Assembly (NCBI GenBank): GCA_902196205.1
Contig: CABIKM010000052.1
Location: forward strand, 1-41,600
Reading direction: 5' to 3'
DNA from: Candidatus Methylomirabilis lanthanidiphila
GTDB taxonomy: Bacteria > Methylomirabilota > Methylomirabilia > Methylomirabilales > Methylomirabilaceae
DNA length: 41,600 nucleotides
The position numbers and the translations under genes are program-made. The notes beneath the pieces were generated by a model. That model had not been told where the DNA came from, searched no databases, and worked only from the letters and a program-made list of their open reading frames with translations. Position 1 is the stretch's first letter, and every line of letters starts with the position of its first letter. Of this stretch, positions 1 to 41,600 are shown one piece after another.

Positions 1-2
1 GG

Positions 3-527
3 GTAGGTGTCTCACTCATATTGACACAGAGGGCAGACCCCGTTGCCTGTTATGACTCTCAAAGACTCGTATTCACTCCGGCAAGCGTTGGCTTCATGCC
101 CTGGCACATGCTGACTGGCGTGCGGAACAACTCGCTAAAGAAAGCGGCGCGCTACCGAGGCGAGAAGCCACCGCGACCTGACTTGCCCAAGCGTGAGGAT
201 CTGGAAGCCACCAGCCGACGCTTTGCCGTGAAGTATCTGCTGGGCGTGATGAACTCGACTGCTGCCCGCGATTTTCTCCGTGCGCACCGTCGCAGCAACA
301 TCCATCTCTACCCGGACGATTGGAAGAAGTTGCCCGTGCCCGATGTCACCGCGGACAAGCAGGGGCCAATCATCAAGCTGGTTGACAAAATCCTCGCGAC
401 TAAGCGGACCAATCCCGCGGCTGATGTGTCTGCACTCGAAGCGGAAATCGACGCCTTCGTCTCCAGACTTTATGGCCTTAACTCCGACGAAATCGCCATC
501 GTGGAGGGTTCTGAAGACCGAAGGTGA
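3..527 (+). CDS. C-terminal fragment of Type IIG/Eco57I-like restriction-methylase (5' end outside window)
   Basis: The frame is open from the window edge, so the gene starts to the left; the first in-window start-like codon (TTG at 21) is not a real start. About 174 codons are visible. The fragment has the look of the C-terminal target-recognition region of Eco57I/TaqI-like DNA methylases and Type IIG enzymes: a segment 'KYLLGVMNS' where such proteins state that only part of the fragment is retained, then 'WKKLPVPD', a conserved 'IIKLVDKIL' helix, and the closing 'LEAEIDAFVSRLYGL' helix followed by 'DEIAIVEG'. The methylase catalytic NPPY motif and any nuclease domain would lie upstream and cannot be seen. 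The role would be site-specific DNA methylation and possibly cleavage, as a defence system. It is followed by other accessory genes. Family assignment comes from recalled sequence pattern only. Confidence 0.72.
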   Translation, partial: VGVSLILTQRADPVACYDSQRLVFTPASVGFMPWHMLTGVRNNSLKKAARYRGEKPPRPDLPKREDLEATSRRFAVKYLLGVMNSTAARDFLRAHRRSNIHLYPDDWKKLPVPDVTADKQGPIIKLVDKILATKRTNPAADVSALEAEIDAFVSRLYGLNSDEIAIVEGSEDRR

Positions 528-620
528 CGCATTTGTCCGTATGCCGATGACGACAAGAATTCGAAGGCAGCGGCACAAGTGCGGAAGCTTTTTGTGCTAT
601 CCTTGCAGTAGCATGTAATG

Positions 621-649
621 TTAAGCTTCGACGGCCGTTTGGGTATAAT
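621..649 (+). promoter_or_regulatory. Candidate promoter for the TIGR04255/HEPN-like operon
   Basis: A perfect -10 box TATAAT lies at 644-649, preceded by GGG. A weak -35 candidate (TTAAGC, 621-626) stands 17 bp upstream. Transcription would begin near 656, which rules out the ATG at 618 as a start and supports the GTG at 714 for the first gene. Confidence 0.45.
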
Positions 650-713
650 CAAAAGCGTGCAGCACCGAGAGCGGATGGGGGAATCAATCGGTAAGAATGA
701 GGAGGATACCCGG

Positions 714-1514
714 GTGCTTCCGGATTACGATAACCCGCCTGTCATCGAAGTTGTCTACGGTGTTCAGTTCGCGCCTCTAGGCTTGCAGTGTCCGACTCTC
801 GGGCTGTTTTGGCAGGCTGTGCGTCAGGAATATCCATCTTTCGTGGAGAAACCGCCTTTGGCACCTGTCATAGAGAGGTTTGATCCCGACAGGCGAGCGG
901 AGACACAAATTGAACTGACGGAGAGGCCGCCTCTTCCGCGCCTGTGGTTTGTAGACCGCGCGGAGAACTGGCTCATACAAGTCCAAGATGACAGGTTTCT
1001 GTACAACTGGAAGAAGGTCAAGGATCAGGATGTTTATCCGCGGTTCGAGGTGGTGTCCACCAAATTCTTTGAAGTGTGGGAGCGATTTCAGGGTTTTTGT
1101 CAGAACGAGAGCTTGCCGGCTCCGTTGGTCAATCAGCTCGAGCTGACATACATCAATCACATAAGCATAGCAGATGTTGAAGTGTATGTCCGCGAAGCAA
1201 ATAGCATTTTCCCCGATATGCGATGGCGTGAAACCCATAATTTCCTGTCCAGCCCGGAGACCCTGTCATGGAAGACGTCCTTCCTTTTCCCTGATCGACA
1301 AGGTCGACTCCATGTGTCCATGCGCCATGCAATCAGGCTGAAGGATCAACAGCCGGTCCTCCTGCTTGAGCTGACCGCTCGAGGCATGCCGGCAAGTAAG
1401 GATCGAGATAGCGTGCGTGGCTGGTTTGCGATGGCCCGTGAATGGATAGTGCGTGGGTTTACGGATCTGACCGACGAGCAGGCACAGAAAAAGCGATGGG
1501 GGAGAAAGGCATGA
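714..1514 (+). CDS. TIGR04255 family protein
   Basis: About 266 aa. The opening 'LPDYDNPPVIEVVYGVQF' is the typical N-terminus of the sporadically distributed TIGR04255 family, whose function is not established. The start was chosen at GTG 714 because GAGGAGG (699-705) lies 8 nt upstream and the conserved family block begins immediately after it. In-frame ATGs at 675 and 618 have no comparable ribosome site, and 618 lies upstream of a likely -10 box. The stop overlaps the next gene's ATG in an ATGA junction (1511-1514), indicating translational coupling. The protein is soluble, with no signal peptide or membrane segment visible. It is the first gene of a tight three-gene operon with an unknown protein and a HEPN-like protein. 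This arrangement in an accessory region suggests a defence or toxin-antitoxin role, but that is inference. Confidence 0.75.
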   Translation: MLPDYDNPPVIEVVYGVQFAPLGLQCPTLGLFWQAVRQEYPSFVEKPPLAPVIERFDPDRRAETQIELTERPPLPRLWFVDRAENWLIQVQDDRFLYNWKKVKDQDVYPRFEVVSTKFFEVWERFQGFCQNESLPAPLVNQLELTYINHISIADVEVYVREANSIFPDMRWRETHNFLSSPETLSWKTSFLFPDRQGRLHVSMRHAIRLKDQQPVLLLELTARGMPASKDRDSVRGWFAMAREWIVRGFTDLTDEQAQKKRWGRKA

Positions 1515-2200
1515 ATCTTACTGAATTGGTCCCAGATAGTGAGCAGAGGGAAAAGGAATCAGCGCCCCTCTACGCACGGCGCTTTCAGATACCAAGAGCG
1601 GAAGGAGGAGAACGAGCTGCGACGTTCCGCTTCATCAGTGTCCCAAAGGGAAGTGAGTCGGCAACCATTGTCGACAACTTTACCGGCCCGGCGGAGGGGA
1701 TTTCGGCTCAAGGGAGCCTGACGCTCGAGGATTTTACTGGTAGCGTTCCACAGCCAATTGGTGCCTTGCCGAATGTAGTTGCCGTAACCCCATACGACTG
1801 GCCGTTCCGAACAAAGCCATGGAGTTCATTAGTGCCCGGAGCCATCCTGAATGCACTGCTCTGGGCCAAGCAATGCGAACAGGCAGAACAGGGAGGGTCA
1901 GAACGTAAAGGGCTAGTTCTATCGGAGGAGGTTCTCCAGTTCTGCTCTCACCACCGGCTCTTCGGGTACTTACAGCTTACAGTCAAGCTGGTTGACGAAT
2001 GCTTTGCGTCGGTCGTGAGTGTGGCAGTCGAAAAGGAATACGACCCGGAGTCCGAGGATGAGTGGCTTCTTCTGACCGCGCAACTCCACGAGCAAGTCGA
2101 AACGGCGCTGAGGCAATATGACATCTTCACGCGGCGCTTTGTGGGCGCAGTTCCATGGCCACACAGAAATAAGATCAGGTTCAATTACGACCTCATTTGA
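1511..2200 (+). CDS. Hypothetical protein, middle gene of the TIGR04255/HEPN-like operon
   Basis: 229 aa. I do not recognise the family. The start ATG at 1511 overlaps the previous stop by the ATGA junction, and GGAGAAAGG upstream can act as ribosome site. The protein looks soluble and acidic, with no signal peptide. The middle carries a hydrophobic/aromatic block ('VTPYDWPFRTKPWSSLVPG') and the C-terminal third is predicted helical with many Glu/Asp. The stop (2198-2200) is 2 bp before the ATG of the HEPN-like gene, so all three are likely made from one message. An earlier in-frame ATG at 1442 lies deep within the preceding gene and is unlikely. A partner or regulator role for its neighbours is possible but unsupported. 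Confidence 0.7.
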   Translation: MNLTELVPDSEQREKESAPLYARRFQIPRAEGGERAATFRFISVPKGSESATIVDNFTGPAEGISAQGSLTLEDFTGSVPQPIGALPNVVAVTPYDWPFRTKPWSSLVPGAILNALLWAKQCEQAEQGGSERKGLVLSEEVLQFCSHHRLFGYLQLTVKLVDECFASVVSVAVEKEYDPESEDEWLLLTAQLHEQVETALRQYDIFTRRFVGAVPWPHRNKIRFNYDLI

Positions 2201-2202
2201 GA

Positions 2203-2631
2203 ATGGATCCGCGAGAATTCCTCGATCTTGCCAGCCAGCTTGTCACCGAACCCCCAAAAGCGGTGAACCTACGAACAGCCACAAATCGCGCCTACTATTC
2301 TGCGCACCATGAGGGCGCTGAATTCCTGAAGAAAATTGGATGCACAATCAGTACCGGCCCGAGCGGCCACGGAGATGTGTGGAACATGCTCCAGAATAGC
2401 GGCGACGAAGAGTTGACAGTCGCGGGTAGCAAGCTCCATGATCTTTACACCAGTAGAATAAAAGCGGACTACCGTCTGGAAGATAGAAGGGCTGAGAATC
2501 AGACCAACGTGCGAGGACACATCGCGCAGGCCAAGAAAATCGTTGAGGCGATCGAGCGGTCTTGTTCCGGTTCCAAGCGGCAAGACATCATCAATGCGAT
2601 AAAGCGGTGGGAAACCTTGACCCGAGGATAG
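2203..2631 (+). CDS. HEPN-like small helical protein
   Basis: 142 aa, starting at ATG 2203, two bases after the preceding stop; a TTG at 2197 is the alternative. Residues 24-36 read RTATNRAYYSAHH, which matches the 'R..a.nRAYYa..h' helix of HEPN-type proteins and contains the R-x5-H spacing (Arg29, His35) seen in HEPN ribonucleases. The rest is largely charged and helical, without signal peptide or membrane segments. HEPN proteins are often toxins or RNases in toxin-antitoxin and antiviral systems; the catalytic assignment here rests on the motif alone. As third gene in a coupled operon with a TIGR04255 protein it may be the effector of a small defence module. It could also be a non-catalytic HEPN scaffold. 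Confidence 0.6.
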   Translation: MDPREFLDLASQLVTEPPKAVNLRTATNRAYYSAHHEGAEFLKKIGCTISTGPSGHGDVWNMLQNSGDEELTVAGSKLHDLYTSRIKADYRLEDRRAENQTNVRGHIAQAKKIVEAIERSCSGSKRQDIINAIKRWETLTRG

Positions 2632-2658
2632 AAGAATGGGTTCTTCCGGAAATTGTGT

Positions 2659-2841
2659 ATGAAGATGAAAACCTTTGATTGTGTCGAGATACAACACCGG
2701 GGAGCGGAACAACTGACGAAAAAGATCGACCGTTTAACAGTGCAACAGGAATTGGCGTTCTGGGCGGAGCGATCACACGAGCTGAAGCAGCGACAGGCAA
2801 CCGCCAAGGCCCATGAGGCGCACCGTCAAAGCCGACCCTAG
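2659..2841 (+). CDS. Small antitoxin-like hypothetical protein
   Basis: About 60 aa, starting at ATG 2659 (or ATG 2665). The beginning 'MKTFDCVEIQHRGAEQL' and the 'QQELAFWAERSHELKQRQ' helix recall a widespread family of short proteins ('MKTFDCVxMK...') often seen in putative antitoxin positions. It begins 27 bp after the HEPN-like gene on the same strand and could be co-transcribed. No partner toxin follows: the next 300 bases contain no convincing gene. It may be the antitoxin for an upstream protein, or an orphan. Charge and helix content fit a small regulatory protein; the function is not established. Confidence 0.5.
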   Translation: MKMKTFDCVEIQHRGAEQLTKKIDRLTVQQELAFWAERSHELKQRQATAKAHEAHRQSRP

Positions 2842-3112
2842 GACCTCCGGTCTTCGAAGAAGAGGCCATTGTGGCTTAAAGAGAGGGCCGGATATACCGT
2901 TCCGCGAGCCCAGGTGTCGCATTGAACAAGGCTACATCGGGATTACGGACCTTGGTGGCACCTTCCTGGATCCATCCGGGCGATTCTGCCTGCCGTTCCA
3001 TTCTTTCCAGCCTGCCTGGTGAAACATACACAAGCAGGTCAAGTCTTGCAATCGTACATCTCATCAGGACCACGGACCGGGACCGGGATCATGGCCCTAT
3101 CGTCGGGGTCAA
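2842..3112. other. Gap with no convincing gene
   Basis: Short open frames occur on both strands (for example 2876-3073 minus, 2922-3146 plus), but none has a ribosome site, recognisable motif or conserved-looking composition. It may hold the decayed remains of a toxin gene that once followed the antitoxin-like ORF, but I could not match any part to a family. Confidence 0.4.
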
Positions 3113-3140
3113 TTGTATTTACCAAATAGGTAAATATATT
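3113..3140 (+). promoter_or_regulatory. higBA promoter with palindromic operator
   Basis: A -35-like TTGTAT (3113-3118) and -10 TATATT (3135-3140) are separated by 16 bp. Between and overlapping them is a perfect inverted repeat, TATTTACC (3116-3123) / GGTAAATA (3129-3136) with a 5-bp centre. A dyad over the promoter is the expected binding site for the HTH antitoxin of such pairs, which normally represses its own operon. Confidence 0.6.
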
Positions 3141-3158
3141 TATTGACATGGCAAAAGA

Positions 3159-3494
3159 ATGGAGATAACTTTTATCTCCAGGAAATTGCAGAAGGTCTGC
3201 AACTCAGAAAAAGAGATGCGGGCCAGGTTCGCTAAGCCGTTAGCCGAACGGCTCCAGCAGCGGTTGGCCGAACTCAAGGCAGCGGACACGCTTGACGATA
3301 TCCGTCGGTTGCCCCCGGCCCGCTGCCACGAACTATCACAGAATCGAAAAGGTCAGCTTGCCGTCGATTTGGTGCAACCCAAACGACTCATCTTTGAGCC
3401 GGACCATAATCCCGTACCTTGTAAGCCGGATGGTGGGCTTGATTGGTCTCATGTCACGAGAATCCGAGTGATCGAAATCATTGACTACCACTGA
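3159..3494 (+). CDS. higB: HigB/RelE-ParE family toxin
   Basis: 111 aa, within the usual size range of HigB-type toxins. The opening 'MEITFISRKLQKVCNSEKEM', the central 'LRRLPP..CHEL' type segment (here 'IRRLPPARCHEL'), 'GQLAVDLVQPKRLIFEP' and the closing 'VIEIIDYH' follow the plasmid-maintenance killer (HigB) pattern: a small mRNA interferase that cuts ribosome-bound message. The final DYH is typical. The start is the ATG at 3159, 18 bp after the -10 box. The gene is followed 7 bp later by the HigA-like antitoxin, in the toxin-first order typical of higBA. Expression is probably repressed through the dyad at 3116-3136. Confidence 0.8.
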   Translation: MEITFISRKLQKVCNSEKEMRARFAKPLAERLQQRLAELKAADTLDDIRRLPPARCHELSQNRKGQLAVDLVQPKRLIFEPDHNPVPCKPDGGLDWSHVTRIRVIEIIDYH

Positions 3495-3501
3495 GGACCC
3501 C

Positions 3502-4590
3502 ATGACCCGCGAATCTACAGCAAAGCGATACGTCTTTGAGCCCGAGTACGCCGTACCTCCAGGCCGAACGTTACAGGAGACCATTGATGCCCTGGGGATG
3601 GGGCAACGAGATCTGTCCACACGGGCCGGACTCTCGTCCAAACACATCAATCAGATCATCCAGGGGGTCGCCCCTATTTCTCAGGAAACGGCGATTCGGC
3701 TGGAACAGGTTACCGGTGTGCCTGCGCGCACGTGGAACAACCTCGAGGTCAACTACCGAGCACAACTGGCCAGGTTAGAAGAAAAAAAGCGTCTTGAACA
3801 TGACTTGGCTTGGTTGAAGACGATTCCCACCACTGAATTGATCAAGCGCGGGAAGATCGAAAAACACACAGACCGGGTGCTTCTGCTGAAAGCGGTATTA
3901 GGATTTTTTGGTGTCGCCGATGTGGAGGCCTGGAAAAACATTTGGTTGAGCCCTACCGTTGTCTACCGCAAGTCAGCGGTCTTTGAGGGAAAACCCGAGG
4001 TCATGGCAACATGGTTGCGACTGGGAGAGCTGGAGACAAGAGCGGTCCGATGTACCGCATTTGACAAGTCGAGATTCCGCACCGCTCTTCACGAGATACG
4101 AGCCCTCACGGTAGAAAAGCCGGAAGTTTTTGAGCCGAAAATGAAGGCGCTCTGCGCAGACGCTGGCGTTGCCGTAGTGTTTGTCCAGGAGATCAAGAAC
4201 GCCCCCGTCAGCGGGGCGACTCAATGGCTGACCCCTGAAAAGGCTAAGCTCCAACTGAGCCTACGCTATAAGACCAATGACCAATTCTGGTTTACCTTCT
4301 TTCATGAAGCAGGGCATATACTTTTTGGTGGGAAAAGGGAGACCTTCATTGATCTTGATCATGCGACAGGCAAAGGGGAAAGGGAGGCCGATAACTTCGC
4401 CGCCAATCATCTGATCCCACCTCGGAGAGCAGGCGAATTGAACGCGCTAAAGAGTATGCGGGCTATCCAGGCCTTCGCCAAGTCCATAGATATTGCACCG
4501 GGAATCGTGGTAGGGCGACTCCAACACGAAAGGATTATTGGTTACGACCAGTTCAATGGGCTGAAGATACGGTATCACTGGGCGAACTAA
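3502..4590 (+). CDS. higA: HigA-like antitoxin with XRE HTH and ImmA/IrrE metallopeptidase domain
   Basis: 362 aa. Residues about 24-80 form an XRE-type helix-turn-helix ('MGQRDLSTRAGLSSKHINQIIQG...ISQETAIRLEQVTG'). The C-terminal half is an ImmA/IrrE-type zinc peptidase: HEAGH at residues 268-272 with a downstream 'EREADNFAANHLIPP' helix that supplies the third metal-ligand region. This long HigA form differs from the short (about 100 aa) HigA that is HTH only. It should bind and neutralise HigB and repress the operon; the peptidase domain suggests that antitoxin turnover or derepression is built in. The ATG at 3502 was preferred over TTG 3481, which lies inside higB. The DarG-like gene follows after 48 bp on the same strand. 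Confidence 0.82.
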   Translation: MTRESTAKRYVFEPEYAVPPGRTLQETIDALGMGQRDLSTRAGLSSKHINQIIQGVAPISQETAIRLEQVTGVPARTWNNLEVNYRAQLARLEEKKRLEHDLAWLKTIPTTELIKRGKIEKHTDRVLLLKAVLGFFGVADVEAWKNIWLSPTVVYRKSAVFEGKPEVMATWLRLGELETRAVRCTAFDKSRFRTALHEIRALTVEKPEVFEPKMKALCADAGVAVVFVQEIKNAPVSGATQWLTPEKAKLQLSLRYKTNDQFWFTFFHEAGHILFGGKRETFIDLDHATGKGEREADNFAANHLIPPRRAGELNALKSMRAIQAFAKSIDIAPGIVVGRLQHERIIGYDQFNGLKIRYHWAN

Positions 4591-4638
4591 CCCGTCCTTC
4601 CGCTCAGAAGATATTTTCGGTTCTTTTGAGAGGCAACC

Positions 4639-5763
4639 ATGAGAATCCTGGTTGGGGACATACTGCAATCAAAAGCCCAGACGCTGATCAACACGGTCAA
4701 TTGCGTCGGTGTGATGGGTAAAGGGATCGCGCTCGAGTTCAAGAAGCGGTTCCCGGATATGTATGACGATTACGTCAAGCGGTGCGAACGGAGCGAAGTC
4801 AAGCCGGGCGCACCCTACATTTACAAAACCCTATTCCCGCCCCAGATCATTAATTTCCCAACCAAGGAGCATTGGAAATCCATTTCCCGACTCAGCGACA
4901 TTGAGCGTGGGCTGAAACACCTGATTGGGCATTACCAGGAATGGGGGGTCACCTCGCTCGCCATGCCTCCGCTCGGGTGCGGCAACGGGCAATTGGAATG
5001 GCGGGTCGTTGGTCCCTTGATGTATCGGTTCGTCAAAGACATGGCCATTCCGGTCGAACTGTACGCCCCGTATGGCACTCACCCGAAAGAGCTGACGATG
5101 GAGTTCCTTGAACATGGCGCTAAAGCGCACACGGGGCAAACCGTCAGAAACAGACAGGCTGCGCTGAATCCGGCTTGGGTAGCGCTGGTGGAGATTGTCG
5201 CCCGCATCGAGCAACAACCGTACCACTGGCCGATTGGGAGAACGCTCTTTCAAAAGATCGCGTATGTCGCGACGAACGAGGGATTGCCGACCGGTTTGCG
5301 CTATCAGCGAGGCAGCTTCGGCCCGTTCTCAGACGATTTGAAGAGCGTGGAAACCGCGTTGGTCAACAACGGTCTGCTTCAGGAGGAACGGCGCGGGAGG
5401 ATGTTCGTGGTCAAGGTAGGGCCGAATTTCAGCCGCATTCGGCAAAAGTATACATCCTACTTTGAGCAGAGGGCCGAGACCCTCGAAAAAGCGGCCGATC
5501 TGTTTATGCGAGTCAACACCGATCAGGCGGAGGTCATCACCACCGTGCTTTTTACGGCCCGAGAGTTGGCACAGGAAAGACGAGAACCTCCCTCCGAGAC
5601 TGAAGTGTTAGAATCGGTCATGCAGTGGAAACAGAAACGTCTCCCTCCTCTCGATCAGCGCACTGTCGCCTCAACCATCCGCAACCTGGCCACGTTGAAA
5701 TGGTTGGCCGTCACAGCCGACCCGAAGCTTCCGGTGCCGGAGGAAGAGGCCATCCCGGTTTAG
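4639..5763 (+). CDS. darG: DarG-like macrodomain protein (DNA ADP-ribosyl glycohydrolase antitoxin)
   Basis: 374 aa, a normal length for DarG. Residues 1 to about 155 form a macrodomain: 'MRILVGDILQSKAQTLINTVNCVGVMGKG' has the ADP-ribose-binding N and glycine loop, and 'PPLGCGNGQLEW' is the second conserved loop. The C-terminal half ('YQRGSFGPFSDDLKSVETAL...') matches the DarT-binding domain of DarG proteins. DarG removes ADP-ribose that the toxin DarT places on thymidine in DNA. DarT normally sits directly upstream, but here the upstream gene is the HigA-like protein and no DarT is present in the window. The protein may guard against foreign DarT or work with the HigBA module. The start ATG 4639 has GAGAGGC just upstream. 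It converges on recQ. Confidence 0.82.
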   Translation: MRILVGDILQSKAQTLINTVNCVGVMGKGIALEFKKRFPDMYDDYVKRCERSEVKPGAPYIYKTLFPPQIINFPTKEHWKSISRLSDIERGLKHLIGHYQEWGVTSLAMPPLGCGNGQLEWRVVGPLMYRFVKDMAIPVELYAPYGTHPKELTMEFLEHGAKAHTGQTVRNRQAALNPAWVALVEIVARIEQQPYHWPIGRTLFQKIAYVATNEGLPTGLRYQRGSFGPFSDDLKSVETALVNNGLLQEERRGRMFVVKVGPNFSRIRQKYTSYFEQRAETLEKAADLFMRVNTDQAEVITTVLFTARELAQERREPPSETEVLESVMQWKQKRLPPLDQRTVASTIRNLATLKWLAVTADPKLPVPEEEAIPV

Positions 5764-5883
5764 AGACAGGTCCGGGATTAACCTTTTCGCATGTCCTGGT
5801 GACCTATCAGAAGAGAGCATGGGGGACCAGAAAGGATGCCGGTCACCTCTTGGGTTCACCAAGGCGATCCCGCCTGGTTACGA

Positions 5884-5906
5884 TGGGCGCTCAACCGTTG
5901 CGCCCA
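5884..5906 (-). terminator. Hairpin downstream of recQ (weak terminator candidate)
   Basis: TGGGCGC (5884-5890) and GCGCCCA (5900-5906) form a 7-bp stem with a 9-nt loop, just past the recQ stop between the convergent darG and recQ genes. There is no T-run on either strand, so intrinsic termination is uncertain. Confidence 0.3.
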
Positions 5907-5918
5907 GACGGTGCGTCT

Positions 5919-7736
5919 TTATTCGCCAGATAATCCGTGTTCGCGGAGGCAGGCCAGAAAGCGCGGGCCGAGCTCCTGGAGCTTGCGCAGACCCACCCCC
6001 TTGATCTGCAGGAACCCATCCTCGGTGGTGGGGCGCTCTCGCGCCATCTCGCGCAGGCTGGCGTCGCTGAAGATGAGGTAGGGCGGGATGCCCCGCTCGT
6101 CGGCCATGGTCCGGCGGAGGGCGCGAAGCGTCTCGAACAGCTCCTCATCGCTCGTCCGGCCCAGGCCCGGCGGCGCGGCTTGGCGCGTCGGTCTGGACGG
6201 CGCGACGCGCGCGGGGCGGGCGACCGTCCGAAGCAGCGGCGCCGCGTCTTCGCCCCGAAGGGCCCGACGGCCCCGTACGGTGACGTTGAGCGTCGGGTAC
6301 TCGCCCTCCTCACGTATGAGGCACCCATCTCCCTCGAGCTGCTCAATCCAATTCCGGACCGTCGCCTTCGGGTGCTGTCGCAGGACGCCGTAGGTGTCCA
6401 ACCGATTGTGACGCCTCGCCGCGATCTTGGCGGTTTCGGCCCCACGCAGGACGTCTGTCACGTAGTCGGCGCCGAACCGCTCCCCCATCTCTGTCACGCA
6501 GGCAAGGATCTGCAGCGCCAGCGTCGCCGAGCCATCCTCGACTGCGATCTCGCCAAGACAGACGTCGCAGGCCCCGCACCTGTCCGCGCGGTATGCCTGG
6601 CCAAAGTAGTCCACAAGGAAGCGGTGCCGGCACACGGCGCCCTGGCAATAGTTATACATCTGCTCGAGCTTCGGCAGGGCGCCCGGCGCCGGCAATCCCT
6701 CCGCCATCAGGATGGACCGCCACAGACCGAAGTCGCCGCCGGAGTAAAGCAAGAGGCACTCCGACGTCAGGCCGTCGCGCCCGGCCCGGCCCGCCTCCTG
6801 TTGGTAGTGCTCGATGGACTTGGGCATGCCGGCGTGGATCACGTAGCGCACGTCCGAGCGGTCGATGCCCATCCCGAACGCCACCGTGGCTACGATGACA
6901 TCCGCCCGTTCCGTGATAAAGTCGTCCTGAGCGCGCCGTCGCTGCGCATCGGCCAACCCGGCATGATAGGCCACGGCCCGGTACCCCCGCCCGCGCAGCG
7001 CCTCGGCGAGCTGATCCACCTCCGCCCGGCGGATGCAGTAGACGATCCCGGCCGCTCCCCGGTGCCGCTCCAGCGCCTCCGTGACCTGCCGCAGCCGATC
7101 CGTGCGCCGGCGCACCCGGTAGACGAGGTTCGGGCGGTCGAAACTCCCAACCAGGACCTCGGGCTCACGCAGCGCCAACTCCGTGGCGATGTCCGCCCGC
7201 ACCCGCGGCGTGGCCGTGGCCGTGAAGGCATGGATGGCCACGTCCGGAAAGGCCTCCCGAACCGCCTTGAGCTGCCGATATTCCGGGCGGAAGTCGTGCC
7301 CCCACTGGCTGATGCAGTGCGCCTCGTCGATCGCGAAGAACGCCACCCCGGCTCGCCTCAGCAACCCCAGGCAGGGAGGCAGCACCAGCCGTTCAGGGGC
7401 CACGTACAGCAGGTGGTACCGCCCGCGGGCCACGCCCGCCTCGACCTGCCGCCGCTCGTCGGTTGTCAGGCTGCTGTTCAGGAAGGCGGCCGGCACCCCG
7501 GCGGCGGTCAGACCGTCCACCTGATCCTTCATCAGGGCGATGAGGGGCGACACCACCACCGCCAGCTTCCCCATCGCCGCCGCCGGCGCCTGGTAGCAGA
7601 GCGACTTCCCGCCCCCCGTCGGGAGGATGACGATGGAGTCCCGTCCCGCCAGCACCGCCCCAATGGCCTCTTCCTGCCACGGCAGCAGCGCGTCGTAGCC
7701 CCACACCCGCTTCACGGTTCGCCTGATGTTTTCCAC
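5919..7736 (-). CDS. recQ: ATP-dependent DNA helicase RecQ
   Basis: 605 aa from GTG 7736, chosen because AAGGAG (complement of 7746-7751) lies 9 nt upstream and the RecQ helicase core begins shortly after; an ATG at 7781 is the longer alternative. Visible features: Walker A 'LPTGGGKSLCYQ', DEAH box in 'FAIDEAHCISQWGHDFRPEY', motif VI region 'HYQQEAGRAGRDG', the zinc-binding cysteines 'CRHRFLVDYFG...RCGACDVC', a winged-helix (RQC) region, and a C-terminal HRDC domain ending 'LQIKGVGLRKLQELG'. RecQ unwinds 3'-tailed duplexes in RecF-pathway repair and fork rescue. The gene is visibly richer in G+C than its neighbours, which suggests separate acquisition. It lies between toxin-antitoxin modules and is not obviously in an operon. 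Confidence 0.93.
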   Translation of the reverse strand: MENIRRTVKRVWGYDALLPWQEEAIGAVLAGRDSIVILPTGGGKSLCYQAPAAAMGKLAVVVSPLIALMKDQVDGLTAAGVPAAFLNSSLTTDERRQVEAGVARGRYHLLYVAPERLVLPPCLGLLRRAGVAFFAIDEAHCISQWGHDFRPEYRQLKAVREAFPDVAIHAFTATATPRVRADIATELALREPEVLVGSFDRPNLVYRVRRRTDRLRQVTEALERHRGAAGIVYCIRRAEVDQLAEALRGRGYRAVAYHAGLADAQRRRAQDDFITERADVIVATVAFGMGIDRSDVRYVIHAGMPKSIEHYQQEAGRAGRDGLTSECLLLYSGGDFGLWRSILMAEGLPAPGALPKLEQMYNYCQGAVCRHRFLVDYFGQAYRADRCGACDVCLGEIAVEDGSATLALQILACVTEMGERFGADYVTDVLRGAETAKIAARRHNRLDTYGVLRQHPKATVRNWIEQLEGDGCLIREEGEYPTLNVTVRGRRALRGEDAAPLLRTVARPARVAPSRPTRQAAPPGLGRTSDEELFETLRALRRTMADERGIPPYLIFSDASLREMARERPTTEDGFLQIKGVGLRKLQELGPRFLACLREHGLSGE

Positions 7737-7930
7737 CGGTATCCACTCCTTGCCTTCGGCCGGGAACCCGCGACCCGGCAACTACCCAAGACGTTCGCTA
7801 TTCTATCCGGACGCCCACAGAGCGCAAGGCGAATCTTCCAGACCGTTTAATCGGATGGTGTCAGCCCCTTCGGGTCTTTCGCGTGCATCCTCGGCGAGCC
7901 GGCCTTCCCCAGGAGGCTAAGGTCCTGTTC

Positions 7931-7968
7931 TTGACCAGCTACTAGAGATATACGTATAATATACGTGT
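7931..7968 (+). promoter_or_regulatory. Promoter and repeat operator of the vapBC-type pair
   Basis: TTGACC (7931-7936) and TATAAT (7955-7960) are 18 bp apart. The -10 region overlaps a perfect palindrome TATACGTATA (7949-7958), and ATATACGT occurs twice in direct orientation (7948-7955 and 7959-7966), 11 bp or one helical turn apart. This is the layout expected for cooperative binding of a small dimeric antitoxin. Confidence 0.6.
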
Positions 7969-7993
7969 CATGAGTAGATAGGGGGATTCGATC

Positions 7994-8260
7994 ATGCCTA
8001 AGACAGCATTGAAAAAAGAGAAATGGACCCTATCCTTCGATCCTCGTCTCAAGCGCCTCTTGATCAAAGAAGCGCGAAAAAAGGGGATCTATCCCGTGCG
8101 CTTGTTGGAGGAGGTCGTCCGTGAGCGGTTTAACCCCTACGGCCATTCCGACGTGCAGGACAGTGTGGCGTATGTACGGGCAATACGCAAAGGGTCGCGC
8201 CGTCAATCGGACGAGTCGTTCCTCAAAGAGATCCGTGAGTGGCAAAGGTCAAACTCCTGA
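7994..8260 (+). CDS. Antitoxin of VapBC-type pair
   Basis: 88 aa, starting at ATG 7994 with GGGGGA about 8 nt upstream. A basic N-terminus is followed by a short strand-helix-helix segment ('KWTLSFDPRLKRLLIKEARKKGIYPVRLLEEVVRERF') that looks like a ribbon-helix-helix DNA-binding unit; the C-terminal half ('YVRAIRKGSRRQSDESFLKEIREWQ') would be the toxin-binding tail. Its end overlaps the PIN-domain gene by 22 bp, the usual coupling in vapBC operons. It should neutralise the PIN toxin and repress the operon through the repeats at 7948-7968. Assignment rests on gene order, size and character; I cannot name the exact antitoxin family. Confidence 0.7.
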   Translation: MPKTALKKEKWTLSFDPRLKRLLIKEARKKGIYPVRLLEEVVRERFNPYGHSDVQDSVAYVRAIRKGSRRQSDESFLKEIREWQRSNS

Positions 8261-8619
8261 TCGACACGGACATCTTCATTGACTACCTCAACACCGGTCT
8301 CCTCAGCGCGCTGTTCGAGGGCAAGCGGTTCGAGATCTATTATTCCGTGGTGACGAAGAAGGAGCTGTTGTCCAAGGTAGGGCTTAAAGAAGCCGAGCGC
8401 TCGGCTATCCTCCTGACGCTCAAGCGGTACCGAATCATCCCGTTGGATAAGCGGATCGCCGGGATGTTTGCCGATCTTCAGCGCACGCACCCCGCGATAG
8501 AGAAAGAGGACGCCCTGATTGCCGTGACGGCGCTAGTGCGGAGGTTGCCCCTCGTGACGCGCAACTGGAAGCACTATCGGGCTATCGAAGGACTCACGCT
8601 TTTTGCAGGGGGTGACTGA
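8239..8619 (+). CDS. PIN-domain toxin (VapC-like)
   Basis: 126 aa from GTG 8239, overlapping the antitoxin gene. PIN-domain acidic residues are visible: Asp9 and Asp11 in 'LLIDTDIFIDYL', Glu42 in 'TKKELLSK', Asp91 in 'EKEDALIAVTAL'; the fourth position is in 'LVTRNWKHY'. These proteins are Mg-dependent ribonucleases, often cutting tRNA or rRNA. Length and spacing are normal for VapC, so the toxin looks intact. It lies between recQ and tRNA-Ala at the edge of the accessory region. Confidence 0.85.
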   Translation: MAKVKLLIDTDIFIDYLNTGLLSALFEGKRFEIYYSVVTKKELLSKVGLKEAERSAILLTLKRYRIIPLDKRIAGMFADLQRTHPAIEKEDALIAVTALVRRLPLVTRNWKHYRAIEGLTLFAGGD

Positions 8620-8669
8620 ATCGACCTAGAATCACGCGCCGCTGTGGCAGGTGAAGAGTGGGGAGCCAT

Positions 8670-8745
8670 TGGTGGAGGGTAGGGGATTCGAACCCCCGGC
8701 CTCGGCGTTGCGAACGCCGCGCTCTCCCAACTGAGCTAACCCCCC
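8670..8745 (-). tRNA. tRNA-Ala (anticodon CGC)
   Basis: The complement folds into a full cloverleaf of 76 nt: acceptor GGGGGGT pairs with ACCCTCC (one G-U), D-stem GCTC/GAGC, anticodon stem CGGCG/CGCCG with loop TTCGCAA (anticodon CGC, reading GCG, alanine), T-arm GGGGG/CCCCT around TTCGAAT, and an encoded CCA end. The 3' end faces the accessory region at lower coordinates, the side at which integrating elements insert. Confidence 0.95.
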
Positions 8746-8753
8746 ATAAGAGC

Positions 8754-8784
8754 AGCGTTCAGCGTTCAGCGATCAGCTTTTAGC
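8754..8784. repeat. 7-bp degenerate tandem array (AGCnnTC family), copy 1
   Basis: AGCGTTC, AGCGTTC, AGCGATC, AGCTTTT, AGC run in strict 7-bp register beside the tRNA-Ala gene. Similar arrays occur at four other intergenic places in the window. Confidence 0.7.
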
Positions 8785-8893
8785 ATTGGGGCTTCCCTGA
8801 TGAACTACTGATCGCCAGGACTGAAGGCGTCCATAACTTAGCGGAAAGCGACTGATTTGTCCAGTGACCTTTTTGAGCTGGGCGCAAAGCGGA

Positions 8894-9484
8894 TCAGTCG
8901 CCTTGCCGGCGGACAACCCGCATGAGATCCTCGGTCGTGTAGATCGCCTCGATCTCGTGTCCCTTTCGCTGTAGCTCCTCGCGGCCGCCTTCTTGTCGGT
9001 CTACAAGCGCGAGCACTGTGACGATCTGAAAGCCGGCATGGAGCGCGCCATCGATCGCCTTGAGGGTCGAAGCGCCTGTCGTGACGACATCCTCAATGAT
9101 TACCACTCTGGCGCCCGGCTGCTCGAATCCCTCCACCCATTTCTGGGCCCCGTGCCCCTTCGGTTCTTTTCGGACGCTGAAGGCCTGGATCGGTGTACCG
9201 TGCAGTGCGCTGTGATAGGCCACAGCGTAGGCAATCGGGTCGGCGCCGAGGGTGAGTCCTCCGACGGCGGCGATCTGCTCGCCGTCCTTTTGTTCTCTTG
9301 TCTTGATCCGCTCAAAGAATAGCCGGCCAAGGAGCGGCATTGCCTCGGCCATAAACGTCGTCGCCTTACAGTTGATGTAGTAACGGCTCTTACGGCCGGA
9401 GGCAAGGGTGAAGACCGGCTCGGCGCTGTGCTGGAAGGAGTGTTGAACCAGCAATTTCAGGAGTTGGTCTCTTGGTGTATCCAC
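8894..9484 (-). CDS. pyrE: Orotate phosphoribosyltransferase
   Basis: 196 aa. The enzyme joins orotate and PRPP to give OMP in pyrimidine synthesis. The PRPP-binding motif appears as 'RVVIIEDVVTTGAST', with the upstream 'FTLASGRKSRYYINCK' segment typical of the orotate-binding N-terminal part of PyrE and 'GGLTLGADPIA' in the middle. Length is normal. It lies 33 bp downstream of msrA on the same strand and may share a transcript. The start is the ATG at 9484. Confidence 0.92.
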   Translation of the reverse strand: MDTPRDQLLKLLVQHSFQHSAEPVFTLASGRKSRYYINCKATTFMAEAMPLLGRLFFERIKTREQKDGEQIAAVGGLTLGADPIAYAVAYHSALHGTPIQAFSVRKEPKGHGAQKWVEGFEQPGARVVIIEDVVTTGASTLKAIDGALHAGFQIVTVLALVDRQEGGREELQRKGHEIEAIYTTEDLMRVVRRQGD

Positions 9485-9517
9485 GCGGGTGAGAATACAC
9501 GAGGGAGACGGGGTTGT

Positions 9518-9988
9518 CTAGATCGTACAGCGAGATCGCGCCTGCTTTTCCAGGTACTGCTGGTGGTATTCCTCCGCCCGGTAGAAGGTCGCGGCTGGTA
9601 CGATTTCGGTAACGATCGGCTGCTGGTGCTGTCTGCTCAGTTCGAGCTTTCGCTTGGAGGCCAGCGCCGCAGCGCGCTGCTCGGCATCGTGGAAGAAGAT
9701 CGCTGAGCGGTACTGTGCGCCAAGGTCCGGCCCCTGGCGATTCAGGCTGGTAGGATCATGGATCGCCCAGAAGATATTTAAGAGGTTGTCGTAGGAGACC
9801 TTCGACGGGTCATACTCTATCTGGACGACCTCTGCATGGCCGGTGGTGCCGGTGCAGACATCGTGGTACGTCGGTTTCTCAAAGGCGCCGCCCATATACC
9901 CGACCGCCGTTGAGACAACACCCGGCACCCGGCGAAACGCGGCTTCGACGCCCCAGAAACACCCCGCTCCAAACGTCGCCTTTTCCAT
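9518..9988 (-). CDS. msrA: Peptide-methionine (S)-S-oxide reductase
   Basis: 156 aa from ATG 9988, where the family begins ('[19 protein letters not shown]'). The longer reading to 10117 is an artefact, since the extra N-terminus is a translation of the REP-like repeat at 10047-10111. Cys10 in GCFWG is the catalytic residue; 'GYMGG', '[21 protein letters not shown]' and '[18 protein letters not shown]' are standard MsrA blocks. The enzyme repairs oxidised methionine. The C-terminus is short, ending soon after 'YHQQYLEK' with a lone Cys near the end, so resolving cysteines may be fewer than in longer forms. It is followed by pyrE. Confidence 0.93.
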
Positions 9989-10046
9989 CGGTACTCTACT
10001 TGATGGTGTAAAGTCCCCAATGTTACTTGACATCATTTCCGAAGCC

Positions 10047-10111
10047 GTCATTCCCGCGCAAGCGGGAATCCAGCACAGAACGACTGGATTCCGGGTCAAG
10101 CCCGGAATGAC
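10047..10111. repeat. REP-like double-hairpin repeat, copy 1
   Basis: Outer arms GTCATTCC/GGAATGAC enclose two hairpins, TTCCCGC/GCGGGAA and TTCCGGG/CCCGGAA, joined by a short linker. The same design occurs at 21898-21958 and as a half copy at 15773-15799. It belongs to a widespread type of bacterial intergenic repeat. Confidence 0.8.
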
Positions 10112-10143
10112 AATCACTGTAATAGGATTTCTGGAATACTACA

Positions 10144-10425
10144 CTACTCGACGACCTGGACGCCCTTCCAGAAGGCGATGCGGCCGGCAATCTGCTTTGC
10201 GGCATCCTTGGGCACAGGGTAGTACCAGGCCGCGTCCGGATTGACCGCATCGCCGACCACGAGATCGTAGTAGGCGGCTTCGCCCTTCCAGTGACAGGTC
10301 GTATGGGTGGCGCTTTCGCGGAGATATTCGGATCGGACCGAGGAGAGGGGGAAGTAGTGATTGCCCTCGACGACGACCGTGTCATCGCTCTCGGCGATCG
10401 TCACTCTATTCCAGATAGCCTTCAT
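10144..10425 (-). CDS. DUF427 domain protein
   Basis: 93 aa, the usual length of single-domain DUF427 proteins. The characteristic '[26 protein letters not shown]' start, '[17 protein letters not shown]' and '[22 protein letters not shown]' are all present. Function is not established. The ATG overlaps the stop of the slipin gene (ATGA, 10422-10425), making it the last gene of the mazG-nfeD-slipin-DUF427 run. Confidence 0.9.
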
Positions 10426-11240
10426 GCTTCGGCGCTCTTCTTCTGGTCGGACATAAACGTCTTCAAGATGTCAATCGGGATCGGGAAGACGATGGTAGAG
10501 TTCTGCTCTGTTCCGATCTCGGTCAGCGTCTGCAGATATCGAAGTTGGATAGCGACGGGGTCCGAAGCCAGGACCCTGCCGGCCTGCGCCAGCTTTTCCG
10601 AGGCGATCAGCTCACCCTCGGCGTGGATGATCTTCGCCCGCTTTTCCCGCTCGGCCTCCGCCTGCTTGGCCATGGCCCGCTGCATCTCGTGAGGCAGGTC
10701 CACCAGTTTCACCTCGACCGCCGTGACTTTAATCCCCCAGGGATCGGTGTGCTGGTCGATGATCTGCTGGAGCCGCTGATTGATCCGTTCGCGCTCTGCC
10801 AGCAACTCGTCCAGTTCCGACTGCCCCAGAACGCTCCGCAGGGTCGTCTGCGCGATCTGCGAGGTGGCGAAGAGGTAATTCTCGACCTGGACGATCGCGC
10901 GCTCCGGGTCGATGACCCGGAAGTAGATGACGGCGTTGACCTTCATCGAGACGTTGTCCTTGGTAATCACGTCCTGAGAGGGGACATCCATCGTGACCGT
11001 CCGCAGGCTCACCCTCACCATCCGATCGATGATGGGGACCAGGAGGATCAGGCCCGGTCCGTTGCCGGCTCCGCCCAGATTGACGATTGCCTTGGCGAGA
11101 CGGCCCAGGCGAAAGATTACCGCCCGTTCGTACTCAGGGAGTATGCGGACCGAGCTGGCAAGGAGAAACAGCGCCAGGATGAGGAGCAAGAGTATTGGGA
11201 CCAAGCCGAACACAGTTGAGAGAATGTCCAGAGGATTCAT
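10422..11240 (-). CDS. Slipin/stomatin-like SPFH protein
   Basis: 272 aa. A single N-terminal membrane segment (about residues 10-30, '[19 protein letters not shown]') is followed by an SPFH/band 7 domain ('[17 protein letters not shown]...[26 protein letters not shown]...[15 protein letters not shown]') and a helical C-terminus ('[24 protein letters not shown]'). Such proteins oligomerise at the membrane and are typically paired with an NfeD protease, as here: the gene overlaps nfeD by 4 bp upstream and DUF427 by 4 bp downstream. A role in membrane quality control or microdomain organisation is likely. Confidence 0.93.
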
Positions 11241-12607
11241 GCCTGCCCTCCCGGTTGCCGTCGCGTTGACATTGTATCGGCTTCAACGTCCACTGTCCCT
11301 TGATCTTTACTGACGAATAACATGAGCCCCTTCAGCGCCCGGACCCTGACCTTATCGCCAGGCTCAGCCCCCTCCTCGCATTGGGCCGACCAGAGCTCCC
11401 CCTCGACAAAAACCATGCCCTCCGGACGCAAAGACGTCCGGGCCGTGCCGATCTGCCCGATGAGTCCTTCTGCGCCGGTGGTGGTCTGTTGGCGCTGCGC
11501 CCGCAGCGCCATAGTAACGAGAAAGATGAAGAAGGCCGCCGTTGCTCCAGTCGTAAGCACAATGGTGGGCAGCGAGATCCGCATGAACGGCGCAGGACTT
11601 TTGATCAGCATCATAGAGCCGAGGACCATGGCGATAATCCCGCCCACAGCAAGTATTCCGTACGACGTGACCTTGACCTCGGCGATGAACAGAATGATCG
11701 CCAGCAGGATCAGCAGCAGCCCGGCATAGTTGATGGGCAGGGTCTGAAAGGCGTAAAAGGCCAGGATCAGACAGATACCCCCGAGGACGCCGGGGAGAAT
11801 CGCGCCGGGGGTCGAGAACTCGAAGTAGAGCCCGGCCAGGCCCAACATGAGCAGCATATACGCGATGGTCGGATCGGAAATGACCTTCAGAATCTTATCG
11901 CGAAGACTCATATCGAGCCGACTGACCTCGACCCCCTTGGTGTGCAGGACGACCGTGCCCAGGGTTGTCGTAACCTCCCGCCCATCCAGTGCTACAAGCA
12001 GGTTGTCCAGCTTATCGGCCACGAGGTCGATAATCTTGAGGTTGAGCGCCTCCTTCTCGGTCGCGGAGACGCTCTTGCGCACCGCGTCCTCGGCCCACTG
12101 AACATTCCGGCCGCGCTGTTCGGCGATGGTCCGGATATAGGCGGCCGCATCGTTGGTGACCTTCTTGTTCATCTCTTTATCCATGGGACCGCCCATGTTG
12201 ACCGGGTGGGCGGCGCCGATATTGGTGCCCGGCGCCATGGCAGCGATGTGGGCCGCCAGTGTAATGAAGGCGCCGGCGGACGCAGCGCGGGCGCCCTTGG
12301 GCGAGACATAGACGATGATCGGGCGTTCGGCGGCGAGCATCTCCTTAATAATGGAGCGCATCGACAGATCGAGACCGCCCGGGGTGTCCAGTTCAATGAT
12401 CAGCGCCTGAGCGACCTCGCGGTCGGCCTGTTTGATCGCGCGGATGATGTAGTCCGCTGTGCTGGGCGCGATGACGCCTTCGACCTGAATCGCCAGTATA
12501 GGTCGGGCAGCGGGCTCTGACTTCGAATATGTGGCGGCGGGCCACGCCAGCGCGATCCCTATCAGCGTCCACCAGACAATGAGCCGTTTGGTCATGTGTG
12601 CACTCAA
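11237..12607 (-). CDS. NfeD-like membrane serine protease (ClpP-class)
   Basis: 456 aa, the long NfeD form. An N-terminal signal/anchor ('[20 protein letters not shown]') precedes a ClpP/SppA-like protease domain with '[15 protein letters not shown]' and the catalytic serine in '[11 protein letters not shown]' (Ser110), then several membrane segments (about residues 255-375) and a C-terminal OB-fold NfeD domain ('[26 protein letters not shown]'). The family cleaves hydrophobic C-terminal segments of partner slipins, and the slipin gene overlaps its end. ATG 12607 was taken, with ATG 12595 an alternative. mazG lies 21 bp upstream. Confidence 0.93.
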
Positions 12608-12628
12608 CTTATAGAGAGATCAATCATG

Positions 12629-13438
12629 TCATACGCCGGAGGCGCGAGTCTGACTCTTGGCCTGCTGCCATAGCCGCTCCAGCTCCTCAAGGTCGAGCTC
12701 CCCGAGGCGGCCGCCGTCTCGTCGCAGCGCCTCCTCCATACACTGGAACCTGGCCGTGAATCGCGCAACGCTTTTGCGAAGCGCCTCCTCTGCGTTCAAG
12801 TTCAGGAACCTGGCAAGATTGACCAGGCTGAACAGGACATCTCCCAATTCCTGCTCAATCGCCTCCGGCGCAGCGGATCCCATGGCCTCTTTAAGTTCGC
12901 CAAACTCCTCCTCGACCTTCGCCGTCACGCCCGAGATCTCAGGCCAGTCAAAACCGACCCGCGAGGCCTTGTCCTGCAACCGTTGGGCGCGGAGGAGGCC
13001 GGGTAGCTCCCTGGGGACGCCGTCCAGCGCCGAGACGGGCGCTACGGCCGCAGCATCACGCTCCTTGCGCTTCAGTTCCTCCCATTGCTCCAGGACCTCG
13101 CCGGCCGTAGAGGCCGTGCTGTCGCCAAACACATGGGGGTGGCGGCGTACCATCTTCTCGGTCGTCGCCGCCACGACCTGCCCTATGGTAAACTCACGCC
13201 GTTCGGCCGCGATCCGGGCATGAAACACGATCTGAAAGAGCAGATCGCCCAGTTCCTCCATCATCTGCTTGGGGTCCCCCTCGTCGATCGCTTCGACCAC
13301 TTCATAGGCTTCCTCGATCAGGAACGGCTTCAGGGTCTGCCGCGTCTGCTCCCTGTCCCAAGGGCATCCGCCCTCCCCCCGCAGCCGTTCCATGAGTCGC
13401 ACCAACGCATCGAACTGCTCTCCGCTTGCCTCCGCCAT
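12629..13438 (-). CDS. mazG: Nucleoside triphosphate pyrophosphohydrolase MazG
   Basis: 269 aa, the usual two-domain MazG. The first domain shows 'GGCPWDREQTRQTLKPFLIEEAYEVVEAID' with the E-E-x-x-E metal site and the 'EELGDLLFQIVFHA' helix; the second repeats the pattern ('KVEEEFGELKEA...EQELGDVLFSLVNLARF'). It hydrolyses NTPs to NMP and pyrophosphate, clearing aberrant nucleotides. It is the first gene of the minus-strand run leading to nfeD and slipin; a 7-bp repeat array lies just upstream. Confidence 0.95.
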   Translation of the reverse strand: MAEASGEQFDALVRLMERLRGEGGCPWDREQTRQTLKPFLIEEAYEVVEAIDEGDPKQMMEELGDLLFQIVFHARIAAERREFTIGQVVAATTEKMVRRHPHVFGDSTASTAGEVLEQWEELKRKERDAAAVAPVSALDGVPRELPGLLRAQRLQDKASRVGFDWPEISGVTAKVEEEFGELKEAMGSAAPEAIEQELGDVLFSLVNLARFLNLNAEEALRKSVARFTARFQCMEEALRRDGGRLGELDLEELERLWQQAKSQTRASGV

Positions 13439-13455
13439 TGGGCCTCCTTGGAAAA

Positions 13456-13486
13456 AGCGATCAGCTATCAGCGTTCAGCCATCAGC
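13456..13486. repeat. 7-bp degenerate tandem array, copy 2
   Basis: AGCGATC, AGCTATC, AGCGTTC, AGCCATC, AGC in 7-bp register immediately upstream of mazG. A looser continuation with CCTTCAG units follows to about 13580. Confidence 0.65.
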
Positions 13487-13672
13487 ACGTGGGCATTCAG
13501 ACTGAAGACCGAAAGCTGAAGTCTCATGTCAGCTATTCGCCACCTCCTCCTTCAGTCTTCCTACCTTCAGCCTTCAGCCTATCCGCACGATGTATCCCCT
13601 TAATCAGTATAGTCTCCATCTGTACTCCGGGCAAAGCGAATCTCCAGCAGGCCGACGCAGGCACAAATTACT

Positions 13673-13701
13673 TTGACAAGGGAAAGATGAAAGGCTAACG
13701 T
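13673..13701 (+). promoter_or_regulatory. Candidate promoter for the ZIP transporter
   Basis: A perfect TTGACA (13673-13678) and TAACGT (13696-13701) are separated by 17 bp, 32 bp before the ATG at 13733. Confidence 0.55.
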
Positions 13702-13732
13702 ACCCAGTTTACGCAATCTTTACGAGGTCACC

Positions 13733-14470
13733 ATGGAATCGTTCTATATCAGCCTGGCCTTTGGCTGCGCCGCCGCCGCGGCGAATGTGGCCGGCGGGCT
13801 CCTGATTACGATCAAACGGCGATGGGACGAGGTGCTGCTGAAACACTTCGTTGCCCTCGGGACCGGCTTTATGCTGGGGGCCGCCTTCCTCGGGATGGTG
13901 CCGGAGAGCGTTCGTCTGACCGACCACGCCCCCCTGCTGATTCTCGGCGGCTACCTGCTGATCCACTTTGCTGAGCATACGCTGGCGTCTCATTTTCACT
14001 TCGGCGAGGAGACTCACGTCGAGGCGGTTCTGGCGCCGTCGGTCAGCCTCTTCGCCCTGACGGGTCTGTTGGTCCACACCTTCTTCGACGGGGTGTCGAT
14101 CGCATCCGGGTTTCATGTCAGCACCGAACTGGGGGTGTTAATTTTCGTCGCGGTGGCGCTTCATAAGATCCCAGAGGGGTTTACGGTCGGTTCCATCATG
14201 TTGGCGTCCGGCAGGAATCGCACAATGGCTGTCGCATCCTCGGTGGCGCTCGGTGTATCGACGATCTGTGGCGTGTTATTTGCGTCTTACCTTGAAGGGC
14301 TGCTGGGGTATCGGCTGGCCGTGTCGGCAGGGGTGATGATCTATGTGGCCGCCTCAGACCTGATGCCGGAGGTGAACCGCGAGAAGGGGATCCGTATGGC
14401 GCTGATGGTGTTCGTCGGGGTTCTGCTGTTTTACCTGACCGAGCAGTTACTTTCCGGTCTCGGCCACTGA
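13733..14470 (+). CDS. ZIP family divalent metal transporter
   Basis: 245 aa, strongly hydrophobic with about seven or eight membrane segments. The metal-site helices are visible as 'HTFFDGVSIASGF' and 'ALHKIPEGFTVGSIM' (His144 begins HKIPEG), the signature of ZIP transporters, and the histidine-containing loop 'HFAEHTLASHFHFGEETHVE' would sit on one face of the membrane. It would import Zn, Fe or related ions; the substrate cannot be told. The ATG at 13733 has GAGGT just upstream. The gene is transcribed alone from the promoter at 13673-13701, with the transglycosylase gene 107 bp downstream having its own -10 box. Confidence 0.92.
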   Translation: MESFYISLAFGCAAAAANVAGGLLITIKRRWDEVLLKHFVALGTGFMLGAAFLGMVPESVRLTDHAPLLILGGYLLIHFAEHTLASHFHFGEETHVEAVLAPSVSLFALTGLLVHTFFDGVSIASGFHVSTELGVLIFVAVALHKIPEGFTVGSIMLASGRNRTMAVASSVALGVSTICGVLFASYLEGLLGYRLAVSAGVMIYVAASDLMPEVNREKGIRMALMVFVGVLLFYLTEQLLSGLGH

Positions 14471-14510
14471 GATCCGTCTGGCGCACGCGAAGCGGCTACA
14501 CCGATTGTTC

Positions 14511-14541
14511 TTGCGTCCGGTAGGCGGGTTGGGTATATAAT
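14511..14541 (+). promoter_or_regulatory. Candidate promoter for the lytic transglycosylase gene
   Basis: A perfect -10 TATAAT lies at 14536-14541; the best -35 is TTGCGT (14511-14516) with a long 19-bp spacer. Confidence 0.35.
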
Positions 14542-14577
14542 ACCACCCGTAATTACGACTGACCAATGGGAGGCTGT

Positions 14578-15291
14578 GTGAGGAAGAGACGGCATGTTGC
14601 GATAGTCCTGGCTGGCCTCGTCCTGCTGTCGGTAGGACCGGCGTTCGGGGAAATCTATTATCGAACTGACGAGGATGGGCTTGTACACTTTACCAATGCG
14701 CCGACCGCACCGCAGCACAGGCTGCTCCAACCGAGGGTATTGCCCGCCGCTACCAGATTGACCGCCGCAAACATGTCGGAGCTGATCGATGCCCTCGGCG
14801 CCGAGTATGAGCTTGATCCCGCCCTTATCAGGGCCGTGATTCAGGTTGAGTCAAACTTCAACCGCAAGGCGATCTCGCCGAAGGGGGCGCAAGGGCTGAT
14901 GCAGCTTATGCCGGGTACCGTCTGGCGCTTTTCCGTGGGAGATGTTTACGATCCCCACGAAAACATCGGCGCCGGCGCCCGGTACCTCCGCCAGCTCCTG
15001 GACCTGTTTCAGGGAGACCTTTCGCTGGCGCTGGCCGCCTATAATGCCGGAGAAAACGCGGTCCTTCGATATAAGGGCGTACCGCCCTACGCGGAAACCC
15101 GAGGCTATGTGACGAAAGTGCTCAGTCTCTACCGGCGCGAGCAACGGGAACGTCAAGCGGACAAGCCGATCAAGGCGCTCGCCAGGACAGTCGCGGTACA
15201 GCCGCCGCCTCCACCCCCGGCCATCTATAAGGCCGAAGCGTCCGACACGATTCTGTACTCGAATATCCCGCCGATCGTTCAATCCCCCTAG
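14578..15291 (+). CDS. Lytic murein transglycosylase (DUF4124 + SLT domain)
   Basis: 237 aa from GTG 14578, chosen because GGGAGG (14568-14573) lies just before it and the signal peptide ('RKRRHVAIVLAGLVLLSVGPAFG') then starts with its basic end; ATG 14566 is the alternative but lacks a ribosome site. After the signal, 'EIYYRTDEDGLVHFTNAP' is a DUF4124-like segment, followed by the SLT domain: catalytic Glu in 'RAVIQVESNFN', 'ISPKGAQGLMQLMPGT', and 'LALAAYNAGENAVLRYKGVPPYAET'. The enzyme would cut peptidoglycan glycan strands in the periplasm. The C-terminal tail is proline-rich and appears unstructured. Confidence 0.92.
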   Translation: MRKRRHVAIVLAGLVLLSVGPAFGEIYYRTDEDGLVHFTNAPTAPQHRLLQPRVLPAATRLTAANMSELIDALGAEYELDPALIRAVIQVESNFNRKAISPKGAQGLMQLMPGTVWRFSVGDVYDPHENIGAGARYLRQLLDLFQGDLSLALAAYNAGENAVLRYKGVPPYAETRGYVTKVLSLYRREQRERQADKPIKALARTVAVQPPPPPPAIYKAEASDTILYSNIPPIVQSP

Positions 15292-15346
15292 ACGCGTAAC
15301 AGGCGGTCTTCCCCTGGTCCTCTAGCGTTCCGGGCTTACGCCAGGG

Positions 15347-15697
15347 TCACACGCCGAGCAATTTGTTGTAGGTCGCTGCATCAAAACCGACGATGAGCGT
15401 ACGATCCTTCCGGAGGGTCGGGGCTCGCAGGTTCCCGCTCGGTCCCAGCAGGAGCTTCAGGAGCTGTGCCGTATCCGGCGTGTTCTTCCGCAGGTCAACG
15501 TAGATAACTTTCTGCCCTTTCGTCGCGTAGATTTCGTCCACCTCTCGGGCCAGCGCGAGCGCTTCGTTCCCCTTCAGGGTCGTTTTTTTTGCATCTACCT
15601 GCAACGCGATCTCGATACGATGTTTCGCAAGAAACTCTTGCGTCTTGACGCAGGACTTTCATCCGGGGCGGTGGTACCTCCAATCGATTCGTCCCAT
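15347..15697 (-). CDS. ArsC-family selenoprotein (in-frame TGA read as selenocysteine)
   Basis: 116 aa if the TGA at 15661-15659 (codon 13) is read as selenocysteine. The frame runs from ATG 15697, with GGAGGG (complement of 15705-15710) 7 nt upstream, through 'MGRIDWRYHRPG', then U, then 'KSCVKTQEFLAKHRIEIALQ', and on to the ArsC-like remainder ('KVIYVDLRKNTPDTAQLLKLLLG...LRAPTLRKDRTLIVGFD'). U13-x-x-C16 falls where thioredoxin-fold ArsC/Spx-type proteins carry their redox cysteine, and conserved-looking sequence continues on both sides of the TGA. A hairpin 22 nt after the TGA fits the bacterial SECIS pattern. Read without recoding, only an 85-aa piece from TTG/GTG-like starts remains, lacking the active site. 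Role: probably thiol/selenol redox chemistry; substrate unknown. Confidence 0.82.
15626..15642 (-). promoter_or_regulatory. Candidate bacterial SECIS element
   Basis: On the minus strand CGCAAG and CTTGCG form a perfect 6-bp stem with the 5-nt loop AGTTT, beginning the loop 22 nt after the TGA. A G in the first two loop positions and a 16-37 nt distance are the features known for bacterial SECIS hairpins, and both are met. A competing hairpin (TGCGTC/GACGCA) lies just before it. Confidence 0.6.
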
Positions 15698-15772
15698 CGA
15701 TATTCCCTCCGATATGCCGTTCATCGTGAATACGGACCAGTGCTTCATTGCAAAAGTTAGCGCATATAAATC

Positions 15773-15799
15773 GTCATACCGGCGCAAGCCGGTATCCAG
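15773..15799. repeat. Half copy of the REP-like repeat
   Basis: GTCATACCGG, CGCAAG, CCGGTATCCAG form one hairpin like the left half of the repeats at 10047 and 21898; the right half is missing. Confidence 0.6.
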
Positions 15800-15886
15800 A
15801 ACTCCCAAACCCCCATCTTGTCGGATGCGCGAATTGCGTGCAAGAAGAAAGTGTGTGTCGTTTCGCCTCACATAGCCGAAAAAAGC

Positions 15887-15915
15887 TTGACACGATGGCC
15901 TTCTCAAATTAAATT
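15887..15915 (+). promoter_or_regulatory. Candidate promoter for fae and the C1 cluster
   Basis: A perfect TTGACA (15887-15892) and TAAATT (15910-15915) are 17 bp apart. The predicted leader of about 78 nt leads into a strong ribosome site (GGAGAAGGAGGA) just before fae. No sigma-54-type -24/-12 element was seen here. Confidence 0.6.
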
Positions 15916-15999
15916 ATAGGCTTTGCGACTACGCACCAATAGGGTGTTTGGGTGAGAACTGAGAACGTTAACCGGTAAAGTTGGAAAGGAGAAGGAGGA

Positions 16000-16500
16000 A
16001 TGTCGATGCGTGACATCATGGTTGGCGAGTCATTGGTAGGTGATGGGAATGAGGTGGCACATATTGACCTGATGATCGGCCCCAAGAACGGCCCGGTCGG
16101 CGCCGTCTTGGCACAGCGCCTCGCTCAGCAGTCTGCGGGTCACAGCGCCCTCTTGGCGGTGGTGGCGCCGAACTTGCTGGCGAAGCCTGCGACGGTGATG
16201 TTCAACAAGGTGACGATCAAAGGGGCAAAACAGGCGGTTCAGATGTTCGGCCCCGCCCAGGCCGCTGTGGCGAAGGCCGTGGTAGATAGCGTTGCGGAAG
16301 GCGTCATCCCGGCGAAGGATGCTGAAGACCTGGCGATCGTGGTCGGCGTGTTTATTCACTGGGAGGCCGACGACAATAAAAAGATCTTTGACTTTAACTA
16401 CCAGGCGACCAAAGAGTCGATCGCGCGGGCATTGGCCGAGCAGCCCTCGATGAGTGACATCCTGGCGCAGAAGGATAAGGTCAAGCATCCCTTTGCGTAG
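16000..16500 (+). CDS. fae: Formaldehyde-activating enzyme
   Basis: 166 aa, normal for single-domain Fae. It condenses formaldehyde with tetrahydromethanopterin to methylene-H4MPT, the entry step of the H4MPT oxidation pathway. The conserved start 'VGESLVGDGNEVAHIDLMIGPK' includes the catalytic histidine (His21 here), and 'TVMFNKVTIK', 'MFGPAQAAVAKAV' and 'VFIHWEADD' are typical family blocks. A very strong ribosome site precedes the ATG at 16000 (ATG 16006 is possible). It is the first gene of the C1 cluster, driven by the promoter at 15887-15915, and separated from mtdB by a large hairpin that may let fae be expressed more strongly. Confidence 0.97.
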   Translation: MSMRDIMVGESLVGDGNEVAHIDLMIGPKNGPVGAVLAQRLAQQSAGHSALLAVVAPNLLAKPATVMFNKVTIKGAKQAVQMFGPAQAAVAKAVVDSVAEGVIPAKDAEDLAIVVGVFIHWEADDNKKIFDFNYQATKESIARALAEQPSMSDILAQKDKVKHPFA

Positions 16501-16546
16501 TTGAAACGATACGAGGCGGGCTTAACGCACACGATCATCTACATTG

Positions 16547-16603
16547 AAGGGGCTGCCGGGCGACCGTGGAGGGCCTGATGGGCCTCTTGCCCGTCGGCCC
16601 CTT
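16547..16603 (+). terminator. Hairpin between fae and mtdB (terminator or attenuator-like)
   Basis: AAGGGGC (16547-16553) pairs with GCCCCTT (16597-16603), and CGGGC (16557-16561) with GCCCG (16589-16593), enclosing a smaller GGCC hairpin. The following sequence is only moderately T-rich (TGATTTGTT), so partial termination or RNA stabilisation of fae mRNA is more likely than a full stop. Confidence 0.5.
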
Positions 16604-16630
16604 TGATTTGTTCCGTTGAGTGAGGACCTA

Positions 16631-17530
16631 ATGGCGATAGAGCGTAAGCATCTGCTGTATTTTTTGACGACGGAAAGCCAGCCGAGCCCGTTCGACATCA
16701 ACATGGCGTATGACGCGGGCTTCCACGCCGTCATTCCGTATGGTAGCGTGAACGAGGAATCGGCAGTCCTCCTGGTGCAGGATATCATCTTCTCGCGCGG
16801 GCCAAAAGGCGCCAAGTTCAGCGCGCTCTTTATCGGGGGCAACGACATCGAGTCGGCAGAACGGATCCGCCAGGCCGCCGCAAAGAGCATGTTCCCCCCC
16901 TTCCAGGTGTCGATGATGATCGATCCCAAGGGGTCGTATACGACAGCCGTGGCGCTGGTCGCCAAGGCGGAGAAGGCGCTCGGCGGATTGTGCGGCAAAC
17001 AGGTGGCCATCCCGGGTGGAACAGGCCCGGTAGGCATCGTGGCTTCGATGCTCTGCGTGAAGCTGGGGGCCGAGGTGATCATCGGTTCCAGGCAACTGAG
17101 CGGCGTACAGCAGTTGGCCGAGCGGCTGTCGGCGCAGACGGGGGGCTCCGTGAAGGGTGCTGCGATGGCGACGGATGAGGACAAGATTTCCCACCTGCGC
17201 GGCGCTGACGTGATCCTGACGACCGGCAAGGCAGGCATCCAGATGATTTCCGAAGGGGTCCTGAAAGCGCTTCCGTCCGGCAAACTTGTGGCCGACGTCA
17301 ATGCCGTTCCCCCGACCGGTATCTTCAACTTGGCGCCGAATGATGACATGAAGGAGGTCGTACCGGGTATCAAAGGAATCGGCGCGCTCGCCGTCGGGGT
17401 CTTGAAATACGATGTCGAGATTGAAATGCTTGAAACGATTCGGACCTCAGAGAAGTTTACGGTTCTCGACCAGAATCAGGCCTTGGAGATCGCCCAGAGG
17501 CGGCTGTCTATCGGGGGATCGAGGGCATAG
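16631..17530 (+). CDS. mtdB: NAD(P)-dependent methylenetetrahydromethanopterin dehydrogenase
   Basis: 299 aa from ATG 16631 (GAGGA 5 nt upstream); a TTG at 16616 is less likely. It oxidises methylene-H4MPT to methenyl-H4MPT with NAD(P)+. The Rossmann nucleotide-binding loop is visible as 'KQVAIPGGTGPVGIVASML', followed by 'GAEVIIGSRQL', and the N-terminal catalytic domain begins 'HLLYFLTTESQPSPFDINMAYDAGF'. Length and layout match MtdA/MtdB proteins; MtdB is preferred because all neighbours belong to the H4MPT branch. It follows fae and precedes the Fhc genes, so the order follows the chemistry. Confidence 0.93.
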   Translation: MAIERKHLLYFLTTESQPSPFDINMAYDAGFHAVIPYGSVNEESAVLLVQDIIFSRGPKGAKFSALFIGGNDIESAERIRQAAAKSMFPPFQVSMMIDPKGSYTTAVALVAKAEKALGGLCGKQVAIPGGTGPVGIVASMLCVKLGAEVIIGSRQLSGVQQLAERLSAQTGGSVKGAAMATDEDKISHLRGADVILTTGKAGIQMISEGVLKALPSGKLVADVNAVPPTGIFNLAPNDDMKEVVPGIKGIGALAVGVLKYDVEIEMLETIRTSEKFTVLDQNQALEIAQRRLSIGGSRA

Positions 17531-17577
17531 CGGCTTTCTTGGGTCCTGTGGTAAGATACTGTTATTAGGATAGGAGT

Positions 17578-17925
17578 GTGAATCAGGTGCCTGAGACACA
17601 GTTCATATTAATTACCGGTCGATCGACCAAACAGGGCAAGTCGCTCCATCTCGGCAAGGAAGCTGCAGAGTATCGAGAAGAGGTCTCGACCTTGCAAATG
17701 AACCTCAAGGATCTTGAAGCCTTAGGGTTGCAGGATGGGGGTCAGGCGCAGGTCAAATCCAACTACGGTTCGATCGTTGTTAAATTGAAAAAAACCGATA
17801 TCCCGCAGGGGATCGTCTTTATTCCTTACGGAGAATTGAGCAATGTCCTGATCGGTCCCGATACCCAGGCGACAGGGATGCCCGATTCAAAAGGGATCAC
17901 GGTGGAGGTCGAGCGTCATGGCTGA
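17578..17925 (+). CDS. Formylmethanofuran dehydrogenase subunit D-like protein
   Basis: 115 aa from GTG 17578; GTG 17587 is equally possible given AGGATAGGAG at 17567-17576. The protein resembles FwdD/FmdD, the small molybdopterin-dinucleotide-binding domain of archaeal formylmethanofuran dehydrogenase: 'FILITGRSTKQGKSLH' at the start, a central beta-barrel segment ('GLQDGGQAQVKSNYGSIVVKL'), and the characteristic close 'FIPYGELSNVLIG..TQATGMPDSKGITVEVE'. Its end overlaps fhcB by 8 bp, so the two are translationally coupled and probably one functional unit. In the Fhc complex of model aerobic methylotrophs I recall no such subunit, which makes its presence notable. Confidence 0.8.
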   Translation: MNQVPETQFILITGRSTKQGKSLHLGKEAAEYREEVSTLQMNLKDLEALGLQDGGQAQVKSNYGSIVVKLKKTDIPQGIVFIPYGELSNVLIGPDTQATGMPDSKGITVEVERHG

Positions 17926-19273
17926 GAGCGTTGCCGTAAAAGAACCGACTACAAAAGAACCGTATGTGATGACGGGCGTCGTCTGCCCCTATTGCGGCGT
18001 GACCTGCGACGATCTTGAGGTCCGGGTCGAGAACGGAAAGATCACAGAGGTCAAAAACGCCTGCGTCCTGGGGAAGGACACCTTCCTTCATCACCTGGAG
18101 GGATTGTCGACCCCGCGGCTGTACGGCAAACCGGCGACGGTCGACGAGTGTATCGACGCGGCGGCAGAGATTCTTGCCAAGGCCAAGTACCCCCTCATCT
18201 ATGGACTCGACTCCACGGAGCTGGGCGCGCAGCGGGCGTCGATCGAGTTGGCCGATCTGATCGGCGCCAATATCGATCATACCTCCTCGGTCTGTCACGC
18301 GCCGAGCTATCAGGCGGTGATGACCGTCGGCATCCCGACCGTGACGTCCGGAGAAACGAAGAACCGGGCCGATCTGGTGATCTTCTGGGGATGTAATCCG
18401 GCCGAAGCGCACCCACGGCACGCCACTCGATACTCGGTGACCGTAAAGGGGATGTTTACCCCCAGGGGCAAGAAGGACCGGATGGTTATTCATGTCGATG
18501 TCAGGCCGACGCCGACCACGCGAATCGCCGACGCCTTCATCCAGATGAAACCGAACTCCGATTACGAGGTCATCTCTGCGCTCAGGGCGCTCGTGAAGGG
18601 CCACGAACTGCCACAGGCCGAGGTTGGAGGCATACCGGTCGATGAGCTGAAGGCCCTGGTAGAAAAGATGAAGAGCGCCAAGTTTGGGATCGTCTATTGG
18701 GGAATGGGCCTGACCCAGACCAGGGGAAAATATCTGAATCTCGTCGCGCTGCTCAAGCTGGCTCAGGATCTGAATCAGTTCACAAAATTTTCGTGCGCCG
18801 CGATGAGGGGTCACGGCAATGTGGTGGGCATGGCCCAGGTATTGACATGGCAAACCGGCTTTCCCTTCCACGTCAATATGAGTCGCGGCTATCCTCGATT
18901 CAACCCCGGAGAATTTTCGGTGGTCGATATGCTGGCCCGCAAAGAGATCGATGCCGCGCTGGTGATTGCCGGCGACGCCATCGGGAACTTTCCCGGGAGC
19001 ATGGCAGAGCATCTGAAAACGATTCCGCTGATTGCCATCGATCCCAAAGAGAGCGATACGACCAGGGTGGCCGACATTGTGATTCCGTCGGCGCAGGGTG
19101 CCATCGGCGCCGGGGGAATGGCGTACAGGATGGACCACATCCCCCTGATGTTCAAAAAGGTGGTTGAGTCACCCTACCCCTCGGATCGGGAGATCCTCGA
19201 CCGTATCATCGCGAAGGTGAAGGCGATGAAGAGTCGCGGCGCTGGCGCTCCCGCCCCGGCTGGTAGAGGCTGA
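17918..19273 (+). CDS. fhcB: Formylmethanofuran dehydrogenase/Fhc complex subunit B
   Basis: 451 aa. The N-terminus keeps a complete iron-sulfur-type motif, Cys23-x2-Cys26-x3-Cys30 ... Cys49 ('CPYCGVTC', 'NACVLG'), and 'SVCHAPSYQA' places Cys126 where archaeal FwdB has its Mo/W-ligating Cys or Sec. The body is a molybdopterin oxidoreductase fold ('ADLVIFWGCNPAEAHPRH', 'AALVIAGDAIGNFPGSM', 'TRVADIVIPSAQGAIGAGGMAYRMD'). In the cofactor-free Fhc complexes of model methylotrophs, FhcB is recalled as a shortened remnant; this one looks redox-competent. It overlaps the subunit-D-like gene and is followed 11 bp later by fhcA. The C-terminal tail is rich in Ala/Pro/Gly. Confidence 0.92.
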   Translation: MAESVAVKEPTTKEPYVMTGVVCPYCGVTCDDLEVRVENGKITEVKNACVLGKDTFLHHLEGLSTPRLYGKPATVDECIDAAAEILAKAKYPLIYGLDSTELGAQRASIELADLIGANIDHTSSVCHAPSYQAVMTVGIPTVTSGETKNRADLVIFWGCNPAEAHPRHATRYSVTVKGMFTPRGKKDRMVIHVDVRPTPTTRIADAFIQMKPNSDYEVISALRALVKGHELPQAEVGGIPVDELKALVEKMKSAKFGIVYWGMGLTQTRGKYLNLVALLKLAQDLNQFTKFSCAAMRGHGNVVGMAQVLTWQTGFPFHVNMSRGYPRFNPGEFSVVDMLARKEIDAALVIAGDAIGNFPGSMAEHLKTIPLIAIDPKESDTTRVADIVIPSAQGAIGAGGMAYRMDHIPLMFKKVVESPYPSDREILDRIIAKVKAMKSRGAGAPAPAGRG

Positions 19274-19284
19274 GGATAATAGAC

Positions 19285-20925
19285 ATGGGACGCTCATTCA
19301 GAATTGTCGGCGGTGAGGTCTATGATCCGGCCAACGGGATCAATGGGACGATCAAAGAGATCTGTGTTGAGAATGGAAAGATTGTAGAGTCCTGTAGCGG
19401 GCCCGCGGAGGTCATCGACGCGAGCAACTTGGTCGTCATGCCGGGCGGGGTCGATATTCATACCCATATCGGCAGTCCGGCGGTCAATGCGGCTCGAGGG
19501 TTCAGGCCGGAGGATCACCGGCACATGCACTTCAGCAGCAAGCCCGGTCTCAGGTCCGGCGTCGGCGCTACGGTTCCTTCCACCTTTGCGACCGGCTACC
19601 TCTACGCCCAGATGGGCTATACCACGGTGATGGAGGGCGCCAACGCACCTATCGGCGTTCGGCATACCCATGAGGAGCTCATCGACATCCCGATCGTCGA
19701 TAAGGGACTGTATATCGAGTTGGGCAGCAATGAGTTTATCCTGAAGTTCATCAAGGCGGGCGAGATGGACAAGGCCAAGCGATATGTCGCCTGGCTTCTG
19801 CGGTCGTTGAAGGCGTACGGCATCAAGCTGGTCAACCCCGGCGGGGTCGAGCAGTGGAAGTACGGCAAGGATGTCGACAGTCTGGACGACAAGGTCCACT
19901 ACTTCGACGTCACGCCGCGCCAGATCCTGAAGACGCTCTCCTGGATCAACGAAAGTCTCGGCCTGCCCCACTCGATCCACCTGCACGCTAATCGCCTGGG
20001 CACGCCCAACAACTACCTGACGACGTTGGACACGATGCGGACGCTGGAGGGTTCCAGGCTTCATGTGGCGCACGCCCAGTTCCACAGCTACGGCGGAGAA
20101 AACTGGGGCGGTTTCTGCTCAAAGGCGTCTGAGATCGCGGAGTACATCAATACCCATCCCAACATCACGACCGATATTGGCCAGATCGTCTTCGGCGACG
20201 CCACCACCATTACGGCGGACGGCCCGTGGCAGTACCGGCTGTACAAGCTCAGCAAGAATAAATGGTACAACCAGGACGTAGAGGTCGAGACGGGATGCGG
20301 GATCGTCCCCTATACCTATCGCGAGAACAACTTTGTGAACGCCCTGCAATGGGCCATCGGGCTGGAGTTGTTCCTCCTGATCCGCGATCCGTGGCGGGTG
20401 TTCCTGTCCACCGACCATCCGAACGGCGGCCCCTTCTACCTCTATCCCTGGATCATCAGGCTGCTGATGGATAAACCGTTCCGAGATGAGATGCTCAAGC
20501 GCGTTCATAAGCGCGTGGCGTCGGAGACGATCCTGTCGAGCCTCGACCGCGAGTATACCCTGTCGGAGATCGCCATCATCTCCAGGGCGGGACCCGCGAG
20601 GGCGTTGGGACTCCATCACAAGGGCCACCTGGGGGTCGGGGCGGACGCCGATATCACCATCTACGCCAAGGACAGCGATCGCGAACAGATGTTCGAGCAT
20701 CCTGTTTATACTATCAAAAGCGGCGAGACGGTGCTGCGGGACGGCGAGATCGTTGCCAGTCCAGACGGGAAGACCCTGTTTGTGATCCCGCCGGATGTCG
20801 GCGAGATGGACCCCAGCTTCAAGACCGAATTCGAAAACTTCTACACGATCCGGTATCAGAATTTTCCGATCGATATCGAGGACATCCCTCACCGGGAGGC
20901 GATTCCGGTGGGAGCGCCTCGATGA
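19285..20925 (+). CDS. fhcA: Formylmethanofuran dehydrogenase/Fhc complex subunit A (amidohydrolase)
   Basis: 546 aa, the full length of FwdA/FhcA. An amidohydrolase that hydrolyses formyl-methanofuran(-like) to formate and the carrier. Metal-site features are visible: His59 and His61 in 'VDIHTHIGS', a probable carboxylated Lys near residue 181 in 'GIKLVNPGG', further histidines in 'SIHLHANRLG' and 'VAHAQFHSYG', and Asp377 in 'STDHPNGG'. The intact set argues for an active hydrolase. The ATG at 19285 lies 11 bp after fhcB; fhcD follows after 27 bp. Confidence 0.95.
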   Translation: MGRSFRIVGGEVYDPANGINGTIKEICVENGKIVESCSGPAEVIDASNLVVMPGGVDIHTHIGSPAVNAARGFRPEDHRHMHFSSKPGLRSGVGATVPSTFATGYLYAQMGYTTVMEGANAPIGVRHTHEELIDIPIVDKGLYIELGSNEFILKFIKAGEMDKAKRYVAWLLRSLKAYGIKLVNPGGVEQWKYGKDVDSLDDKVHYFDVTPRQILKTLSWINESLGLPHSIHLHANRLGTPNNYLTTLDTMRTLEGSRLHVAHAQFHSYGGENWGGFCSKASEIAEYINTHPNITTDIGQIVFGDATTITADGPWQYRLYKLSKNKWYNQDVEVETGCGIVPYTYRENNFVNALQWAIGLELFLLIRDPWRVFLSTDHPNGGPFYLYPWIIRLLMDKPFRDEMLKRVHKRVASETILSSLDREYTLSEIAIISRAGPARALGLHHKGHLGVGADADITIYAKDSDREQMFEHPVYTIKSGETVLRDGEIVASPDGKTLFVIPPDVGEMDPSFKTEFENFYTIRYQNFPIDIEDIPHREAIPVGAPR

Positions 20926-20952
20926 TACGGTTGTTGGTCTGACGGAGACGCG

Positions 20953-21867
20953 ATGGAGATTAACGGCGTTTGCATTGACGAGACCTATGCAGAGGCATTC
21001 GGCATGTATGCCAGTCGGGTGCTGATTACCGCGTGCAGTAAGGCGTGGGCGCTGGAGGCGGCGCGCAGCATGGCCGGGTACGGTACCTCGGTCATCGGCT
21101 GCGGTTGCGAGGTGGCGATTGAGGGGACCGAACCGGCGGAGACGCCGGACGATCGCCCCGGTGTGAGTGTGATGTTGTTCGCCCTGTCGAAAAAGGGGGT
21201 ACAGGAACAACTCATCAACCGAATCGGCCAGTGTGTGATGACCTCTCCGACCTCGGCCTGTTACAACGAGCTGGAGGCGGAAGACCGGTTGTCCATCGGG
21301 GGCAAGCTCAAATTTTTCGGCGATGGATTTCAGATCAGCAAGCGCTTCGACGCACAACTGACCGGCAACGGCGGCGGCCCCCGGCGTGTCTGGCGAATCC
21401 CGGTGATGGACGGCGAGTTCATTGTGGAAGACCGGTTCGGTGTGCAGAAGGGTGTGGGCGGCGGCAACTTCCTGCTGTTGGGGCGCGAGCTGCCTGCGAC
21501 CCTGCAGGCCGCGGAGCGGGCGATAGAGGCGATGCGGAAGGTGCCGGGCGTCATCATGCCCTTTCCGGGCGGCGTTGTCAGATCCGGCAGCAAGGTCGGC
21601 TCGCGCTACAAGTTCCTCAACGCCTCCAGCAACACGGCCTTCTGTCCCTCGCTGCGAGGGGCGGTGAAGAGCGAACTGCCGGAAGGAGTCGGGGCGGTGC
21701 TCGAAGTCGTCATCGACGGCCTGACGCCGGAAGCGGTAGGCGAGGCGATGCGGGTCGGCATCCTGGCCGCGTGCGGTCCCGGCGTCATCAAGATTTCCGC
21801 CGGGAACTACGGCGGGAAGTTGGGCAAACATCACTTTCACCTCCATCAACTGTTGGCTGAGCGCTGA
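20953..21867 (+). CDS. fhcD: Formylmethanofuran:tetrahydromethanopterin formyltransferase
   Basis: 304 aa, the usual length for Ftr/FhcD. It moves the formyl group from formyl-H4MPT to methanofuran or its bacterial analogue. The conserved start 'INGVCIDETYAEAFGMYASRVLITA', the 'GYGTSVIGCGCEVAIEG' block, 'TPTSACYNEL'-type segment (here 'SPTSACYNELEAEDRL') and the C-terminal 'KISAGNYGGKLGKHHFHLH' are typical. GACGGAG precedes the ATG at 20953. In this cluster the gene stands between fhcA and fhcC, separated from the latter by a REP-like repeat. Confidence 0.95.
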   Translation: MEINGVCIDETYAEAFGMYASRVLITACSKAWALEAARSMAGYGTSVIGCGCEVAIEGTEPAETPDDRPGVSVMLFALSKKGVQEQLINRIGQCVMTSPTSACYNELEAEDRLSIGGKLKFFGDGFQISKRFDAQLTGNGGGPRRVWRIPVMDGEFIVEDRFGVQKGVGGGNFLLLGRELPATLQAAERAIEAMRKVPGVIMPFPGGVVRSGSKVGSRYKFLNASSNTAFCPSLRGAVKSELPEGVGAVLEVVIDGLTPEAVGEAMRVGILAACGPGVIKISAGNYGGKLGKHHFHLHQLLAER

Positions 21868-21897
21868 TATCCTGCATTATTGGTCGCACGAGTGGAC

Positions 21898-21958
21898 GTC
21901 ATTCCCGCGAAAGCGGGAATCCAGAAGACGCTGGATTCCGGATCAAGTCCGGAATGAC
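21898..21958. repeat. REP-like double-hairpin repeat, copy 2
   Basis: GTCATTCC...GGAATGAC outer arms enclose TTCCCGC/GCGGGAA and TTCCGG/CCGGAA hairpins, the same plan as 10047-10111. It sits within the fhc gene run, between fhcD and fhcC. Confidence 0.8.
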
Positions 21959-22020
21959 CAACTGCCTGAGATTGATGTCGTCATGTATAGCTGACGGCTC
22001 ATTTGTGAAAAGAGGGTAGC

Positions 22021-22830
22021 ATGCCACCAGTCGTACTTCATACGAAAGAGATCTCTACGAATATTCCGCTCGAGGCCGAGTCGATCTCGCCGGATCGGTT
22101 CGTGCAATGCAGCCAGGCAGAGATCGAGGCCATGCCCGTGGCGTTGGGGAACGAGACTCACCGACTTGGCGACTTCTTCAAGGTCGAGGGGGAGCGGTCG
22201 GACGAGATCGTGATTGAAGGCTGCGCAGGACGGGTCAAGTGGATCGGCTCAGAGATGACGCGGGGGCGCGTCGTCGTCCGCGGCGACGTCGGGATGCACG
22301 CCGGATCGTACATGCGGGGCGGTGAGATCCTCGTCGAGGGGAATGCCGACGACTTCCTGGGCGTTGAAATGCAAGGCGGGCTGATCCGGGTGAAGGGCAA
22401 TGCCAGGCATCGTGTCGGGGCCGCCTATCGCGGGAGCAAGTACGGCATGCAGGGCGGGGTCATTCTGGTCGACGGTAACGTCGGACATGAAGTGGGCGCC
22501 TATATGCGGCGAGGCGTCATCGTCATCAAGGGGAATGCCGAGGATTTTCTGGGCGGCATGATGATGAACGGGACAATCTGTCTCTTTGGTCGGGCGGGCA
22601 TCAGAACGGGGGGCGGCATGCAGAAGGGGACGATTGTCTGCCTGCAGCCCATTGACCTGCTGCCGACCTTTGCCTATGACTGCACCTACGCGCCGGTCTT
22701 TCTCCGGATGCTGTTCAAGGGGCTCAAGCAGCTCGGGGTTGAGTCTCCCGCTGCCGCGAATGGCCTCGTTCGGCGCTATCATGGCGACCTGGCCGATGTC
22801 GGCAAGGGCGAAATCCTGATCGCCGCTTGA
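22021..22830 (+). CDS. fhcC: Formylmethanofuran dehydrogenase/Fhc complex subunit C
   Basis: 269 aa. The middle and C-terminal parts are a series of beta-helix repeats with recurring G-x-V/M-G...GG-x-I/V-x-V-x-GNA units ('GDVGMHAGSYMRGGEILVEG', 'GNARHRVGAAYRG', 'GNVGHEVGAYMRRGVIVIKG', 'GRAGIRTGGGMQKGTIV'), the hallmark of FwdC/GltS-C-type subunits. It holds the formyltransferase and hydrolase parts of the complex together and binds the carrier's tail in related complexes. AGAGGG precedes the ATG at 22021; mch follows after 13 bp. Confidence 0.95.
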   Translation: MPPVVLHTKEISTNIPLEAESISPDRFVQCSQAEIEAMPVALGNETHRLGDFFKVEGERSDEIVIEGCAGRVKWIGSEMTRGRVVVRGDVGMHAGSYMRGGEILVEGNADDFLGVEMQGGLIRVKGNARHRVGAAYRGSKYGMQGGVILVDGNVGHEVGAYMRRGVIVIKGNAEDFLGGMMMNGTICLFGRAGIRTGGGMQKGTIVCLQPIDLLPTFAYDCTYAPVFLRMLFKGLKQLGVESPAAANGLVRRYHGDLADVGKGEILIAA

Positions 22831-22843
22831 GGAGAATAGGAAC

Positions 22844-23794
22844 GTGTCGCTCAGTATGAATCGCCGGGCCGTTGAGATCCTGAATCGGATGTCGGATCAG
22901 GCTTCCGCACTCGGGATCTCGGTATCGACGTTGAAGAACGGCACCCGTCTTGTCGATCTCGGGGTCAAGGTTCCGGGAGGTCTGCTGGCCGGCAAAGGGC
23001 TGGCGGAGATCTGCCTTGGCGGGCTGGGAGAGGTCTCGTTCCTGCCGCTCGACTACGGCGACTTCTCGTTCTCCGGGATCAGTGTGGCGATCGACGGGCC
23101 GGTGCTCCCGTGCCTCGGTTCACAATATGCCGGCTGGCGGGTCCATCGCGGAAAGTTTTTTGGGATGGGGTCGGGGCCGGCCAGGGCGCTCGCGCGGACC
23201 GAGGAGCTGTACGAGACGATTCGTATCCAGGACGACGCCGACTCGGCGGTCCTGGTGCTGGAGAGCGGCCGCCTGCCGGATGAAGAGGTGGCCGAGTACG
23301 TGGCGGAGAAGTGCGGCGTCAATCCGGATCGCGTCTCCCTGGCGGTTGCAGCCACGCGCAGTGTGGCCGGGGCGGTGCAGATCGCAGCGCGGTCCGTAGA
23401 GACGGCGATGCACAAACTATTCGAACTCGACTTCGACGTCACCAAGACGCTGACCGGCTTCGGAACCTGTCCGATCGCGACCCCTTCCGCCGACGATCTG
23501 ACGGCCATCGGACGGACCAACGACTGCGTCCTGTACGGCAGCAAGGTCTATTTGACGGTGTCGTCGACCGATGACGAGATTGCGGCATTGATCGACAAGA
23601 TCCCGTCCTGCGCGTCGCGAGACTACGGCCAACTGTTCCGCGATCTGTTCAAGCGGTATGACGGCGACTTCTATAAGATCGACCCGTTCCTCTTCAGCCC
23701 GGCCAAGATCGCCATCACCAACGCCGCCAGCGGCCGGACCTTCAGGGCCGGACGCTTCAATGCCGAGTTGCTGCAGACCTCTCTCCTTAGTTGA
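22844..23794 (+). CDS. mch: Methenyltetrahydromethanopterin cyclohydrolase
   Basis: 316 aa from GTG 22844, with GAGGAG about 9 nt upstream (ATG 22856 is the alternative). Mch hydrolyses methenyl-H4MPT to formyl-H4MPT between MtdB and the formyltransferase. Family blocks include 'LSMNRRAVEILNRM', 'VPGGLLAGKGLAEICLGGLGEV', 'CLGSQYAGWRV', 'GSGPARALA' and 'GFGTCPIATPSADDLTAIGRTND'. Length is typical. It completes the set needed to go from formaldehyde to formate via H4MPT. A terminator-like hairpin lies downstream. Confidence 0.96.
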   Translation: MSLSMNRRAVEILNRMSDQASALGISVSTLKNGTRLVDLGVKVPGGLLAGKGLAEICLGGLGEVSFLPLDYGDFSFSGISVAIDGPVLPCLGSQYAGWRVHRGKFFGMGSGPARALARTEELYETIRIQDDADSAVLVLESGRLPDEEVAEYVAEKCGVNPDRVSLAVAATRSVAGAVQIAARSVETAMHKLFELDFDVTKTLTGFGTCPIATPSADDLTAIGRTNDCVLYGSKVYLTVSSTDDEIAALIDKIPSCASRDYGQLFRDLFKRYDGDFYKIDPFLFSPAKIAITNAASGRTFRAGRFNAELLQTSLLS

Positions 23795-23801
23795 TCAGAA
23801 A

Positions 23802-23832
23802 TGCTGTCAGCCGACAGCGATCAGCGTTCAGC
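23802..23832. repeat. 7-bp degenerate tandem array, copy 3
   Basis: TGCTGTC, AGCCGAC, AGCGATC, AGCGTTC, AGC in 7-bp register just after mch. Confidence 0.6.
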
Positions 23833-23902
23833 AAGATTCTGGAAAACTCCAGGTTGTACCGATGAGCATGGATATTGGCGCTTGGCACCCCCTCACCTCA
23901 AT

Positions 23903-23937
23903 CCTCTCCCCCAAGTGAGGGGAGAGGAGGTCTTTTT
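23903..23937 (+). terminator. Terminator-like hairpin after mch
   Basis: CCTCTCCCC (23903-23911) and GGGGAGAGG (23919-23927) form a perfect 9-bp stem with a 7-nt loop, followed within 3 nt by TCTTTTT (23931-23937). It probably ends the main C1 transcript. Confidence 0.6.
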
Positions 23938-23975
23938 GGCTGGTCTCGCTGCTCGTAGCGGTGTACAGTTCTTTT

Positions 23976-24016
23976 CCCCCTCGCCCCCATTTGGGGGAGG
24001 GTGGGAGTGAGGGGGA
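23976..24016. repeat. C/G-rich palindromic repeat before the ATP-grasp gene
   Basis: CCCCCTCGCCCCC and GGGGGAGGGTGGGAGTGAGGGGG flank an ATTT loop. Its right end supplies the GAGGGGGA ribosome site of the next gene. It resembles the hairpin at 23903-23927 in composition. Confidence 0.5.
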
Positions 24017-24025
24017 ACTTTCCAA

Positions 24026-24895
24026 GTGAGAATCGGAATCCTCGCCGATAGAAAAGGGTGGCACGTCGAGATCCTTGCGAAGGCGCTGGCGCGACGCGGC
24101 TGCCGGGCCGATTTTCTACCCATTACCCGGCTGACGGCTCGCGTCCCGGGTGATCCGCTTGTCACGGTGAACGGCGAATCCCTCGAATCGTACGATGCGC
24201 TGCTGATCCGGACGATTCCGGAAGGGTCGTTGGAGCAGATCGTCTTCAGGATGAATGCGCTGCACCGGCTGGAGGCGGCCGGGGTGCGGATCATGAATCG
24301 GCCCAGTCCGCTGGAACAGACCGTCGACAAGTATTATACGTCCAGCCTGCTCGCGTCGCGCGGTCTGCCGACGCCTCGAACGGTGGTGGCCGAGGGGTTC
24401 GACGACGCGATGGCGGCCTTCCAGGAACTCGGCGACGTAATCGTCAAGCCGCTCTTCGGCGCCGGGGGGCGGGGGATGGTGCGGGTGAGCGACGCCGACG
24501 TCGCCTATCGAGTCTTTCGCACCCTGACGCTGACCCGGAGCATCTTCTATATCCAGGAATTTGTCCCGCACGGCAATTACGATCTTCGGGGTCTGGTCAT
24601 AGGGGATCAGGTCGTTGCCGCCATGCGACGCCAGTCGGACGGGTGGCGGCACAACGTTTCGCAGGGCGCGCGGCCGGAAGCCTGCGTTATGGATGACGAC
24701 GCGACCCGCCTCTGCCTTCAGGCCAGCAGGCTCCTCGGGACCGATTATGCCGGAATCGACCTGCTCCAGACTCCCTACGGCTACACGGTCGTGGAGGTCA
24801 ACAGCATCCCCGGATGGTCCGGCCTGCAGCGGACGACGGAGGTTGATCTCGCCCAGGAGATCGCCGACCACCTCCTCAGCGTGCTTCGCCCCTAG
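24026..24895 (+). CDS. RimK/MptN-like ATP-grasp ligase of the H4MPT cluster
   Basis: 289 aa from GTG 24026, with GAGGGGGA 9 nt upstream. ATP-grasp features: 'EQTVDKYYTSSLLASRGLPTPRTVVAEG', 'DVIVKPLFGAGGRGMVRV' (ATP-binding lysine and glycine loop), 'IFYIQEFVPHGNYDLRGLVIGD', and the metal-binding close 'AGIDLLQTPYGYTVVEVNSIPGW'. RimK-type enzymes add glutamate or similar groups to a carboxylate; archaeal MptN adds glutamate to H4MPT. Such ATP-grasp genes are known members of H4MPT gene clusters in methylotrophs, so tailoring of the pterin or methanofuran-like carrier is likely. The exact substrate is not known. The CitG-like gene follows 3 bp later. Confidence 0.85.
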   Translation: MRIGILADRKGWHVEILAKALARRGCRADFLPITRLTARVPGDPLVTVNGESLESYDALLIRTIPEGSLEQIVFRMNALHRLEAAGVRIMNRPSPLEQTVDKYYTSSLLASRGLPTPRTVVAEGFDDAMAAFQELGDVIVKPLFGAGGRGMVRVSDADVAYRVFRTLTLTRSIFYIQEFVPHGNYDLRGLVIGDQVVAAMRRQSDGWRHNVSQGARPEACVMDDDATRLCLQASRLLGTDYAGIDLLQTPYGYTVVEVNSIPGWSGLQRTTEVDLAQEIADHLLSVLRP

Positions 24896-24898
24896 TCA

Positions 24899-25801
24899 AT
24901 GAACGCTCTTCACGCTCGACGCTCCACGCTCGACGCCGATTCGGTCTCCCTCTCCGCCCAACTCGCCTGCCTCATGGAGGTCAGCGCCGACAAGCCTGGG
25001 AACGTCACCCCGTTCGCCGACTTTGCCGACACCCGCTATACCGACTTTCTGGCTAGCTCTGTGATCCTGGGACAGGTGCTACGGAAGGCGGCTACGGCGG
25101 CAACCGGCTCGCTGGTCCTTAACGCGGTTCAGCAGACGAAGCGGCTGGTCGGTCGGAACACCAACCTGGGTATCGCGCTCCTCTTCGCCCCCCTGGCCAA
25201 GGCGGCTCTCCGCAAGGAACACCGAACGCTCCGGTTGCGCCTTCGCAGTGTGCTGGCCGCCATTACGCCCTACGATGGGCAACGGGTCTACGAGGCGATA
25301 CGCCTGGCAGCCCCAGGCGGCCTTGGGCAGGCCGACCGGTTGGACGTCCGGGCGACCCATGGCAGGGTCTCGCTCCTTGAGGCGATGCGCGCTGCCGCCG
25401 ATCGGGATTCGATCGCGCGCGAGTATGTCACCGACTTCGAAATTACCTTCACCATCGGCGCTCCGACACTTACAGGATACCTTCAGGAGTTCGGCGATCC
25501 GGAGGCCTCGGTCATTCAAACCTATCTGACGCTGCTTTCCCGGGTACCGGATTCCCTGATCTCGCGTAAGTGCGGGGTCCGTGAGGCCGCCAAGGTGTCA
25601 CGGGAGGCAGAAAAGATCCTCGCCATCGGTGGGGTGCGCACTGAGCAGGGGTGGCAAAGGCTTCAACGATGGGATCGTGCCCTCCGTAGGGACGGTAACC
25701 GGCTCAATCCAGGGACGACTGCCGACCTGACCGCCGCCGCCCTCTTTGTGGTGGCGTTAGAGCGGGGGATGACATTTGTGCTGGGGAACAGCGCAACCTA
25801 A
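24899..25801 (+). CDS. CitG-like (triphosphoribosyl-dephospho-CoA synthase family) protein of the H4MPT cluster
   Basis: 300 aa. The family signature is visible: 'QLACLMEVSADKPGNVTPFADFADTRYTDFL', 'GRNTNLGIALLFAPLAKAA' and 'DLTAAALFVVALERG'. Classical CitG joins ATP and dephospho-CoA to make the citrate lyase prosthetic group, but no citrate lyase genes are present; CitG-like genes are regular members of methylotroph H4MPT clusters, where a role in cofactor synthesis is presumed. The ATG at 24899 overlaps almost directly with the ATP-grasp stop, so they are coupled. The first 18 residues look poorly conserved and the true start could be later. Confidence 0.85.
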   Translation: MNALHARRSTLDADSVSLSAQLACLMEVSADKPGNVTPFADFADTRYTDFLASSVILGQVLRKAATAATGSLVLNAVQQTKRLVGRNTNLGIALLFAPLAKAALRKEHRTLRLRLRSVLAAITPYDGQRVYEAIRLAAPGGLGQADRLDVRATHGRVSLLEAMRAAADRDSIAREYVTDFEITFTIGAPTLTGYLQEFGDPEASVIQTYLTLLSRVPDSLISRKCGVREAAKVSREAEKILAIGGVRTEQGWQRLQRWDRALRRDGNRLNPGTTADLTAAALFVVALERGMTFVLGNSAT

Positions 25802-25891
25802 AATCAACGGTACGCTCCACAGCTCTTTGGCTCTCTTTCCTGTTTACCTTTTCAACCCTCATGCTCGATCCGACGGCCGCGATGGTACATC

Positions 25892-25920
25892 TTGCCTAAA
25901 ATACCGGTATCTACTATAGT
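25892..25920 (+). promoter_or_regulatory. Candidate promoter with palindrome for the acyl-CoA synthetase gene
   Basis: TTGCCT (25892-25897) and TATAGT (25915-25920) are 17 bp apart; between them is a perfect 10-bp palindrome ATACCGGTAT (25901-25910). The leader would be about 107 nt. The palindrome may be a repressor site. Confidence 0.45.
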
Positions 25921-26034
25921 TCACCATATGTCATCTTAAGGCAATATAGACTCTACCACGTCAACGTACACTAGCGTATGGAGCGCCGACTTCTTCATTG
26001 AATTTCTGACTCGTGACATTAAAGGGGGACGGAT

Positions 26035-28701
26035 ATGGGCGGCCTGGATAACATATTCAGCCCAAAGACGATTGCTGTAATTGGCGCCTCTGAGAGCCAA
26101 GGTTCTGTGGGACGAGCGATCATGGAGAATCTCCTCACGCAAAAGACGGCACCGATCTTTCCGGTCAATCCCAAACGGCAAAAGATCCTGGGGATAGACG
26201 CCTGCATCAGGATTGCAGAGGTCCCGGAGCCGGTCGATCTTGCGGTCATTGCCACGCCTGCGCACACCGTTCCTGATCTTGTCGGAGAGTGCGGAGAGGC
26301 CGGGGTAGGGGGGATCGTCATCATCTCCGCAGGGTTCAAGGAGGCCGGCGAAAAGGGGAGGGGGCTGGAGGACCGGATTCGGGAGACCCGGAAACGGTAC
26401 GGCATGAGAATCATCGGACCCAATTGTCTCGGTGTTATCCGGCCCATTACAGGACTGAACGCCTCTTTTCTGAACGTCCGTCCTGAAGCGGGGAGGATCG
26501 CCTTCATCTCCCAGAGCGGGGCGCTGGGGAGCGCCATTCTCGACTGGGCCATGCACGCGCATATCGGCTTCAGCCTCTTTGCATCCCTCGGCTCCATGAT
26601 GGATGTCGATTTCGGGGACCTGATCGATTTCCTGGGCGACGACCCGAACACCAAGAGCATCATGCTCTACATGGAGGGTATCGGGAATGCGAAGAAGTTC
26701 ATCAGTGCCGCCAAGGGGTTTGCAAGGAATAAACCGATCATCGTGTTAAAACCCGGGAGATTTGCCGAGAGTGCAAGGGCCGCGTTGTCGCATACCGGAT
26801 CGATGGGGGGCGAAGATCGCACATGCGATGCCGCCTTCAAACGGGTTGGTGTCGTCAGGGTCAGAGATATTGCGGATCTGTTTAATGTGGCAGAGGTTCT
26901 GCACGCGAAGCATCTCCCGAAAGGGCCCGAGATCGCGATTGTCACGAATGCGGGAGGCGCCGGGGTCATTGCGACGGATACGTTGATAGGGCTGGGCGGA
27001 CGGCTTGCGCAACTGACGGATGACAGCATCAGGGCGCTGAACGCTCATCTCCCCGCGTATTGGAGCAAGGCCAACCCGGTAGACGTCTTGGGGGATGCGG
27101 ACACCTTGCGGTACGAGAACGCCGTCACGACCTGCTTGAATGATCCCGGCGTCAACGGCGTCATTACGATCTATACGCCGCAGGGGACCGCGCGACCGGA
27201 TGAGGTCGCCAAGCGCTTCACCGAGATCGCCGATCAGAGTCGTAAACCGTTCATTGCTGTGTGGATGGGCGGGGGACAGGTCGAAGGCGCGCGGGCCATC
27301 ACCCTTCAGCACAACATCCCCACGTATGCGACTCCGGAAGAGGCCGTGAAGACCTACCTCTACATGTACCGGTACGGCCGGAATCTTGAGCTCCTGTATG
27401 AAACCCCCGGACAATTGTCGGTGGACCAGGCGCCGCCCAAACACAACCTCAAGGCATTTGTTGCGGAACTGTACAAAGAGGGGAGAACGCTCCTGACGGA
27501 GAGAGAATCGAAGCGGTTTCTCGTGAATTACGGCATCCCCACGGTCAAACCGTATCTGACGAAGAATCTGGAAGAAGCCCTGAGCCTGGCGAATTCGGTC
27601 GGATACCCGGTCGTCCTGAAGATTGTGTCTCCCGATATCGTTCATAAAAGCGACGTCGGCGGTGTCATGACAGGGATTGATTCCGACCGGGAGCTGAAGA
27701 GCGAATATGGACGTCTGATCAAAAGGGTTCAGAAGAAGGCCCCGCAGGCGAGCATCTCCGGGATCTCTATTCAGAAGATGGTGGGAAAGATCGATTATGA
27801 GCTGATCCTGGGGATGAAAAAGGATAAAGACTTCGGTTCGGTGATCCTCTTCGGAATGGGAGGGATCGGGGTCGAGATATTTCAGGACTTCTCTATCGGC
27901 CTCCCCCCGTTGAACCAGACCCTGGCAAGAAGACTGATGGAAGAGACGAAGGTCTTTAGAATGATCCAGGGCTACCGGGGGAGACTGCCTGCGGATATGC
28001 AGCAGTTAGAGCAGATCCTGGTGAGCTTTTCCAATCTGGTCGTCGATTTTCCGGAAATTGCCGAGATCGACATTAACCCCCTCGCTATCTCCGAAGGGAA
28101 GGCCTGCGCCCTCGATGCCAGAATCATCCTCGACCGGGAGGCTATCGGGTACGCCGGCCCATACCCCCATCTCGTGATTGCCCCGTATCCCACGGGATAT
28201 GTGATCCCATGGCGATTGAACGACGGGACCGAGGTGCTCTTGCGGCCGATCCGGCCGGAAGACGAACCGCTGGAGCGTGAAATGCTTTCAACCCTGTCCG
28301 AAGAGACATTGCGAGGGAGATTCTTTCAGGTGTTAAAGCATATCACCCATGAGATGCTGATTCGGTTCTGCAACATCGATTACGACCGTGAGATGGCGAT
28401 CGTGGCGGAGCTGCGGGAGGGGGAGAAGAGACGAATCATCGGAATCGGCAGGTTGATTATCGAACCGGATGGCAAGCGCAGCGAGTTCGCCGTCGTGGTA
28501 CACGATGACTTTCAGGGGAAAGGCCTGGGCTACAAACTCGTGGACATGCTCATTGGCGTCGCCCAGGATAAGGGGCTGGGCGAGGTCGCCGGTACTGTCC
28601 TTACCGACAACATGAATATGCTCCGGGTCTGTGAGACCCTCGGGTTTAAGACGACCCACCAGCCTGAAGGGGTGAGCAGCGTCCGGCTGATGTTGAAGTA
28701 A
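26035..28701 (+). CDS. ADP-forming acyl/acetyl-CoA synthetase fused to a GNAT acetyltransferase
   Basis: 888 aa. Order of domains: CoA-binding Rossmann domain (about 1-130, 'FSPKTIAVIGASESQGSVG'), succinyl-CoA-synthetase-like ligase domain with the phospho-histidine in 'ALSHTGSMGGED' (near residue 260), ATP-grasp domain (about 480-700, 'GYPVVLKIVSPDIVHKSDVGG'), and a C-terminal GNAT domain (about 730-888) with the acetyl-CoA loop 'QGKGLGYKLVDML'. Such three-part proteins are either acyl-CoA synthetases with added acetyltransferase or protein acetyltransferases related to Pat. The intact His suggests catalysis. AAGGGGGA precedes the ATG. It is monocistronic and lies just after the C1 cluster; it may link acetyl-CoA supply to protein acetylation. 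Confidence 0.92.
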   Translation: MGGLDNIFSPKTIAVIGASESQGSVGRAIMENLLTQKTAPIFPVNPKRQKILGIDACIRIAEVPEPVDLAVIATPAHTVPDLVGECGEAGVGGIVIISAGFKEAGEKGRGLEDRIRETRKRYGMRIIGPNCLGVIRPITGLNASFLNVRPEAGRIAFISQSGALGSAILDWAMHAHIGFSLFASLGSMMDVDFGDLIDFLGDDPNTKSIMLYMEGIGNAKKFISAAKGFARNKPIIVLKPGRFAESARAALSHTGSMGGEDRTCDAAFKRVGVVRVRDIADLFNVAEVLHAKHLPKGPEIAIVTNAGGAGVIATDTLIGLGGRLAQLTDDSIRALNAHLPAYWSKANPVDVLGDADTLRYENAVTTCLNDPGVNGVITIYTPQGTARPDEVAKRFTEIADQSRKPFIAVWMGGGQVEGARAITLQHNIPTYATPEEAVKTYLYMYRYGRNLELLYETPGQLSVDQAPPKHNLKAFVAELYKEGRTLLTERESKRFLVNYGIPTVKPYLTKNLEEALSLANSVGYPVVLKIVSPDIVHKSDVGGVMTGIDSDRELKSEYGRLIKRVQKKAPQASISGISIQKMVGKIDYELILGMKKDKDFGSVILFGMGGIGVEIFQDFSIGLPPLNQTLARRLMEETKVFRMIQGYRGRLPADMQQLEQILVSFSNLVVDFPEIAEIDINPLAISEGKACALDARIILDREAIGYAGPYPHLVIAPYPTGYVIPWRLNDGTEVLLRPIRPEDEPLEREMLSTLSEETLRGRFFQVLKHITHEMLIRFCNIDYDREMAIVAELREGEKRRIIGIGRLIIEPDGKRSEFAVVVHDDFQGKGLGYKLVDMLIGVAQDKGLGEVAGTVLTDNMNMLRVCETLGFKTTHQPEGVSSVRLMLK

Positions 28702-28716
28702 AAAGGCCAGAGAGGC

Positions 28717-28753
28717 GAAGCGGCTGGTCGGTCGGACCAACCTTGGCATCGTG
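28717..28753 (+). pseudogene. Short fragment resembling the CitG-like gene
   Basis: Bases 28717-28736 are identical to 25138-25157 inside the CitG-like gene, and the match continues imperfectly after a 3-base gap ('CCAACCTTGGCATCG' against 'CCAACCTGGGTATCG'). In frame it reads AKRLVGRTNLGIV against TKRLVGRNTNLGIA. It is too short to encode anything and looks like a leftover of a duplicated or displaced gene end. Confidence 0.5.
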
Positions 28754-28758
28754 ATCTG

Positions 28759-29754
28759 TCAGGAAAGCGGGGCTGCCAGGGCAGCCATATTGGAGGGCTC
28801 TGCCATGCGAGCCTGCGGTTCCGTCTCCTCAGACGTCTGGAGTTCGAAAAATTCAATCAGGTGGCCGGCAACGGCTTTTTTCTGCTTATCCACCGTGATC
28901 ACATGGTAGCAGTCATCGAGTAAGATCAGGCGCTTCCGTATCGAAGCGATGCCGTTGTGCACCAGCTCGCCATTACGAGGGCCGGTGATATCGTCTTCGC
29001 GGGCCTGGAGGATCAAGGTGGGCGCCGTCACCTCACCCAAGCGACGACGGACGAGCGTGGAGAGCCGATCTATATTGGTCAAGGTCTTCAACGGAAAGAT
29101 CGGATACCCCATCGTGGCTGCCAAAGGGGCACTGATCGCTTGGTCGGCAGCATGGGTCATGCGAGTCCACACACCCATGATCCATCGACGCAGGAGCGAA
29201 ACGGAACCATACGACGCCCGCTTGTGGGCCTGAAGCCGTCTCTCCTTAATTCCAAAGGGTGGACCATCCTGGTGGAAGAGGAGATAGCCCAAAGGAGCCA
29301 CCTCCATAACAAAGGGCAGAAGTGCCCTAGTCCAAGGTGTCTTCCACCCATCGTAAAAAAAGGTGGGCGAGAAAACTCCGAGTCCATCAACACTCACGGT
29401 CAGTGAGGAGTCCAAGGCTAGAAGTCCTCCCGCGCTCAGGCCGGCCACATAGAGGCGGTCGTACCGTTCGCGTACGAAGGCCAGTTGCGCCTTCACGTGC
29501 GTGAGCCAGTCCTCTTCAGACGTTCTCATCAGATCCCTGAGTCGCGTACAGTGGCCCGGGAGGGTCGTAGCATAGACGTCCCATCCGTGGCGCGCCAACC
29601 GCCGTCCAAGATAGCCCATCTCGACCGGTGTCCCTGTGACACCGTGAATCAGATATACCAAGGTACGTGAGTCGGTGTGGAAGGCGAGGTCGGTCGGTTG
29701 GCGGCCGACCATCTCATCAAGAGGACCAGGCTGCGTGGTCAGTCGTCGGCTCAT
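28759..29754 (-). CDS. Alpha/beta hydrolase (carboxylesterase/monoglyceride lipase-like)
   Basis: 331 aa. An alpha/beta-hydrolase fold with the oxyanion segment 'TLVYLIHGVTGTPVEMGYLGRRLARHGWDVYATTLPGH', nucleophile Ser107 in 'GLSAGG', probable Asp in 'LQAREDDITGPRNGE' and His in 'DDCYHVITVD', all in the standard order. The family acts on esters; the natural substrate is unknown. There is no signal peptide. The start overlaps the stop of the aminotransferase gene by 4 bp, so it is the third gene of a HAD-aminotransferase-hydrolase operon. Confidence 0.88.
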   Translation of the reverse strand: MSRRLTTQPGPLDEMVGRQPTDLAFHTDSRTLVYLIHGVTGTPVEMGYLGRRLARHGWDVYATTLPGHCTRLRDLMRTSEEDWLTHVKAQLAFVRERYDRLYVAGLSAGGLLALDSSLTVSVDGLGVFSPTFFYDGWKTPWTRALLPFVMEVAPLGYLLFHQDGPPFGIKERRLQAHKRASYGSVSLLRRWIMGVWTRMTHAADQAISAPLAATMGYPIFPLKTLTNIDRLSTLVRRRLGEVTAPTLILQAREDDITGPRNGELVHNGIASIRKRLILLDDCYHVITVDKQKKAVAGHLIEFFELQTSEETEPQARMAEPSNMAALAAPLS

Positions 29755-31145
29755 GGCTCCTCCGTGCAGTGGGTGAAGAGCCAGTCCAGTAGTTCGATAG
29801 CCAGATCGATCTCACTCTTGGTGATATCCAGGCAAGGTGCAAGGCCGAAGACGTTCTTGTAATATCCCGTGACATTTAACACTAACCCCATTGGGCCACG
29901 GGATGTTGGAATCCCTCCGGCCAGACCCAACTCGAAGATCCGGTTTGCGAGGGGCTGGTTGGGGGTGAGCCGGTCCGGCTGCGTGACTTCAATACGCAAA
30001 GCCAAGCCCAAGCCGGCGACGTCCCCGATCACGGCATGCCGTTTCTTCAGGACTTCGAGCTGCTCCAGAAAATAGGCTCCCGATTCGGCCACCTTCCGCT
30101 CATACTCCTGCTGCTCGATCCACTGCAGTGTCGCCAAGGCTGCGGCTGTGCCCAACGGATTAGACGAGTAGGTGGAATGTGTCGACCCAGGCGGAAAGGC
30201 CTGGGGAGAGATGAGGGCCTCATCGGCCCATAGCCCAGAGAGGGGATTCAGACCATTGGTCAACGTCTTCCCAAAGACGACGATGTTCGGTTTGACGCCG
30301 AAGTGCTCAATCGCCCAAAACTTCCCGGTCCTGAAAAACCCCATCTGGACCTCGTCGTCTACCAGGAGAATCTTTCGCTCGTCCAGGATCTTCTTGAGCC
30401 GCAGGAAATACTCGGGCGGCGGCGGAATATATCCTCCCGTGGCCTGCACCGGCTCTGCGTAAAACGCTACAAACTCGGGCTCTTCAGCCTTCGAATCCCA
30501 GAATGAGTTGTACTCCGTCTCGAACAGCCGCTCGAACTGTTTGACGCAGTAATACTCGCAACTCTCCAGCTTCATATCGTACGGGCACCGGTAGCAGTAT
30601 GGGAAGGGAACGAAATGTGCTCGGTTCGAGAAATGGCCGAAGCGTCGGCGGTATCGGTAGCTGGAGGTGATCTCGGAGGCTCCGAGGGTCCTGCCGTGGT
30701 ACCCCCCCATAAAGGCCATGAAGAGGGATTTGCTGGTAGCACTGCGTACGAGTTTTATTGAGTCTTCAATGGCCTGGGCGCCCCCCACATTGAAATGCAC
30801 GCGCCCTTTGATTCCGAATGCCCGGTGGCATTCGAGCGCCAATTTCTCGGCCGCCAGGACCTTTTCTTCATGGAGATATTGGGACGCCAATTGGGGCAAT
30901 TGCTCAAGTTGCGCCTTCACCGCCTCCACGAGGCTCCGATTGCGATAGCCGAAGTTGACCGTCGAGTACCACATCTGGAGGTCGAGGTATGGTTTGTCCT
31001 CGCGGTCATAGAGAAAGCTGCCTTCACAGCCTTGAAAGAACTTCGGCGTGGGCGAGTAGTGCGCCGTATCGCCATGCGAGCAGTACTGCGCCTCCTTTTC
31101 GCGCAGCGCCGTTTCGGTGGGTCGGGGTTTATCTATGCGGTTCAT
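29751..31145 (-). CDS. Class III (PLP) aminotransferase
   Basis: 464 aa, normal for the acetylornithine/GABA/omega-amino acid aminotransferase class. PLP-site features: 'VGGAQAIEDSIKLVRSAT', 'FMGGYHGRTLGASEIT', 'LLVDDEVQMGFFRTGKFWAIEHFG' and the Schiff-base lysine Lys293 in 'VVFGKTLTNG'. The cysteine-rich stretch 'PYCYRCPYDMKLESCEYYC' is shared by many members. The donor and acceptor cannot be told from sequence. It overlaps both neighbours by 4 bp (31142-31145 with the HAD phosphatase, 29751-29754 with the hydrolase), so it is in a tightly coupled operon that suggests a small amine pathway. Confidence 0.9.
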   Translation of the reverse strand: MNRIDKPRPTETALREKEAQYCSHGDTAHYSPTPKFFQGCEGSFLYDREDKPYLDLQMWYSTVNFGYRNRSLVEAVKAQLEQLPQLASQYLHEEKVLAAEKLALECHRAFGIKGRVHFNVGGAQAIEDSIKLVRSATSKSLFMAFMGGYHGRTLGASEITSSYRYRRRFGHFSNRAHFVPFPYCYRCPYDMKLESCEYYCVKQFERLFETEYNSFWDSKAEEPEFVAFYAEPVQATGGYIPPPPEYFLRLKKILDERKILLVDDEVQMGFFRTGKFWAIEHFGVKPNIVVFGKTLTNGLNPLSGLWADEALISPQAFPPGSTHSTYSSNPLGTAAALATLQWIEQQEYERKVAESGAYFLEQLEVLKKRHAVIGDVAGLGLALRIEVTQPDRLTPNQPLANRIFELGLAGGIPTSRGPMGLVLNVTGYYKNVFGLAPCLDITKSEIDLAIELLDWLFTHCTEEP

Positions 31146-31894
31146 TCGATCTGTTCTCCCTTTTGAAAGAGATGTTCAACGACGTCGGTCAGCGTCTCGA
31201 ACGGTTCACAGTCGACCCCCTGCAGATCGCACCACTCTCGCAGCCTCCCTTTCGCGAAGACGTGTTGCGCTACGGTCGAGACGCACCGGTCGGATCGCCC
31301 GTCTCCGATATAGACCGTCTCCCTCGGCGAAAACCCGCCGGAGGCGGCTACTGCGCATTTACACGTCCCGGCCCCGGTCCAGCAGTCGGGCGATGGAAAT
31401 GGGAAGCTGAGCGAGGGGAAGCTGTTTCCATTCCAGACCAGGTGATTAGAGATCACAGGGATGTGCGAGAGTCCGTGCCGTCGCAATACCGTATCGATGA
31501 GCAGATCGAGGCCATCGCTGACAATGGTCAGCGGAATGCCCTGCTCTGCGCACCGTTGGTCGAGCGCGACGATGCCCTCGTCGATGGGGATATCAGCCGC
31601 AAACCGTATCAGCGTTGCCCGATCTGCTCGAATCAACGCGACTTGTCGGGACAGACACTCTCGGCCGGTGATCTCACCACGCTCCCATCGGCCCTGCCAT
31701 TCGCGGAATGCCGGCAGGGCAAAGGCCTCGAGGATGGCGTCCGTGACATCCGTCCTGGTGATGGTCCCATCGAAATCGCAGAGGACCTGGAAGGCCGACA
31801 GATCGCGCGGCAGGTCGGTTCGTCTCGGGCTCGGCGCGCGTGTGCCGGGCCTGGATGTGGAATGGATTATTCCTGAAAGACAGAATTGGCTCAT
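31142..31894 (-). CDS. HAD-IB family phosphatase (MtnX/SerB-like)
   Basis: About 250 aa from ATG 31894; the start is uncertain because the HAD motif begins only at about residue 35 and no ribosome site is clear. ATG 31972 lies inside a hairpin and is unlikely. HAD motif I is 'LCDFDGTITRTD', motif II is in 'IPLTIVSDGLD', and motif III/IV appears as 'YIGDGRSDRC'. The pattern fits phosphoserine-phosphatase-like or MtnX-like enzymes that remove phosphate from small metabolites. It is the first gene of the operon with a class III aminotransferase and an alpha/beta hydrolase. Confidence 0.83.
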   Translation of the reverse strand: MSQFCLSGIIHSTSRPGTRAPSPRRTDLPRDLSAFQVLCDFDGTITRTDVTDAILEAFALPAFREWQGRWERGEITGRECLSRQVALIRADRATLIRFAADIPIDEGIVALDQRCAEQGIPLTIVSDGLDLLIDTVLRRHGLSHIPVISNHLVWNGNSFPSLSFPFPSPDCWTGAGTCKCAVAASGGFSPRETVYIGDGRSDRCVSTVAQHVFAKGRLREWCDLQGVDCEPFETLTDVVEHLFQKGEQIE

Positions 31895-31931
31895 AGTTAG
31901 TCCGAATAGGTAGCCACTCATTGCAAGACAT

Positions 31932-31986
31932 AGGCCGATTTCGAATGGGCCTCCTGGCTCGCCACAGCACATACAGCAATCGGCCT
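31932..31986 (-). promoter_or_regulatory. Long inverted repeat in the leader of the HAD operon
   Basis: AGGCCGATT (31932-31940) and AATCGGCCT (31978-31986) are perfect 9-bp arms separated by 37 bases, upstream of the HAD gene. Function unknown; it could fold in the 5' leader. Confidence 0.4.
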
Positions 31987-32157
31987 GTTTTCAAGATATT
32001 ACAGTGCTAATGCGATAGAGACCCAAGAGGTATGCCCAGGAGCCTGTATGCCCCGCGTGATTAGGTGCTGGAGGAGATATATCCATGTAGAAACAATATG
32101 TTACGATGCAGTGTGGCGGTTTTGCAGGTGGGGCGTATTGGCGGATCGACGAGGGAA

Positions 32158-33525
32158 TTACCCCTCGGCGAGGTTGAGTCCAAAGCGCTCGGCCATCCGG
32201 TAGAGCGTTCGCCGATCAATCCCGAGAATCTTGGCCGCCTGGGCCTTGTTGCCGTGTGTCTCTTCAAGGACCCTGATGAGGTATCGCCTTTCCATCTCTT
32301 CCAGGGTGACAAGGTCCGGGAATTCCGGCGCAGCGGCGACAGGGGCCGACTCGCGCAGGGTAGCTGGAAGGTCGTCCGGAAGGATGATCTCGTGGCTGGT
32401 CATGACTACCGCCGATTCAATCGTATGTTCCAGCTCCCGGACGTTGCCCGGCCAATTCGCCTGCTGGAGTATCATCATCGCGTCCGGTGAAATCCCTACC
32501 ACCGGTCTCTGGTTGGCGGCCGCGCACCTCTGCATGAAGTGATAGGCCAGCATCGGAATATCGTCCCGACGATCCCGCAGCGGCGGCAAGGTAATGGTGA
32601 CGACGTTGAGACGGTAATACAGGTCCTCGCGGAACTGTTGCTTCCTGACCATGGACCAGAGGTCGCGATGCGTGGAGGCGAGCACCCGGACATCAACGGG
32701 GATCGACTTGTCGCCGCCGACCCGTCGGATTTCCTGCTCCTGCAGGACCCGCAACAGCTTCGCTTGCAGGGCCGGGCTCATATCCCCCACCTCGTCCAGG
32801 AGAATCGTCCCGCCGCCGGCCTCCTCAAAGAGCCCTCGCTTTACGGCCGTTGCGCCGGTAAAGGCGCCCTTCTCGTGGCCGAACAGCTCGCTCTCCAGCA
32901 GGCTCTCGGTGAGGGCCCCGCAGTTCACCGCCACAAAGGGCGCATTGGCCCTGGGCCCGTTATAATGGATCGCCCTGGCAATCAACTCTTTACCTGTCCC
33001 GCTCTCGCCATGCAGCAGGACGGTACTGCGCCCGTCTGCCACCCTGGCCACCAGCTTATAGACTTCAAGCATCGCCTGGCTGCTTCCAATGATATTGGAA
33101 AATTGATACCGGTCCCGAAGCGCCTGGCGATAGTGCACGTTCTCGTATAGTAACCGGCGCTGATCCAGGGCTCGGCCGATAGTGAGCAGGACGTCGTCCT
33201 TCTTGAACGGCTTGCTGATGTAATCGTAGGCCCCGCATTTGATCGCCTCGATCGCCGACTCCATGGCGCCGAAGGCGGTGAGGAGGATGACCGGAGTCTC
33301 CGGGCTCAACTCCCGAAACCGCTTGAGCACGGCCATCCCATCCATGTCCGGCATCTTGATATCGGTCAATACGAGATCCACGGGGACCCGTTGACCCTTC
33401 TCCACCGCTTCAGCCCCCCCGCCGGCCGACTCCACGGCGTAGCCGGCCTTCATCAAGACCTCGGCCAACACGGCGCGGGCCGTCGCATCGTCGTCCACGA
33501 CGAGAATCCGAGGCGGCTTAGACAT
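32158..33525 (-). CDS. NtrC-family sigma-54-dependent response regulator
   Basis: 455 aa from ATG 33525. A receiver domain (about 6-120, phospho-acceptor Asp55 in 'LVLTDIKMPDMDG') is followed by an AAA+ sigma-54 activator domain (Walker A GESGTGKE 173-180, GAFTGA 220-225, 'GGTILLDEVGDMSPALQAKLLRVL') and a Fis-type HTH at the C-terminus ('THGNKAQAAKILGIDRRTLYRMAERFGL'). With GAFTGA intact it should activate sigma-54 promoters. It overlaps the histidine kinase gene by 8 bp and is the last gene in a run that begins with H4MPT cofactor genes. The upstream extension of the frame to 33732 is antiparallel read-through of the kinase gene and is not real. Confidence 0.95.
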   Translation of the reverse strand: MSKPPRILVVDDDATARAVLAEVLMKAGYAVESAGGGAEAVEKGQRVPVDLVLTDIKMPDMDGMAVLKRFRELSPETPVILLTAFGAMESAIEAIKCGAYDYISKPFKKDDVLLTIGRALDQRRLLYENVHYRQALRDRYQFSNIIGSSQAMLEVYKLVARVADGRSTVLLHGESGTGKELIARAIHYNGPRANAPFVAVNCGALTESLLESELFGHEKGAFTGATAVKRGLFEEAGGGTILLDEVGDMSPALQAKLLRVLQEQEIRRVGGDKSIPVDVRVLASTHRDLWSMVRKQQFREDLYYRLNVVTITLPPLRDRRDDIPMLAYHFMQRCAAANQRPVVGISPDAMMILQQANWPGNVRELEHTIESAVVMTSHEIILPDDLPATLRESAPVAAAPEFPDLVTLEEMERRYLIRVLEETHGNKAQAAKILGIDRRTLYRMAERFGLNLAEG

Positions 33526-34687
33526 GGACTTCCACGCGCGTGAGGATCGGCAAGGCGATCTCGACAGTGGTCCCTGATCCCGTCCGGCTCTCCACGGTGA
33601 GGGTTCCACCGTGGGCCCTGATGATGTCCCTGGAGATCGCCAGTCCCAGGCCGCTTCCCTTGCCGATCTCCTTGGTGGTGAAGAACGGCTCAAAGATGAA
33701 CCTTTGATATTCCTCAGCAATCCCTCTGCCATTATCCTGAACCGTGATCACCGCGATACCATCGAGGCTGTGCCCATTCTGGAGCGGGGATACCTTGCCG
33801 GCGTCGGTCTGAGGGTCGCGCCTGGCGGTCCGGAGTGCAAGGCTTCCCCCTTGCGGCATCGCTTCGATGGCGTTGGCGACGAGGTTCAGCAGCACCTGCT
33901 CGAGTTGGGTCGTATCGCAGAGCACCGGAGGGAGATCCGCGCAGAACTCGGTCTGTAGCCGTATCCCCTTGGCGGCCAGCATCGGGTGAGTGAGCTTCAA
34001 CACCTCCTGGACCACCATATCGAGCGGCGCCGGGGCCAAGTTGGGCTGGGGATTGCGCGTAGACACCAGAAGATCCTGGATAAGCAGCACCACGCGATCG
34101 ATCTCCGATTGGATAATACCAATGCGGTTTTTCATCTCCACTGTAATCTCAGGTTCATCCGCCAGCAACTGCAGATGCATAGAGACTGAATGGAGCGGTG
34201 TGCCGGCTTCGTGCGCGACCGAGGCCACCAGCTTTCCCAATGCCGCCATCCGCTCTGCGCGCTTCAACTGTTGTTCGGTTGTGAACAGCCGACCGTACGC
34301 CGCGATGAGATCGTCGTTCTGCCGGGACAGGTCCTCTGTCGCCTGCTGGAGCCTGGATTTCAGGGCCTCCCGCACCAGGGTAAAATAGCCTGCGGCGGCC
34401 AGGACGATCGAGGTGACGGACCGACTGATCAGCTCTGTCCAGGTGAACAGCTCAACGGGACCCAACATCCCGGCGTAGGTTAAGACGATGCTCGTTCCAA
34501 TGATGAGGATGGCGATCCGTTTGGACAGGAGGGCGGATGCCAGGAGGATGGGCACGACATACCCATACGGAACGAAGATCTGGCCTGGGGTCCACATCTC
34601 CACCAGCCAGATCACAAGCATGATCAGGCCGACAATCCAACGGGACCACTGGTTGGTGGATCGTGGTGTCTTCCAGTCTCTATCCAT
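33518..34687 (-). CDS. Membrane sensor histidine kinase
   Basis: 389 aa. Four N-terminal membrane segments (about residues 16-31, 38-54, 57-75, 88-104), a short coiled coil (about 105-145), the HisKA dimerisation helix with His159 in 'SVAHEAGTPLHSVSM', and a HATPase domain with 'NLVANAIEAMPQGG', 'VQDNGRGIAEEYQRFIFEPFFTTKEIGKGSGLGLAIS'. No PAS or large periplasmic domain is visible, so the signal is probably sensed in or near the membrane. It starts 8 bp after the beta-RFAP synthase gene and overlaps its response regulator, so it is likely co-transcribed with H4MPT biosynthesis genes. Confidence 0.94.
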   Translation of the reverse strand: MDRDWKTPRSTNQWSRWIVGLIMLVIWLVEMWTPGQIFVPYGYVVPILLASALLSKRIAILIIGTSIVLTYAGMLGPVELFTWTELISRSVTSIVLAAAGYFTLVREALKSRLQQATEDLSRQNDDLIAAYGRLFTTEQQLKRAERMAALGKLVASVAHEAGTPLHSVSMHLQLLADEPEITVEMKNRIGIIQSEIDRVVLLIQDLLVSTRNPQPNLAPAPLDMVVQEVLKLTHPMLAAKGIRLQTEFCADLPPVLCDTTQLEQVLLNLVANAIEAMPQGGSLALRTARRDPQTDAGKVSPLQNGHSLDGIAVITVQDNGRGIAEEYQRFIFEPFFTTKEIGKGSGLGLAISRDIIRAHGGTLTVESRTGSGTTVEIALPILTRVEVHV

Positions 34688-34695
34688 CCGATTCC

Positions 34696-35679
34696 TTATG
34701 CGCGGATGCCGGCCCCTCGATTGAAGGCGTGTGCCAAAAAGATGACTGCGTCAATCTTTGAAGGTACGATCTCCTTCATCTTTTCTATAATCGATGTCGC
34801 TATCTCCTGATCCTTCGCCAGCCCATAGACCGCCGGTCCCCAGGAGCTTTGGCCGACCCCCAGCGCCCCTGCCCGAGACATCGCCTTGGCCAACGCTGCC
34901 CCCTGCGTGGTAGCAAAGGTTCCGCCCTGGACGGGCCGGAACCACGCTCCAACAATCCGCTGAATCCTGGTGAGCGACTCACCGAAGACGACGGGGTCGC
35001 GCTCGAGGATGGCCGGGAGCATCTGCATGAGCAGCATGCGGCTGAGCCGTCCGGCGGCGCTGCTGCCTGGACGGCCGCCGAGCCGATGAAATGCGTTGAC
35101 CTCTGCGGTGCCGGCGAGCCCGTGGTCGGCCTGAGGGATCGCAACAACGAACGTCCACTCCTCCGGAAAGCGATAGCGAATGAGTGTTGGAGGGGTGGGA
35201 TCAAGGCTCCAGGCGCCAGGTTGCTTCACCACGCTCGACGCTGTTTTCCGTCCGGCATCGACAATGAAACCGCCCTGTTCGAAGGCAGCGATCCCGATTC
35301 CCGACCGACCCCCTCGGCCCATCACGGCTGCCAGCTCCCGGACATCGGCGTCGATGGAGAACAGGCGAGCCAGCGCGGCGGCGACGCTGAGGGCCAGTTG
35401 CGTCCCCGAGCCGAGGCCGGCATGAGCTGGGATCGTTGTCTTGACGGCGATGTGCGCCCCTTGGCGCAGCTTATAATGGCGGAGGAATTGGCGCGCCAAT
35501 ACGAGGACGCGGCTCCTTTCTTCCCCTACGACCGAGAGACGATCGGCCGGCGTCGCCTCCAGGACGATTACAGGTTGGTTGATCGCCAGCCCGATGCTCC
35601 CGAACTTCCGACCCGATGCGCCATCCGGGTCGATGAATCCGAAGTGCAGCCTGGCATGAGCCTTGACCGTCACCCTCAT
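34696..35679 (-). CDS. mptG: Beta-ribofuranosylaminobenzene 5'-phosphate synthase (beta-RFAP synthase)
   Basis: 327 aa, normal for this GHMP-kinase-fold enzyme, which joins p-hydroxybenzoate or p-aminobenzoate with PRPP as the first committed step toward the arylamine part of H4MPT. Typical features: 'KAHARLHFGFIDPDG' near the start, the glycine-rich 'IPAHAGLGSGTQLALSVAAAL', 'GRGGRSGIGIAAFEQGGFIVDAG', and the C-terminal 'ALGVGQSSWGPAVYGL'. Its ATG overlaps the DUF447 gene's stop by 4 bp. It is a strong marker for H4MPT synthesis and for the C1 pathway encoded at 16-24 kb. Confidence 0.92.
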   Translation of the reverse strand: MRVTVKAHARLHFGFIDPDGASGRKFGSIGLAINQPVIVLEATPADRLSVVGEERSRVLVLARQFLRHYKLRQGAHIAVKTTIPAHAGLGSGTQLALSVAAALARLFSIDADVRELAAVMGRGGRSGIGIAAFEQGGFIVDAGRKTASSVVKQPGAWSLDPTPPTLIRYRFPEEWTFVVAIPQADHGLAGTAEVNAFHRLGGRPGSSAAGRLSRMLLMQMLPAILERDPVVFGESLTRIQRIVGAWFRPVQGGTFATTQGAALAKAMSRAGALGVGQSSWGPAVYGLAKDQEIATSIIEKMKEIVPSKIDAVIFLAHAFNRGAGIRA

Positions 35680-36227
35680 CGAGGCTGCCGCTCCACGTAG
35701 TCCTGAAGATATCGCATCGCCCAGGCCTCCTGCTCCCCCCCGGTCTTCTGCACAATCTCGGACAGCCGGCGATACTCCTGAAGGATCGTCTCCACCCCAA
35801 GCAACCGAACCCTGGTAGCGAGGATGGCCGCCTCAATGATCGCATTCTTCGCCCGGTTGAACCCGATAAACTCCCGCAGAACCCCCTTCTTGACGACCCT
35901 GCAGCGGAAGGTCGCGCGCGGCGAAGCGGTATCGGCGCGCATGACCGAACACTCATAATACGAGCAGGCGTCTGTCAGGACAAGACCGGTGATCAGCTCG
36001 GCTGCAAAGGTCGGAAACTGAGGATTAGAGACGGCGCTTTCGGCGAACAGACGGATCGAGTCGGTTAGATTGACGACAGCGGACCCGGTGGCGACCAGAT
36101 TCCGACAGGTGGTCGAATCCGTATAGGGACGAATCAGGATCTCTCCTTCCCCGATAGTGACCCCCATCGGCGCGAAGTTCGCCTCCCCCGCCTCATTCAG
36201 CGTCGTGACGATACTCTCAATAATCAT
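35676..36227 (-). CDS. DUF447 family protein of the H4MPT biosynthesis cluster
   Basis: 183 aa from ATG 36227, where the family starts ('MIIESIVTTLNEAGEANFAPMGV'). Upstream ATGs at 36248 and 36260 run into the 7-bp repeat array and are not preferred. The protein has a flavin-reductase-like split-barrel look ('NFAPMGVTIGEGEILIRPYTDSTTCRNLVATGSAVVNLTD') and is a known member of H4MPT gene clusters in methylotrophs and archaea; its reaction is not settled. It overlaps mptG by 4 bp and is separated from the DHPS-like gene by 107 bp that hold a repeat array. Confidence 0.85.
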   Translation of the reverse strand: MIIESIVTTLNEAGEANFAPMGVTIGEGEILIRPYTDSTTCRNLVATGSAVVNLTDSIRLFAESAVSNPQFPTFAAELITGLVLTDACSYYECSVMRADTASPRATFRCRVVKKGVLREFIGFNRAKNAIIEAAILATRVRLLGVETILQEYRRLSEIVQKTGGEQEAWAMRYLQDYVERQPR

Positions 36228-36248
36228 ACCGCCGTAGTTTAGGCACAT

Positions 36249-36335
36249 AGCTGTCAGCAATCAGCCATTAGCAAGAGCGGTTGTACGGGTGCTGAAAGCC
36301 AAAAGCTGAAAGCTGACCGCTGATCGCTGTGAGCT
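36249..36335. repeat. Inverted pair of 7-bp arrays, copy 4
   Basis: AGCTGTC, AGCAATC, AGCCATT (36249-36269) are followed, inverted, by GCTGAAA, GCCAAAA, GCTGAAA, GCTGACC, GCTGATC, GCTGTGA (36291-36332). The ends 36249-36265 and 36319-36335 are near-perfect complements (14 of 17 positions), so the stretch could fold into one long hairpin between the DHPS-like and DUF447 genes. Confidence 0.65.
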
Positions 36336-37675
36336 CATCCAGGGAGATCATGGTCAAGATATCCCCACGTGAGGTCTTCTTCCTGGATATATTTTTTTCC
36401 AAGCCGCATCGCAATCCGCGCCTTCATTAGCTCGCGACCCAGGTAAAAGGCGTGGCCGGTCGGTTCCGGGCCGAGGTGCGCCGTGAGCTGGTCGAAGATT
36501 CGACGGATGTCGGTCTCCTTGATGAAGAGATCGCGATTGAACACATAGATGGCGTCCCGGTCGGCAAAGATGCGGAAGTGTGGGTCCGTCACCATCCGCT
36601 GCATCTCACGAAGCTCCGCCTCGGATGGACACTCCACCCGTCGATCCTTGATGGTGAGCAGGCCGTCGTCAAGGTTTTTGGGCAGCACCCCCCGCTGACG
36701 GGCGTAATATATCAGCCGCCGGGCCAGGTCCAGCTCGCGGACGGAGCCTCTGGCCCACGAGGCCACTTCGGTGGTGAGCGCATATCGGATCTGCAACTCC
36801 GACATCACCCCTGTGAGCAGCGCATTGATCCCGATGCTGTCGGCATCAGTCAGCTCGGTGATATTTCCCACCCCCATGAGGATCTCCGCCTGCGGAAAGC
36901 GGCGCCTCGCCTCGGTGTAGCGCGAGAGTGATTCGGCGAACCCGAAGCCGATCGGCGCGAGGATCGGGTCGATGAGGTATCGTGTAACGCTCAGGCGCTC
37001 CATGGCCTCGACATTCGCCGCGAGCGAATCCAGCCCCTTGCCGAAATCGGGGATGATGACCGGGGTACACTGAAGATCCGGAGCAAGGTGCAGGTTCTGA
37101 GCGTTCAGGCTCAGGACCAGTTCGGCGCCGGCCTTGTCGGCGGCGAGGATCTCCTGCGGGTCGAAACTGTCGATGCTGATGCGGAACCCTTCGGACCGAA
37201 GCGTCGAGACGATCTCGCCGATATTGCCGGCCGGTCGCCCTGGGGTGCCGCCGACGTCGATGACGTCCGCGCCGCAGGCCGCGTAGTAGCGGGCCTTACC
37301 GAGGATCTCGCCGATCGGCAGGGTGGGGGCGTCGTTGATCTCGGCCAGGATGGTCAGATCGTGCGCGCCGTACCCCTCCCGTTTCTTCTCCGCGCCGAAG
37401 TAGTAGGGGATGTCACGCAGGTCCTTCGGACCCTTTTCGACCTTTACGCCCAGCGCCTGCTCCAGTTCGTGAGGCTCGACGCGACAGAGCCCGGGGATCA
37501 TTAACAGGTCACAGCCGGGCGAGCGGAGCGCATGAAGGATGAACGGCGTCGTCATCAGGGCGGCCACGCTGATCTTGAGGACGGCCACCTCGTGTTCGAT
37601 GTCGGCCTCCATGCCGGCCAGCGTCTCTTTCAGGGCGCGCTCTGCCAGCTTTCCGGTAATGAAGAGGATCTTCAT
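36335..37675 (-). CDS. Dihydropteroate synthase-like protein of H4MPT biosynthesis
   Basis: 446 aa, longer than folate DHPS (about 280). A family-specific N-terminal domain (about 1-120, 'MKILFITGKLAERALKETLAG', 'CDLLMIPGLCRVEPHELEQALGV') precedes a TIM barrel with DHPS-like pterin-binding segments: 'AACGADVIDVGGTPGRPAG', 'RISIDSFDPQEILAADKAGAELVLSLN', 'YLIDPILAPIGFGFAESL' and 'ILMGVGNITELTDADS'. The C-terminus is an extra alpha/beta domain. Such proteins are regular members of methylotroph H4MPT clusters and are thought to join the pterin and arylamine parts. It lies 21 bp after the SDR gene. Confidence 0.9.
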   Translation of the reverse strand: MKILFITGKLAERALKETLAGMEADIEHEVAVLKISVAALMTTPFILHALRSPGCDLLMIPGLCRVEPHELEQALGVKVEKGPKDLRDIPYYFGAEKKREGYGAHDLTILAEINDAPTLPIGEILGKARYYAACGADVIDVGGTPGRPAGNIGEIVSTLRSEGFRISIDSFDPQEILAADKAGAELVLSLNAQNLHLAPDLQCTPVIIPDFGKGLDSLAANVEAMERLSVTRYLIDPILAPIGFGFAESLSRYTEARRRFPQAEILMGVGNITELTDADSIGINALLTGVMSELQIRYALTTEVASWARGSVRELDLARRLIYYARQRGVLPKNLDDGLLTIKDRRVECPSEAELREMQRMVTDPHFRIFADRDAIYVFNRDLFIKETDIRRIFDQLTAHLGPEPTGHAFYLGRELMKARIAMRLGKKYIQEEDLTWGYLDHDLPG

Positions 37676-37696
37676 GCGCCCCCGTACACCGGCTCG

Positions 37697-38446
37697 TTAC
37701 ACCCAGAGGCCGCCGTGGACGTGCAGGATCGTCCCCGTCACATAGCGCGCCTTTTCGGATGCCAGGTAACTGACGGCGTCGGCGACATCGTCGGGCGCGC
37801 CTAATCGACCAAGGGGGACCATCCGAGCCCAGGCCGCCTTATCTTCGGCGCGATATCGGCCGTAGGTTTCGGTCTCGATGAAACCGGGGTTCACGGCGTT
37901 CACCCTGATGCCCCATGGCGCTTCGGACCGCGCCAGCGATCGCGTCAGCATGATGACGCCGGACTTGGCGATGTAGTAGGCGGGAGCGTCAAAGACCCCG
38001 ATGGGCGAATGTTCGACATTGAGTGCTCCGATATTGATGATGCTGCCGTCCCGCCGTTCTCGCATGACCCGCAACGCCGCCCTGCTGCAATAAAAGGCGC
38101 TGCTCAGGTTGCTGTCCAGGGCGCGTCGCCACTCCTCATCGGTGGTGTCATACAACGCCCGCGTGACAAACGGCCCGACATTATTGACCAAGACATCAAG
38201 GGATCCGAGTTGGCTCACCGCTGTCTCGATGAGGTGGGACGCGCCCTCTGATGCGGAGACATCCGCTTTGACGGCCATCGCCTTCACCGGGAGGCCATCG
38301 AACTCCCGAAGAGCCGATTGGGCGACTCCGTCGTCGCCATGATAGTTCAGGACGACGTCGCACCCATCCTGAGCCAGGCGGCAGGCAATCGCCTTGCCGA
38401 TCCCTTTCGTGCCGCCGGTAATCACCGCAACCCGTCGCGTATCCAT
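37697..38446 (-). CDS. SDR-family oxidoreductase in the H4MPT biosynthesis run
   Basis: 249 aa. A Rossmann-fold short-chain dehydrogenase with TGGTKGIG at 10-17, 'LDVLVNNVG', Tyr157 and Lys161 of the YxxxK motif in 'APAYYIAKSG', and 'GIRVNAVNPGFIETE'. The usual catalytic serine 13 residues before the tyrosine is not present (Val144 there; Asn143 and Ser147 nearby; the equivalent 'NISS' block reads NIGA). FabG-like annotation is therefore doubtful. The position, 21 bp upstream of the DHPS-like gene, suggests a pterin substrate, for example reduction of dihydromethanopterin, but that is inference. GACGGAG precedes the ATG at 38446. Confidence 0.85.
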   Translation of the reverse strand: MDTRRVAVITGGTKGIGKAIACRLAQDGCDVVLNYHGDDGVAQSALREFDGLPVKAMAVKADVSASEGASHLIETAVSQLGSLDVLVNNVGPFVTRALYDTTDEEWRRALDSNLSSAFYCSRAALRVMRERRDGSIINIGALNVEHSPIGVFDAPAYYIAKSGVIMLTRSLARSEAPWGIRVNAVNPGFIETETYGRYRAEDKAAWARMVPLGRLGAPDDVADAVSYLASEKARYVTGTILHVHGGLWV

Positions 38447-38469
38447 TTACTCCGTCCTGCAGGCATCTC

Positions 38470-38497
38470 AGCCGTCAACTCTCAGCCGTCGGCTTTT
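38470..38497. repeat. 7-bp degenerate tandem array, copy 5
   Basis: AGCCGTC, AACTCTC, AGCCGTC, GGCTTTT in 7-bp register upstream of the SDR gene. Confidence 0.5.
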
Positions 38498-38674
38498 CCT
38501 CTTCTGATGATAGCTGAACGCTTCTTAATTTACTTAATAATGATCGTATCTTATGCTCGCACCGTCGAAACTTCAAGACGAATCCGCCTTTGTGCGCGGC
38601 GGCGCTGTGACCTGCGCCATCAGAATCGCTTGACTTATTTTGGGTGGGATGTAAAATAAGCCCCACAAATGGTT

Positions 38675-38750
38675 GGGCGGTTAGCTCAGTCGGTAGAGCG
38701 CCGTCTTCACACGGCGGAGGTCATTGGTTCGATCCCAATACCGCCCACCA
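38675..38750 (+). tRNA. tRNA-Val (anticodon CAC)
   Basis: A 76-nt cloverleaf: acceptor GGGCGGT/ACCGCCC, D-stem GCTC/GAGC, anticodon stem CCGTC/GGCGG (one G-U) with loop TTCACAC (anticodon CAC, reading GTG, valine), T-arm ATTGG/CCAAT around TTCGATC, and an encoded CCA. Confidence 0.96.
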
Positions 38751-38754
38751 CGAT

Positions 38755-38785
38755 CCCCCTGCCGCTCGGTAGGGGGTTTTTATTT
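38755..38785 (+). terminator. Rho-independent terminator of tRNA-Val
   Basis: CCCCCT (38755-38760) and AGGGGG (38771-38776) form a 6-bp stem with a 10-nt loop, followed by TTTTTATTT, four bases after the tRNA's CCA. Confidence 0.85.
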
Positions 38786-38802
38786 GCTGTGACCATTTCG
38801 GC

Positions 38803-38831
38803 TTGACATCACTGAACCGCTTCAGTAGGCT
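38803..38831 (+). promoter_or_regulatory. bioB promoter with palindromic operator candidate
   Basis: A perfect TTGACA (38803-38808) and TAGGCT (38826-38831) are 17 bp apart. The spacer holds a perfect inverted repeat, ACTGAA (38811-38816) / TTCAGT (38821-38826), with 4 bases between, well placed for a repressor. It does not match the BirA, BioR or BioQ site patterns that I know. Confidence 0.55.
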
Positions 38832-38864
38832 CCATTTTAGTCAGACCTCGGATTCTATTCACGC

Positions 38865-39932
38865 ATGAGACATGAATGTGGAGCCATGGAAGCTGTGCAG
38901 TCGGATGGGATAACAGCGCGGGTGCGGCGGATTGGCGAGCGGGTGCTCGCGGGAGGGGCCCCGGCGTTCGAGGAGGCTGTCGAACTCTTCGAGCGGTCCG
39001 ATTACGACGTTCATGAACTGTTCCAGGTGGCCAATCGCCTCCGGCTGAATCGGTTCGGGAACCGGATCCACCTGTGCGGCATCGTCAACGCCAAAAGCGG
39101 CGGCTGTCCGGAGGATTGTAGCTTTTGCAGCCAGTCCTCTCGTCAGGCCACTGAAATCGCAAAGTATAGCGTGATCTCTTCGGACGAGATGGTCCTAGCC
39201 GCCAGGCAGGCGCGCGGGTACGGCGCGTGGGCGCTTGGAGTCGTCACCGCCGGCCGCGGCTACGATGCGACCTCTGAAGATTTCCGGCAACTCATCGTGG
39301 GGATTCGGGCCATCACACGGGACGGCTCGGCAGAAGCACACGCCTCACTCGGAATCATGGGCGATGAGGAGGTCCGGCAGCTCAAGAAGGCCGGTCTTAC
39401 GACGCTCAATCACAACCTGGAGACCGGCCGCTCCTACTTCCCGCAGGTCTGCACGACCCACACCTACGACGAGCGGGTGCGTACCCTCAAGGCGGCCAGG
39501 GCTGCGGGGATCAGGGTCTGCAGCGGCGGGGTGTTTGGCATGGGCGAGGACCCCGGGCATCGCGCTGAGCTGGCCTTTGCCCTGAAAGATCTGGACGTCG
39601 ACGAGGTCCCCCTGAACTTTCTGATCCCTGTGGATGGGACGCGATTGGCGAACGCTGTCCCGCTCTCACCGCTTGAGATCCTGAAGGTGATCGCCCTCTT
39701 TCGCTGGATCCTCCCGACCAAGAATATCTTTGTCTGCGCCGGGCGGCAGCATCTGGGCGAGCTGCAGCCGATGATCTTCTTCGCCGGTGCCAGCGGCGTG
39801 ATGGTCGGCGACTTCCTGACCACCAGGAACCGGAGCGTGAGCGACGACCTCAAGATGCTTCATGATCTGGGGCTCGAGTTCGGCGAATCATTGCTCGCCC
39901 CGGAACGCCACGCCGCCGCTACTGCCTTCTGA
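38865..39932 (+). CDS. bioB: Biotin synthase
   Basis: 355 aa (from ATG 38865; ATG 38886 is the alternative, with GGAG just before it). Radical SAM enzyme that inserts sulfur into dethiobiotin. The [4Fe-4S] cysteines C-x3-C-x2-C are in 'GGCPEDCSFCSQSS'; further family blocks are 'NRIHLCGIVNAKSG', 'LNHNLETGRSYFPQVCTTHTYDERVRTL', 'RVCSGGVFGMGE' and 'PLNFLIPVDGTRL'. It starts the bioB-bioA-bioD run, and bioA follows 7 bp later. Confidence 0.96.
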   Translation: MRHECGAMEAVQSDGITARVRRIGERVLAGGAPAFEEAVELFERSDYDVHELFQVANRLRLNRFGNRIHLCGIVNAKSGGCPEDCSFCSQSSRQATEIAKYSVISSDEMVLAARQARGYGAWALGVVTAGRGYDATSEDFRQLIVGIRAITRDGSAEAHASLGIMGDEEVRQLKKAGLTTLNHNLETGRSYFPQVCTTHTYDERVRTLKAARAAGIRVCSGGVFGMGEDPGHRAELAFALKDLDVDEVPLNFLIPVDGTRLANAVPLSPLEILKVIALFRWILPTKNIFVCAGRQHLGELQPMIFFAGASGVMVGDFLTTRNRSVSDDLKMLHDLGLEFGESLLAPERHAAATAF

Positions 39933-39939
39933 CCCCGCC

Positions 39940-41283
39940 ATGGCCTCGCGCAGCCATCGGCTTCGACAAGACGACAAACGCTACGTCTGGCATCCGTTCA
40001 CCCAGATGGCGGATTGGCTGCATGAGCGCCACCCGATCATCGAGCGGGGCGAGGGAAGCGTCCTCATCGACGTAGACGGCCGCCGCTACCTGGACGGCGT
40101 CTCCTCGCTGTGGGTGACGGTCCACGGCCACCGTAAGCAGGCGATCGATCGGGCCATCCGCGCCCAACTCGGCAAGGTTGCCCACACCTCCTTCCTGGGC
40201 CTGTCGCATCCACTCGCCATTGAACTGGCCAAGGCGCTCGTCCGGATCACCCCGGATGGACTCGCCAAGGTCTTCTACTCCGACAACGGCTCGACTGCCG
40301 TCGAGATCGCGCTGAAGATGGCGTTTCAGTACTGGCAGCAGCGGGGCGGGGCGTTTGCCCGCAAGACCAGGTTCATCGCATTGGAAGAGGCGTATCATGG
40401 CGATACCGTGGGCGCGGTCAGTGTCGGCGGGATCGATCTGTTCCACCAACTCTACCGACCGCTCCTCTTCCCGATCCGGCGGATCCCATCGCCGTATCGG
40501 GCGCCATGGAACCGTCGCCGTCGGCTTGATGCGCTCGCGCGGCTGGAGTCGATGCTGTCGCGCCATCACGATCAGGTAGCGGGTCTGGTGATGGAGCCGC
40601 TGATCCAGGGCGCCGCCGGGATGCTGCCGGCCCCGTCGGGTTTCCTGAAGGCGGTCCGCTCGCTCTGCTCACAGTACAACGTGCTCCTGATCCTGGACGA
40701 GGTCGCCACCGGCTTTGGTCGGACCGGGACGATGTTTGCGTGCGAGCAGGAGGGGGTCGCGCCCGACCTGCTCTGTCTGGCGAAGGGGCTGACGGGAGGG
40801 TACCTGCCGCTGGCGGCCACGCTCACGACACAGCAGATCTTCGACGGTTTCTGCGCGCCTTACGGAGAGAAGAAGGCCTTCTTCCACGGCCATAGCTATA
40901 CCGCCAACCCGCTGGCCTGCGCCGCCGCCCTCGCCAGCCTCCAATGCTTTCGCCGGGAGCAGACCCTCAAGCGGCTACAGCCAAAGATCGCGCTGTTGCG
41001 TCGCGAGCTTGAATCGCTGCGATTGCTGGCCCACGTGGGTGACATCCGGCAGGTCGGGTTTATGGTCGGGATCGAACTAATGGAGGATCCCAAGCGGGGG
41101 AAGGCGTACCCCTATGAGGCCAAAATGGGGATTCGAACGATCCTGGAGGCCAGGCGGCGAGGGCTGATCATCCGGCCGCTGGGTAACGTCATCGTTCTGA
41201 TGCCGCCCCTGTCGATTTCGTCGAAGGATCTCATCAGGATGGTGCGAATCGTCGGCGATGCTATCAGAGTTGCGACGGAGTAA
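39940..41283 (+). CDS. bioA: Adenosylmethionine-8-amino-7-oxononanoate aminotransferase
   Basis: 447 aa from ATG 39940; the longer reading to 39862 overlaps bioB and is not preferred. It makes 7,8-diaminopelargonate from KAPA using SAM as amino donor. The BioA start 'YVWHPFTQMADW' is diagnostic, with 'VSSLWVTVHGH', 'YSDNGSTAVEIALKMAFQYW', 'LILDEVATGFGRTGTMFACEQEGVAPDLLCLAKGLTGGYLPLAAT' where Lys282 binds PLP, and 'FFHGHSYTANPLACAAALASL'. Length is typical. Confidence 0.96.
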   Translation: MASRSHRLRQDDKRYVWHPFTQMADWLHERHPIIERGEGSVLIDVDGRRYLDGVSSLWVTVHGHRKQAIDRAIRAQLGKVAHTSFLGLSHPLAIELAKALVRITPDGLAKVFYSDNGSTAVEIALKMAFQYWQQRGGAFARKTRFIALEEAYHGDTVGAVSVGGIDLFHQLYRPLLFPIRRIPSPYRAPWNRRRRLDALARLESMLSRHHDQVAGLVMEPLIQGAAGMLPAPSGFLKAVRSLCSQYNVLLILDEVATGFGRTGTMFACEQEGVAPDLLCLAKGLTGGYLPLAATLTTQQIFDGFCAPYGEKKAFFHGHSYTANPLACAAALASLQCFRREQTLKRLQPKIALLRRELESLRLLAHVGDIRQVGFMVGIELMEDPKRGKAYPYEAKMGIRTILEARRRGLIIRPLGNVIVLMPPLSISSKDLIRMVRIVGDAIRVATE

Positions 41284-41336
41284 TGCCTCATGCACCTGCC
41301 ACGCGCCCGTGGGGATGAAAGTTCCGTAATCGAGCA

Positions 41337-41383
41337 AAATCCCCCCCAACCCCCCTTTTCAAAAGGGGGGAGCGGGGGGATTT
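41337..41383. repeat. Large C/G palindrome between bioA and bioD
   Basis: AAATCCCCCC and CCCCCTTTT are mirrored by AAAAGGGGG and GGGGGGATTT around a central C, giving a near-perfect long hairpin. Palindromes of this type occur as dispersed repeats in many bacterial genomes. Confidence 0.75.
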
Positions 41384-41412
41384 CGGGACGGCAACTAGAG
41401 ACTTTCTCATCA

Positions 41413-41600
41413 ATGAACACCGTGAGACCTATAGGTCTGTTTGTTACCGGGACGGATACGGGCGTTGGGAAGACGCTGATTGCGGCCGGACTTGCGCACG
41501 CCCTGCAGACTCTGGGGGTCGATATCGGTGTGATGAAGCCGGTCGAGACCGGCTGCCCGATGCGAGATGGCCGGCTGCAGCCGCCGGATGCCTTAGCGCT
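41413..41600 (+). CDS. bioD: Dethiobiotin synthetase, N-terminal part (runs off the window)
   Basis: 62 codons are visible from ATG 41413. The P-loop 'LFVTGTDTGVGKTLIAAGLAHAL' and the following 'VDIGVMKPVETG' are typical of BioD, which closes the ureido ring of dethiobiotin using CO2 and ATP. It is the third gene of the biotin run, 129 bp after bioA, with the palindrome at 41337-41383 in the gap. Confidence 0.93.
   Translation, partial: MNTVRPIGLFVTGTDTGVGKTLIAAGLAHALQTLGVDIGVMKPVETGCPMRDGRLQPPDALA

Follow-up and report, generated by a model that had tools for sequence, protein, structure and literature searches.

In the 41,600-nucleotide stretch of DNA analysed here (the window), a minus-strand gene almost certainly encodes a selenoprotein of the UxxC type whose thioredoxin fold is of the ArsC/Spx kind. 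The joint explanation, which we hold to be highly probable, is a 116-aa selenoprotein of the ArsC/Spx thioredoxin fold, whose SECIS-directed Sec13 would make it a selenol/thiol oxidoreductase. Comparative evidence shows that the UGA is recoded; catalysis and substrate we infer. The selenoprotein interpretation had been put forward in the initial annotation of this DNA and is supported both by the comparison of codon 13 among homologues and by the Sec genes of the genome; what the annotation lacked was the qualification that this selenoprotein family is already recognised and has an NCBI model of its own. The frame that it had described, with ATG at 15697, GGAGGG and TGA at codon 13, is found in the sequence in every element (Table 1). 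Translated with TGA as U, the readthrough product reads MGRIDWRYHRPGUKSCVKTQEFLAKHRIEIALQVDAKKTTLKGNEALALAREVDEIYATKGQKVIYVDLRKNTPDTAQLLKLLLGPSGNLRAPTLRKDRTLIVGFDAATYNKLLGV.

Table 1. Features of the selenoprotein gene, in window coordinates
Feature	Position	Strand	Basis and remarks
Selenoprotein gene	15347..15697	minus	TGA=U translation; 116 aa, UxxC, ArsC-like, NCBIfam NF041106
In-frame TGA, codon 13 = selenocysteine, first residue of U-K-S-C	15659..15661	minus	Homologue comparison
Codon 16 = Cys, presumed resolving cysteine of UxxC	15650..15652	minus	Homologue alignment
Shine-Dalgarno GGAGGG	15705..15710	minus	Sequence; 7 nt spacer to ATG 15697
Bacterial SECIS hairpin CGCAAGA-GTT-TCTTGCG	15626..15642	minus	+17 to +33 after UGA; G +24 = 15635

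A mechanical ORF caller returned two pieces, an 85-aa ORF starting with TTG (15347-15604) and an 82-aa upstream ORF ending at the TGA. The former is without the U-x-x-C site, exactly the remnant deprived of its active site that had been predicted for the case without recoding. The accompanying claim that standard calling would truncate the gene holds for simple callers, which split it, but not for annotation pipelines using NF041106, which are able to call it and make the gene unsurprising. The gene thus illustrates how a simple gene caller may lose an active site.

Codon 13 was read in 110 loci, comprising 80 from a genome collection, 29 from genomes of the same phylum and the window's own. 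It was TGA in 100 loci and a Cys codon in the other 10, across several phyla, so that the check proposed in the initial annotation, Cys or Sec in homologues exactly at this codon, came out as expected. The search pattern for the 30 phylum loci admitted TGA or Cys only; in the unbiased set of 80 loci the codon was likewise either TGA or Cys and nothing else. The closest relatives are Methylomirabilota loci with 80-86% identity, which suggests that the window derives from this phylum, and the TGA is also present in near relatives recovered with the gene, which makes a base-call error very unlikely. In an alignment of 38 sequences, residue conservation flanks codon 13 on either side, with W6, Y8, R10, R91 and P93 invariant and C16 present in 37 sequences (S in one). 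Because some congeneric genomes that are nearly complete (G021, G031) lack the gene, it is not essential to the group.

The hairpin has a stem of either 6 bp (CGCAAG-AGTTT-CTTGCG) or, if A23 pairs with U27, of 7 bp with a GTT loop, and a minimum free energy (MFE) of -8.5 kcal/mol according to MFE folding. The published rules for bacterial SECIS elements (PMC13188914) specify a loop of 3-9 nt, a stem of 4-16 bp, G in loop position 1 or 2, a spacing of 16-37 nt and an MFE of -7.5 or lower, and the window hairpin agrees with them either as a 7-bp stem with a GUU loop at +24 or as a 6-bp stem with AGUUU at +23. The 6 bp and the fit to the SECIS rules had been recognised correctly in the initial annotation, but the start had not: the 5' arm begins at the 17th nucleotide, and 22-23 nt is the distance from the TGA to the apical loop. 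Taken alone, such a hairpin is within chance: of 185 TGA frames that qualify mechanically in the window, 23 have one at -6 kcal/mol or better. The hairpin of a lone sequence is not significant, hence the case for a SECIS rests on comparison. The 23 candidates for TGA-recoded frames with a SECIS in the window include the selenoprotein gene; the rest were unconvincing when judged by eye.

All 100 TGA loci have a hairpin whose loop lies at +23 or +24, and the G at +24 is invariant among 90 distinct TGA sequences, whereas the hairpin is kept in none of the 10 Cys loci. This conservation with TGA and absence with Cys lies far beyond chance. TGA and Cys homologues provide a clean natural test of the SECIS. 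Relative to synonymous recodings, the local folding-energy z averaged -2.1 in 79 non-redundant Sec loci as compared with +0.3 in the 10 Cys loci (Mann-Whitney p = 2.5e-6); segments farther downstream in the Sec loci had z near 0, with no excess stability. Two-sided pair changes were observed at three of the seven stem pairs, counts that include relatedness between sequences. At pair +23/+27, the swap between A-U and G-C couples an E->G replacement (GAG->GGG) to a change of codon from TTT to TTC, and the combination G-T was found in 0 of the 90 sequences, a count likewise including relatedness. In a sliding control, the proposed register scored best for cells paired, while a slide of -2 gave a similar covariation score.

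The Sec machinery, whose presence had been inferred in the initial annotation with a genome search as the proposed check, was found in full: SelA (604 bits), SelB (377), SelD (406) and tRNA-Sec (65.9) all scored over their cut-offs, and ARAGORN identified in the same genome a tRNA-SeC with anticodon tca. The SelD gene of this genome (L089, G000:C30:70642-71568) contains a UGA (HGAGUACK) at the site that carries Sec in other SelD proteins, and this SelD is probably itself a selenoprotein. Among the genomes sampled, SelB was over cut-off in 14/14 with the Sec form versus 6/10 with the Cys form (Fisher p = 0.02), and the four without SelB over cut-off all have the Cys form. Of the 35 Methylomirabilota genomes that carry the TGA form, three gave no SelB over cut-off: G004 is 76% complete, G046 has a fragment at a contig end, and in G060, which is 95% complete, an assembly gap is perhaps the reason.

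These observations bear on two readings in which no selenocysteine is made. If the TGA were a true stop or a pseudogene lesion, the product would be only the 82-aa or the 85-aa piece, or none, as the two separate pieces from ORF calling would have it, and isolated SECIS-like hairpins are indeed common by chance. The same TGA nevertheless recurs in 100 loci of several phyla with protein conservation on either side, the SECIS pairing is conserved and Cys is the sole alternative to TGA; we regard such a stop as extremely unlikely. Alternatively, the TGA might be read as another amino acid by a suppressor tRNA or under a variant code (e.g. TGA=Trp), since readthrough by itself does not reveal which residue is inserted. 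Against this, homologues that do not have TGA at the codon invariably encode Cys there and in no case Trp or another residue, a SECIS is present together with the complete Sec machinery, and the gene itself terminates normally at a TGA (15349-15347, minus strand). The probability left to this reading is close to negligible.

As to the family, the readthrough protein scored 138.6 bits on the NCBIfam model NF041106 "ArsC family (seleno)protein" (cut-off 85) over the entire profile (1-107/107), and the Sec (or Cys) that this model requires in UxxC corresponds to U13-K-S-C16. It was the genome's one match to this model, lies over the cut-off and contains exactly one internal TGA. The readthrough protein also exceeded the gathering score of 24 for Pfam ArsC (PF03960) with 26.1 bits, and the 85-aa piece, with only 18.1 bits, fell under it. 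A PF03960 search of the genome gave no match at E 0.001, probably because of a short profile and a weak match; the specific model NF041106 did find the gene. A recent review (2026, PMC13188914) lists NF041106 as ArsC_rel_Se_1, "Arsenate reductase-like protein", a UxxC selenoprotein family that it credits to the 2008 GOS selenoproteome (PMC2398784), and describes a MAG from Methylomirabilota for which 63 selenoprotein genes are predicted. The entry "Arsenate reductase 2, UxxC" of the GOS survey (PMC2398784) is likely to be this family. The window protein shares with it the full-length profile, the UxxC, the UGA position and the bacterial SECIS, with no substantial difference other than the species. 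Since the family is already catalogued, the gene is correct but ordinary, a further member that opens no new category of biology. An ArsC selenoprotein with UxxS, credited to the Sargasso Sea survey, is also listed (PMC9312934, PMC13188914); both belong to the ArsC superfamily and carry Sec in the nucleophile position, but the window protein has UxxC and was not matched by TIGR00014, the arsC equivalog model.

In the favoured explanation, UGA codon 13 is decoded as Sec by SelB and tRNA-Sec under the direction of the SECIS within the coding sequence, starting at the 17th nucleotide after the UGA. The selenol of Sec13 would probably attack an oxidised substrate and Cys16 would resolve the intermediate, comparable to the CxxC chemistry of glutaredoxin/thioredoxin, the protein acting as a selenol/thiol oxidoreductase for some disulfide or oxyanion. 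A true glutaredoxin-dependent arsenate reductase (ArsC), using Sec to reduce arsenate, would be consistent with the Pfam ArsC match and with two basic positions, R91 (invariant) and K/R60 (conserved), whose counterparts in the Spx alignment are arginines. In ArsC, catalytic arginines lie in these two regions. On the other hand, TIGR00014 does not figure in the list of nine matches with E up to 10, the nearest structures are Spx rather than ArsC, the site is UxxC and not of the CxxS type, and no arsenic resistance gene was recognised in the neighbourhood, itself conserved in close relatives only. This function is very unlikely, and "arsenate reductase" is a family label only.

Another conceivable role is that of a redox sensor resembling Spx, but based on selenium, that regulates RNA polymerase. 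The confident AlphaFold2 model (pLDDT 94) retrieved Spx and ArsC-related proteins as top structures in Foldseek, at TM-scores near 0.55, and Spx (B. subtilis, PDB 1z3e, 6ghb), the best PDB match by sequence and by fold, has a thioredoxin-like core with its CxxC redox pair in the place of the UxxC. Spx, however, has Cys instead of Sec, the identity is about 20% and the TM-score only about 0.55, and the window protein reaches 36.3 bits on the Spx/MgsR model TIGR01617, under the cut-off of 75.05; we consider a regulator of this kind quite improbable. A further reading, less likely than not, is that the protein is no arsenate reductase; it would instead be a redox switch or an enzyme dependent on Sec, whose dedicated substrate has yet to be described and is common to Methylomirabilota, Acidobacteria, Planctomycetota and Gemmatimonadota.

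The conserved neighbours, named by eye, are a lytic transglycosylase, a ZIP-like transporter and a formaldehyde-activating-like protein; they are kept in close relatives only, so that no operon-based hint at function emerges. No relative was found in the viral contigs searched. A REP-like dispersed palindrome, TGGATNCCNGCNNNCGCNGGNATGACG, lies at 10046-10072, 15772-15798 and 21897-21923 (minus), one copy being directly upstream of the selenoprotein gene; its pattern has 32 exact matches in the genome and the reversed control 0. The region 16000-21867 contains a cluster named by eye as formaldehyde-activating enzyme-, methylene-H4MPT dehydrogenase- and formylmethanofuran dehydrogenase/formyltransferase-like. 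Its FmdB-like gene (17918-19273, also named by eye) is an open frame with no UGA; Sec forms are known from other organisms (PMC4807772).

Other UGA-containing genes came to light in Methylomirabilota. A sister set (L129-L138, L140-L146) of genes of about 115 aa, with a motif close to LYNxxGUPTCxxAREFLS, occurs in many genomes of the phylum, each gene with a bSECIS-like hairpin whose loop is at +23/+24. The set matches NF041106 only under its cut-off; the three members scanned scored 48-58 bits on this model and reached the cut-off of no other NCBIfam model either, and the NF041106 search found no match to this set in the window's own genome. The set may represent an uncatalogued selenoprotein family, and may be a more interesting lead than the window gene. 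Two further UGA-containing genes (L139, L147) are Spx/MgsR-like (FYQKPTUTSC) and have a hairpin whose loop lies at +24; L139 scored 89.7 on TIGR01617, above cut-off, and is probably the Sec form of a protein related to Spx/ArsC.

For the biology of the organism, these results point to active decoding of selenocysteine in this Methylomirabilis-like bacterium. Within the family, the SECIS restricts the encoded Q-E/G-F-L-A residues, together with their codons, across phyla.
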